43,862 bases of DNA from positions 1 to 43,862 of IMG/VR virus record IMGVR_UViG_3300038416_000197; one strand, given 5' to 3'. Below the pieces are notes generated by a model, which saw only the letters and a program-made list of their open reading frames with translations, was not told the DNA's origin and did no database searches. Made by a program: the position numbers and the translations under genes. How positions within the stretch are numbered: position 1 is the first letter of the stretch; each line of letters begins with the position of its first letter. The DNA is from a virus. Positions 1 through 43,862 of this stretch are shown here, one piece after another.

Positions 1-1
1 G

Positions 2-898
2 CAGCACGTAGACGCGATCAGGCGCGACGGGTTATTCCTCGACACGATGCGCTTCCAGGAATATGTGCCGGTCTCAGCCTCCACCCAGATCGAGGCGGCA
101 CAAGGGGCGCAGCTCGTGTTGTTCTGCGTCAAATCGTTCGACACCGAAGAAGCCGCCCGTTTGCTCGCGCCGTACCTGGCTCCGGAAGCCCTCGTTCTGA
201 GCTGTCAGAACGGAGTCGATAACGTGCAGCGGTTTGCCAGGAGCGCCGGGATGAGCGCCATTCCCGCGATCGTGTATGTAGCCGCGGCGATGAGCGGTCC
301 GGGAAGGGTAAAGCATTCCGGACGCGGCAATTTTGTCATTGGCAGCCTGCCGCTTGCGCGCCGGGTACGGGCGACGGATCGCCCTCCGGCTCGCGGCGCG
401 GAAAGTCATGGCGGCAGCCTCCGCGATCGTCGCGAACTCGATGATCTTGCAGGGGTTCTGGTTCGCGGCGGGATTCCCTGCCAGGTTTCAGACAACATCG
501 AAGGCGAGCTTTGGGTGAAGATGATCATCAACTGCGCCTATAACGCAATTTCCGCCCTGGGCCGCTCCAAGTACATTGTCATGGCCGAGCATCCCCTGGT
601 CCGGCAACTGATGTGCACGGCCGTGGAAGAGGCAATCGCCGTGGCTCGGGCCGCCGGGGTGCAACTGCCGGACATAGACCTGGTGGAAAGCACGCTCAAC
701 CTTGCGCAAACCATGAAAAACGCCACCTCTTCGACCGCCCAGGACATCGCCCGCGGAAAGCGCACCGAAATCGATTCCCTGAACGGATACGTCGTTCGCC
801 GTGGAAACGAGCTGGGCATCCCGGTTCCGGTGAACCAGACCCTGTATGCGCTGGTGAAATTGCTGGAAGAAAACACGCGCGCGGTGACAGGCTGCTGA
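2..898 (+). CDS. panE: 2-dehydropantoate 2-reductase (ketopantoate reductase), 5' cut by window edge
   Basis: NADPH-dependent reduction of ketopantoate to pantoate in coenzyme A synthesis. The reading frame is open from the first bases, so the N-terminal Rossmann GxGxxG lies before the window; an internal ATG at 47 is not the true start. Family signatures visible are the LSCQNGVDN segment, the KMIINCAYNAISAL segment with the catalytic Lys and Asn, and TEIDSLNGY with the catalytic Glu. An Arg-rich stretch between the two domains (about bases 355-450) is poorly conserved in character. The stop codon falls inside the left terminal repeat of the inverted-repeat element at 888-1007. This is a host housekeeping gene outside the prophage. 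Confidence 0.88.
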   Translation, partial: QHVDAIRRDGLFLDTMRFQEYVPVSASTQIEAAQGAQLVLFCVKSFDTEEAARLLAPYLAPEALVLSCQNGVDNVQRFARSAGMSAIPAIVYVAAAMSGPGRVKHSGRGNFVIGSLPLARRVRATDRPPARGAESHGGSLRDRRELDDLAGVLVRGGIPCQVSDNIEGELWVKMIINCAYNAISALGRSKYIVMAEHPLVRQLMCTAVEEAIAVARAAGVQLPDIDLVESTLNLAQTMKNATSSTAQDIARGKRTEIDSLNGYVVRRGNELGIPVPVNQTLYALVKLLEENTRAVTGC

Positions 899-1007
899 AA
901 AACGCGCCGAAGCAGCAAGCGAGGCGCTACAGAACGTGTAAGCCGGAAGTGAAGAGTGCAAGCTGTTGTGGGCTCGCGCCGCCCGAAACCTGTTTTTCAG
1001 CAGCCTG
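888..1007. repeat. Small inverted-repeat (MITE/REP-like) element between panE and ruvB
   Basis: Perfect 16-bp terminal inverted repeats, CAGGCTGCTGAAAAAC at 888-903 and its reverse complement at 992-1007, enclose about 90 bp without a gene. The left repeat contains the panE stop codon. The ends match those of the element at 43056-43212, so this is a dispersed host repeat. It may act as a bidirectional terminator or be a non-autonomous transposable element; neither is shown. Confidence 0.7.
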
Positions 1008-1068
1008 CTGACGCCCGGCCAATAACCACGATTGCAGGCGGTAAGGTTTCTGGGTACCATCCGGAGAG

Positions 1069-2106
1069 ATGCCCTCATCCAGGAATCCCGATCGCGAGCG
1101 AATCGTCTCGGCCGGAGTGGTCGAAGACGACGCATCGTTTGAGCTCAAGCTGCGTCCGCGCCGGCTGCAGGAGTTCATCGGCCAGCAGAAGGTAAAGGAA
1201 AACCTGGCAATCGCCATCGAGGCCGCCCGCTCGCGCGGCGAGGCGCTCGATCATGTGCTGCTTTATGGGCCTCCCGGATTGGGCAAGACGACGCTGGCCA
1301 CCATCATCGCCAACGAACTCGATGTCCACTTTCAGCAGACCTCGGGGCCGACGCTGCAAATCAAAGGCGATCTGACGGCCGTCCTCACCAATATCCGCAA
1401 CAAGCAGGTTTTGTTCATCGACGAAGTGCATCGCTTGCAGCCGGTGCTGGAGGAGCTGCTCTATTCGGCGCTGGAAGACTACAAGCTGGACATCATCATC
1501 GGCCAGGGTCCGGCGGCGCGCACGCACACCTTGGACGTGGCCCCGTTCACCTTCGTCGGCGCCACCACCCGCGCCGGACTGCTTTCGGCTCCGCTGCGCT
1601 CGCGCTTCGGCCTGCTGCTGCGGTTGGAGTTCTACACCCACGACGATCTGAACGTCATCGTCAAGCGCTCGGCTGACATCCTGAAAGTGGAGGTCGACGA
1701 CGAGGGCGCATTCGAAATCGCCAGCCGCGCGCGCGGCACGCCGCGCATCGCCAACCGGCTGCTGCGCCGGGTACGCGACTACGCGCAGGTGCGCGGCGCG
1801 GGAAACGTCGACAAGAAGACAGCGCAGGCGGCGCTCGAGATGCTCGAGGTGGACCGCTATGGCTTCGACGAGATCGACCGGCGATTGCTGCTGACGATCA
1901 TCGAGAAGTTCCAGGGCGGACCGGTGGGGGTGAACACCCTGGCGGCGGCCTTGGCCGAAGAGCCCGACGCCATCGAGGAAATCTACGAGCCATTCCTGAT
2001 CCAGATAGGGTTCCTGGACCGCACTCCGCGCGGCCGCATGGCGACGCAACTGGCTTACGATCACTTCGGAATACGCCGCACGGGTAAGCAGAACGGGCTA
2101 TTCTAG
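1069..2106 (+). CDS. ruvB: Holliday junction branch-migration ATPase RuvB
   Basis: Motor subunit of RuvABC, which drives branch migration of Holliday junctions in recombinational repair. It is 345 aa, typical for the family. Walker [10 protein letters not shown] is at about residues 67-75, Walker [10 protein letters not shown] at about 115-123, and the sensor-1 segment GATTRAG follows near 166. The C-terminal winged-helix region includes [16 protein letters not shown] and the RTPRGR turn that contacts DNA. The ATG at 1069 is preceded by GGAGAG. It is the last intact host gene before the prophage, and the integration site begins about 40 bp after its stop, so ruvB itself is not disrupted. Confidence 0.97.
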
Positions 2107-2149
2107 GGGGTGTCCCCAAAATACCTAGCATAACTAAACACACGCGGGA

Positions 2150-2182
2150 GTGTCATGTTGAGCGTAGCGAAACATCCCAGGA
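2150..2182. repeat. Left half of a host inverted-repeat element, split by prophage integration
   Basis: This stretch reads GTGTCATGTTGAGCG followed by TAGCGAAACATCCCAGG. The matching opposite arm, reading as GTGTCATTCTGAGCG...GCGAAGAATCCCAG on the other strand, is at about 41784-41822. The two arms would pair into one hairpin-like element if the prophage were removed. Related sequence is inside the element at 43056-43212. The 3' end of this half is the candidate attL core. Confidence 0.6.
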
Positions 2183-2332
2183 AACTCTGTCAAGTATATT
2201 CTGTTTTGCCAACAAATAGCCCGAAATCGCTACCTGTCAACGACTTGCGTAGAGGGGTCGTTTTCCGTTTTTACATTATAATGTCAAATTTCGAGGGTCA
2301 AAAACGGCAAAAACGGATACAAAAGGATACAA
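2173..2332. other. Candidate attL: 10-bp core and integrase arm-type repeats
   Basis: The core CATCCCAGGA at 2173-2182 recurs at 41699-41708. Inside the prophage edge, ACGGATACA (2313-2321) and AAGGATACAA (2323-2332) repeat closely. The same word occurs twice at the other end (41620-41639), as expected for arm-type sites of a tyrosine integrase. No gene lies between 2107 and 2345. The exact crossover is inferred, not proven. Confidence 0.55.
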
Positions 2333-2345
2333 GGATTTGGTAGCG

Positions 2346-2603
2346 CTACTTCGCCACGTAATACACCCACTCTGAGTCTGGCTCGCCAGCGGAATGCCCG
2401 ACCATGCGCCGTTCTTCCAGCAGACCCAACGCAATAGCGTTGTTCAAGTCGGCTTCCTCAAATATCGTGGGCGAGTCGTGGAATGGCGTACCCGGTCCCC
2501 GCATCACAACGACACCCCCCATCACTAGAAGCCCGTAATTTGGTGGGCAGCTTTTCAATTTGTCCACCATGTCCCGTGCTCGTTCTTCTTGCGATTCATC
2601 CAT
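2346..2603 (-). CDS. Hypothetical small protein of the prophage left edge
   Basis: An 85-aa acidic protein with no recognised domain. The start at 2603 (MDESQEERARD) is chosen because AGGGG sits the right distance upstream; an upstream in-frame ATG at 2645 would add 14 residues without a ribosome site. It is the only minus-strand gene in the left cargo arm and lies directly inside attL. A 13-bp inverted repeat at 2652-2695 lies just upstream. Function unknown. Confidence 0.5.
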   Translation of the reverse strand: MDESQEERARDMVDKLKSCPPNYGLLVMGGVVVMRGPGTPFHDSPTIFEEADLNNAIALGLLEERRMVGHSAGEPDSEWVYYVAK

Positions 2604-2651
2604 TCTGAATTCCCCTGCGTCAGAAGACACCCCCGCTTTTGGCATCCGCTT

Positions 2652-2695
2652 GCGTATCTGTAACTTACATATTTTTCAGCGGGTTACAGATAAGC
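2652..2695. promoter_or_regulatory. Inverted repeat upstream of the 2346-2603 gene
   Basis: GCGTATCTGTAAC at 2652-2664 and GTTACAGATAAGC at 2683-2695 are inverted with 12 of 13 positions matching and an 18-nt AT-rich centre. There is no T-run, so a terminator is unlikely. It could be an operator for the minus-strand gene or for the divergent lipoprotein gene at 2875. Confidence 0.4.
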
Positions 2696-2874
2696 ACGAT
2701 GCGCAACATACGTAGATTACTCGTTTTATATCGGACGAAAACCGGACGTTAAAGCGGTTCCGGCTGACATCTCCATTAGATTCTACAGCAATGCTCCTCA
2801 AGGATTGACTACGTAAACCTGAAAGCTCATACTCGGTTCCACAAAGCAGTGACACTGAATTCTTGGGGGCGATT

Positions 2875-3387
2875 ATGCACCGCTGTCGCCTGTTCTGCAT
2901 GGTATTAACTGCCCTGTGTCTCATCGGCTGTACCAGCTACGTTGAGAAACCTAAACCCGCAGGAAATCTTTCACCAGACCAACAAAAGGTATGGGATCAA
3001 GCGGTAGAACGTCAACGTGCAGCACAGGAAGCAGCAGCCAAGAAACAAGCAGAAGCCACTACTCATAGTCTTGCAGATGCTGACATTTCAGAAGCTAAAT
3101 ACCAAGAGTTGTCTAAACGGGCTGCTCACGGTTTCTGCGGTATTGTGCTCTCAGTACGTAACCCCACCAGTACGAGATTAGAGACAGCGTATGCAACGGC
3201 GGATGGAACTATATGCTACATCTTCAGGTCTCAAAACGGCTTCGGCGGCATGAACAGGGAACGTGCCGTATTTCCGGCAACCTCAGAAAAGTTTAACGTC
3301 TCTACGGCTGGTTGGAAAAAGTATTGCACTAAGAAAGCAGTAGCTGATGTCACAAGCAATGCCGCTCTTTTGACGGGTTGCAATTAG
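2875..3387 (+). CDS. Prophage-borne lipoprotein
   Basis: 170 aa with a clear lipoprotein signal: short basic N-terminus, hydrophobic core and a lipobox ending LIGC near residue 20. The start at ATG 2875 directly follows GGGGG; a TTG four codons earlier is possible. The mature part opens with a Gln/Ala-rich, probably coiled-coil region (about residues 35-65), followed by a compact domain with four Cys that could form disulfides. It is predicted to be anchored in a membrane and exported. It lies in the cargo arm, apart from the virion genes, where lysogenic-conversion or superinfection-exclusion genes often sit; that role is inference. Confidence 0.65.
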   Translation: MHRCRLFCMVLTALCLIGCTSYVEKPKPAGNLSPDQQKVWDQAVERQRAAQEAAAKKQAEATTHSLADADISEAKYQELSKRAAHGFCGIVLSVRNPTSTRLETAYATADGTICYIFRSQNGFGGMNRERAVFPATSEKFNVSTAGWKKYCTKKAVADVTSNAALLTGCN

Positions 3388-3480
3388 GGGCAGTTGTCCT
3401 TTCGACACTGTTGAATCGGGCGGGAGTGGTCTAACCAAACGTGACAAGTTCTGGAAAAGCTGGTTATCGTATCCGCACCC

Positions 3481-4311
3481 ATGAAACGTCCAAACTTTAC
3501 GGTTGTGAGCGGTGTCGTCGCCGGATTGGTTCTCGCTGGTGAGTTTGTGTTTTTCCTCGTTTGCCGTCACCAGTTTCTCGCCGTTTGGGGGGACACCAGC
3601 AAAGCCCAAATCATGAGCAGCTATTTGTCTCTTTGGGCTTCCTTCATCGGGCTTGCTGTGACCACCATTCTCGTATACGTCACAGCCATATACGTACACG
3701 CCAACAATGTCCTTGTCAAAATCAATTCCGAGCAATACGAAAGAACAGAACAAGTATTCGTGGAGTTCGGCTTGGGACTTGTCGCAAAGAGAACCGACCT
3801 TACCATCCTTAATATGTGGATAGCCAACCTTGGAGTCTCCAATTTCATGGTGACCGAAGTTGAATATCAACAAAGTGATTGCAGTACCCCGGAGCGATTT
3901 GTAAAGGTGCAGTTAAATCGGGTCGTCACGGCTGGGGCAGTCGAGGTTATTCAAGATATTCCTAAATTTTATGCCGTAAATACACAGCCATATGGAACAG
4001 ATGTTCAGATTAGATTACGTACACAACTCTTGGGGAAACAGGAATGGACGCCCCCACGTGGTTTTAACCTTTTGGTTTCCGAACATGGCAACTACATTAT
4101 TGAAGTTCGAGATGGCTACCATGCGCCTCGCCCATACTGTTGCCCTAAATGCAAGCAAGCACCAATATATATGGTGATGACCATTGATGGTATTAAGAAT
4201 GAGCAGCAGTTTTTGGAGCGTAAGAAAATTTTTCTTGATGAGTTTGAGGCAAGTTGCCCTCATCACGACTCACAGTTTCGGATACAGTTAAATCCGGACA
4301 ACTCCCTTTGA
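3481..4311 (+). CDS. Hypothetical membrane protein with two N-terminal helices
   Basis: 276 aa. Two hydrophobic segments at about residues 8-28 and 47-68 form a probable hairpin. A soluble domain of about 200 residues follows, containing a CCPKC cysteine cluster near residue 220 and CPHH near the C-terminus. The pattern resembles uncharacterised inner-membrane proteins of mobile elements; no named family is recognised. It has its own upstream gap (3388-3480), so it seems to be a single-gene unit. Base composition is AT-richer than the host flanks. Confidence 0.6.
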   Translation: MKRPNFTVVSGVVAGLVLAGEFVFFLVCRHQFLAVWGDTSKAQIMSSYLSLWASFIGLAVTTILVYVTAIYVHANNVLVKINSEQYERTEQVFVEFGLGLVAKRTDLTILNMWIANLGVSNFMVTEVEYQQSDCSTPERFVKVQLNRVVTAGAVEVIQDIPKFYAVNTQPYGTDVQIRLRTQLLGKQEWTPPRGFNLLVSEHGNYIIEVRDGYHAPRPYCCPKCKQAPIYMVMTIDGIKNEQQFLERKKIFLDEFEASCPHHDSQFRIQLNPDNSL

Positions 4312-4453
4312 TTCTCAGTTATTTTCCTCTTGCCATCACCCACGATTCTTGGCATTCTGGCGCAGCATCATTCGCACGTTATGTTTAGGACAGGTGTTCT
4401 CTTTTAACGTCATAAAAGATTTGATGCCAGACCTTCGGAACGTTGACCTTATC

Positions 4454-4482
4454 TTGACTTTCGCTTTTTCATCGCCTACGAT
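4454..4482 (+). promoter_or_regulatory. Sigma-70-type promoter before the small cargo genes
   Basis: TTGACT at 4454-4459 and TACGAT at 4477-4482 are separated by 17 bp. This sits just before the small gene starting at 4491, so that gene would have a very short or absent leader unless transcription starts further upstream. Confidence 0.45.
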
Positions 4483-4490
4483 GTTTGGGC

Positions 4491-4652
4491 ATGGATTCCC
4501 AAAAACAGAACGGGGCGCTGCTGATTGCCGCCTGTATCGTGGCTGCTATCCGGCTTCGGGGCGAACCGATTCAGCGATCCCCAAAGGTCGTTGCGACGAT
4601 TTCGGATTCGGTGCGGCTGGCGAAGATGGTGCTGAGCGAGTTGGAAAGGTGA
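4491..4652 (+). CDS. Small hypothetical protein, 53 aa
   Basis: A 54-codon frame that starts at ATG 4491 and ends at TGA 4650-4652. The product has an N-terminal apolar stretch (about residues 9-21, ALLIAACIVAAIR) and then an amphipathic part ending in LAKMVLSELER. Codon use resembles coding DNA and the apolar helix plus amphipathic tail look selected. It is followed within 45 bp by the YodC-like gene. Function unknown. Confidence 0.45.
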   Translation: MDSQKQNGALLIAACIVAAIRLRGEPIQRSPKVVATISDSVRLAKMVLSELER

Positions 4653-4693
4653 GGCGCTTGCTCTCAGTGGTTTGCAGTGCTACTCTCGTCGCC

Positions 4694-4861
4694 ATGAACT
4701 TCCAAATTGGAGATGTAGTGCAGCTAAAATCCGTCGGCCCGAAGATGACCGTTACTAACGTCGGAACCGCTAATAATAGGACTATGGTTTGGTGTGCATG
4801 GTTTGAGGGCACGAAGCAGGAAACAGGTCATTTCCCGCCCGATGCACTAATGAAAGTGTAA
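4694..4861 (+). CDS. DUF2158/YodC-like small protein
   Basis: 55 aa starting MNFQIGDVVQLKSVGPKM and including VWCAWFEGTKQE near residue 32. This matches the layout of the DUF2158 (YodC) family: an IGDVVxLKSGGPxMTV opening strand, a central variable turn, then CxWF. The family is a small beta-barrel of unknown role, common on plasmids and phages. A longer reading in the same frame runs back to 4349, but that extension has no protein-like character and overlaps the 4491 gene, so the ATG at 4694 is preferred. Confidence 0.65.
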   Translation: MNFQIGDVVQLKSVGPKMTVTNVGTANNRTMVWCAWFEGTKQETGHFPPDALMKV

Positions 4862-4869
4862 GGACTTTT

Positions 4870-4995
4870 ATGTCCATTCTGACCGACACCGAGGAAGTGT
4901 CCTGTCCCACCTGTAAAAAGCCGTTTACGTTTACGGTGTTGCCTATCAAAGCTGAGTGCAGCGGCGGGTTGTGGGTGTGGCGACGTTTGAAGTGA
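4870..4995 (+). CDS. Possible 41-aa zinc-knuckle peptide
   Basis: A short frame from ATG 4870 to TGA 4993-4995, preceded by AAGGA in the end of the upstream gene. The product carries CPTC near residue 12 and a later single Cys, so only half a zinc site is clear. Spacing to the genes on either side (8 and 13 bp) suggests one short operon with 4694-4861 and 5009-5491. Support is modest because of length. Confidence 0.35.
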   Translation: MSILTDTEEVSCPTCKKPFTFTVLPIKAECSGGLWVWRRLK

Positions 4996-5008
4996 GGCGA
5001 TTTGACCC

Positions 5009-5491
5009 ATGAAAACGTGCGAATGTGGTAAAGAGGTCGCTTCAGATGCTCGGGTCTGTCCAAATTGTGGTCACCGACTTACACACCCTTTCCTGATGTT
5101 CGTCGGTATCGTCATCGGTATCTTCCTCTTCATTGTTGTCATCGCTGTAATATTTGGTGGTAGTAACTCCACGTCTACCGCTACAGACTCCACCAGTCAG
5201 CGTGCCCCTACCAATGATGCGGATTCGCTAATCTCACGCTGCGGGAAGCCTGACGTGGATGATTCCACTGATTACGACAATCCCCGTCCGCCGATTCCAT
5301 CTCGTATGCTGACCTACAGCAAAGCCCACATGATGTTTGCTTACGTTCCCGGTGGGGATGCAAAGATTGGAGACCCACCACCTTATCAGTGGAAAGCATT
5401 CGGCGTTATAGACACACGCACCAAACAGGCGATAGATACTCTCCACCTTAGAGAAGTCCTTACCAAACGTTTGCCGTGCGCCTTACGTTAA
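5009..5491 (+). CDS. Zinc-ribbon, single-pass membrane protein
   Basis: 160 aa. The N-terminus has a zinc-ribbon with CEC at residues 4-6 and CPNCG at about 17-21. A strongly hydrophobic segment follows at about residues 27-48, then a Ser/Thr-rich linker and a C-terminal domain of about 90 residues. This is the common 'zinc-ribbon plus transmembrane' architecture. The C-terminal part resembles small SmpA/OmlA-like beta domains only loosely. It probably sits in the inner membrane with the ribbon in the cytoplasm. Function unknown. Confidence 0.6.
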   Translation: MKTCECGKEVASDARVCPNCGHRLTHPFLMFVGIVIGIFLFIVVIAVIFGGSNSTSTATDSTSQRAPTNDADSLISRCGKPDVDDSTDYDNPRPPIPSRMLTYSKAHMMFAYVPGGDAKIGDPPPYQWKAFGVIDTRTKQAIDTLHLREVLTKRLPCALR

Positions 5492-5541
5492 ACGTGGGGT
5501 GTGAAACATTGTAAGTGACTGGAGCATGAAAGGAGTTTCTC

Positions 5542-5778
5542 GTGATTGCAATTGAGTTCAACAAAGATGTCGAAAGAGCGGCGTCGGAAAACCAGACAGG
5601 CGACTGGGATTTCATTATCACCCACGCAAAAGGCAAAATACTACCTCAAGGAAAAGAAAAGGTATTCACAGAAAAAGGTTCGTGGAAAGAGGCACGAGCT
5701 AAGGCTGAAGTCGCCGCCAGAAACTATGGGTGTGTCGATGGCGATAGTATTTTACTGGTCTCATTCGAGCATGATTGA
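5542..5778 (+). CDS. Hypothetical small protein, GTG start
   Basis: 78 aa with a GTG start at 5542 preceded by AAAGGAG, the strongest ribosome site in the cargo arm. The sequence alternates strands and one helix (GSWKEARAKAEVAARNYG), suggesting a small alpha/beta fold. No family recognised. It stands alone between short intergenic gaps. Confidence 0.5.
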   Translation: MIAIEFNKDVERAASENQTGDWDFIITHAKGKILPQGKEKVFTEKGSWKEARAKAEVAARNYGCVDGDSILLVSFEHD

Positions 5779-5860
5779 TTGTTAGCCCGGAACCCACGGT
5801 AGTAGGATGTTCTCTCAATTCAGGTGCTTACAATTCCTTCGGCTTATGGAGGAACAGACG

Positions 5861-6586
5861 ATGGCAAAGCGCATGACCAAAACACAGGCGGCAATACTGT
5901 TCGCCATACTTCCAGTTGTTCTGTCACTTTCCACTAGCGGACAATCCAGCCCAGCAACCGTAAAAGGACACATATTGGGAGAATCAGTTGCGAGCTTTGC
6001 CACAGCTATCGGCTGCAATCTTGATGCTTGCCCACGAGTAATGGAACTTACACCAAAAGAGGCAAAGAAACAGAAATTAGATGATGAATACAACGGGTGT
6101 AAGGCTTTTACTGCTGCACAAAATGGGCGCTTGTTGATAGTTGCATCCTACGAAGAGATAACATCTACGTTTCGTAAAGGCATCGTCACTAAACACGAAT
6201 TGCGTTTCTTCAATTCAGATACAGACCTTAGTGAAGTGATGCACACAGGAGCAGGTCCGGAATGGTTTGCCGTAATTGAAGACCGGAAGCTAGTGGAATT
6301 TCGAATACGGCCAGATTATTTTAAGCACTCATTTGCAGACATCACTGCTGAACTAACACAAAAGTACAGTGAGCCAACTACAAAACGAGAAATACTTTAC
6401 CAAAACGGATTTGGCGCTCAGTTCAAAACCGGGGTATGGTCTTGGAGATTACCCGATGGCAGTACCATCGTTGCCGACGAAGTTTTCAGCTACGACAATA
6501 CTCGCATGGTGGTAGTGAGTTACTTCGTAGCGGGGCGCTTCGAAAAAGTAACAAACAGCCACAAAGTACCAAATGCTTTGGATTAA
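5861..6586 (+). CDS. Secreted hypothetical protein
   Basis: 241 aa. The start at ATG 5861 (MAKRMTKTQAAILF) is preceded by GGAGG and followed by a signal peptide, with a basic N-terminus, a hydrophobic core at about residues 9-25 and a probable cut near TSGQSS. An upstream in-frame ATG at 5807 would add 18 residues and bury the signal. The mature part has paired Cys near its start and mixed beta character; no domain is recognised. Likely periplasmic or extracellular product of the lysogen. Confidence 0.55.
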   Translation: MAKRMTKTQAAILFAILPVVLSLSTSGQSSPATVKGHILGESVASFATAIGCNLDACPRVMELTPKEAKKQKLDDEYNGCKAFTAAQNGRLLIVASYEEITSTFRKGIVTKHELRFFNSDTDLSEVMHTGAGPEWFAVIEDRKLVEFRIRPDYFKHSFADITAELTQKYSEPTTKREILYQNGFGAQFKTGVWSWRLPDGSTIVADEVFSYDNTRMVVVSYFVAGRFEKVTNSHKVPNALD

Positions 6587-6695
6587 CTGGGCGCTGTGGG
6601 AAGGCGTATATGAGCTAACCACTAATAATGGAGAGAGAATTCAAGTTCGATTCCAGAATGGATTCTGGCTCGCCGCAGGTTTCTAGGAGATTCGA

Positions 6696-7607
6696 TTGGG
6701 TCAACACTACGTAGCTCGATTTTATCTCAAGTCATGGACAACAAATGGCGAGCTTTACTATCTTAACGTCAAAAGGGGAAGAATTCGGCATTGTGGAGTG
6801 AAAGGCGTTGCCAACGAAAGACTCTTCTACCAGCTTAATGATTTGACGCCAGAAGAAGTCGATTTGATCGAACATGCTCTCATAGAACCATGCTCTGAGC
6901 GTTTAAGAGCCCTTCACCGAGATTCCCTTCGCCTCTATACCTTCGCTCCAAAATTGAAAAAACATGCTAAAAGCGTGTCCAGTGATCCGACTCTCATGTC
7001 TGTGCTGGAAGACATGATAGACAATGACGCTGAACGTCATCACTGCCGTATTGAGAGTTTACTTGAGCCGTTTGTGAGTTCAATGTTGGCTGGGGACACC
7101 AGTTTCTATTCAGATGACAAGGAAGCAGCTAAGTTCCTGTATGCGATATGTCTCCAATTCACAAGAACTAAACGAGCAAAGCAGGCTGCTATCTTAAGGA
7201 TTGGGACGAAATACAAGGGATGTGATGCTCGGCGGGTGTGGGACGTGATTGGTTTTCTTCTGGCAACAAGTGTTGGGCAGAGCTTGTATGTAGACAGGAA
7301 GCAATTCAAACTCTTGCTGTTGGATAACAATACCGATGAGCCGTTTATAACCGGGGATCAACCTATAATCAATTTGCACGCGACTCCGATATGTGACATC
7401 CCAGAAAAGCTTGAATACTACTACCCCTTGTCCCCAAGGAAGGCTATGTTACTCCTAGAAGTCTCGAATCAAACACATGCTTCCGTCAGTGCGATTGCTG
7501 TGAACCGCTATAACATTCTCATCGCTGAACACTCGTATCAGCAACTTTATTCGAATTCTGAAGAGTATTTGGTAACGCTCAGGAAGCTTTTAGCGAGCCA
7601 GATTTAA
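6696..7607 (+). CDS. DUF4238 family protein
   Basis: 303 aa. The HYVARFYLKSW motif at the N-terminus and FITGDQPIIN followed by YYPLSP in the C-terminal third are hallmarks of DUF4238, a family without known function that is widespread on mobile elements. An in-frame TAG at 6683-6685 blocks extension, and AGGAG lies just before TTG 6696, so the TTG start is preferred. It is cytoplasmic by lack of signal or membrane segments. A defence or anti-phage role is possible from the setting, but not shown. Confidence 0.7.
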   Translation: MGQHYVARFYLKSWTTNGELYYLNVKRGRIRHCGVKGVANERLFYQLNDLTPEEVDLIEHALIEPCSERLRALHRDSLRLYTFAPKLKKHAKSVSSDPTLMSVLEDMIDNDAERHHCRIESLLEPFVSSMLAGDTSFYSDDKEAAKFLYAICLQFTRTKRAKQAAILRIGTKYKGCDARRVWDVIGFLLATSVGQSLYVDRKQFKLLLLDNNTDEPFITGDQPIINLHATPICDIPEKLEYYYPLSPRKAMLLLEVSNQTHASVSAIAVNRYNILIAEHSYQQLYSNSEEYLVTLRKLLASQI

Positions 7608-7902
7608 CAACACCCGGCATCTCAGTCGAGTCATCGGGTCGCTAACCAGCAGCCTCGCTCATCCTGCGCACTTTTTCTTAAGTGAAAGTGATTTACCGTG
7701 CCTGCTGAATGTCATCGACCAACTTCGCCAGCCGGATGTTCATCCTGCTCTGTTCGGGTGCCGTCACCTTCTGGTTTTCGGTCTTGCGGAATGCGACCAT
7801 CTTTTTCAGGGTACGATTCCAGCAACTTTAGTCTTGCCATCTCCCACGATTGCGCTACACTGTTCAGCCATGAAACGCATCATGCTTATGGAGTAAACTG
7901 CT
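7608..7902. other. Intergenic stretch holding a vestigial minus-strand coding fragment
   Basis: No plus-strand gene is seen. On the minus strand 7693-7800 encodes a 35-residue open stretch (next entry). Bases 7832-7851 match 4328-4347 at 19 of 20 positions, downstream of the 3481-4311 gene. The stretch looks like a leftover recombination junction between cargo genes. Confidence 0.4.
7693..7800 (-). pseudogene. Vestigial C-terminal coding fragment, copy 1
   Basis: A 36-codon frame on the minus strand ending PEQSRMNIRLAKLVDDIQQ plus two residues. A second copy at 10134-10214 ends PEHSRMNVRLAKLVNDIQQ. Most base differences between the copies are synonymous (for example AGG/CGC for Arg, CTG/TTG for Leu, CAG/CAA for Gln), which implies that both descend from genes once under protein selection. 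No ribosome site is visible, so this is probably a relic of a gene's 3' end. Confidence 0.45.
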
Positions 7903-8589
7903 ATGCGAAATCCATGGCTAGAACTTCCAAGACGAAGCCCTTACATTCTTCCACAAGATCGGAAAGCCATTTTAAGGTTGAACGGACGGGTTTCTGCAAA
8001 GAATAACGGACAAGGCAGAATCAACGTCAACTTGCTCCCTGAGCCGTTCATTGGAAACCCCAAAACGGCAAAGGTCGTCCTGCTGAATTTGAACCCCGGT
8101 GTTGGAGATGGCGACAGGCGAGCCCACAGAAATCCAGTGTTTCGAAAAGCGATCATCCGCAATCTTCGAAACGAGTCGCAGGAATACTTCTTTTATCCGT
8201 TAGACCCAAAGCTGGAAAAGACCCCCTGCGCCCAGTGGTGGCTGAAACACCTGCGAGAGCTTTTCCAAAAGGCTGGTTTGGATAGAAAAACAGTGGCTCG
8301 CCGACTCTGCGTAATTGAGTGGTTTCCGTATCACTCGCAAAAAGCTTACCTGCCAGAACGACAAATTTGCCCATCGCAGGAATATGCATTTAGATTGGCA
8401 TTAAAGGCACTCGAAACTAGAAAACTGGTGGTTGGAATGAGGGCTGAAAACCGTTGGATCGCAGTTGACTCTTGCCTTGACTCTTGCTTCAAGTCTGTGC
8501 CGTTTTTGAACAGCACCCAAAACTGTTGTATCAGCTCCGGTAATGCAGGGAAAATATTGTTCCAGCAAATCGTGGATGCACTTCGATGA
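7903..8589 (+). CDS. UDG-fold-like protein of unknown function
   Basis: 228 aa. The pattern PEPFIG then VVLLNLNPG (residues about 46-66), then VIEWFPYHS and a late VVGMR segment resembles uracil-DNA-glycosylase superfamily proteins of the uncharacterised kind, where NPG carries the active-site region. It is not a standard UDG family 1-6 member by eye. It starts at ATG 7903 with TGGAG upstream. Sitting in prophage cargo, it could act in base excision, nucleotide pools or defence; all of these are inference. Confidence 0.5.
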   Translation: MRNPWLELPRRSPYILPQDRKAILRLNGRVSAKNNGQGRINVNLLPEPFIGNPKTAKVVLLNLNPGVGDGDRRAHRNPVFRKAIIRNLRNESQEYFFYPLDPKLEKTPCAQWWLKHLRELFQKAGLDRKTVARRLCVIEWFPYHSQKAYLPERQICPSQEYAFRLALKALETRKLVVGMRAENRWIAVDSCLDSCFKSVPFLNSTQNCCISSGNAGKILFQQIVDALR

Positions 8590-8681
8590 TAACTGCTAAA
8601 TATGAGTCCACCCCAGAAACGAAGCCCCGGAAATTACACGGGTGCTCGTCTGCAATCCAAAACCGCCCCCAAAAATAACTT

Positions 8682-8708
8682 TTGCAACCGCCATATAAGT
8701 GGTATATT
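8682..8708 (+). promoter_or_regulatory. Possible promoter of the 8779 lipoprotein gene
   Basis: TTGCAA at 8682 and TATATT at 8703 are 15 bp apart, slightly short for sigma-70. The flanking DNA is AT-rich and lies about 70 bp before the gene. Confidence 0.3.
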
Positions 8709-8778
8709 CCCCTCCTGAAATCCAGCTACTCACGAGCAGTACGGTTCGAGCGATTCAGAACTGGAAAAGGAGCTTCCT

Positions 8779-10101
8779 ATGATGAAGAGGCTCGCTCAGC
8801 GCCTCCCGGTAATTGCCTTCGTAGCGATCATTGGACTGTTCCTGATGGCCTGTGGCGGTAGCGGTGGCGGTAGCAGTAGTTCAAGCACGAAAGCGCAAGG
8901 GGTCTATACTGGCACGACATCGACCGGAGAAACCTTTGAAACTATCGTTCTTCCAAACGATAAGGTGTATGCGCTTTACGGGATCACCAGCGGCAACATT
9001 TTTTGGGTTTACGGATTACTAGCCGGACAGGGTAGTTCCAACAACGGCAGCTATACGGCGAGCGTAACTGACTATTACTATACCGGGGCTGATTATTCCG
9101 GGTCAGTGACAGCTTCCTATGTCGTGGGCTCAAGTCTAAATGGAACCTATTCAGAAAGTGGGCAGCAAGAAACTTTCACAAGTTCTGTAAGTTCGGGGTA
9201 TAACTTCAATACCCCAGCGTTGCTATCTAGCATCACAGGCGCTTGGACGGGCGCACTTATGGACGGAGAGTCAGCAACAGCGACCCTCAATTCCAACGGA
9301 ACGTTTTCAGGCTCCTCCAGTTTGGGGTGTTCATTCTCCGGGACAATTAGTCCGGATAGCTCTAACGACAACTTCTTTGACGTGTCTCTGACCTTTGGCG
9401 GGAGCCCGTGCGTATTAACGAATCAGACAGTTTCGGGTGTCGCTGTTGACTATTTGCTATCAGATGGCGTCACCACCCAACTTGTTGCAGCGCTAACCTC
9501 CGGCAGCAGTGGTACTGTTTTTATAGCTAATAGGGCGAATTCTTCGAGTTCACTTGCCAGCATTACGGTCAGCCCATCTGCCGCCGTTCTTAGCTCTGCA
9601 ATTGGCAGCGGGACTCTGCAAATGTCTGCCAGCGCCTTACTTGTCAACGGCAACAGCTCCATTTGCACTTCGCCAACATGGACGACTTCCGATACCACTG
9701 GCTCTATCCTTACAATCGGCTCCTCCACCGGAGTGGTCACGCCTGTAGGGGGCGGTCAAGCCACGGTGACGGTCAAATGTAACGGAACGAGCAGCACGGC
9801 GGTTCCCATCGAGGTCATCACCGGCACAATCAGCAGCATTATCATGAATCTTTCGAGCACGACTGTGACGCCACCGGGCACCGTGACGGCGACGGTCGTC
9901 ACGAGCGGCGGGTTGACGATCCCAAGCCAATTTATTAGCTGGAGTATACCCTCGGGAACAACCATCAGCACCAGCGGTAACAGCGCAGTAATTACATTTT
10001 TGAACGCCACTGTCGGAACAATAGCGACAATAACTGCGACTGTCACTACCAACGGCGGCTCGACACTCACAGTGACTTCGCCGACGATCATCATTATTTG
10101 A
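8779..10101 (+). CDS. Large Ser/Thr-rich surface lipoprotein with bacterial Ig-like domain
   Basis: 440 aa. The signal peptide ends in the lipobox LMAC near residue 25, followed by a Gly/Ser-rich linker. The middle (about residues 35-250) is Ser/Thr/Gly-rich beta sequence with repeated strand-turn patterns. From about residue 260 a segment starting SITVSPSAAVLSS resembles a Big_2-type Ig fold, and a second similar domain begins near residue 350 (SIIMNLSSTTVTPPG). GGAG precedes ATG 8779. It is likely displayed on the cell surface of the lysogen; an adhesin or receptor-masking role is inference. Confidence 0.6.
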   Translation: MMKRLAQRLPVIAFVAIIGLFLMACGGSGGGSSSSSTKAQGVYTGTTSTGETFETIVLPNDKVYALYGITSGNIFWVYGLLAGQGSSNNGSYTASVTDYYYTGADYSGSVTASYVVGSSLNGTYSESGQQETFTSSVSSGYNFNTPALLSSITGAWTGALMDGESATATLNSNGTFSGSSSLGCSFSGTISPDSSNDNFFDVSLTFGGSPCVLTNQTVSGVAVDYLLSDGVTTQLVAALTSGSSGTVFIANRANSSSSLASITVSPSAAVLSSAIGSGTLQMSASALLVNGNSSICTSPTWTTSDTTGSILTIGSSTGVVTPVGGGQATVTVKCNGTSSTAVPIEVITGTISSIIMNLSSTTVTPPGTVTATVVTSGGLTIPSQFISWSIPSGTTISTSGNSAVITFLNATVGTIATITATVTTNGGSTLTVTSPTIIII

Positions 10102-10133
10102 GGCAGGGAGCTGGCGCTGCTCCTCCCTAGCAT

Positions 10134-10214
10134 TTACTGCTGTTGCTGAATATCGTTGACCAACTTCGCCAAACGGACGTTCATGCGGCTATGTTCGGGT
10201 AACTGCCACTCCAT
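10134..10214 (-). pseudogene. Vestigial C-terminal coding fragment, copy 2
   Basis: A 26-codon minus-strand open stretch ending PEHSRMNVRLAKLVNDIQQ and two further Gln. It parallels the copy at 7693-7800 with mainly synonymous changes over the shared 20 codons. It has no ribosome site and lies between two plus-strand cargo genes, as does copy 1. Confidence 0.45.
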
Positions 10215-10231
10215 TAGAGAGGGATACGAAG

Positions 10232-10744
10232 ATGTCAAAATTTGAAGAAATGTGTGAAGCTGCTACGACTGCCCACAAACACTTCACTGAGTATTCAGCC
10301 CGTTGTCGCCAGTATATGTTTTCCCTTGTGGATGGACTTGTCAAATATTGTCAAATTCCGACCACTCACATAACGTTCATGCGCTGGAATAAGTGCGAGG
10401 GCGAACTGAGTCAGTATTTAGAAGCTGAAGAGGGGAAAAAGTGGGCACTCGTATCTGCTGTCGAGTTTGATAATGTGGGCACGTGGTGCCATCTTGGAGT
10501 ATGCATCACCCTCAATCCTTCAAACCCAAAGTCATCCCGATGGGTTTCCTTTGCCCTCTGCATGTCAGAACAGGAGGGAAAGCCGACTGTTAAAATTGGT
10601 GATTTTGGCAAACAATATCAGGTTGACCTTAAGGACGCACGTCAATGCGACCAGTTTTACGAGGAAATTGTCAAGATGGTTAAGCAGTGCTTCGATACGC
10701 ACAATCGTGATTCAAAAGCCATTGGCTTCAATGTGGGTTCCTAA
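10232..10744 (+). CDS. Hypothetical cytoplasmic protein
   Basis: 170 aa, no signal or membrane segment, seven Cys spread over the chain. Secondary-structure character is a helical start (residues 1-30), a central beta meander and a C-terminal helix. No family recognised. It is the last plus-strand gene; from here to 39.2 kb genes are on the minus strand, so convergent transcription meets at about 10750. Confidence 0.5.
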   Translation: MSKFEEMCEAATTAHKHFTEYSARCRQYMFSLVDGLVKYCQIPTTHITFMRWNKCEGELSQYLEAEEGKKWALVSAVEFDNVGTWCHLGVCITLNPSNPKSSRWVSFALCMSEQEGKPTVKIGDFGKQYQVDLKDARQCDQFYEEIVKMVKQCFDTHNRDSKAIGFNVGS

Positions 10745-10770
10745 GTCGATAAAGTGATGCATTGGGTTTT

Positions 10771-11109
10771 TTACTCCTTAGGTTTTATCAACGGACACTC
10801 TGACGGTCTGCTGCGCACTTCCGCCCGGAAGTCTTCAAGTTCCTGCTTGATGTTTTGCGCTCGCATATCGTGGGCAGCAGCCTCAACTTGCATTTTGCTA
10901 AGGGTGTCAGCCGTGCGTTCCGTGGCGGTCTGGATATGGCAAAGATGGTTGTCTATGATGCGGTCGAGCTTACTGAAAAGCTCAGCCTTGGACGACCGAA
11001 AGAACCACGCCAAGCCAAAGAAGGTTGTACCCAACCCAAACAACGTGAGCAGGCTTTTGTATTGGTCTAAAAACTGGTTGATGAGGGCGAGTATGGATGG
11101 GTCTGACAT
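10771..11109 (-). CDS. Phage membrane protein with coiled coil (possible lysis accessory)
   Basis: 112 aa. There is one hydrophobic segment at about residues 18-38 (LLTLFGLGTTFFGLAWFF), then a long charged helix (about 40-100) likely to form a coiled coil. It is the most distal gene of the late operon, a common place for holin or spanin-like lysis genes, but sequence alone does not settle this. Alternatively it is a virion-associated membrane anchor. Confidence 0.5.
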   Translation of the reverse strand: MSDPSILALINQFLDQYKSLLTLFGLGTTFFGLAWFFRSSKAELFSKLDRIIDNHLCHIQTATERTADTLSKMQVEAAAHDMRAQNIKQELEDFRAEVRSRPSECPLIKPKE

Positions 11110-11165
11110 TGTTGGTCTCGATTCACAAAATGCACTGCTACTTAATGTTATGATAATTCCTTTAG

Positions 11166-11453
11166 TTAGGTAGTTGACGGGCTTGCCGGAACGGTCATTG
11201 CTGCTTGCTTTTTGGCAATACCAGCGGCTTTCTGAGCAGACAAATCATGCCCGTTTGCCGTCGCATATGCTTCCATCGCATCTTGATTGGATTGCATCAG
11301 CGTTATAGCATTTTGGAGTGATGTTGCTCGCTCTGCTGCTGTGGCTGTAACTGGGATGTAGACATGGAAATCTGCCCCGTAATCGTCCATTAAAATTAGC
11401 CGTTCTCGTTTTTCGCCTGTATCTATGTTTTTACTAACAATATCAATCGACAT
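11166..11453 (-). CDS. Small phage tail-region protein
   Basis: 95 aa. AAGGA precedes ATG 11453 closely. An N-terminal beta hairpin is followed by an Ala/Thr-rich helix and a flexible Ala/Pro/Ser tail. It lies 10 bp after the large tail-tip gene in the same operon. No family recognised. Confidence 0.5.
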   Translation of the reverse strand: MSIDIVSKNIDTGEKRERLILMDDYGADFHVYIPVTATAAERATSLQNAITLMQSNQDAMEAYATANGHDLSAQKAAGIAKKQAAMTVPASPSTT

Positions 11454-11463
11454 ATGTCCTTCC

Positions 11464-14121
11464 TTATGGATGGATGTAACCGCCTGTCACCGGAGTGGGG
11501 TTCACAGTGCCGCTTCTTGGTCCACCCATACCAGCGACGGCTCCACCACCGAGAATTCCCGGAGCAGGAACACCACCCGTAAGCAATCCCATACACGTAA
11601 ATGACCCAACAACAATATAGTTGTCCGGCATGGCGTAATAGAGGGTGTTTCCGGGAGTAAAATAGTATGTAGTGGTGTTGGGTACGAAATAAACCATGTA
11701 TGACCAACACCACGTTAGGTTTGCCCCGATTACCCCCGCTGGCAGTGTGATGGTTGTGCCATTCCCGAGGGTCTGTGCTCCAGCAGTTCCGGGTCCGCCG
11801 GGACCATACCACTGCACCCCCCATGTACCCGGTCCATTCCAGTTATAAACTGGATTGAATGTCATGTTGTTGCTTTGGTTAAATGGAATATTGGTGAGCA
11901 ACGCACCCGAACTTATGGTTGATGTTGTCGTGCTGACGGTATAGTTGGCTACCGTCTCATACTCCGATTGCGCCCCGTTACCACGCACAGCGTATGCAGA
12001 TACGTCATACACTTGCCCACACACCACGCCAGTGATATAGCATTGCACGGTTGTACCAGATACCTGCATGCTGGTTGTCACACCTGTTGTGTGGCTATAC
12101 CACTCCATTACGATGTGTCCACCAGTCGTGACAAACGGGTCGTTCGGTTCTGTCCATGTTGCGAATATCCGGGGCGTCACAACACCATCAACCCCAATTA
12201 CCGCCGTGCTGCTTCCGCTGGTCAAAACCAAATTTGTAGGTGGACCAACTTGAAAAGCATCAGCCATCACAGGAGAGTTGGTGTTCTCCATGCCCCGCTC
12301 TTCTGCGGGTGACCACGTGTAAACGCTTGGGTCTGTTTCGCAGACATCAAGCTCACAGGCTAACGTCGGGGATTCCTTGCCGTCTGCTTCGTTGTATTGA
12401 ATCTTGGGAACAAAGCGGAAGTTGCTTACTTCAAGGTTCTTGTTTGACCAACCCAACGGGGCGAACGTCATCTGCACAACGTCACAGGCTTGCGTCTGGT
12501 AAGCAGACAGCGGCATTTGAAGAGTTCCAATCCCCTGCCATCTGTTGCGCAGTAAGAAGATTTTCATTAGGCGCTGTACGGTCGCACACGATTGGACGAA
12601 CTGATAACGGCGGTCGGTGTAGAGCTTCGTTCCGCCATCTTGAGCTAGATTCGGGTCAGTCGTGTATCCGTGTAATGCGTCTTGCGCATATTCCGGGGCG
12701 TCCGTTGGCTGATACTCACCAGAGAAGACATTGGGGTCACGGTAGCCGTTGGACATCAAGCCAACAATCATGTAAGGGTAGGTTGGGCAAACGTAGGTAG
12801 CTCTTACCGTGTTGAACAAGTCCCGGAACTTCCGCTTTGGGTTCCACTTGACGGTACCAATTAAGTCGTTGGCGGTAAACTCTAAGGTAGCTCCATACCA
12901 AGCAGCGGGGTAAATCTTAATCAGTCCGCCTGAGACCGATAACCTGCCTTCCATTGCCATGAGCAATGAACTAAGGATGTCACCACGGTTGGACGAGTAA
13001 CGGAATGTGCCGTTGATGGTGTAGCGGCTTTCGGTTAGCGCCTGCCCCACGGTTCCGGCAATCCAGATAATGTGATTGTCTGCGGTCGTGGAACCCTCAA
13101 CCGTTGCCCACGTCGGCTGGCTTCCGCCTGACGTTGGTGTGCTGGTAAGAGTCGTGTATCCCTGCACGGTCTGAAGACGGTTATTGCTGTCGTAAATTAC
13201 CTGTCCGATTCCATACTGATAGTCGGCGGTCCATGCGCCCGGCTGAACTGCAAGTTGGACTTGCTCGTCACAGATGTTTGCGGCTGCAATAAGCTGGTCT
13301 TCGTCAATCTCAACAGAGTAATTGCACGCAAAACCAAAGTCAGGGTTGCAGAGATAATCGGCAACAATCAAGGCAGCGTTGCACGTCCAACCGTGGGATG
13401 CCGGGTTAGGCGTGACGCCATCACTCAGGAATTGCGCACCCAAACGGGGGTCGTAAATATCATTCTTGCCGTGAATATCGGCTTGAAGATTCGGCGGACT
13501 GTTAAAGATGTTCGAGTCGTATTCAGCACGGCAGTAAGTTGCGGCAAGCCCGTTTAGCGTGCAAGTGCTGTCCCATGGCGCACCCTGTCCGGAAGTCCGG
13601 CTGCCAAGGTCGGTGAAATAATAACCAGCAGCCGTGCCAAGAATGTTGGAGCAGGCAGCCTTGCCGTTGAAGTTGTACTTGTTTCCGGCATCGTCGTAAT
13701 GGTCAGACGAATCTAATATGTCGCTTGCGCCATAGGTCGCAGCATCCCCGCCGTTACCACCAGCCCAATAGGCTCTGCGGGAATCAAAATAAAGATTGTC
13801 GATACTCTGTATTGTGTGAGATGCCCACACGACAACTTGGTTCAGTTGACTGTTACTGTTGGTAGAAGCCCAATACACAACGGTTCCGCTGGCACGGGTT
13901 GAACCATAAATTACCTGACGGGAACCAGCAGCCTCACGAATGGAAACACTGTTGGTCGGGGTGTTCGCAAGCTCTTCAGCGATTCCCTGAAGTATCATCG
14001 ACCCGCCAACGGCAAGGACAGGAAGTTCAATCTGGATAAGGAACGGAATCAAAGCGGGGTCGATAAAGGCAGCTATGCCAAGACCCACAATCATGCCGAT
14101 TCCCTCTATGATTTTCGCCAT
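11464..14121 (-). CDS. Tail-tip / central fibre protein (GpJ- or megatron-like)
   Basis: 885 aa. The ATG at 14121 overlaps the upstream TAA by one base (TAATG), which decides the start; an in-frame ATG ten codons earlier is unlikely. An N-terminal hydrophobic glycine-rich stretch (about residues 5-50) is followed by SVSIREAAGSRQVIYGSTRASGT, typical of tail-tip attachment proteins. Later come a fibronectin-III-like domain (about 650-740) and a Gly/Pro-rich tip. It would form the baseplate hub and contact the receptor. The gene order of 15173, 14564, 14121 and this gene parallels gpM-L-K-J of lambda and ORFg12-15 of gene transfer agents. Confidence 0.75.
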   Translation of the reverse strand: MAKIIEGIGMIVGLGIAAFIDPALIPFLIQIELPVLAVGGSMILQGIAEELANTPTNSVSIREAAGSRQVIYGSTRASGTVVYWASTNSNSQLNQVVVWASHTIQSIDNLYFDSRRAYWAGGNGGDAATYGASDILDSSDHYDDAGNKYNFNGKAACSNILGTAAGYYFTDLGSRTSGQGAPWDSTCTLNGLAATYCRAEYDSNIFNSPPNLQADIHGKNDIYDPRLGAQFLSDGVTPNPASHGWTCNAALIVADYLCNPDFGFACNYSVEIDEDQLIAAANICDEQVQLAVQPGAWTADYQYGIGQVIYDSNNRLQTVQGYTTLTSTPTSGGSQPTWATVEGSTTADNHIIWIAGTVGQALTESRYTINGTFRYSSNRGDILSSLLMAMEGRLSVSGGLIKIYPAAWYGATLEFTANDLIGTVKWNPKRKFRDLFNTVRATYVCPTYPYMIVGLMSNGYRDPNVFSGEYQPTDAPEYAQDALHGYTTDPNLAQDGGTKLYTDRRYQFVQSCATVQRLMKIFLLRNRWQGIGTLQMPLSAYQTQACDVVQMTFAPLGWSNKNLEVSNFRFVPKIQYNEADGKESPTLACELDVCETDPSVYTWSPAEERGMENTNSPVMADAFQVGPPTNLVLTSGSSTAVIGVDGVVTPRIFATWTEPNDPFVTTGGHIVMEWYSHTTGVTTSMQVSGTTVQCYITGVVCGQVYDVSAYAVRGNGAQSEYETVANYTVSTTTSTISSGALLTNIPFNQSNNMTFNPVYNWNGPGTWGVQWYGPGGPGTAGAQTLGNGTTITLPAGVIGANLTWCWSYMVYFVPNTTTYYFTPGNTLYYAMPDNYIVVGSFTCMGLLTGGVPAPGILGGGAVAGMGGPRSGTVNPTPVTGGYIHP

Positions 14122-14564
14122 TACTGCCCCACTTTCCACGCACGCTTGCACTGACGCAGCGGTATCTTGTGCAATCCCGTGGGGGTCACAAACAGACAGT
14201 GAATTCCGTTAAAGTGAACGATGCCAGCGGCTAGACCCTCAGAGCCTTGGTAAAGCACGAGATCACCACGTTGGGCAAATAGAGCAGCTTGTCTCTCAAC
14301 CAAGCCTTGTTGCTTGGCGACGTAGACAGCGGCATCTTCAACCGTGGTACCGCCCGTCACGGTTTTAATCGTTGCCGTTGCCCCGGCTTCGTCGGCATAT
14401 CTGCCCCTGAAGTCTGCTGCAAGGTCAACCCCGGTAAATGACTGGATGGCAGAGGCAGCGAACAAAGCACAATCCCACGTGCCCCATGCAAACGGCTGCT
14501 TGACGTTTGCGACAAGGAAATTGTGTAAGAGTTCCTGCCATTCTGGTTTGCGAATCAAGCTCAT
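14121..14564 (-). CDS. Tail-tip cell-wall peptidase (NlpC/P60-like, DUF6950 type)
   Basis: 147 aa. FAWGTWDCALFAASAIQ supplies the catalytic Cys in the motif WGxxDCxxF of NlpC/P60-like tail proteins; GIVHFNG supplies the probable His. The start at 14564 overlaps the upstream stop by one base. It is predicted to cut peptidoglycan locally during DNA entry. It is shorter than lambda gpK and lacks the JAB domain. The window shows no separate endolysin, so it may also contribute to release; that is inference. Confidence 0.65.
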   Translation of the reverse strand: MSLIRKPEWQELLHNFLVANVKQPFAWGTWDCALFAASAIQSFTGVDLAADFRGRYADEAGATATIKTVTGGTTVEDAAVYVAKQQGLVERQAALFAQRGDLVLYQGSEGLAAGIVHFNGIHCLFVTPTGLHKIPLRQCKRAWKVGQ

Positions 14565-15124
14565 TAAGTCCAACCCAAATGCATGTTCTGTATGTACTGA
14601 ACCCAACGCAACGAACCGTCGTTTGGATAACGGCTTCGCTGGTCTTGGTCTGTTAGTCTTCCGCCCGGAGCCCGTTGCATATCGGCTAGGCGGCTCTCAA
14701 CGGAAATGGAAATCGTTACGGTATCGGTGTTGATGTCGATAGCGGGTTGGTCAACTAGACCAATGAAAGCGGGGATAGGTGCGCCAACCAAGGTTCCGCT
14801 GGAGTTCAGAAAGCCAAGGTAGACACGGGCAAGTTGCCCGAACTGAACGTCAGACAGCGAATCATCTAGCAGGTTTGTCGGGATGCCGGACAGCTTGAGG
14901 GTTATTCCTTGCGCCTGAACGTCTGAGCTTTCCTGAACGCTTGAAATCGTGCCAAACGTGCCAACCCCGGTATACGTGTTTCCGTCATAGGGGTTGATGA
15001 AACTGCCTGTCCCAGTCCATGCATAAATGGTTTCATTGGCAAACGCTATCGACACAAAGAACGCCGGTCTCACTACATTGCTGGTGAGTTCTGCTGCTGT
15101 GTTGGAATCAAGTGAACGTGGCAT
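14564..15124 (-). CDS. Minor tail protein (DUF2163-like, tail-tip hub)
   Basis: 186 aa, mainly beta. The opening MPRSLDSNTAAELTS and the segment GQLARVYLGFLNSSG fit the N-terminal part of tail-tip proteins found between Dit and the NlpC/P60 peptidase in lambda-like and GTA tails. It is shorter than full DUF2163 proteins (about 280 aa), possibly lacking the C-terminal domain. It is coupled to the next gene by a one-base overlap. Confidence 0.55.
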   Translation of the reverse strand: MPRSLDSNTAAELTSNVVRPAFFVSIAFANETIYAWTGTGSFINPYDGNTYTGVGTFGTISSVQESSDVQAQGITLKLSGIPTNLLDDSLSDVQFGQLARVYLGFLNSSGTLVGAPIPAFIGLVDQPAIDINTDTVTISISVESRLADMQRAPGGRLTDQDQRSRYPNDGSLRWVQYIQNMHLGWT

Positions 15125-15172
15125 ATTTCTGGCTTCTACCTGTAGAACAATTGCGGGGGGCTAAAATCGCAG

Positions 15173-15805
15173 TTATCGGGCTTCTAATGCGTGGAACGAC
15201 AAACCAACAGTCTTAGTCTCACGGAAGGTATATTCACGGTCGTTGGAAGCTAAGCGGAAGAGTCCCTTACAATTCGTGGTGGTTATAGCCGTCCCGTCCG
15301 TTACCTGCTCACGCAAGGACGGCCAAATCGTTATGGTTGCGTTGCCGCTGGAATCTGAATTCACAGGGGCAGAAATGACGTTATAGAGGCGGTATCCAAT
15401 CTGGATATAATCCCTTGGCATCAGAAGTCTGTTGGTGCTCGCCTTCCAACCCCGAGTGTTCAGCATCGTGCTGGTAGCAGTGTTGGTTCCGGATACCACG
15501 GGGGTGCCCTGCGGTCGTCCCGATGGCTTAGTCTTTGAGGGGTCACCAAGCTGAAAGACGTTAAGCTGTCCACGACACTCAAGCAGGAAGGCTACCCAAG
15601 CGTCAGCGTTTGCATTGCTCATGCTTGGCAGTGAAGCGTTGACTTTCCAAAAGTCTCCACCAGCCCAATACTGAGTTTGGCTTTGCATGGTGAACGGGGA
15701 TTGAGTCATTCCCACGGAATCATGGGCAGTGAAGTCTAATTGCTTCCATGCGGGGGAGTTAGGAATTGCAATGATGTTCCACGAATTGAAAGTTCCGATA
15801 ATCAT
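15173..15805 (-). CDS. Distal tail-type protein
   Basis: 210 aa. The start at ATG 15805 (MIIGTFNSW) immediately follows the upstream stop; a frame extension to 15862 overlaps the previous gene. The chain is beta-rich, with MSNANADAWVAFLLECRGQLNVFQLGDP resembling DUF2460/Dit-like proteins of tail tips, where the phrase 'AAxWxAFLxxLxGxxGxFxLGDP' is typical. It probably forms the ring joining the tail tube to the hub. Confidence 0.6.
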   Translation of the reverse strand: MIIGTFNSWNIIAIPNSPAWKQLDFTAHDSVGMTQSPFTMQSQTQYWAGGDFWKVNASLPSMSNANADAWVAFLLECRGQLNVFQLGDPSKTKPSGRPQGTPVVSGTNTATSTMLNTRGWKASTNRLLMPRDYIQIGYRLYNVISAPVNSDSSGNATITIWPSLREQVTDGTAITTTNCKGLFRLASNDREYTFRETKTVGLSFHALEAR

Positions 15806-15806
15806 G

Positions 15807-16154
15807 TTATGTGCCAGCAGGATAAGACGGGGTTGCCGGAATCGCAGACGCCGATCCGTCAATCACTGACCGCAATGAAGCCCGATAAATCACCCAAGCT
15901 GCGGGTGGGGTGACCCCGTGCTCGAAGCAGCGGAGCATGGTGACATCGGACTTATCGAGCAAAGCCTGAGCTTGAGTCGCCAGTTGAGCTTGCGCCTGAG
16001 CCGCTATGACAACCGGGTCAACCGGGGTAGCGGTGTTGCCAGCCGCCACCCACGCTAGATAAGCTGCGTAGTCGGTGTTGGCCGGGTCGGGCGGGATAGT
16101 TGCGCCGTCAGATCGAAGGATTGACGTGCTTTGGGTAAGGCTGTAGGTGTACAT
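15807..16154 (-). CDS. Tail fibre assembly chaperone-like protein
   Basis: 115 aa. The N-terminal part includes DYAAYLAWVAAGNTATP, a motif common in tail-fibre-associated chaperones and XkdW-like proteins. An Ala/Gln-rich helix follows. It sits directly after the fibre gene (3-bp gap), the usual place for a fibre folding chaperone. Confidence 0.55.
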   Translation of the reverse strand: MYTYSLTQSTSILRSDGATIPPDPANTDYAAYLAWVAAGNTATPVDPVVIAAQAQAQLATQAQALLDKSDVTMLRCFEHGVTPPAAWVIYRASLRSVIDGSASAIPATPSYPAGT

Positions 16155-16157
16155 GTC

Positions 16158-18695
16158 TTATAGCTCCGCTGAGGCAATGATTGACCATCCGCCTGTGTTC
16201 GAGATGACGGTGCCACCTATACTGGTGAAACCACTGACATTGACATCGAACCCTGTGGTTGAGCCCAAGTAGACTGCGCCTATTGTCGAGCCTGATCCTG
16301 AGAAGTTGCCACCGCCCCATGCTGCGAATGCTGGAGAAGATGTGGACAGCGTCAACGTGGGGGCAGCACGTTTGCTGACCTTATACGACGCATTAGCGAC
16401 CAGAGAGGCTGAGCTATTCACATAACCAGTGAAGCCGTCGATGACTTCGTAGTACCGCTGGCATAGGCTCATTTCCAGCCCATAAGAACGACGCTCGAAC
16501 GGGGTGGCGGTGGTGCCAGCTTCTAGTTGGACGCCTGTGATGTACCAAGTCGCTCCGGTAGTGCCCACGACAGATACCGTGGATGTTGGCTGCTGGTAGT
16601 TGCCTGCCGTCCATGCGCCTGATGTTGCAGTGTAGTTTGACCCGCTGCCCAGCCCGAAAGTAACCAGCATGCCGCCCGTGTTGTTAGTAGCCCACGTTCC
16701 AGCCGTGTCTCCTGCTATCGTGGCTGTTATCTTTGTCCAAGTGTTTGCGCTACCGATGGCATACGAGAATGGATACGAGCGGTTCTGTACACCATTGATG
16801 AGAGCGCCACCGAAGGTGCCAGTTAGGCTAGAGCGAACCCAGAACGACAACGTGACGGTTGACGCTGATGCCGTGCCGAAAGCTAAGTCAGCAACATTCA
16901 ACCCTTCAATCGGTTGTGCGATAGTAAACGTGTCGGTGGACGTGACAGCGTACCCCGTCCCTGTGGTGAATCCAAGATAGTTGGTGAAGCCTGTTGGAGG
17001 GGTTACGGAGCCAGCATTCTGCTGCCATGTGAACTTTGAGGCTTGCGTCCCATAGTAACTCCAGCGGTCAACGGTATATGCGTTGGCAGTGCCGCTAGCA
17101 CCAGCATTCCTCTGGTCAATGCGCATATCCCCGTTGATGATGCGGTTCCGCATGGTGGGCTGACCGCCATCGGCAAGCAGTTGCCCGTTGGTAGCATTGA
17201 AGATGGCATAATCACCGACAGCCGCAGAAGCAGGAGCAACAACGTTGCCTGCGCCCGAAGGGGTTGCCCACGTGCTATCGCCACGAAGAAACGTGGTTGA
17301 ACTTCCACCAGTGGGAATCTGAGCGATGGGCAGATTCCCACTGGTAAGGTCTGAAGCCGATACTACGACATTGCTTGAAAGAGCGTGTCCGTTGACCGTG
17401 GTTGTGGTTGGAACGCGGCTGGTATCGCTGGCATGCACGTGGTCTTGACGGGCATAGAGATAGGATGACCCCACGGCTGCCGTGCCGTTCATAACCGGGG
17501 TGGCTGTGCCAGCCTGCCCAAGCACAAAAGCGTCCGTTGCAAGTTTCGTGGTGTTATCGTTAGTGCTCTGCGTGGTTGCTGTCGTGCCACTTGGCAAAGC
17601 CGGGGTGCCAGACAAGTTAGCTGCCGTCCCGCTGGTATTGGCAGAGTTGGCGGGAATATCACCACTCAACAGAGCCGGAAGCTGAGCGTGTGGCAGCGTG
17701 CCTGTGGTGATGTCACTGGCACTGACTACCACGTTGGATGAGAGAGCATGACCATTGACCGTAGTCGTAGTCGAGACTTTTGCGGCTAAATCTGTGGTTA
17801 AATTAGTTACTTGGCTCTCAGCGATGTTGGCACTGAGCCCACCAGCCGTGCCCGTGGTGTTCGCTGCATTGTTCGGAATATCTCCACTGACAAGAGCCGG
17901 AAGCTGAGCGTGAGGCAGGGTGCCAGTCGTAATGTCTGAGGCGCTCACCACAACGTTGCTGCTCAGGGCGTGACCGTTAACAGTCGTGCTGGTTAACACA
18001 CGGTTGGCAAGGTCGGTCGTCAGGTTGGTGACTTGGGATTCGGTGATACTGCCCGTGATAGATGTTGCCGTCCCCGTCGTATTTGCAGTGTTGTTCGGGA
18101 TGTCTGCACTAACCAAAGCCGGAAGTTGGGCATGGGGCAGGGTACCCGTTGTGATGTCTGAGGCGGACACAACCACGTTTGACGACAGCGGATGCCCGTT
18201 TATCGTGACCGTGGTTTTTACCAGTGAAGACGCATCACTCAGGTTGGTTGAGCCTAACGGGGTTCCATTGACTTCAAAGGCTGTCGTTGCATTAACAATC
18301 GGGGCTGTAACAGTTCCGGTAAACGTCGGGGATGCTGCCAGCGTGACGAGTATCTGAGGGACGGACGGCAGCAACATAGCCGGGTCAAAAGCGTCAAAGT
18401 TAATACCCGCACTGGCGACCGTCACACCCTTTAACACAACCGCAATTCCTGACGTGCAATCAGTTATTGTTACTGTGTAAACGAACTCACCATTTGTAGG
18501 TGACACTTGATAGCTGGCAATGACCCCATTGGTTATGGTTGCCTGTGAAGCCTCAACAATGAATCCACCAGACGAAGCAAGGGCGGGAATGAAATTTCCG
18601 TTGCCGTCGCTAGGCTGAAAGCAGATCGTGCCGCTGGCAAGTAGGTTGCCGGAAGCGTCTTGAAATTTAGTGCCTGTAATTGGTGCCCAACTCAT
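16158..18695 (-). CDS. Tail fibre protein with 74-residue tandem repeats
   Basis: 845 aa. The N-terminal 110 residues form a probable attachment domain. From about residue 164 there are three 74-residue repeats, each with a NGHxLSSNVVVSASDxTTG segment and a later SQVTNLTTDLA segment. A shortened fourth copy and an HVHASD turn follow. From about residue 515 there is a carbohydrate-binding-like receptor domain that begins MRNRIINGDMRIDQRNAG. It likely forms a trimeric fibre. It lies between the tape measure and Dit genes rather than at the end of the tail module. Low-complexity Thr/Ala content is typical of fibres. Confidence 0.8.
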   Translation of the reverse strand: MSWAPITGTKFQDASGNLLASGTICFQPSDGNGNFIPALASSGGFIVEASQATITNGVIASYQVSPTNGEFVYTVTITDCTSGIAVVLKGVTVASAGINFDAFDPAMLLPSVPQILVTLAASPTFTGTVTAPIVNATTAFEVNGTPLGSTNLSDASSLVKTTVTINGHPLSSNVVVSASDITTGTLPHAQLPALVSADIPNNTANTTGTATSITGSITESQVTNLTTDLANRVLTSTTVNGHALSSNVVVSASDITTGTLPHAQLPALVSGDIPNNAANTTGTAGGLSANIAESQVTNLTTDLAAKVSTTTTVNGHALSSNVVVSASDITTGTLPHAQLPALLSGDIPANSANTSGTAANLSGTPALPSGTTATTQSTNDNTTKLATDAFVLGQAGTATPVMNGTAAVGSSYLYARQDHVHASDTSRVPTTTTVNGHALSSNVVVSASDLTSGNLPIAQIPTGGSSTTFLRGDSTWATPSGAGNVVAPASAAVGDYAIFNATNGQLLADGGQPTMRNRIINGDMRIDQRNAGASGTANAYTVDRWSYYGTQASKFTWQQNAGSVTPPTGFTNYLGFTTGTGYAVTSTDTFTIAQPIEGLNVADLAFGTASASTVTLSFWVRSSLTGTFGGALINGVQNRSYPFSYAIGSANTWTKITATIAGDTAGTWATNNTGGMLVTFGLGSGSNYTATSGAWTAGNYQQPTSTVSVVGTTGATWYITGVQLEAGTTATPFERRSYGLEMSLCQRYYEVIDGFTGYVNSSASLVANASYKVSKRAAPTLTLSTSSPAFAAWGGGNFSGSGSTIGAVYLGSTTGFDVNVSGFTSIGGTVISNTGGWSIIASAEL
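17540..18206. repeat. Three 222-bp tandem repeats inside the tail fibre gene
   Basis: Units begin at about 18206, 17984 and 17762 on the minus strand, 222 bp (74 codons) each. A partial copy lies near 17340-17400. Copies differ at scattered, mainly silent positions. Such repeats allow fibre length variation by recombination. Confidence 0.8.
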
Positions 18696-18708
18696 TTAGT
18701 GCCTCTTT

Positions 18709-21375
18709 TTAATTCCTTCGGGATGCCGGACGACGGACGTTTAGTTCACGCTGAGCAACCACGGCACCACGAACACTGGCAACATGACTCTCTGCAATCG
18801 CCTTTCTAACCCGCATGTCAACGTCAGCAGCATTTGCGCCTCTGGCGTCGATGTGATAAACGTTTTGACCGCCCAACAATTTGCGTAAGTCGCTATTGCT
18901 GGTTACGTGTCCGCCTAGATTGCTGTGCAGTTCTGGTCCGTCTTCGCCAACAATTGACAGCCCATAGGGTGATGGGTCACCACCAGAGGCAAAGCCCGGA
19001 ATCATAGAAAGCGACATCAAGCCAGCCATAGAACCGTCTAACGTGTTTATGGTCGGGGCAGTCCCGCCCGTGATGTCTGCAACGCTTCCACCCGGAACCA
19101 TGAGCGGCTCAGAACCACCACCCAAGTTAGGAATTCCCATTCCGCCAACCACCCGCACATTTAGCGGATTGCCAACGGAACCGTCAGGCTTACCCCCGCC
19201 AAGCCCAAACGCATTTGCAATGCCTGACACGGGTGAACCTGCATTGCCAGCCCCAAGTCCCTTGGCTAGTGCGCTCTCTGCCTGCTTGAATCCGGCTTTG
19301 GCGGTGGTGGTAGCCATCGACTCAAAGAAACTGTGCCAGTTAGTCTTCTGACCGAGTAAGGCTTTCGCCATTTGGTCGTTCAGGTCATCAAACGCTTTAC
19401 CAAGAAAGTCATGGACTTCTTGAGCCGCTGTCTTGGTGTGAATAGCCATCTCATCGAAATAGGCTTTCATTCCAGCCATAGGCGTACCCGTAGCCAGTGC
19501 CATCTTGTCTTGCAGTTCAATCAGGTCTGTGGTGGTTTGCTTGACGGCTGCCTGAACTTCCGGGGCAGTCTGGTCCATGCTTTTAAGCACGGACAATTCC
19601 GTCTGTAGGAACGTCACCCGGTCTCTATCGGCATTGACAGCCTGTCCGGCGGCTTCGTATATCTTTTGCTGGTACTGTAGCTGTAACTGCAAATTGGACG
19701 CCGCAACTTTGGCTTCAACATCGGGACCACCGGCAGCCCGAATCTTGGCTTCTGCGTTTACCCGTTCCGCCTCACGTACAGCGGCAGCCCCTTGCAGGTA
19801 AGCCGCACTGAGATTAGCCAACGCTGACAGTTCAAGATATTTGTCTTTCAGAAATATGGTTGCGGTCGTGTGGGCTTTGGCTCTGGCTTCCTCGTACAGC
19901 AATTCGGCTCTAGCCGCTATCTCCGCTTGAGTAGCGGTTCTACCAGCTAGTTCGCTTTCGGCTTGTGCCTGTGCGTTGGCGTGCATGACAGCATCGGCAC
20001 CCACCCTAACCGCATCTGTAAGGTCGTTCTGGTGCCTAATGCGCATGACAAGGGTGTTGTCGCCCTGCACGAGCGTTTGGTTAAGTTCCTCTTGCGCCAG
20101 CCTAAGAGCCTCGGTCTGTAGCTGCTGTTTCTGGTCGGCGGATAAATGCTCCAGCAGTTTCTCTGGTGTTGCCCGTGGGTTGTTCTTTAGCGTGGCTGCA
20201 TTGCGGGCTACGATCTCCAAATTCTTTGCGGTGATCTCGGCATCAATCTTGGAAATCGCCATGTTAGCTTTAGCAATGGTCAAGGCTTCCGCCCGTTTGG
20301 AGTTATCGACACTCTCAGCGGCGACCAACGCTTGAGCATTTGTCACCCTCTGCTGTGCTTGTGCCAGCGCAATGGCGAACCCGTTGTTCATCGGCTGCAC
20401 GATTGCACGTGGGGTGTTGGTTTTATTCGCTTCCAGTTCGCCGACCTTGGATTGCTTGTTAAGCTCGTCAACCTTGCGCTGTAGGCTGCCCAACTCTTCG
20501 ACATACTGGATAAGGCTCTGTTTGTTTTGTGCTAGTTCCTTATCGCCAGCGGTGTTGCCATAACCGATGCGTAATGCACTGGTCGCTGTGTTTGCAATGT
20601 TGCTTTGCGTCTCAGCGATGGCGGACCTGATTATGTCCATGCGGGCTTGAATCTGGGCTTTCGGGTCCATCTGTCTGACAGCGGTTAAGCCCGTGTCATC
20701 ATTGGCACCCATTCCCAAGCCCACTATAGTTAAATCATTTAGTTGTTTTTGGGTCTTCTTAGCGGTAGCACCGGCAGTGTTATCCCCTAACTGATACCAA
20801 GGAGTTTTGCCGAGTAACTGGATTTGTTTATCAATGTCTTTCTGTAGAGACTTGCCAAGTTCGTCCGCCGCTATACGAGCTTCCGCCAATGCAACAGCTA
20901 GATTGTTGATCGGCTTATGTTGTAGCTTGGCGATTTGAACGTCTAACTTGGCATTGGTAACGTCAAGATGGTCATTAGCGATCTGTGTATCTTGGCTAAA
21001 CGATGTCCATTCGGCGTTGTTCTTTCTTGCCGCTTCCGACAGGCCGTTAAATGCTTTAACGAGTTCGTAGACTTTTTCGCCAGCATGGATGAGCACTTCT
21101 GCGATTCCGAAAATAGCAAGACCAGTGAACGCCGCTGACATAGCGGTACGCACACCGGGCAGCCCACTAATGAACGTGCGCAAGTGTCGGGGCATGTGGA
21201 CCCCGAACTCTTCCCCAACCAATGCGAGAGATGCTTTCGACTCCTGCATCTCTTTCTTGATAGCAGTCTTGATAGAGTTAGCGGACTGGCGGGCTTGAGC
21301 CTCGGCGAACTTCATTCCGTCAACGAAGGAACTTGTTCCCGCTTCGAAATTTACTTTTATACGCCCGATTGCCAT
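18709..21375 (-). CDS. Tail tape measure protein
   Basis: 888 aa. The N-terminus (about 20-60) is helical, with a hydrophobic segment near residues 75-100. A very long Ala/Glu/Gln/Lys coiled-coil body spans about 105-680, and a Gly-rich C-terminal part carries the GEDGPELHSNLGG phrase common at tape-measure ends. By the usual rule of about 0.15 nm per residue this predicts a tail near 130 nm. It lies directly after the frameshifted tail chaperone gene. It ends in a basic ARG-rich tail. Confidence 0.85.
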   Translation of the reverse strand: MAIGRIKVNFEAGTSSFVDGMKFAEAQARQSANSIKTAIKKEMQESKASLALVGEEFGVHMPRHLRTFISGLPGVRTAMSAAFTGLAIFGIAEVLIHAGEKVYELVKAFNGLSEAARKNNAEWTSFSQDTQIANDHLDVTNAKLDVQIAKLQHKPINNLAVALAEARIAADELGKSLQKDIDKQIQLLGKTPWYQLGDNTAGATAKKTQKQLNDLTIVGLGMGANDDTGLTAVRQMDPKAQIQARMDIIRSAIAETQSNIANTATSALRIGYGNTAGDKELAQNKQSLIQYVEELGSLQRKVDELNKQSKVGELEANKTNTPRAIVQPMNNGFAIALAQAQQRVTNAQALVAAESVDNSKRAEALTIAKANMAISKIDAEITAKNLEIVARNAATLKNNPRATPEKLLEHLSADQKQQLQTEALRLAQEELNQTLVQGDNTLVMRIRHQNDLTDAVRVGADAVMHANAQAQAESELAGRTATQAEIAARAELLYEEARAKAHTTATIFLKDKYLELSALANLSAAYLQGAAAVREAERVNAEAKIRAAGGPDVEAKVAASNLQLQLQYQQKIYEAAGQAVNADRDRVTFLQTELSVLKSMDQTAPEVQAAVKQTTTDLIELQDKMALATGTPMAGMKAYFDEMAIHTKTAAQEVHDFLGKAFDDLNDQMAKALLGQKTNWHSFFESMATTTAKAGFKQAESALAKGLGAGNAGSPVSGIANAFGLGGGKPDGSVGNPLNVRVVGGMGIPNLGGGSEPLMVPGGSVADITGGTAPTINTLDGSMAGLMSLSMIPGFASGGDPSPYGLSIVGEDGPELHSNLGGHVTSNSDLRKLLGGQNVYHIDARGANAADVDMRVRKAIAESHVASVRGAVVAQRELNVRRPASRRN

Positions 21376-21660
21376 TTACTTTCCTTGCTTCTCTTGTCGC
21401 ATAATCAAACCTTTGAAGATTCCACGAACGCTTGCTGCTACGCTGGCTCTATGCTTCTTAGTCATCCGTTGCTTTTTAGCTTCGCTAACTTTGATCTTTC
21501 CAAACTGAGATGGCATAAAATCAACGGGCTTAACCCCGTTCTTTGGGGCACCTAGCGAGCAATTGACCACTGCGGAACCGTGTATCCCAATTACCCATTC
21601 GAGGTGCTCTATCTGTTCCCGGTATCGCTTCGCCAAATCGTCAAACTGACGGGGCGTCAA
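21376..21660 (-). CDS. Tail assembly chaperone, T-part (reached by -1 frameshift)
   Basis: The frame is open from the slippery site at 21771 to the stop at 21376, well upstream of the apparent start at 21660, and no ribosome site precedes that start. Near the fusion region it reads DVEFYALTPRQFDDLAKRYREQ, typical of the T segment of lambda gpG-T-type chaperones. Frameshifting from the 21750-22133 gene would give about 252 aa in total. It acts in the cytoplasm to coat the tape measure before tail tube assembly. Confidence 0.65.
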   Translation of the reverse strand: MTPRQFDDLAKRYREQIEHLEWVIGIHGSAVVNCSLGAPKNGVKPVDFMPSQFGKIKVSEAKKQRMTKKHRASVAASVRGIFKGLIMRQEKQGK

Positions 21661-21749
21661 AGCGTAGAATTCAACGTCCGTAAGTCTCAGATTTATCCGA
21701 GCGAATGACCAATACCTGCGCCATTGCTGTTGCCATGAGAGCGCCGGGA

Positions 21750-22133
21750 CTACTGCCCCGGCTTCTCTACGTTTTTTGGGTCGTCGTCCGCTTCCTGTTC
21801 GGGTTGACTTTCGGTGAACGCTTTCACCAGAGCAGTCGTCACCTTGCCCCGCCCGAGGGTCAGAATGATTCCTGCTTCGTCAAGCGTCACGTTTGGCTGT
21901 AGTTTGAGCAAAGCAGAATAGAGCAACGCTCGCAGCGTCAGCGCATTGACGTTACTAAAGTCAAGGGCGTTAAGCAGGTTTAGACCCGTGAGGGTTTCGG
22001 CTTGAACGATTGCATTGAAGTCAAAGCAGAGAAAGTATTCCGAACCATTTACCTCAACGAGTACACGAGGCAATGTCGGGTCCATTACTGAAGACAGTTT
22101 TTTAGCCATAGTTGTGCCTGTCGGGGTGGTCAT
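21750..22133 (-). CDS. Tail assembly chaperone, G-part
   Basis: 127 aa. GGGGTGAG precedes ATG 22133. The chain fits gpG-type chaperones: a short beta start (LPRVLVEVNGSEYFLCFD), then helices, ending in an acidic DDDPKN tail just where the slippery heptamer lies. It is placed between the tail tube and tape measure genes, as expected. Confidence 0.7.
   Translation of the reverse strand: MTTPTGTTMAKKLSSVMDPTLPRVLVEVNGSEYFLCFDFNAIVQAETLTGLNLLNALDFSNVNALTLRALLYSALLKLQPNVTLDEAGIILTLGRGKVTTALVKAFTESQPEQEADDDPKNVEKPGQ
21771..21777 (-). promoter_or_regulatory. Programmed -1 ribosomal frameshift site
   Basis: On the minus strand the zero-frame codons CCA AAA AAC contain A AAA AAC, a classical X XXY YYZ slippery heptamer. 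The -1 frame after it is open into the downstream T-part. A GC-rich inverted segment (CCGGGGCAGTAGTCCCGG) follows about 13 nt later and could act as the stimulating hairpin. Confidence 0.75.
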
Positions 22134-22154
22134 CTCACCCCGCTAAATGAATTG

Positions 22155-22592
22155 TTAGGTTCCTATGGTTTCGACGATGGTTCCGCTAATCTTCAGTTTC
22201 GCCGATCCAGCGTCCGCCTTGGTCGTTTCAAAGCTGTAATCACACTCTGTGACCAAAGCGCTGAAAGCATACTTGTCGCCGGTGGTAGTTTGGCTGGGGG
22301 CTTTAGGTAGCTGAATCGTAAATGCGGAAAGCGTTCCGGCCGAGAACGCCGCCTCTAATGCAACCTGACCAGCATCGGAAGACACACGGTTAAAGTCGAA
22401 GCTAACTTCGCCGGGGTCCATCATGGTTGCAATAAATTCTTTGACGGTCGAACTCATGTTAGTAACATCGTCCGTGTCGAACTTGCGCCCGTTCAGTTTG
22501 ATATTCTTGACTTCGCCAATGAGAGTGGGTGTTGCGCCGATGCTGAGGGTAGTACCCGCACCAGTCTGTGCTTTTGAGCCTGTGTAAGACAT
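22155..22592 (-). CDS. Major tail tube protein
   Basis: 145 aa, beta-rich. The opening MSYTGSKAQTGAGTTLSIG and the following strand order fit compact siphovirus tail tube proteins. It lies between DUF3168 and the chaperones, the canonical position. TAATG-like coupling is not seen; a gap of 100 bp upstream may hold a promoter. It polymerises as hexamer rings around the tape measure. Confidence 0.75.
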   Translation of the reverse strand: MSYTGSKAQTGAGTTLSIGATPTLIGEVKNIKLNGRKFDTDDVTNMSSTVKEFIATMMDPGEVSFDFNRVSSDAGQVALEAAFSAGTLSAFTIQLPKAPSQTTTGDKYAFSALVTECDYSFETTKADAGSAKLKISGTIVETIGT

Positions 22593-22692
22593 AGCATGAT
22601 TCCTTGAGTTACTCTGTTGATTGCTGTAGGTGAACCCGAACTTATAAAGGCGGGAACGGACAATTGCAGGTACTGCGGTTAACGATTATTGG

Positions 22693-23076
22693 TTAATACT
22701 GAAACGTCCAGTCTTCGATTTGGCGGTATATTCTGGAGTCTTTGTCATACTGCGACATTGAAACCCCGCATTCCGTGTAAAGCACGACGGTCCCTTCGGG
22801 AAGGGTGCCTTGGTAGGCATCAAGCAAAGCGTGAAGCCGAGCCGCTACATTTTTTGTATCTGCGTAGGTGTTCCCACGGCAGTCAAACTGAATCCGCATA
22901 AAGCTGACAGCGGATAAATCAAGATTTACGTCCGTGCTGGCGCTAACGTCCGTGTAAACGATGGCAGGAAACGTGTTCGCATTCTGCGGCATCATGGTCG
23001 GGTATATGCGAGTTCCAACCATTCCCAACAGGGTGGTGTCCGCCGATAGATGCGCTACGATTCCTTGCTCTAACAT
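22693..23076 (-). CDS. Tail completion protein, DUF3168 family
   Basis: 127 aa. The N-terminus LEQGIVAHLSADTTL...GTRIYP and FPAIVYTDVS fit DUF3168, the tail terminator/completion family. It starts right after the HK97 gp10-like gene. It would cap the tail tube end at the head-tail interface. Confidence 0.7.
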   Translation of the reverse strand: MLEQGIVAHLSADTTLLGMVGTRIYPTMMPQNANTFPAIVYTDVSASTDVNLDLSAVSFMRIQFDCRGNTYADTKNVAARLHALLDAYQGTLPEGTVVLYTECGVSMSQYDKDSRIYRQIEDWTFQY

Positions 23077-23487
23077 TTACTCGCCACCCACAGCCTCAAT
23101 ACGTTCCGTCAGTACACCAAGAAACTTGTCCAACGCCTGTTGTTTCGAAAGGTCAAATGCGGGCCTTGCCCACGGCCTAGCCGGTTCCTTACATGTGCCG
23201 TACTCGCTGAAGTAACCCCAAAAAGCACGGGCATCTGGGCCGATAGTAGCGATAACCCCGCTTTCGAAAGTCTCTATCGCAACTAACATCTCGATACTTC
23301 CTTCCAGCGCCCCTTGGTGCGGGTCACTGGAAGGGCCAACAGGAGCTAACTCCTCCATCTGGCGTTTTATAATCATGCCTGCTTGCGAGATAGCATCAAC
23401 GACCGCTTCTCTAGCCAGCTCAGGAGTCAATGCGTGGAGCTTCTGTTCAAGCTCCTGTAAGCCTTCGATCTCGCAAAGTTCATCCAT
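23077..23487 (-). CDS. HK97 gp10-like head-tail joining protein
   Basis: 136 aa with start at 23487 (MDELCEIEGLQELEQKLHAL), overlapping the upstream gene by 8 bases. GLQELEQKL near the N-terminus and RPWARPAFD near the C-terminus are typical of the gp10 family, where the latter reads 'RPFLRPA'. It connects the finished head to the tail. Confidence 0.75.
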   Translation of the reverse strand: MDELCEIEGLQELEQKLHALTPELAREAVVDAISQAGMIIKRQMEELAPVGPSSDPHQGALEGSIEMLVAIETFESGVIATIGPDARAFWGYFSEYGTCKEPARPWARPAFDLSKQQALDKFLGVLTERIEAVGGE

Positions 23488-23833
23488 AAGCCTCGGTTCC
23501 GTCGCTCTCATCCAACACATAGGCGAGTATCTGTAACTCAATGTTCCGCATTCCCGTGTTAACGATGGACTGAATGTTGAACGTCATGCCTTCCCAGACA
23601 ATGTGGTCGTTGGGCGAAATGTTGATTCCCCACGGGTAACGGATCACAACCTTATACGTGCTCTGAGCCACGAACTGCGACGGGTCGTATAACATCTGCG
23701 ACCGCAGAGCATCTATTTCCGCAAAAGCGGTATAGTAGGTGCTATACGTGTTGACGGGCTGTCCGAAACTATCTGGCGTTGATGACAGACGTTGAAACGC
23801 TACCCGCTTGTTTAATCTGCCAGCCGTAATCAT
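23480..23833 (-). CDS. Head-tail adaptor (SPP1 gp16 / HK97 gp7-like)
   Basis: 117 aa. The opening ITAGRLNKRVAFQRLSSTPD with later TYYTAFAEIDALR is the standard head-tail joining pattern (GxLrhRVxiqr...DxxGg...W..v.tvwA.v). It closes the portal channel. It is translationally coupled to the genes on both sides. Confidence 0.8.
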   Translation of the reverse strand: MITAGRLNKRVAFQRLSSTPDSFGQPVNTYSTYYTAFAEIDALRSQMLYDPSQFVAQSTYKVVIRYPWGINISPNDHIVWEGMTFNIQSIVNTGMRNIELQILAYVLDESDGTEAYG

Positions 23834-24522
23834 TAGTTGTTCTCGTAGTTCCAGAAATTGAACTTGACCGTATCCAGCAGTGCTTCAACACCAAGCGGAA
23901 TATTCTTTAGGTTCGCCCCGGACGTTGCCTCACGGTTCGTATAGAAATGGGCAACCAAAAGCAGGATGGCCATGCATACGGTCTGCGGACAGGTATTGAC
24001 GGTCGTGCCGTCACCGTATGAGCCCGTCACGTAAGTTATCTGCACTGACCCCGGCATGTAGGTCTGTGTTGCAGGCCAGCACAAACCGGGCATGGGGACT
24101 AACCGAGCAGGTTCACTCGTGTTGTCCACGTAATAGCCTGTATCTGATAGGGTCTGTTGCGTCCCTGTCACATCGACATACTTGATACTTGTAACGCTCG
24201 CCAGATGCGGTTTAGGTAGTAATATCTGCTGACCCCGTAAAATGCCGTAGCGAGCTAACCAGTTCGTGCGGGGGTTGCTCGCCTGTATCGTGCCTGACCA
24301 CCACGGGTAGATCGGGAAGCAATCCAGATTAAGCGTCCATGTCTGGTTAAAAAATGCACGATGGGTAATCTTCTCTGCGTACTGCCTAGCCGCTACAATA
24401 AAAGCCGTTATCAAGGCATCTTCTGCGGAGTTGTCATAATCGATGCGAAGATGTGTCTTGGCTGTAGCCAACGACACAGGCTCTACTGCGGGCGGCGTTA
24501 CGAGATTGATCGAAAGCGGCAT
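23833..24522 (-). CDS. Head-tail connector (HK97 gp6-like)
   Basis: 229 aa. PVSLATAKTHLRIDYDNSAEDALITAFIVAARQ is the classic gp6-like helix pair, here quoted by positions about 16-48. ITHRAFFNQTW follows. The C-terminal half is longer than in HK97 gp6 and beta-rich. It sits below the portal as a ring. Both ends overlap neighbouring genes by one base. Confidence 0.75.
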   Translation of the reverse strand: MPLSINLVTPPAVEPVSLATAKTHLRIDYDNSAEDALITAFIVAARQYAEKITHRAFFNQTWTLNLDCFPIYPWWSGTIQASNPRTNWLARYGILRGQQILLPKPHLASVTSIKYVDVTGTQQTLSDTGYYVDNTSEPARLVPMPGLCWPATQTYMPGSVQITYVTGSYGDGTTVNTCPQTVCMAILLLVAHFYTNREATSGANLKNIPLGVEALLDTVKFNFWNYENN

Positions 24523-24710
24523 TATCTCTTGACCGCCTTCTCACGACTCTTGCCGTGGGTTGCCGTTTCCCGTACGGGCTTCTCGGTCGATACCGCAAAG
24601 CCTGAATTGATAAAGGCATGAGCGGTCGTGTTATCAATGTCGAGTAGTTCACCCGGTACGAACGAGGCATAACCTTGCATAAAAAAACTTTGAGTAATCT
24701 TGATTTTCAT
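24522..24710 (-). CDS. Small head-region protein
   Basis: 62 aa. The beta-rich start and the phrase PGELLDIDNTTAHAFINSGFA match a widespread class of small phage proteins encoded between capsid and connector. Basic C-terminal tail. Role unknown; it overlaps the connector gene by one base. Confidence 0.6.
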   Translation of the reverse strand: MKIKITQSFFMQGYASFVPGELLDIDNTTAHAFINSGFAVSTEKPVRETATHGKSREKAVKR

Positions 24711-24722
24711 AGGCTCTAACAG

Positions 24723-24777
24723 ACGAGGGGCAGATAACTATCCGCCCCTCGTATTTAGTGAGGGTCGTTACCCTCGG
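24723..24777 (-). terminator. Tandem hairpins after the major capsid gene
   Basis: Two inverted repeats follow the capsid stop: GAGGG/CCCTC at 24760-24775 and ACGAGGGGC/GCCCCTCGT at 24723-24752. Neither has a T-run. They may stabilise the capsid mRNA or lower read-through into the connector genes. Confidence 0.5.
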
Positions 24778-24781
24778 TTAT

Positions 24782-26032
24782 TTACTTCACTGTCAGCGCT
24801 ACGATTGGGTGAGTACCGGCGTCCATAATGACCCCACCCGCACGGGCGTAGCCGATAAAGCCGACCATGCCAGATGCCATGTAGAGTTCGTTCAGACGGA
24901 AGATAGCCAGACCCGGCTTTACTGGGCGATACATATAGCCAGCCTTGAAGTCGCCATACTGAACAGCGACATTGCCGGAACCCACATTAGGCATAGCCTG
25001 ATTGAGTACGACTTTCTTGCCGAGCAGCATGTCAAACGCACCAGCATTAGGAGCCGGAATGAACAGCGGACGACCGAGACTATCTGTGATCTTCAAAAGA
25101 TAACCACGGGTATTGCTGTTGAAAACAAACGAAGCATTGTCTTCGTACGCAGGGTCAAGCGCAGCGTATAGACCGGCGATGTCACCATAGGCGACCGTAG
25201 CTGTCGTGGCGGACTGTACGCCAGCGGACGAGTACGGAGAGGCTACGATGCCAGCACCGAGGATGGACTGAACGTTGCCAGAGCTGGAGCCATTGGTTAC
25301 GAGGTAGTTGACGCCACGGAACCAGCGCTTGCCGAAACTGTCACGGATGAACGCATCGATGTCGAAAGCCGAGTCCTGCAATTCAGCAAGCGAAACCTTT
25401 ACAGCGCCCGTGGTCAGGAAATCCGTGCTAGACAGCACGCCACTGATTGATGGGTCAGACTCACTAACGCCAGTGTCTTCGCCAATGACCGTCACCATGT
25501 TTGCGGTGTCGTTCGTGAAAGCGATCTTCATTGGTGCGCCGTTGTCTGTCTCACGGGTATTGACGATGTTGAGCAGTCCGCCCCATGCTTTCTGGGCGTC
25601 TTCCAATACCGGGTAGAATGCCTGCGGCACGAGCTGATAACCACCAGTGATGGAGCCAGCTACAGAGCCGACGCCGAGGTCACGGAGTTCCGTGCCCGAT
25701 AGGGGAGCGGCACTGCGCATAACAGTGGAGTCAACAACGCCGTATTTGACATAATTGGAGAACGCACGCTTTTCAGCGGCGGTACGCTTTTCCGGAGTGT
25801 CTGTAACTTCAGAACCGGGGATAGGACGAGGCGGGGTAACTGAGCTATTCTGCTCGGCTTCAAACTTGGTGAAACGCTCTTCACGAGCGATATCGGCTTC
25901 GATGGTATCGACTTCAACCAACATACGGTCGGCGGACTGACGATCTTCTGCGGTTACTTCTGCTTTGCGGACTAGAGCCTGAGCCTGCGTGAGCAGTTGG
26001 TTTCTCTTGTCCTTCATTTCTTTGATGGTCAT
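24782..26032 (-). CDS. Major capsid protein, HK97 fold
   Basis: 416 aa. The start at 26032 (MTIKEMKDKRNQLL) has AGGGA upstream. The first 100 residues are the charged coiled-coil delta domain that the prohead protease would remove. The mature shell domain begins near the SNYVKYG segment; GGYQLVPQAFYPVLEDAQK and the late GDFKAGYMYRPVKPG strand are typical HK97 capsid features. It forms the T-number shell with 24723-24777 hairpins marking its 3' end. Confidence 0.88.
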   Translation of the reverse strand: MTIKEMKDKRNQLLTQAQALVRKAEVTAEDRQSADRMLVEVDTIEADIAREERFTKFEAEQNSSVTPPRPIPGSEVTDTPEKRTAAEKRAFSNYVKYGVVDSTVMRSAAPLSGTELRDLGVGSVAGSITGGYQLVPQAFYPVLEDAQKAWGGLLNIVNTRETDNGAPMKIAFTNDTANMVTVIGEDTGVSESDPSISGVLSSTDFLTTGAVKVSLAELQDSAFDIDAFIRDSFGKRWFRGVNYLVTNGSSSGNVQSILGAGIVASPYSSAGVQSATTATVAYGDIAGLYAALDPAYEDNASFVFNSNTRGYLLKITDSLGRPLFIPAPNAGAFDMLLGKKVVLNQAMPNVGSGNVAVQYGDFKAGYMYRPVKPGLAIFRLNELYMASGMVGFIGYARAGGVIMDAGTHPIVALTVK

Positions 26033-26204
26033 ATTGCATCCCTGTAGGATTGATTTGAGCGGGACAGTCACACTGCTACGTGCAGAGACTTCTCAGCAGC
26101 AAGGTGGGCTTACCATCGAAGGTATTTCACGGGGAAAGGCTCAGGCTCTTGCGTACGGCTTCTTACGGTCTATAGAACACATGACAAGGGAAATTTGCGC
26201 AGGT

Positions 26205-26828
26205 CTATTTAGGCAGGTTGTGGCAGGCTCGGATGTCTTCTGGGGTTGGAATCTGAGTTAGGACCGTCCAACCTTGCTTGAGATAGTAGGACAACGGGTG
26301 CGGGTAAACATAAATATATTGCGGTATTACTGTTAATTTGATACCACGTCTCGCCAGAGTATCGCCAACGAATCTGTCTTCCGCCCAATCCCCGTTGTGC
26401 GGAGTCTCGGCTATGATGGTTGCCGCTTTACGGGATAACCAGTAGATGCCGCCGCTGGCGTAGTCGTGGGGATACTTCCCATGCTGGCAAGGCGGAATTT
26501 TCAAAATATTAGACCCACCGTTATTGGCGGGAATCAGAATTCCAGCATAGTCAAATGGTATAAGCTGGAAAAACGGAACACGGATATAAGTGTCGTCATC
26601 TATCTTGACCAGACGGTCGTAACCGTTATCAACCGCATACTGGCAAAGAGCCTTGGTTTTTAGCGGTAATGATGCATAATCGTCGGGTACGTTGAGTCGT
26701 TCCCCATCAAATATCTGCACGTCCCAACCAGCAGCAAGAGCCTCAGGCAGCCATGTATCTTGGATTGCCTTTACACGGTCGGTATTTTTCTTGCAGGAGA
26801 TTACGGCTAGAAGTGTTATAGGCTCCAT
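26205..26828 (-). CDS. GT31-like glycosyltransferase inserted in the head operon
   Basis: 207 aa. The N-terminus LLAVISCKKNTDRVKAIQDTW is typical of the beta-galactosyltransferase (GT31-like) fold. KIDDDTYIR at about 75-83 supplies the metal-binding DxD, and ASGGIYWLSRKAA with EDRFVG follow. It is a soluble GT-A enzyme without a membrane anchor. The setting between protease and capsid genes is unusual; it could decorate capsid or fibre protein, or act on modified DNA bases together with the TAGT protein at 31470. Acceptor unknown. Confidence 0.7.
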   Translation of the reverse strand: MEPITLLAVISCKKNTDRVKAIQDTWLPEALAAGWDVQIFDGERLNVPDDYASLPLKTKALCQYAVDNGYDRLVKIDDDTYIRVPFFQLIPFDYAGILIPANNGGSNILKIPPCQHGKYPHDYASGGIYWLSRKAATIIAETPHNGDWAEDRFVGDTLARRGIKLTVIPQYIYVYPHPLSYYLKQGWTVLTQIPTPEDIRACHNLPK

Positions 26829-26898
26829 AACGCTGCCTCAATCGACCGTAGAGCCCCTGATACAGTGCTGCCGATCTGGTGGACAATCCGCACACGGC

Positions 26899-27618
26899 CT
26901 ACTTATGAACCCCGTGCGCCCTTAATTCAATCTGAATGGCTAACCTGTTACGGTCAGAGTCCGATAACACACGGCTTCGCTCGTGGCAGCGGCAATTCTC
27001 GTCCGTGCAGTTATCAGGGTCGCAGTCTTCGCAATCGCTGGTTAGGCAGGATGCACACTCGCAGCGGCAATCCTTGTCCGCTCGTGTGTCTGGCTTTGGA
27101 ACTTCTGGAACGCCGTCTGGGAACATCGACCGAACAGCCGAACTGGCGTCGGGGTAGGCAGGATATACCACGGGCGAACAGTCGAATAAATCAGCCTTCA
27201 AGATTGTGCGAAGCATTTCCCCGCTAGCGTCGTCATTCTCCCAAGCGTCTTTCTTGCAGGCAAAAGCAAACGAGCTTCCGTCTATATCTCCCCGCTTCAT
27301 ACTGGTGACAAGATCACGACCGACTTGGGTATCTGGGACATCGATTTCATACCGAAGCCCATGAGCATCTAGGTTAAGACGCATGGTGCCTGACTTGGTA
27401 CGACCAAGAATCATATTGGCGTCATGGTTATACAAACCCCGAACATCACCAGAAACGGCTTCGTCAAAAGCGTGAGGGTCGATCTGCTCTACCCACCCGC
27501 CCATGTCTTCCGACCGTGCTGGAGCGAATACCGCAGCGTAACCAGAAATTACAGGAGCCTTGCCTGTGTCTTCCCGAAGTTCTATTGTCGATTTACTAAA
27601 GCGTATTTCTCTTTTCAT
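26899..27618 (-). CDS. Prohead maturation protease with Cys-rich tail
   Basis: 239 aa. Catalytic features of the HK97 protease family are visible: GYAAVF near residue 26, LYNHD (His near 64), and DGSSFAF (Ser near 115). The core ends near residue 160. A C-terminal extension (about 180-215) has about 10 Cys in CxC/CxxC spacing and may bind zinc; this is not part of the usual family. It overlaps the portal gene stop by one base. It cleaves the capsid delta domain during head maturation. Confidence 0.82.
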   Translation of the reverse strand: MKREIRFSKSTIELREDTGKAPVISGYAAVFAPARSEDMGGWVEQIDPHAFDEAVSGDVRGLYNHDANMILGRTKSGTMRLNLDAHGLRYEIDVPDTQVGRDLVTSMKRGDIDGSSFAFACKKDAWENDDASGEMLRTILKADLFDCSPVVYPAYPDASSAVRSMFPDGVPEVPKPDTRADKDCRCECASCLTSDCEDCDPDNCTDENCRCHERSRVLSDSDRNRLAIQIELRAHGVHK

Positions 27619-29318
27619 TACTGTGTTACCTCTGTTCCTAGATTGGTGATTGCTACGGCTGCCCCTGCGTCTCGAAAAATCCCGATGTGCAAGGCTCTAA
27701 CCGCCTTATTAAGTTCAATGCCCGTGTTTTGTTCCGACTGTTCGGGTGTCCAATCGGCTGCCCGCTTCTCAATCCCCCGCAGATGTTCCCGCACGAGCTT
27801 GTCCGTGTCCGGCTTCCATGCGTCGGTTAGCTTGAATTGGGTTCTCGCTGCGTCGGTAAATAGACCAGAAAGACTATCTAAAAGGCTGCTAAAGACGGTC
27901 GTAATCCCGTCTAAATCCCTTTTGGTTCGGGCTGTGGTGCGTCCTACAGCGTCCCTGAACAGCGGAAGATAGGCAGGCATATATCGGGACAGCAACGACC
28001 GCTCGGCGTCGGTGGGTGCATCTGAGGAGGGTTCCTGTTCCTGTTGCGGCTTTTCTGCTGGCACTACGACTGGCGGGGGTGGTGGGTTCAACAGGTTTTG
28101 GGCGTTACCCATATTGACGGGGAACATATAAATATCGCCGATTTCGCCAATTGGGTTTTCTCCCAAGTCTGTCAGAACATCATTAGCCGAAAACCAGCCC
28201 CATTGACGCCCAGCAGCATAACCCTCCATGCTCGTCTTAAAGTCACCTCGGAGCCGTTCCGATACGTCAAACTGAACGAAATACTTCCCAGAGTTACGCC
28301 CGGTATCGGGCATCAACTTGCGAACGATCTCTTGCTCGAATCTGCAAAGATAAGGGCGCAGAGTGTCTGTAACGAAACTTAGGCTTTGCTGTTCATGATT
28401 GTTATTTGATAGCTTGGTGACATCCCCAACCATTGAAGGCGGTACACGGAACATGCCGCAAATATCTTCCCGTTGAAATTTACGGGTTGCTAAGAACTGG
28501 CTATCTTCTGGGCTGATACCAACCTGCTGGTAATGCCATTTGCCCGGAATCACTGCGATGTTGTTTTGGTTGACCCCGCCGTTGCTTGCTTGCCAAGACT
28601 CTTTAACACCTTGTGCCTGTTGCTCGTCCACTTCCCCGTCTGGCCAGAGCAAGCCACTAGGCTTCGCTCCGTTGCCGAAGAAACGTGCTCCAAACTTCTC
28701 GGCGGCTCTTGCCAGTCCGAGACCCTCACGGGCTTGGTGTATCGGGGATAATCCCTTTAGACCATCCCACCCAAACAGTGGTATATGCAGCACGGCATCG
28801 GAACCAAGTATCCGCTGATTGCCCGGTTGTTCCCCGTCGCTCGTTCTATACGCTAACTTACCGTCAGGAAGACGAACAGGAGTAGTCTGTAACGGGTGCA
28901 GCGGATATAAGGCGGTAATTTGCTTAGCGCCATTGCGTACGATCTGGGCATAGCAGTTACCAGTAAGAGCGAGACAGCCCGTCAACGTCTCAAAGAAAGT
29001 AAATGCCGTCATCTCCGGGTTGGGTTCAAACGCCAACAGGTTGTACAGGCTCTGGCCGGCTGCCTCTTGTCGTCCCTTGGGTAACTTCTCATACAGCTTG
29101 AGCGGAAGGCTGGCTATCGACTCACTGATAACACGGACGCAGGCATATACGGTCGTAATCTGTAACGCCGATACTTCGTTGATTAGCTCGCCGGAGGCGG
29201 ACGGGTTGCCCTGATTGATCCATTGCCAAATGGCGGGGGATGCCAGAGAGATAGCGGGATTATCAAGAATAGAGCGGCTTTCGGTGTTGCGGAACTTAAA
29301 GAATGAACGAAGACCCAT
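27618..29318 (-). CDS. Portal protein (HK97 family)
   Basis: 566 aa. The segment SALQITTVYACVRVISESIASLPLKLY, at about residues 50-76, is the HK97 portal signature; MTAFTFFETL, NGNAY-like LTGNCYAQIV and the FATRKFQREDICGMFRVPP stretch follow. A Pro-rich hinge near residue 415 leads to a C-terminal helical extension of about 130 residues, longer than usual. It forms the dodecameric DNA channel. Confidence 0.9.
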   Translation of the reverse strand: MGLRSFFKFRNTESRSILDNPAISLASPAIWQWINQGNPSASGELINEVSALQITTVYACVRVISESIASLPLKLYEKLPKGRQEAAGQSLYNLLAFEPNPEMTAFTFFETLTGCLALTGNCYAQIVRNGAKQITALYPLHPLQTTPVRLPDGKLAYRTSDGEQPGNQRILGSDAVLHIPLFGWDGLKGLSPIHQAREGLGLARAAEKFGARFFGNGAKPSGLLWPDGEVDEQQAQGVKESWQASNGGVNQNNIAVIPGKWHYQQVGISPEDSQFLATRKFQREDICGMFRVPPSMVGDVTKLSNNNHEQQSLSFVTDTLRPYLCRFEQEIVRKLMPDTGRNSGKYFVQFDVSERLRGDFKTSMEGYAAGRQWGWFSANDVLTDLGENPIGEIGDIYMFPVNMGNAQNLLNPPPPPVVVPAEKPQQEQEPSSDAPTDAERSLLSRYMPAYLPLFRDAVGRTTARTKRDLDGITTVFSSLLDSLSGLFTDAARTQFKLTDAWKPDTDKLVREHLRGIEKRAADWTPEQSEQNTGIELNKAVRALHIGIFRDAGAAVAITNLGTEVTQ

Positions 29319-29333
29319 ATTACCTACTTTTAG

Positions 29334-31001
29334 TTACAGTTGAAACGGCTTGAACCATTTGGCTTTCAGCGGGGCAGCAAGAGCACGAGCGAGGGCGTTA
29401 AGCGTAGCGTCTACACCATCAATCTTGTTTTCCGGCTTATCTTTATCGAGTACGAGGTTGTCATGTTTGTCGTACTTTGCGACTACATTACTTACGCACC
29501 ACGTCATCACGGGATTAGCATCGTGATGCAATCGACCTGACATCACCAACGCCTCGAACTCCTTGGCTGGGTCGGATAGATGCTTCACTGCTTGCGGCAC
29601 TTGAACGGTTGCTATCTTCGTCTCGGCATGAAACTGTTGGCGAAGATACTCGGCTCCCCACTCGTCAAAGTCCAATTCCAGTACCTTGTATTTTTTGGCG
29701 TCATCTTTCAAATCGTCTTGAATCGTCGCATAGTCAATTACGTTTCCGGGGGTGGCTATCAGGTGCCCATCATGCACCCACTTTTGGTAATGCTGGCAGC
29801 TCGGGTCATTGGTGCGGTCGCTCGGCAGATAGAATCGAGGAAAAATATAGTAGTGAGCCTGCCCGTCTATTTCCTTCCGAAAGAGTTTCACAGCAGCCGC
29901 CATGTCGATCTTGGCTGCCAAATCCAGACCTATCCAGCAAACACAATCTTTGAAAGCGTCGGGAATAAGGGCAGCATCACCACAGGCGCTCCACTTGGGA
30001 AGCGACATCCAGCTAGATGACGCATTGCACCAAACGTTAAAGTGTCGGGTCAGGATGCGGTTACGCTTGCCTGAACTCTGCAAGGCAATCTGTTGCTGCG
30101 ACTTCAGGTAATCGAGGTCTACGGACACGCCCACATTGGGGTTGGCTTTGTAGATGGCTTTCTCGGTCGTCCAATCGTCGTCGTCGTCAAGCCCATATAT
30201 CAGCCCGAACAAGTTGTCCCGCTCAAATACCCCAGCGAGCATCTTGTCAACGTCATCGTGCATCATCTTGCATGGGCTGGCTATGTTGTCACCGGCAGTG
30301 GTAATCACTAATGCGAGCGGCTGCTGACGGGAACCCATGCCGGTTTGCTGCGCATCGTATAACTCATCGCTCGTCCATTGGTGCATTTCGTCCGCCACAA
30401 ATAGCGACGGGGCGCTACCCTCTTTGCCAACGCTGATAATGGGCAGCATACGGGAACCCGTTGATGGCACGATAAGGGATTGGGTCATTACTTCTATTCC
30501 GAATCTCCGCTGCAATGCCGTGAACTTTTCAACCATCTGCTTGGCTGGTCTGAAGACTTCGAACGACTGCTGTAGGTTGGTTGACCCGATGTAGACTTCC
30601 GCCCCGACTTCCCCGTCCGCTAACAAGAAATAAAGGCTGACACCGGCAGCCCAAAGGCTCTTACCGTCCTTGCGGGGTAGTTCAATGTAGGCGAATCGGA
30701 AACGACGGAAGCCAGTATCCCTATGCACCCACCCGAACAGAACCATGGTGTAGGCAGCCTGCCAAGGCTCCAATATGAACTTCTTACCGGCCCACTTACC
30801 TTTAACGTGGGGCAACAGTTCAAGAAACTGACAGACTCGCTCAGCCTTTACGGAGTCAAACTGGTAAAGGTAATTGGGGTCTTTGGATTTCTCCAAATCG
30901 TTTCTGTGGCGCTGGTAACACTGCTTGACATACTTACACGCCAATATAGAACCAGATAACACTTTGTCAATGTATTGATTTGCTGTATCTAAATAACCCA
31001 T
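29334..31001 (-). CDS. Terminase large subunit
   Basis: 555 aa. ATPase features: the FILEPWQ Q-motif near residue 78, the Walker A-like ELPRKDGKS near 110-118, and Walker B SLFVADEMH near 200. The nuclease half has CWIGLDLAAKIDMAA with the first acidic residue and LDFDEWGAEYLRQQ later. It packages DNA into proheads together with the P27-type small subunit; start and stop overlap its neighbours' signals (ATG at 31001 shares a base with the upstream stop). Confidence 0.92.
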   Translation of the reverse strand: MGYLDTANQYIDKVLSGSILACKYVKQCYQRHRNDLEKSKDPNYLYQFDSVKAERVCQFLELLPHVKGKWAGKKFILEPWQAAYTMVLFGWVHRDTGFRRFRFAYIELPRKDGKSLWAAGVSLYFLLADGEVGAEVYIGSTNLQQSFEVFRPAKQMVEKFTALQRRFGIEVMTQSLIVPSTGSRMLPIISVGKEGSAPSLFVADEMHQWTSDELYDAQQTGMGSRQQPLALVITTAGDNIASPCKMMHDDVDKMLAGVFERDNLFGLIYGLDDDDDWTTEKAIYKANPNVGVSVDLDYLKSQQQIALQSSGKRNRILTRHFNVWCNASSSWMSLPKWSACGDAALIPDAFKDCVCWIGLDLAAKIDMAAAVKLFRKEIDGQAHYYIFPRFYLPSDRTNDPSCQHYQKWVHDGHLIATPGNVIDYATIQDDLKDDAKKYKVLELDFDEWGAEYLRQQFHAETKIATVQVPQAVKHLSDPAKEFEALVMSGRLHHDANPVMTWCVSNVVAKYDKHDNLVLDKDKPENKIDGVDATLNALARALAAPLKAKWFKPFQL

Positions 31002-31480
31002 TACTGTGTTCTATGGCTCTCGGTCGGGATGGTATCCAGAAAAGCGAACTCGTCCTCTTCCTTGGGTTGGTGCGGCGCATTGACTTTGCTGCGGGCGGCA
31101 GGCGTCATGCCGAACTCAATTAAATACTTGCGTAGCTGGTCTAATGCAGTATTAGCAATCCCGACATAGGGATTCTGTACTGGATACCCTGACGGGGCCT
31201 TGACAACCATGCCATGCTTGGCAATACCTTGCTCTGCCGTAACCCAACGAGACCAGCATTGGCAATAGGCAGCGAATGCGGCACGATCTACCAACGTAAG
31301 CAGCCCACATGCCCGCAATTCGGCGGACATGCGTTTCCATTCGGCTCTGGCTTGTGCATCCAGATGGCGGGGACAAGTCGGCACCCCTGTCGGCTTCGGC
31401 TCGTTCAGGTTTAGCGGTCTATGTCCGGGGTTGCCAGCGAGCAGCTTTGCTGCGGTCGGCTTTGGGCGTCTACCTGCCAT
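31001..31480 (-). CDS. Terminase small subunit, P27 family
   Basis: 159 aa. MAGRRPKPTAAKLLAGNPGHRPLN is quoted only in part here: the RPKPTxxKxLxGNPG opening is diagnostic of P27. FAAYCQCWSRWVTAEQGI and NPYVGIANTALDQLRKYLIEFGMTPAARSK are the typical middle and end. It binds the packaging site. It overlaps the TAGT gene by 11 bases, so the glycosyltransferase and packaging genes share one transcript. Confidence 0.9.
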   Translation of the reverse strand: MAGRRPKPTAAKLLAGNPGHRPLNLNEPKPTGVPTCPRHLDAQARAEWKRMSAELRACGLLTLVDRAAFAAYCQCWSRWVTAEQGIAKHGMVVKAPSGYPVQNPYVGIANTALDQLRKYLIEFGMTPAARSKVNAPHQPKEEDEFAFLDTIPTESHRTQ

Positions 31481-32357
31481 TCTTTACCCTCTGAAGCTCC
31501 ATGCCACACTCGTTATCGCCGTCTGAGATGACGACATCGGGCTTGCGGATCAGCTTGTTCTTGCGGAATGATCGGTAATCAACGTAGTGATGGATGCGGT
31601 TAAACTTATGTACCATGGTTGTGTATTCTGGGTAGACATCCACCAACATTTGACTCTTTGGGCGAGTACCCTCGATGCTGTAAAAAACTTTGTTATTGCC
31701 ACCCTTAACTCTTTGCGTTCCGATTTTTTTCTGTAGGAATGCGTTAAACTCAACCGTGCACCAACCAGCCGTCAGCATATCTAACGAAAGGATGGTGTCT
31801 TCGTTGTACCTGCCACGCCAACGAAACGGCACGTCATTGCGGATGAGATTACAAGAGTAAATACGGGTATTGAAAATCAGCGGCAAAGTCTTGTACTTGC
31901 GGGGCACGAACATGTCATAATTCGGGCCTGCCATCGCCACATTCTCATAACGCAGGCAGAACTGTTCCATCGCTCTAAAGAAAGCACCAGACAGCACATC
32001 GTGTCGTAAGTTTCCATTTGCTCGGTAAAATGTATAGATGTTATCGTCCATCACCCAATGCCACGGATAGCCCATCTCGATTGACTTATCCCAAATGAAG
32101 TTACGAGCCGCACCCGGACCTACACTCTTGGTTAGCCCGAGGTCGTCTAGCGTCTCATAGCGATCTTTGTAGGACATATCAATGACGAGGATGTGTTTCT
32201 TAGGAACTACCGCTGCATACTGGTCATACTCCTGCGGCTCTACAACGGCATACCATCGCTCGATGCTCATGCGCTGCAATGCTTTGATCGTCATGCGGGA
32301 ATCGTAACGGCTAAGTGTCGGGATAAAGATCGGAAACTGCGGCTGCACGTTAGACAT
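31470..32357 (-). CDS. TET-associated-type glycosyltransferase (TAGT)
   Basis: 295 aa; the start at 32357 overlaps the ParB-like gene by 8 bases. FPIFIPTLSRYDSRMTIKAL at residues 8-27, HWVMDDNIYTF near 100-110 and RGRYNEDTILSLDML near 190 match the TAGT family. The MDDN supplies the metal-binding acid pair of a GT-A fold. TAGT enzymes are known or proposed to glycosylate 5-hydroxymethylpyrimidines in phage DNA after TET/JBP oxidation. No TET/JBP gene is seen in this prophage, so the substrate must come from elsewhere or differ. Confidence 0.78.
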   Translation of the reverse strand: MSNVQPQFPIFIPTLSRYDSRMTIKALQRMSIERWYAVVEPQEYDQYAAVVPKKHILVIDMSYKDRYETLDDLGLTKSVGPGAARNFIWDKSIEMGYPWHWVMDDNIYTFYRANGNLRHDVLSGAFFRAMEQFCLRYENVAMAGPNYDMFVPRKYKTLPLIFNTRIYSCNLIRNDVPFRWRGRYNEDTILSLDMLTAGWCTVEFNAFLQKKIGTQRVKGGNNKVFYSIEGTRPKSQMLVDVYPEYTTMVHKFNRIHHYVDYRSFRKNKLIRKPDVVISDGDNECGMELQRVKNGR

Positions 32358-32973
32358 ATTTCTTTGACGCCATGTCGGCATTTGGTACTCTTGGGTACCA
32401 GATAGACGGAGCCTTCGGCGGTATCTTCTGACCAATGGCTTTAGAAAACTGCTCCAAGTCTTCAAGCGTCTTGAAGTGAACGATCAATTTGCGAACACCC
32501 ATCTGGTCTTCGCTGCTATACTCCGGCATACCCTCGTATTCGGCATTCGGGTCATTCGCCGGGTCGTTGTCAGTTCCGATAGTGTCGTTCAGTTCTGCAT
32601 CAGTAAAAAATGGCTTCAGGTCAAGGTCGGCGGATAACTCGGCTAGCGTTGGACCATCCCATTCAAGCGATAGCTCACCAGTGCGGTTGTCTGCTATGGC
32701 TAGTTCTCGGGCTTTTGGGTCTGATAGGTCAAGGTCGGTTCTCTGCACGGCGACCAACTTGCTACCATCGGTCGGAACCACGATCACATCTTCCACGCCC
32801 GCCGCTTGGGCGTTCTCAACCGTCTTATTACCGGCGATGATAGTTCCGTTGCGGTCAAGCAGGATGCTCCGCCCCGCTCCGTACTTTTCGAGGCTGGTAC
32901 GGATAGCTTTATTGCCCCTTGTGTTACCTTTGTTAGCGTTTTTCGGGTCTGTTTGCAAATCAGTTATCTTCAT
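32350..32973 (-). CDS. ParB/Srx-like nuclease-fold protein coupled to TAGT
   Basis: 207 aa. ParB-like core signatures: RGNKAIRTSLEKYGAGRSI then DRNGTIIAGNKTVENA (residues about 18-57) and LAIADNRTGE near 90. The C-terminal part with LIVHFKTLEDLEQFSKAIGQ and SIWYP resembles the extension found in phage ParB proteins next to base-modification genes. Proteins of this kind are proposed to act as DNA-binding ATPase or nuclease partners for modification. The ATG follows the upstream stop directly. Confidence 0.75.
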   Translation of the reverse strand: MKITDLQTDPKNANKGNTRGNKAIRTSLEKYGAGRSILLDRNGTIIAGNKTVENAQAAGVEDVIVVPTDGSKLVAVQRTDLDLSDPKARELAIADNRTGELSLEWDGPTLAELSADLDLKPFFTDAELNDTIGTDNDPANDPNAEYEGMPEYSSEDQMGVRKLIVHFKTLEDLEQFSKAIGQKIPPKAPSIWYPRVPNADMASKKYV

Positions 32974-33150
32974 TTACCCCCTAACTCCATTCTGCGTACG
33001 TGTGAAACGACTCGTGGGGTCACAAAGGGCCTTAGTTATGTACTTATTTGACCCCCTATCCCCTTTGTTATCATCACATCTCTTTTTACGCTGCTGATAC
33101 TGGTTGTCTTCATCGTCTTCGTCGTCTTCGTGATCGAATAACCACCACAT
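32974..33150 (-). CDS. Small acidic/basic protein upstream of the ParB-like gene
   Basis: 58 aa starting MWWLFDHEDDEDDED, then a Lys/Arg-rich part. The stop is directly adjacent to the ParB-like ATG, which suggests translational coupling and hence a real gene, but the composition is of low complexity and no ribosome site is clear. An ATG three codons upstream (33159) is also possible. Confidence 0.35.
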   Translation of the reverse strand: MWWLFDHEDDEDDEDNQYQQRKKRCDDNKGDRGSNKYITKALCDPTSRFTRTQNGVRG

Positions 33151-33298
33151 GTAAACCACTCACTTACTTTGTTTACTATCTGATAACACTAACAACAACC
33201 GGCTTATTGCCTCAGCGCATACCATGCAAAGTAGACGGTTAGGTGAGTCGGGCTCACGCTTGCGATAACATAAGTCACATCGTCGGGTCACTGGCTCA

Positions 33299-33556
33299 CT
33301 ACTGCTCGTCTTTCTTCTTACCGCCCAAAGCCGCTACAGCGTCAGCGATCTTAGTGGATATCTTGTTTACTCCGTACGGGGCTGCTATAAGCGTGGTGAT
33401 GTCACTCAGTGGCGGGACAGCATGATTAACGTGTACGAGGTGGGTAATCCAGTAGACAGCGGAAAGTGCGAATAAGGCGCTTAGGATACGAGCGGTGGAA
33501 CCCGTTCCATCGGCTTCGCTGAATATGCTCTTAACGAACTTCAAAAATTCGCTCAT
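33299..33556 (-). CDS. Holin-like membrane protein
   Basis: 85 aa. Two hydrophobic segments at about residues 23-43 and 51-63 flank a short polar loop, with a Lys-rich C-terminal end (GGKKKDEQ). Size, topology and the APYGVNKISTKI phrase resemble small phage holins. It overlaps the HNH gene by 4 bases. If a holin, lysis genes are split between here and the far end of the late operon. Confidence 0.55.
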   Translation of the reverse strand: MSEFLKFVKSIFSEADGTGSTARILSALFALSAVYWITHLVHVNHAVPPLSDITTLIAAPYGVNKISTKIADAVAALGGKKKDEQ

Positions 33557-33882
33557 TGATTGCTATTTTCCTTGCGGGTCTTTTCCTTGTGGCACGCCTC
33601 GCAAATCGATTGAAGGTTGGTCTCATCGTCAGTCCCGCCGTTCGCCTTCGGCTTGATATGATCGACATCCATCGCCGGGGTCGGTCGTCCATCCTTCAGG
33701 CATGGTTGACACAGGTATTTATCCCGCCGCAATACCCGCCTTCGAACCTTGATCCATGACCACCCGTAACCCCGAGCTGTCGTGTTCCGGCTATGCTGCT
33801 TTACATGGGCATCGCAGTAATCGGCGTCGGTTAAGACGAGGCACCCCGGATGATTGCAAGGCTTCTGGGCAGCTACGGGCAT
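33553..33882 (-). CDS. HNH endonuclease
   Basis: 109 aa. VDHIKPKANGGTDDETNLQSICEACHKEKT holds the HNH core (positions about 72-101): His-Asn-His with the two CxxC zinc clusters, CQPC at about 58 and CEAC near 94. An extra N-terminal zinc-like set (CNHPGC...CDAH) is present. HNH proteins near terminase genes assist packaging of HK97-type phages. A 77-nt structured element lies just upstream of the start. Confidence 0.85.
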   Translation of the reverse strand: MPVAAQKPCNHPGCLVLTDADYCDAHVKQHSRNTTARGYGWSWIKVRRRVLRRDKYLCQPCLKDGRPTPAMDVDHIKPKANGGTDDETNLQSICEACHKEKTRKENSNQ

Positions 33883-33889
33883 AGAAATC

Positions 33890-33966
33890 GAGACCCCGAT
33901 ATGGCCGATGGAACTCGCTGCCTGAATAACCGGAGAATGAAAGAGGCAGCACTCGGGGTCTCACCA
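33890..33966. other. 77-nt structured element, tRNA-sized
   Basis: GAGACCCCGA at 33890-33899 pairs perfectly with TCGGGGTCTC at 33953-33962, and an inner stem CTGCCT/AGGCAG encloses a 20-nt loop. On the plus strand the outer stem is followed by ACCA, giving a tRNA-like length and end. No T-loop GTTCRANNC is present, so it is not a normal tRNA. On the minus strand it is the 5' leader of the HNH gene and could control its translation. Confidence 0.5.
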
Positions 33967-34079
33967 ATAGAACACTTCGGGCTGGTGATTTGCGCAGTGG
34001 GGATAGGGTAAAAGGGTAGGCAGGGACCACAAGAATGCCACAGAGACGCTCTAAAGCGCATGGCGGGGTATCCTAGCTA

Positions 34080-34562
34080 CTAAGCCACAGCGGCGAACAG
34101 TTTCATGTGAGAAAAGGCGGAATCCAGCAATCGTTTGGATTGGGTGCGGGTAATGCCCAGCAATTTAGCGATCTTTCGGTAATCGTGGGTCGGGCTCAAT
34201 CCGTCCAAGCCGAACCAGTACCGGATGGCTTCCCGCTGCTGTGGCGTCAGGCAGTCCAGCATCTCGTGGACGAGAATCAATGACTCATAGTCGGTATCCG
34301 TGCAGGCACACTCCTGCAACTCAACCAAGACTTTACGATGCCGGATCAACGACCGCAGAAAGTTCCTTGCGGCATTATTGATGATTGTCCGCAACGCCAA
34401 CTCGCACTCAAGCATGTAGGATTGTGCAGTATTGTTGGAAATTTTGACCAGCCGGAACAGAATCTCGGACTCTAGGTCGTCAGCCTCGGCATTGCTGAGT
34501 CGATACTTTGAACGAAATATGGAAACCACTGTGCGGACGATGGAGTCGTAATTATCCAGCAT
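34080..34562 (-). CDS. Sigma-like factor A (late-gene regulator candidate)
   Basis: 160 aa. Region-2-like helices (SNAEADDLESEILFRLVK at about 23-40 and AARNFLRSLIRHRK) are followed by a region-4-like helix-turn-helix, LTPQQREAIRYWFGLDG then YRKIAKLLGITRTQSKRLL. This is the layout of small ECF-like or phage sigma-related regulators. It overlaps the next sigma-like gene by 11 bases. It is well placed to switch on the late operon starting near 33.1-33.9 kb. Confidence 0.7.
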   Translation of the reverse strand: MLDNYDSIVRTVVSIFRSKYRLSNAEADDLESEILFRLVKISNNTAQSYMLECELALRTIINNAARNFLRSLIRHRKVLVELQECACTDTDYESLILVHEMLDCLTPQQREAIRYWFGLDGLSPTHDYRKIAKLLGITRTQSKRLLDSAFSHMKLFAAVA

Positions 34563-35214
34563 ATTTTACCAACTTAACGGACGGTTGGCGTCCGTTTTTA
34601 CGCCTTAGCGATAGACCACCAACAAACCGCTTGGCGGCTGTGCGTAAACCGTATGTGGCTGAATGGGTTTGGCTGGTGGTGTAACCGAGTGATGCACCGG
34701 CGTCCGTGATGTTCCCATCATGGTCTATCAGAGCCATCAAAAATGGCAGTAATCGTGGCTTTTCTTCGGCAACGGCATCACGGAATTGAGCGATATACGA
34801 TCTACCAACTAGATCGATGTAGTGAGGTCTCTCGAACCATTTGTTGTCTGAAAGCAACGTATACTTACTGTTGGTCAGTACATCTTGTTTCCTGCGGCTA
34901 ATCCACGAGATGTAGTAGTGGCGGCATAGCCCGAACAGCCACGCATACCAAATATGTGCCGTATTGTGACCGCCGCACCGGCTGGCGTCCCAAGTGGCGA
35001 TCCTGTCCGTAAAGCCATCATCTCGAAATGTCGAGTTCTCGGGTAGTGTCGCCAAATGCAGGAGCAAATCTTGCTCTAGGTCACGCACGTCGCTGTGGGT
35101 GTGATATTTGCGTAGTGTCCGGGCAGCAAACTTACGAATACATAAGGGGTCACGGTCGTAGAACTCTGCGAAGTTTCGGGGCGGTACAAATTCTGATTCA
35201 GTCACATTACCCAA
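34552..35214 (-). CDS. Sigma-like factor B
   Basis: 220 aa. SDVRDLEQDLLLHLATLP then TWDASRCGG and LFGLCRHYYISWISRRK match sigma region 2 (the 'yDpsra..fa.wl..iarN...d..Rrr' pattern) at about residues 40-120. ITDAGASLGYTTSQTHSATYGLRTAAKRF resembles a region-4 helix-turn-helix near 170-200. More divergent than factor A. It may work as a pair with it. It could alternatively be a non-sigma DNA-binding relative. Confidence 0.55.
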   Translation of the reverse strand: MGNVTESEFVPPRNFAEFYDRDPLCIRKFAARTLRKYHTHSDVRDLEQDLLLHLATLPENSTFRDDGFTDRIATWDASRCGGHNTAHIWYAWLFGLCRHYYISWISRRKQDVLTNSKYTLLSDNKWFERPHYIDLVGRSYIAQFRDAVAEEKPRLLPFLMALIDHDGNITDAGASLGYTTSQTHSATYGLRTAAKRFVGGLSLRRKNGRQPSVKLVKYAG

Positions 35215-35259
35215 TACTCACGGAATTCGATATTGGGTAAATTTGACGGATTAGCGGTT

Positions 35260-35487
35260 CTAGCCGGTCGTCTCGATCACTTCAAGCGTGAAATGCAGCG
35301 TAATAGAGACGTGGTAGACGCCAGCGCTGTCTTGCTGTATGTCTAGGGTATTTCCTTCGCTTGGGGTCAACGGTCGCCCCAGACGATCTTCTATGCGTTG
35401 CTGTGCTACTCCCAGCAACTTACGGCATTCGGCACGGCGAGCGGCAGCGGATTTATGTGGCATGGTGGTTTTTTCTTCTTGCTTCAT
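35260..35487 (-). CDS. Small early-region protein
   Basis: 75 aa, start at 35487 (MKQEEKTTM) with GGAG upstream. A basic helical first half (SAAARRAECRKLLGVAQQRIEDRLGR) and a beta-hairpin end. No family recognised; likely a DNA-associated helper given its place between DUF1376 and the sigma-like genes. Confidence 0.5.
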   Translation of the reverse strand: MKQEEKTTMPHKSAAARRAECRKLLGVAQQRIEDRLGRPLTPSEGNTLDIQQDSAGVYHVSITLHFTLEVIETTG

Positions 35488-35510
35488 ACGGCAATCTCCT
35501 CGTCCACTTG

Positions 35511-36350
35511 TTATAGATTGCATTCGCAATCGTCTGGATTCCCCCCACATTGGGGGCAATCATCAAAGCATGTGCAGTCGTCAGGTCCGGTAGCACCGCA
35601 TCGGCATACGACATCTTTGGTGGTTATGGTTGGTGCTGGTGTCGGATCATCCGTCAGCATCAGTTCCCTGACCTGAGCATAAAGAGAACCATCTTTCACG
35701 GATTCCCATCGCCAAGCCAATGCCCCTACATCCGTGATCGACTTTTTCCATTTTGGGCGGTCAAGTACCGTACCAAGCTGCTCTAGGTTATAGTCATGCC
35801 AGCGAATGTCTGGGTGAGCATTCATCAATCTGTCCGTTATACCAGCGGGGTAGTCTGTCAGCATGTATCGCTTGCGTAAAAACTGGACGAGATTGGGACG
35901 GAATTCGACGGCTGCTGGTGCCGCCGTTTTAGGCGGTCGTCCGTCGTCGTCGTCGTCATTTTTCTTCTTCTTATTTTTTTCTGAATCTAAACAGTCAGTA
36001 ATATCTTTCTCTTCTATGTCTGCGGTCGCTCGACCAGTGATTTTTCCCGATTCTACTGCCAAATTCAATAGTTTTTGGTTCGTGATTTCACTGGACTTCT
36101 CCAGTGAATCTACAAACAATTCACTGTACTTCTCTAGAAACTTACGGAGAATTCGCTGGTCTACTCCGGTGACTTTACTGAGAAGTGCCAGTGATTTTGG
36201 TAGCCCATCATCACGCCATTGGACGGCCAGCATGGTGATGTAGAGTCCTCTTTCAGCCAGCGTCATGGACAAGACAGTTTTACTGGTCAGCCAATCGACG
36301 ACATCAAATTTGAACCAAGAGAAGCCTTTATTTTTGAGTGGTTTTGTCAT
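35511..36350 (-). CDS. DUF1376-type replication protein with Cys-rich tail
   Basis: 279 aa. FKFDVVDWLTSKTVLSMTLAERGLYITML and RDDGLPKS are the DUF1376 signature at about residues 14-55, a winged-helix domain common in phage replication initiators. A very Lys/Asp-rich linker (about 125-140) leads to a second domain. The last 30 residues have 8 Cys in CxC and CxxC pairs, again an unusual Cys-rich tail. Likely initiates phage DNA replication. No separate helicase loader was found. Confidence 0.7.
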   Translation of the reverse strand: MTKPLKNKGFSWFKFDVVDWLTSKTVLSMTLAERGLYITMLAVQWRDDGLPKSLALLSKVTGVDQRILRKFLEKYSELFVDSLEKSSEITNQKLLNLAVESGKITGRATADIEEKDITDCLDSEKNKKKKNDDDDDGRPPKTAAPAAVEFRPNLVQFLRKRYMLTDYPAGITDRLMNAHPDIRWHDYNLEQLGTVLDRPKWKKSITDVGALAWRWESVKDGSLYAQVRELMLTDDPTPAPTITTKDVVCRCGATGPDDCTCFDDCPQCGGNPDDCECNL

Positions 36351-36357
36351 GTATCAC

Positions 36358-36636
36358 CTATTCGCCAGCATCAAGCGTAGCCCAATACTTATAGTGGGGT
36401 TTCTTGCCGTCCAGCACCACTACTTCACGGCTGACGAGTCCCCGCTTGCGAAGACCACGTAATACTTTCTCCGCTTGGTTAACACTCATTTGGTAGTCTG
36501 TGGCATGGCTGATGGCGGCTGGCGAGATGACGCCGATACCGCCTCGCTGGATCAGAATTGCTAGCACGATGAACTCGCTAGGAGCAATCTTGCTAGTATG
36601 GATTAGATCAAACAACTTGTCTGGTATTTCTGTCAT
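36358..36636 (-). CDS. Winged-helix DNA-binding protein
   Basis: 92 aa with start at 36636 (MTEIPDKLF), preceded by AAGG. PSEFIVLAILIQRGG...SPAAISHATDYQMSVNQAEKVLRGLRKRGLVSREVV is a clear MarR/GntR-like winged helix (about residues 15-75). It lies at the head of the replication block and may be a repressor or activator. The nearest candidate here for a lysogeny switch protein, though no CI-like domain is present. Confidence 0.65.
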   Translation of the reverse strand: MTEIPDKLFDLIHTSKIAPSEFIVLAILIQRGGIGVISPAAISHATDYQMSVNQAEKVLRGLRKRGLVSREVVVLDGKKPHYKYWATLDAGE

Positions 36637-36667
36637 GGTTGCCTTCGTCTGCGATGGCATAATGGTG

Positions 36668-36838
36668 CTACTGACTACACGGACAAGATGAATGATGCTG
36701 CCATTCCCACTGGTGGGGTAAGCGACCCGTGACTTTTACAGTCATTAGGCACGTACATTTTGGTGACGGCACGACCATGACTATGTTTATGAGCACTGGC
36801 GGCTGGGCTTTTGGCAAAGTTACTTTCTGTTTTTTCAT
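36668..36838 (-). CDS. Small protein with strong ribosome site
   Basis: 56 aa from ATG 36838 to TAG 36668-36670. GGGGGAG lies 6 bases upstream. An apolar central stretch (VLINIVMVV) and four Cys near the C-terminus (CTCL, CPCS). It fills the space between the wHTH and the CxxC gene with no gap of more than 32 bp on either side, as expected for an operon member. Function unknown. Confidence 0.5.
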   Translation of the reverse strand: MKKQKVTLPKAQPPVLINIVMVVPSPKCTCLMTVKVTGRLPHQWEWQHHSSCPCSQ

Positions 36839-36855
36839 TTCATCTCCCCCTCGTT

Positions 36856-37086
36856 TTATTTGTTACACAAAGCAGCGGTCAAAGCCTTCCATGCGGCGTC
36901 GGCGTCGGGCGTGCCGTCAAAGGTATTCATAAACCACTCGTGCGCTGCTATAAGACGGCGTTCGTCGGATTTTGGAGGCTTGCAATCTATTTCGTGGATT
37001 CCATCTGCTAGCCCACATTGGGCACACACAACTCTGGTGGCGCAATCTTCGTTGCTATTTTCATGTGTCATAACAGATGGTTTCAT
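36856..37086 (-). CDS. Small zinc-finger-like protein
   Basis: 76 aa with start at 37086 (MKPSVMTHENSN), GAGGGA upstream. CAQCGL near residue 24 and another Cys 11 residues later could hold zinc. A C-terminal helix follows. In-frame sequence upstream overlaps the 37097-37231 gene and is rejected. Confidence 0.5.
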   Translation of the reverse strand: MKPSVMTHENSNEDCATRVVCAQCGLADGIHEIDCKPPKSDERRLIAAHEWFMNTFDGTPDADAAWKALTAALCNK

Positions 37087-37096
37087 AAATCCCTCG

Positions 37097-37231
37097 CTAT
37101 GCTTTCTTGGTAGAGTGCGTGTCTTGATTGAATTGATACCACCAACGATTGTCTTGTGTGCCGCTGGTATGAGCATTAGTCCATTCGCCCGTGGCTGGCA
37201 TGTAATGGTAATCACTGTAGCTATATTCCAT
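37097..37231 (-). CDS. 44-aa aromatic-rich peptide
   Basis: ATG 37231 is preceded by TAGGAG, and TAG is at 37097-37099. The peptide is rich in Tyr, Trp and His (SYSDYHYM, RWWYQFN). The conserved 37-nt promoter-like element lies 14 bases upstream of the start. Function unknown; its very regular spacing in the operon supports it as a real gene. Confidence 0.5.
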   Translation of the reverse strand: MEYSYSDYHYMPATGEWTNAHTSGTQDNRWWYQFNQDTHSTKKA

Positions 37232-37244
37232 TCGTTTTCTCCTA

Positions 37245-37281
37245 CTGTCAGAATACAGGCGGTTTTTAACTATTTCGGACT
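37245..37281 (-). promoter_or_regulatory. Conserved promoter-like element, copy 3
   Basis: On the minus strand the element reads AGTCCGAAA, eight bases, AAACCGCCTGTATTC, then six more bases ending CAG. It lies just before the gene starting at 37231. Copies 2 (37572-37608) and 1 (39234-39270) are aligned without gaps. TATTCT in the element would be the -10. Confidence 0.6.
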
Positions 37282-37285
37282 ATCT

Positions 37286-37549
37286 TTAGCACTGGTACGA
37301 TTTTGGTTCCAGAGCAATTATTTTCATATCAAGTTTCGGCTTCGGACCAAGAAACACCAGAGCGGAATCGAGTATTTCAAGCATCTCCGCTTTGGTTAAG
37401 TCTTCACGGCCCTCTTTCGTCATCTGGTAATAGTGACTGTTTGGAGACGGACGAAGGCTCGCATGGAAGACTAAGTGATCTGGCGCTTCGTCTATGATTT
37501 TTCGTAATCCAGCGAAATCGACATATGCTGACGTTTCAGATTGAGTCAT
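37286..37549 (-). CDS. Small early-region protein
   Basis: 87 aa. One helical half (FAGLRKIIDEAPDHL) and MTKEGREDLTKAEMLEILDSALVFLG near the end. No family recognised. The conserved promoter-like element copy 2 lies 23 bases upstream of ATG 37549; the gene end carries copy 3 within its last codons and the next spacer. Confidence 0.5.
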   Translation of the reverse strand: MTQSETSAYVDFAGLRKIIDEAPDHLVFHASLRPSPNSHYYQMTKEGREDLTKAEMLEILDSALVFLGPKPKLDMKIIALEPKSYQC

Positions 37550-37571
37550 CGTCCATTTCCTCCAAGTGGCA

Positions 37572-37608
37572 CTATATGTATACAGGCGGTTTCTGACATT
37601 TTCGGACT
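37572..37608 (-). promoter_or_regulatory. Conserved promoter-like element, copy 2
   Basis: Same 37-nt element, with AGTCCGAAAATGTCAG then AAACCGCCTGTATAC on the minus strand. TATACA is the likely -10. It lies between the repeat array (from 37747) and the 37286-37549 gene, and so drives the gene downstream of the array. Confidence 0.65.
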
Positions 37609-37746
37609 TTATTTATTACTGCCGAAATCCAGAAAATATTTTAGTTATCAGACTAGGAAGGGAATTTCTCAGTGTTATTGAGAAATTCCCTAAGCACTGC
37701 GTTGCTTTGCTTGGCATTACCTCTGCCATGCCGAACCAAACAGCGA

Positions 37747-38340
37747 GCTGTACCGCTGCCTTACCGTCATAACTCAGCCGCTGCTACTCTCAACTGAGCT
37801 GCACGGTGCCATTGCTATTGGCTGCCCGTCCCAACTGTGCCTCTGCTTGATCTAACGTCGGCTTATGGGGCCATACCGTTGCGATACATAGTCTGACCAC
37901 ACCATACCGCAGCCTTGCTGTACTGTCCCTACTGTGCCAGCGCCCAACATAGGATGGCTATGCCACTACTTAATCATGCCGGACTGTGCCGTTGCGAAGC
38001 TATCGGCCCGACTTAGTGTAACTACGCCACTGCCCGACCCTATATTGCCGTACTGTGCCGTGCCGTTGCATTGCGAATCCGGTCCTTACTGAGCCGTTGC
38101 GGAACAAATGGGTGCAGGGCTTTACCGAGCCGCCGCAAAGAGCGGCAAAACAGTCATTTCTCCACCGCTGCTAACCACTACGAAACTAAGCCGTCACCTT
38201 GGGTTGATCCCGCCTTGCCGCTGCCAAAACCAAACAAAACCCCTCGGGGCATTTCCACTGCAAATCGTCTTAGGAGCCGTAGCCGTCATGTAACCGTTAG
38301 GTACAAAGCGGTTCCCTCGACTCAAGCCCACTGCCACTAC
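37747..38340 (-). repeat. Array of about 17 degenerate 13-nt repeats, mean spacing about 31 nt
   Basis: On the plus strand the core is RCYRWGCCRYTGC; as transcribed with the gene upstream it is GCARYGGCWYRGY. Cores start at 37747, 37772, 37803, 37834, 37870, 37901, 37931, 37957, 37983, 38021, 38057, 38088, 38124, 38159, 38185, 38212 and 38328. Positions 2, 7, 8 and 13 are C in all or nearly all units, and the best copies are ACTGTGCCGTTGC (37983) and ACTGAGCCGTTGC (38088). Spacers of 12-25 nt look unrelated to one another. No convincing frame crosses the region, so it is not an ordinary gene. It directly follows the RAMP-like gene stop at 38347. It is not a canonical CRISPR, since repeats are short and inexact; iterons or a partition site are alternatives. 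Confidence 0.7.
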
Positions 38341-38346
38341 TGGAGC

Positions 38347-39207
38347 CTATGCGGTGAGTGCTTCTGCCAGCGTCTCACCGAAGACTGTCGTCAGTTGCTT
38401 GCGGCGGATGTCGATGGCTTCTGACCAAGTGACAGGCGTTTCTTCGAATTTGACGATATCGAATGCACCGTGGCTGGCATTGCGCCATGCCCCGAGGCCG
38501 CTGAAGATACCGTATTCGAGCCACATCTTGATTTCTTCTCGCTTGAATTGACCGCCGCTACCTTTGCTGGAGAAGCCCTTTGGCAGAATGATGACATCGA
38601 ATGTCATCGTTGCACCGGGCTTGACGATTTCGCTGACGGCGATAGCGGTGCGGCTGACACCAGTGCGGGCGTCTTCGATGCGCAGCGGGCGGACGGACTC
38701 GCCTTCGGCGGCTGCGATTTGGCTGCCGTCACGCATGATGGCAATCTCTCTCGGCCCAACGAATAGCCACTTGTCAACACGGCTCTCGGGCTGGAACATG
38801 TTGCCGACCGCCTTTGCCGCCGCCTTGAAAAAACCCTTAAGTTGGAAATCGAGCATCACCAGCCCGCCTTTGTTGCGCCGAAAAACTGTCTTGCCTTTCG
38901 TCGTCTCGTCGCCGTTGCCGTTTGCGGCGAGCACGTCTTGCACCGACTGCGGCTGACCCTCAAGAGCGTCAGCATTGGCAGCACCGGGGAGCAACGTCAA
39001 CTCATGGTCAAGCAGCGCCTTGCGGATGATGTCTTTCTCTTCTTTACTGCGGGCTTTGTAGAGCGAGCTGTTGAGCGCTTCGCCGACGATGTAGTCGGAA
39101 TACAGGTCGGGGTCGTTGGGGCTGGTGCCGAGCATGTCTGAGACAGTCTTGATCGTGACGCTGTACTTCAGCACTTCGGTCTGCGTTGCTTCTGGTGTTT
39201 TCGCCAT
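38347..39207 (-). CDS. Cas7/RAMP-like phage protein of unknown function
   Basis: 286 aa. The start at 39207 (MAKTPEATQTEV) is set by GGAGG; an ATG nine codons upstream lacks one. RAMP-like features in order: a first strand YSVTIKTVSDMLG at 15-27, a QLKGFFKAAAKAV helix near 120-134 like the 'SLKGxxR' helix of Cas7, a DARTGVSRTA segment near 185 with EIVKPGATMTFDVIIL after it, as in Cas7 'DRxTGxA...EVVPxGTxFxF', and a C-terminal glycine-rich loop GLGAWRNASHGAF near 243-255. A divergent relative of this type occurs in other phages without annotation. No Cas1, Cas3, Cas6, Cas10 or effector nuclease is encoded nearby. Binding of RNA is inferred. Confidence 0.6.
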   Translation of the reverse strand: MAKTPEATQTEVLKYSVTIKTVSDMLGTSPNDPDLYSDYIVGEALNSSLYKARSKEEKDIIRKALLDHELTLLPGAANADALEGQPQSVQDVLAANGNGDETTKGKTVFRRNKGGLVMLDFQLKGFFKAAAKAVGNMFQPESRVDKWLFVGPREIAIMRDGSQIAAAEGESVRPLRIEDARTGVSRTAIAVSEIVKPGATMTFDVIILPKGFSSKGSGGQFKREEIKMWLEYGIFSGLGAWRNASHGAFDIVKFEETPVTWSEAIDIRRKQLTTVFGETLAEALTA

Positions 39208-39233
39208 AAATCCTCCGTTTTTGTTTTTGGGCA

Positions 39234-39270
39234 CTATTGGTATACAGGCGGTTTCGGACTTTTTTGGATT
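39234..39270 (-). promoter_or_regulatory. Conserved promoter-like element, copy 1
   Basis: The minus-strand element includes AAAGTCCGAAACCGCCTG then TATACC as the -10. It lies 27 bases upstream of the RAMP-like start codon, so it drives the RAMP-like gene and probably the array behind it. With copies 2 and 3 it shares the CCGCCTGTAT block exactly. Confidence 0.65.
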
Positions 39271-39349
39271 ATTTTCGAATTATTTTCGGTTGGGCGACCG
39301 GCTGTCCCAAAGTGGAACGACCTCAAAACACCCAATAAAATCGCCTATT

Positions 39350-39367
39350 CGCCTGTATACTAGGTAC
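39350..39367 (+). promoter_or_regulatory. Plus-strand relative of the promoter-like element (copy 4)
   Basis: CGCCTGTATACTAGG at 39350-39364 matches the core of copies 1-3, but in the opposite direction, right before ATG 39368. The -10 (TATACT, 39356-39361) is only 6 bases from the ATG, so the transcript could be leaderless. The weaker -35 side suggests an activator or different regulation. Confidence 0.5.
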
Positions 39368-39562
39368 ATGCGGCGGACGAAGCGACCCAAACCGAGCAAG
39401 CGGACAATGATCAGTGAGCGAATGAAAGCATATTTCGACTATAGCCGCCGATGGTCAGCACGCAGCGTCATACTCAAAGACATTTGGAGCATACTGAGGA
39501 GGGAGAAATGCCAATGTAATCGCTTGCGAAGCTACCCCGAGGCGGAGGACGGGGATCAGTAA
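39368..39562 (+). CDS. Small basic protein divergent to the RAMP-like gene
   Basis: 64 aa, the only plus-strand gene in the right half. Very basic N-terminus (MRRTKRPKPSKR) and a helical middle (ERMKAYFDYSRRW, SVILKDIWSILRR), then CQC. It could be a small DNA- or RNA-binding regulator, possibly controlling the divergent promoters. No family recognised. Confidence 0.5.
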   Translation: MRRTKRPKPSKRTMISERMKAYFDYSRRWSARSVILKDIWSILRREKCQCNRLRSYPEAEDGDQ

Positions 39563-39626
39563 ACCTCCGCAATCAAATCATCAATAGATATGAAACTGCT
39601 TTTCGACACAAAATACACAATCTCAA

Positions 39627-39653
39627 ATAAAAAACCCCGGTCAATGCCGGGGT
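39627..39653 (-). terminator. Rho-independent terminator of the 39677-39913 gene
   Basis: On the minus strand a 7-bp stem ACCCCGG/CCGGGGT (6-nt loop) is followed by TTTTTTATT. It separates the integrase-side genes from the RAMP-array unit. Confidence 0.8.
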
Positions 39654-39676
39654 CGTGTTGTCAATCCCAAAATAGA

Positions 39677-39913
39677 TTACTTCTTGGCTTTAACCGCTGC
39701 CCATCTCTTACGCTGTGCAGCGGCAATCTTTGCCCGTGCAGCCTTTGACATCTTTCTCCGCTTTGGTTTTGGTGTCTCAAACTCAGCCGGGTTAAAGCTG
39801 GTCGCTGCTCCATATCTCACTGGCTCTGGCTTCAATTCTGCGAGTGCAGCAATTGCAGTGTTGAGCCGGTCTCGTTCGAGTTTCAGTTCCTTTATTATTG
39901 GCTTTATATTCAT
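39677..39913 (-). CDS. Small basic helical protein
   Basis: 78 aa with start at 39913 (MNIKPIIKELKLERDRL), GGGGGAA upstream. An amphipathic helix (ELKLERDRLNTAIAALAEL) is followed by a strongly basic Lys/Arg/Ala end (SKAARAKIAAAQRKRWAAVKAKK), as seen in many small Acidobacterial and phage proteins of histone-like composition. Likely DNA- or RNA-binding. Ends at a strong terminator. Confidence 0.6.
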   Translation of the reverse strand: MNIKPIIKELKLERDRLNTAIAALAELKPEPVRYGAATSFNPAEFETPKPKRRKMSKAARAKIAAAQRKRWAAVKAKK

Positions 39914-39951
39914 TCTTAAGTATTCCCCCAAGGTTGGACATTATACCAAAC

Positions 39952-39983
39952 AAAAAGCCCCGGCTTGTCACCGGGGCTTTTGC
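39952..39983. terminator. Bidirectional terminator
   Basis: AAGCCCCGG/CCGGGGCTT (9-bp stem, 7-nt loop) is flanked by A-run and T-run, so it can stop transcription in both directions. On the minus strand it ends the integrase operon (40001-41556). Confidence 0.8.
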
Positions 39984-40000
39984 TTGCTCGAAATATACGT

Positions 40001-40183
40001 TTAGCGAACCGACTGCCAATTCTGATACTTGAACAACAGTGAGGTTATCTTACGATGCCTCTGCTTCCGGACGGCATCAACCCTACCGTCAACGTCTTGG
40101 GCTAGGTGGAGATAGTCGGCTAACAGTTCTGGCATTTCCGCCAGCAGCTTGCGCAAAATTGCGTCCCTTGTATCTCGTGCCAT
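40001..40183 (-). CDS. Small helical protein of the integrase operon
   Basis: 60 aa with start at 40183 (MARDTRDAILRKLL). Mostly helical with a basic centre (AVRKQRHRKITSLLF). No family recognised; excisionase-like size but no clear winged helix. It follows the 40194 gene by 10 bp. Confidence 0.45.
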   Translation of the reverse strand: MARDTRDAILRKLLAEMPELLADYLHLAQDVDGRVDAVRKQRHRKITSLLFKYQNWQSVR

Positions 40184-40193
40184 ACTTGGTATT

Positions 40194-40364
40194 CTACGCT
40201 TTCCCCACATTTTTGGTGGTCAATGAGCTTATGGCGTCCCGCTTGTTTTTGTAGGTTACGCCCGTCAGTTCTTGGCTAACCTGCTTGCCGTTGCAACGGG
40301 TGACCAACACTTCAGCAATCTTCCTGCCTTGCATCACCACCCCATAATACTGAATCGTTTCCAT
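40194..40364 (-). CDS. Small protein between integrase and the 40001 gene
   Basis: 56 aa with start at 40364 (METIQYYGV) after GGGGG. Beta-rich: VVMQGRKIAEVLVTRCNG and GVTYKNKRDAISSL. No family recognised. Position next to the integrase would suit a directionality factor, but no motif supports it. Confidence 0.5.
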   Translation of the reverse strand: METIQYYGVVMQGRKIAEVLVTRCNGKQVSQELTGVTYKNKRDAISSLTTKNVGKA

Positions 40365-40374
40365 AATCCCCCCG

Positions 40375-41556
40375 TTAGTCCCAACCCGCATCAACCCTAC
40401 CGCTGTTTACCATGTCTTCAGAACGCATTGCAGCTAGGTAATGCTCAACGCTGTGCATGTCCCGATGCCCCATCTGGTCACGTAAGTCCGCCAGTGTGTA
40501 GCCGCTACGCAGACGGTTGGTTGCATACGAGCTTCGGAAATTCTTGGGTTTGAATTTCGCCACATCCAACCCCGCCTTTTTCGCAATCGCCTTGCACTCT
40601 TCCCACAACTTTTGGTTGATGCGTCCCGTGTTGGTCGGGAAGCAGACGTTAGACGTTCTTGGTAGCTGTTCTAACATGACCATCAAATCTGCGGGAATTG
40701 CAATTTCCCTGAGTGACCATTTCTTTGGGATGAACTCTATGGTCTTGTCACCGTCTTTCATTTGCTTTCTGCGAATGTGTACGGTGTGGCGGACAAAATC
40801 AATATCCGTCCATTCCAAAGTGGCAAGTTCCCGTGAGCGTAAGCCGCATTTTAACGCCAGCGTCCACATCGTTAGGTCCATACCAGCACAGCAGCAAGCT
40901 AGGAACTTGTCCCGCTCGTCTTTGTTATAGGTCGTGACCACTGGTTTGCGCCCCAAGATGTCACTGAAATCCGATTTCTTTACTGGTCCGTGACCCGCCC
41001 CAAGTTTCAGCACGGTCTTTATCATCTTGTTTACCCGCTGGCATTTCCAGACCGCTGTAAACTCGTCGTTCCCGATTTCACTTTCCAACCAACGCTTGAA
41101 GGCGAAGATGTGAGCACGGTCAATCTGGTCAACGTAGGTTTTCTTTATGCGGGATTCGGCGTTCCATTTTTGGAATTGCCGTAGGTTCCGTGTGTATTGC
41201 GGAACCGTGGTTCCATGCCCCGTTAGATCGGAGAGAAACCCGTCAATGGCGTCAGCGATTGTGAGCCTGACTTTTCCGCTGGTCGGGTCTTCCACGTGTA
41301 GCCCATGTGAGAGACTTTGCAAGTAGAGTTCTTTCTGCGTCTTCTGTCGCAGCGCCTCCCGCATGGTTAGGATGTAATCGCTATACCGCTTCTGCGACCC
41401 CTCCCGCCAGACCAACATGAACTTGCCGTCACGGTCGTCTTTGCTGTAAAGTCCCTTAGCACTGGGACGCTGTTTGGGGGTTGGGACGGGCTTGCTTGTC
41501 CAGATGCCGTCTGGTGTTTTGATTCGTTCAATGATTGAGACTTTGAGATTTGCCAT
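40375..41556 (-). CDS. Tyrosine recombinase (phage integrase)
   Basis: 393 aa. N-terminal arm-binding region, then a SAM-like core-binding domain (about 90-200) and the catalytic domain. LALKCGLRSRELATLEWTDI holds the first catalytic Arg near residue 240; NFRSSYATNRLRSG holds the second Arg, with Asn where the usual first His of HxxR stands; MGHRDMHSVEHYLAA supplies the late His and the Tyr nucleophile near 377. It would catalyse integration and, with a helper, excision at the att sites. The gene lies 60 bp from the right-end repeats, the usual layout. Confidence 0.9.
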   Translation of the reverse strand: MANLKVSIIERIKTPDGIWTSKPVPTPKQRPSAKGLYSKDDRDGKFMLVWREGSQKRYSDYILTMREALRQKTQKELYLQSLSHGLHVEDPTSGKVRLTIADAIDGFLSDLTGHGTTVPQYTRNLRQFQKWNAESRIKKTYVDQIDRAHIFAFKRWLESEIGNDEFTAVWKCQRVNKMIKTVLKLGAGHGPVKKSDFSDILGRKPVVTTYNKDERDKFLACCCAGMDLTMWTLALKCGLRSRELATLEWTDIDFVRHTVHIRRKQMKDGDKTIEFIPKKWSLREIAIPADLMVMLEQLPRTSNVCFPTNTGRINQKLWEECKAIAKKAGLDVAKFKPKNFRSSYATNRLRSGYTLADLRDQMGHRDMHSVEHYLAAMRSEDMVNSGRVDAGWD

Positions 41557-41618
41557 TTATCATCCCTCTGTCCCCTAATACTGAGTTGGCTCTCAAATCC
41601 CAAATATCCCCGGTGCAT

Positions 41619-41708
41619 AACGGATACACGACGGATACATGCGATTGAGCCAAACTGTAAGTGTTTGAGGATTAACAACATACGAGGGGGATGATACTCA
41701 TCCCAGGA
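41619..41708. other. Candidate attR: arm repeats and core
   Basis: Two ACGGATACA repeats (41620-41628, 41631-41639) mirror those at the left end. The core CATCCCAGGA is at 41699-41708. Just before it, GGGATG-atact-CATCCC forms an inverted pair around a 5-bp centre, as expected of a recombinase core site. No gene lies between 41557 and 41708. Confidence 0.55.
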
Positions 41709-41822
41709 GACTGTCCCACGCAGAGCCGCTCTGGGCTTTTTGATAAAGTCTTTCGGCTGCGTCTCAGCCCCACGCTGTACTGGGATTCTTCGCTCCCTGT
41801 GGTCGCTCAGAATGACACTCCT
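41709..41822. repeat. Right half of the split host inverted-repeat element
   Basis: From the att core outward, host sequence ends in CTGGGATTCTTCGCTCC...GGTCGCTCAGAATGACAC, which is the reverse complement of the type present at 2150-2182. With the prophage removed the two halves would form one element of about 145 bp. Confidence 0.6.
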
Positions 41823-42740
41823 CAATACGAACCTCCGGGACACTACACACAGTCTGAGTTTGCGTTGGAATATGCCTTCTGGGGACCGGCGCTAGAGCTG
41901 GTTTTACAAATCAATTTCGTGCGGTTCTCACTGATTCGCGGGATAAACCGTCCACAAACACCAAGTCCCGAGGTTGGAGCCAGCCTGTTCGTCTCGACCA
42001 ACGGCTCGCTGTAGACCCTTGCCGAACCTGCTCCCGCCGTCTTCACTTGCGTGACCGCGTACGGGCGATTACGACTCGGGTTCCGGGCTAACCGTCAACC
42101 GGATAAACCGACTCTCGGACGCTTCCGGCAACTCCTGTCTTGGCCTGCGAGGCTAAAACCGTGTTGCCTGTCGCCGTCCAGCTCTCCTCGGGACTCGTTC
42201 TCGCCTTTGACGATTCCTGTTCTCTTCGGCCAGCAGCTCGCTAGCAGACCCTCGCTGCCCCTTCGCCTTCTCTTACCGCGCTCTCGCCTTGGAATCGCAG
42301 CCAATTCGCGATTGGCTTCACCGCTTCGAGACTGGCGCGCGAGCACCTGTCTCGGTTGCGGCCCCCGCAGGTTCGCCAACCCGCGAGGCTGGGGAGTAGA
42401 GATCAGCCCGCCGACCGATTCCGGCTGGAGTCCGCCGCCCCGGCCAACGCCTCTCGGCGTCTGCCTGTGGGATGGCTGCCTCCGCCTGGCTCCCCATGTG
42501 CGGCCTCCACCGTCGTGGCTGCCGCTGTTCGGGCTCACGATCCGATCCCAGAAGACGCGGCGTGTGCGCCTCCCGAAACCATGACCGCTGCCCAGCGATT
42601 CCGGCTTTCTTCGCGGTACGGACTGCGGTGAGCTGAACTTGAGCCCCGGACTCACCACCAACCGGGAAAACCGTTCGGAACCTTTCAAAGAACGAAAGTG
42701 AATCTACACTCGGCGAAAACAAAGTCAACTCTTGAAGAAG
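41823..42740. other. GC-rich tract without a supported gene; hairpin-rich
   Basis: Several frames are open in both strands, as expected from high GC, but none has protein-like composition. Instead there are many local inverted repeats, for example AGCCAAT-tcgcg-ATTGGCT (42299-42317) and GGTGAG...CTCACC (42631-42656). The block GGATAAACCG occurs at 41941 and 42101, and GGGAAAACCG near 42664, within longer diverged direct repeats. It may be a structured RNA, a decayed gene, or dispersed repeats. Bases 42741-43055 hold nothing recognised. Confidence 0.35.
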
Positions 42741-43055
42741 AACTCTATTATCCTTGTTTTCAATAACGTGCAGCTCGTCCACAGGCCCCTGCCCGAATTC
42801 GGTGCAGGCACTCGCCGCCCTCGGCAAAAGGGACCCACGCGCCGTCCGGCACCGGCAGCCAACCCCCTCCGCCTGCCACGCTCGCAGCCGCATCAATAGC
42901 GGCCCAAATCGCAATTTCCCAGCAAACTCATCGCTTAGAAGGCAGTCCTCCGGTTGCCGCGCGAAAAACCCGATGGAGACGCGGAAGAATGTGCAAATCG
43001 GCCGTGAAACCGCGACCAGAGCTGGTTTTCACCAGCCTCGAATGCTCACCAACCC

Positions 43056-43212
43056 TAGCAGGTCGCTGAAAAACTCGTACCAGTGTCATCCCGAGGTCGC
43101 GCCGGTTTTACGCGACCGAGGGATCTGCTTCACTTTTAACGCGCACAAAAAGCAGATCCCTCGCTGCGCTCGGGATGACACCCTCAGAGAACAGTCTTTC
43201 AGCAACCTGCTA
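43056..43212. repeat. Inverted-repeat (MITE-like) element before the Yip1 gene end
   Basis: Terminal inverted repeats TAGCAGGTCGCTGAAAAACT and TAGCAGGTTGCTGAAAGACT (other strand) differ at 2 positions. Inside, TGTCATCCCGAGG...GGGATCTGCTT pairs with its inverse. The outermost TAG serves as the stop codon of the Yip1 gene. Same family as 888-1007 and the split element at the att site. Confidence 0.75.
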
Positions 43213-43862
43213 GAAGCCGAGGCCGGCGCTAATCAGCTTCAGCACGAAGAACCCGCCAAAGATCGTAGCGAAAGCAGTGCCGCGCTTAACCTGCGTGTTT
43301 ACGGAGATGCCGATGGCGATCAGCAAAACCATCCAGAGGGTAAACAGGTCAAAGACGCTGAGGAGGGAGTAGAGGAACCTGTGTGCGGCAAAGGCGCCGC
43401 CGGTGGCGAGGTCGATCCACTGCGCGGGCCCGCTGGCGATGGGGTTTTTGACGTCAAAGCCTTCCGGATCGGCGAAGCACATGGTGACGAGCGCCAGTAG
43501 ACGCTCGATAAGCGAGGGGAGACTGCCGTAGACGACGATGGCCAGAGTCCGTCCGTAAGTGATGTTGGCGCCCACAGCAAAGCGGAAGACCGCTACCAGA
43601 GCGGCTGCAAGCGACGCGAACCAGAGCAGAGACAACAATGGAATCAGGTACGAACTGTACTTCGTGATGCGGATGCCCGAATCCAAACGCTGCTGTTTTT
43701 CCGCGGGAGAGAGCCGGTCAAACGCCTCCGCGTTGGAAGACTTTTCGATCTGGGTGCGTACGATGAGATCCCATCCGATTCGCCTCTCCATGGCGAAGAC
43801 AAAGCTGATGGAGAAGATGGACATCAACAGCCACGGAATCAACCAATTCGCCTTGCGGCGCA
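43210..43862 (-). CDS. Yip1-family membrane protein, 5' cut by window edge
   Basis: At least 217 residues; the frame runs off the window end with RRKANWLIPWLL, which is typical mid-N-terminal Yip1 sequence, so the internal TTG near 43842 is not the start. Five hydrophobic segments are visible, including LLMSIFSISFVFA, YLIPLLSLLWFASLAAALVA, LAIVVYGSLPSLIERLLALV and a C-terminal pair. The YGRTLAIVVYGSLPSLI stretch is typical. Yip1 proteins sit in the inner membrane; role unclear. The stop codon lies in the neighbouring repeat's end. Confidence 0.8.
   Translation of the reverse strand, partial: RRKANWLIPWLLMSIFSISFVFAMERRIGWDLIVRTQIEKSSNAEAFDRLSPAEKQQRLDSGIRITKYSSYLIPLLSLLWFASLAAALVAVFRFAVGANITYGRTLAIVVYGSLPSLIERLLALVTMCFADPEGFDVKNPIASGPAQWIDLATGGAFAAHRFLYSLLSVFDLFTLWMVLLIAIGISVNTQVKRGTAFATIFGGFFVLKLISAGLGF

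Follow-up and report, generated by a model that had tools for sequence, protein, structure and literature searches.

A phage operon in which a ParB-like protein, a TET/JBP oxidase and a TET-associated glycosyltransferase (TAGT) are encoded together was reportedly described by Iyer et al. in 2013 as a system of TET-associated hypermodification. A family member with a characterised function is T6 ggt, which glucosylates glucosyl-hmC in DNA a second time (PMC13216743, PMC13390438); in our searches it scores 35.8 bits against PF20691, where the cut-off is 27.5. As a count, solitary TAGTs are already known, since they were found in 288 of the 753 phage genomes with these glycosyltransferases (PMC13216743). 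The Aeh1-like ones are entered under 'unknown base', and Aeh1 and 65 are assigned to a T4-like group that has a candidate modification gene but is not one of the groups credited with hmdCMP synthesis (PMC8056088). We found no paper that ties solitary TAGTs to ParB or to ModC, the protein module discussed below; the 2013 TET-association paper may describe the pair.

We analysed a 43,862-base IMG/VR virus record, which we call the window and which holds nothing of the host genome beyond the flanks. RuvB is encoded near one of its ends and a tyrosine integrase is also present, so the window reads as a prophage with host flanks. We did not find att sites, as there is no direct repeat of at least 14 bases between the flanks. 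PADLOC reported no defence match for the left-flank genes, and a 295-aa protein near the integrase (38347-39234, minus strand) had no match in Pfam, PHROGs or PADLOC. The same is true of a 228-aa protein at 7903-8589 (plus strand), in which some motifs recall uracil-DNA-glycosylase-like folds by eye.

A TAGT gene coupled to a ParB-like gene

The glycosyltransferase (P0001, 295 aa) is encoded at 31470..32357 on the minus strand. It matches PF20691 over the whole profile (1-205 of 205, 133.3 bits against a cut-off of 27.5, E=1.5e-38) and phrog_842 with E=1.6e-45, and proteins named TAGT are among its best viral-library matches, which confirms the earlier note in calling it TET-associated in type. 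We place it in a clade that we call TAGT-II. An alignment of 55 TAGT-II sequences has 46 invariant columns and a mean identity of 60% across very different phages, and the acidic motif D104-D105-N106 and R181..E186-D187 are among the invariant residues. The AlphaFold2 model is confident (pLDDT 93.4, pTM 0.91), and among solved structures it aligns best with GT-A enzymes (Z up to 14.3, rmsd 4.7, 223 residues), so the protein has an intact GT-A fold with the acidic metal/sugar-nucleotide motif. This fold is common to enzymes that act on proteins and on glycans. We believe that the protein is probably a sugar transferase on phage DNA.

Directly upstream, a ParB-like protein (P0002, 207 aa; phrog_620 E=2.3e-21, AlphaFold2 pLDDT 86.5) is encoded at 32350..32973 on the minus strand. 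Residues 1-139 (32557..32973, minus strand) form a ParB-N domain, supported by its closest relatives and by box counts, and residues from about 140 to 207 (32353..32556, minus strand) form the C-terminal module, ModC. The listed TAGT ORF reaches 32465 with a TTG start; the ATG at 32357 yields the 8-base stop/start overlap with the ParB-like gene that had been pointed out before, ATGTCTAA, at 32350..32357 (minus strand). Such coupling is the norm in relatives. In 86 of 90 relative loci, a set that includes near-identical ones, the ParB/ModC stop codon precedes the TAGT's first conserved proline codon by 5-61 nt, and an overlap of 1-20 nt is possible in 74 of the 90. Given this spacing, we judge that the overlap in the window is not chance.

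On the other side, the TAGT stop is overlapped by 11 bases by the small terminase subunit gene (31001..31480, minus strand; PF05119 E=6e-30). The large subunit follows at 29334..31001 (minus strand) and is 100% identical to that of a near-identical relative (L002:9177-10844), which matches TerL_nuclease and TerL_ATPase. Upstream of the ParB-like gene is an HNH endonuclease (33553..33882, minus strand; PF01844), which keeps this place by synteny in the nearest relatives (L004, L007, L008 and L009). Further upstream, at 34080-35214 (minus strand), a sigma-70-like gene (region 4, phrog_351 E=6e-8) overlaps that of an unfamiliar partner; together they resemble a phage sigma factor that is split or paired, placed ahead of the late genes.

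The N-terminal domain of the ParB-like protein has profile similarity to solved Spo0J/Noc/ParB N-domains (hmmsearch, E 4e-11 to 1e-8), which marks it as a ParB-type nucleotide-binding domain. Its box II reads GNKT, as against the commoner form GHxR, which is found in 42 relatives. The protein has neither a full C-box (GERR/GHxR type) nor an HTH and dimerisation domain, and ModC stands in place of the HTH/CTD. Because the GHxR signature is missing, we are unsure whether the domain binds nucleotide, and it may bind DNA without a nucleotide switch. Foldseek gave weak global scores with the AlphaFold2 model, probably because of flexible domains. The closest relatives in the phage collection are ParB-like proteins and the ParB domains of DNA methyltransferases; ParB-N fused to N4/N6 DNA methyltransferases in phages (PADLOC MTase_II) is 51% identical. 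From this pattern, ParB-N appears to be one DNA-related front end that is used with interchangeable modifying enzymes (methyltransferase, TET or TAGT-II).

ModC and the TAGT-II family

ModC is a conserved module of about 65 residues with the pattern W/Y..MPEY...VHF...F...Q...KxxxIWYP...Y, in which M149, P150, W192 and P194 are invariant. In the lytic phages Aeh1, POP12, PTm1, Kuja and Vibrio 1.076 and 1.124 the TAGTs are longer, and their N-terminal 90-125 residues or so match ModC by blastp and with a ModC profile (E 3e-15 to 2e-6). A tblastn search of 50,697 phage records with the window's ModC gave nine weak matches (E 0.5-3), and all nine stand directly before an Aeromonas-phage TAGT. Since the same module is the end of ParB in prophages and the start of TAGT in lytic phages, we take the two proteins to be tied by a gene-fusion link. 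Two results on ModC count against the DNA-glycosylation reading given below: the AlphaFold2 model shows no definite strand pairing for ModC by itself, and in a mirror-tree comparison the difference in support for ModC over ParB-N was not significant (the bootstrap interval spans zero). Vibrio phage Kuja (L101 3587-6275) has two adjacent TAGT-II proteins, each with its own N-terminal ModC.

In total there are at least 585 TAGT relatives in the viral collection and 18 in one-per-species genomes, including Erwinia, Pantoea, Chryseobacterium, Rhodovulum, Desulfosporosinus and a planctomycete MAG. A ParB-like gene directly precedes the TAGT in nearly all relatives listed. In a closer survey the window protein was the seed and the 80 best viral loci were retained, so the rates are those of its nearer relatives. 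Of 56 non-redundant TAGT-II loci, 54 have enough upstream sequence, and ModC precedes or is fused to the TAGT in 54/54. In 45 of these, ParB-N plus ModC is immediately 5' of the TAGT; six have a ModC ORF before it with no ParB-N detected, one has a ModC-TAGT fusion, and in two (L024 and L057) the ParB-ModC gene is further upstream, as read by eye. In a tree, all 33 TAGT-II rows, the window included, fall on one side of a branch with 97/99 support, and TET-adjacent TAGTs and T6 ggt fall outside it; branches outside TAGT-II are long and the order of those rows is unsure. We conclude that ParB-ModC/TAGT-II is a separate and widespread cassette that is independent of a TET oxidase. ModC thus gives a sequence handle that sets apart a TET-free subfamily and predicts a protein partner, and it points to culturable phages and lysogens where the TAGT-II product is measurable.

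Search for an enzyme that prepares the acceptor

No TET/JBP or methyltransferase had been recognised in this prophage, and our searches bear this out. The window has no match to TET (PF12851) or to the C5- and N4/N6-methyltransferase families (PF00145 and PF01555), no radical SAM gene was detected in it, and a profile built from 31 phage TETs found nothing in its six frames (best E=0.63). The earlier note had also proposed an HMM search for TET/JBP and thymidylate-hydroxymethylase; on the phage side neither was found in the window, where PF00303 (thymidylate-synthase-type hydroxymethylase) had no match, with T6 gp42 detected as a positive control.

We then counted the same families in the 29 viral records with TAGT-II (window included), many of which are fragments. 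TET was in 0/29 and PF00303 in 0/29 (T6 gp42 and host thymidylate synthases served as controls for the latter), PF00145 was in 4/29, PF01555 was above its cut-off in 3/29, and PF04055 was in 2/29 and also in L024 in the same run. Large lytic TAGT-II phages carry thymidylate synthases, and PTm1 shows an extra weak match to PF00303. From these counts, we take the missing TET to be a trait of the family and not a peculiarity of the window phage.

Our positive control for TET was a Winogradskyella MAG contig (L098/L106), where PF12851 matches with E=3.6e-24. With this TET as query we found 38 viral TET loci, a sample of one group. Their genes overlap and run from ParB to TET and then to TAGT, a 246-aa protein or an amidotransferase-like protein. 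A ParB-N domain is present in 35/38 of them and ModC in 0/38.

These results bear on the classical explanation, in which the TAGT glycosylates 5-hydroxymethylpyrimidine that comes from a host enzyme or from a divergent oxidase of the phage. The family name and membership of PF20691 speak for it, as does L098, where the TET gene is 0.8 kb from a TAGT-II gene. However, that TET gene overlaps a second, different TAGT (short, 256 aa), and the window-type TAGT with its fused ModC is convergent to it. The profile that detects this TET finds none in the 29 viral records or in the genomes of 13 other relatives, and there is no TET-like match in the six frames of the window. For an oxidase hidden among the window's unknown genes, the TET profile, PF12851 and a scan for HxD...H...R gave nothing convincing as a 2OG-oxygenase signature; the scan found one HSD motif in the unknown 34552-35214 protein. 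The suggestion of a hidden divergent oxidase does not hold up well, in a clade that itself lacks TET in 29/29 viral records, and we consider the classical explanation quite improbable here. We rate a hidden oxidase or a host supply of the hydroxymethyl base below a different acceptor chemistry, because the clade is without TET in 29/29 records and without hydroxymethylase in 29/29, and has a C5-methyltransferase in only 4/29.

Other enzymes occupy slots around the pair in some relatives. In L024 a radical SAM gene (1801-2733; PF04055 E=8e-14) sits between ParB-ModC and TAGT with 4-base overlaps on both sides, which is the slot held by TET in TET operons. A radical SAM gene is directly after the TAGT in L097 and upstream in L062, and an N4/N6 methyltransferase is between TAGT and the small terminase in the close relatives L007 and L009. 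The window has neither in these slots. In two Erwinia/Pantoea-type prophages (L026 5728-7174 and L023 8534-9262) we saw DUF115-like, GT9-like and SAM-methyltransferase-like proteins upstream of ParB-TAGT, families judged by eye, and these are possibly part of a longer modification path.

The probable target and comparison with known systems

In up to 34 of the 36 loci with a long downstream ORF, the TAGT-II cassette is found shortly before the large terminase gene. The ORF nearest the TAGT matches four large-terminase ATPase families (15+9+6+4 matches, which may overlap per member, hence 'up to'). With one cassette beside four terminase types, different packaging modules follow the same cassette.

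We give a probability of roughly 60% to the pair being a late, packaging-linked cassette for glycosylation of phage DNA. From homology, ParB-N would bind or clamp phage DNA; the fusions and the gene coupling suggest that the ModC segment docks TAGT-II; and, from its family and position, TAGT-II would move a sugar from a nucleotide sugar onto the DNA just before packaging. The sugar would most likely protect incoming genomes from restriction. We favour DNA as the target because of the precedent of T6 ggt, the use of related ParB-N domains with DNA methyltransferases and in TET operons, and the place beside the terminase. Thus the part of the earlier note that stands is that the ParB-TAGT pair most probably modifies phage DNA, and the part that does not is its description as a TET-type pair with the oxidase missing, as the TAGT belongs to the TAGT-II clade and the ParB-like protein carries ModC.

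The same position beside terminase and head genes could be read differently, with TAGT-II glycosylating a virion or packaging protein (capsid, terminase or portal) and ParB-N serving as a scaffold. The GT-A matches include protein O-GalNAc-transferases, and the window has a second glycosyltransferase between its protease and capsid genes. However, the partner domain is the companion of DNA methyltransferases and TET, DNA is the substrate of the one family member that has been characterised, and most TAGT-II loci have no counterpart of the capsid-side gene. From locus to locus the terminases and heads are very different, yet TAGT identity holds at about 60%, which makes it difficult to picture a protein target common to all. 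We regard a protein target as unlikely. An action on host or surface glycans, or on tRNA or other RNA, with no role in DNA, we regard as very unlikely: GT-A enzymes are versatile and some phage glycosyltransferases modify host O-antigen (PMC7326821), but we saw no polysaccharide gene cluster in the window, and the overlaps with the ParB and terminase genes indicate co-expression with packaging.

The second glycosyltransferase (26205-26828, minus strand; PF01762 Galactosyl_T, E=4e-8) is flanked by the genes for the head protease and the major capsid protein. Its identity to the L002 and L005 counterparts is about 90%, against 96-100% for nearly all neighbouring structural genes, and from this difference it appears to be faster-evolving or exchanged. 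We dropped it as a candidate partner of the TAGT, as it is not conserved in most TAGT-II loci.

Besides the missing GHxR signature and the widely shared GT-A fold, two points count against the DNA-glycosylation cassette: the window encodes no enzyme known to put an acceptor hydroxyl on a base, and for no TAGT-II phage did we find virion DNA recorded as modified. A TET product is improbable as the acceptor, which may be an ordinary base or one that an enzyme not recognised by us has altered. More specifically, and only tentatively, TAGT-II might glycosylate DNA with no hydroxymethylpyrimidine at all, either on an unmodified base or on a group whose maker is ParB-N or an enzyme sharing the slot, for instance the L024 radical SAM protein. 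If so, sugar-bearing DNA would be reached by a new path in many temperate phages, spread over several bacterial phyla, and a new DNA-modification chemistry would await discovery.

Compared with the ParB-TET/JBP-TAGT operon, the window shares the ParB-N front gene, the overlapping ORFs (8 bases to the next gene) and a PF20691 glycosyltransferase. It differs in having no TET between ParB and TAGT, a TAGT in the separate TAGT-II clade instead of the TET-adjacent branches, and a ParB with ModC. The ggt of T2/T6 (gentiobiosyl-hmC) shares the PF20691 family and GT-A fold and acts in phage DNA hypermodification (PMC13216743), but it has no ParB or ModC. In T6, hmC is made by gp42 beside ggt, whereas a phage dCMP hydroxymethylase of the thymidylate synthase fold, as in the T-even hmC pathway, was not detected in the window with PF00303. 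The solitary TAGTs of Aeh1-like T4-type phages are like the window in belonging to TAGT-II, having ModC and lacking TET, but their ModC is fused to the TAGT, they have no ParB-N, and in the records read they are not beside a terminase. The phage ParB-N4/N6 DNA methyltransferases have a closely related ParB-N (51% identity) and carry a methyltransferase where the window instead has ModC and a glycosyltransferase.
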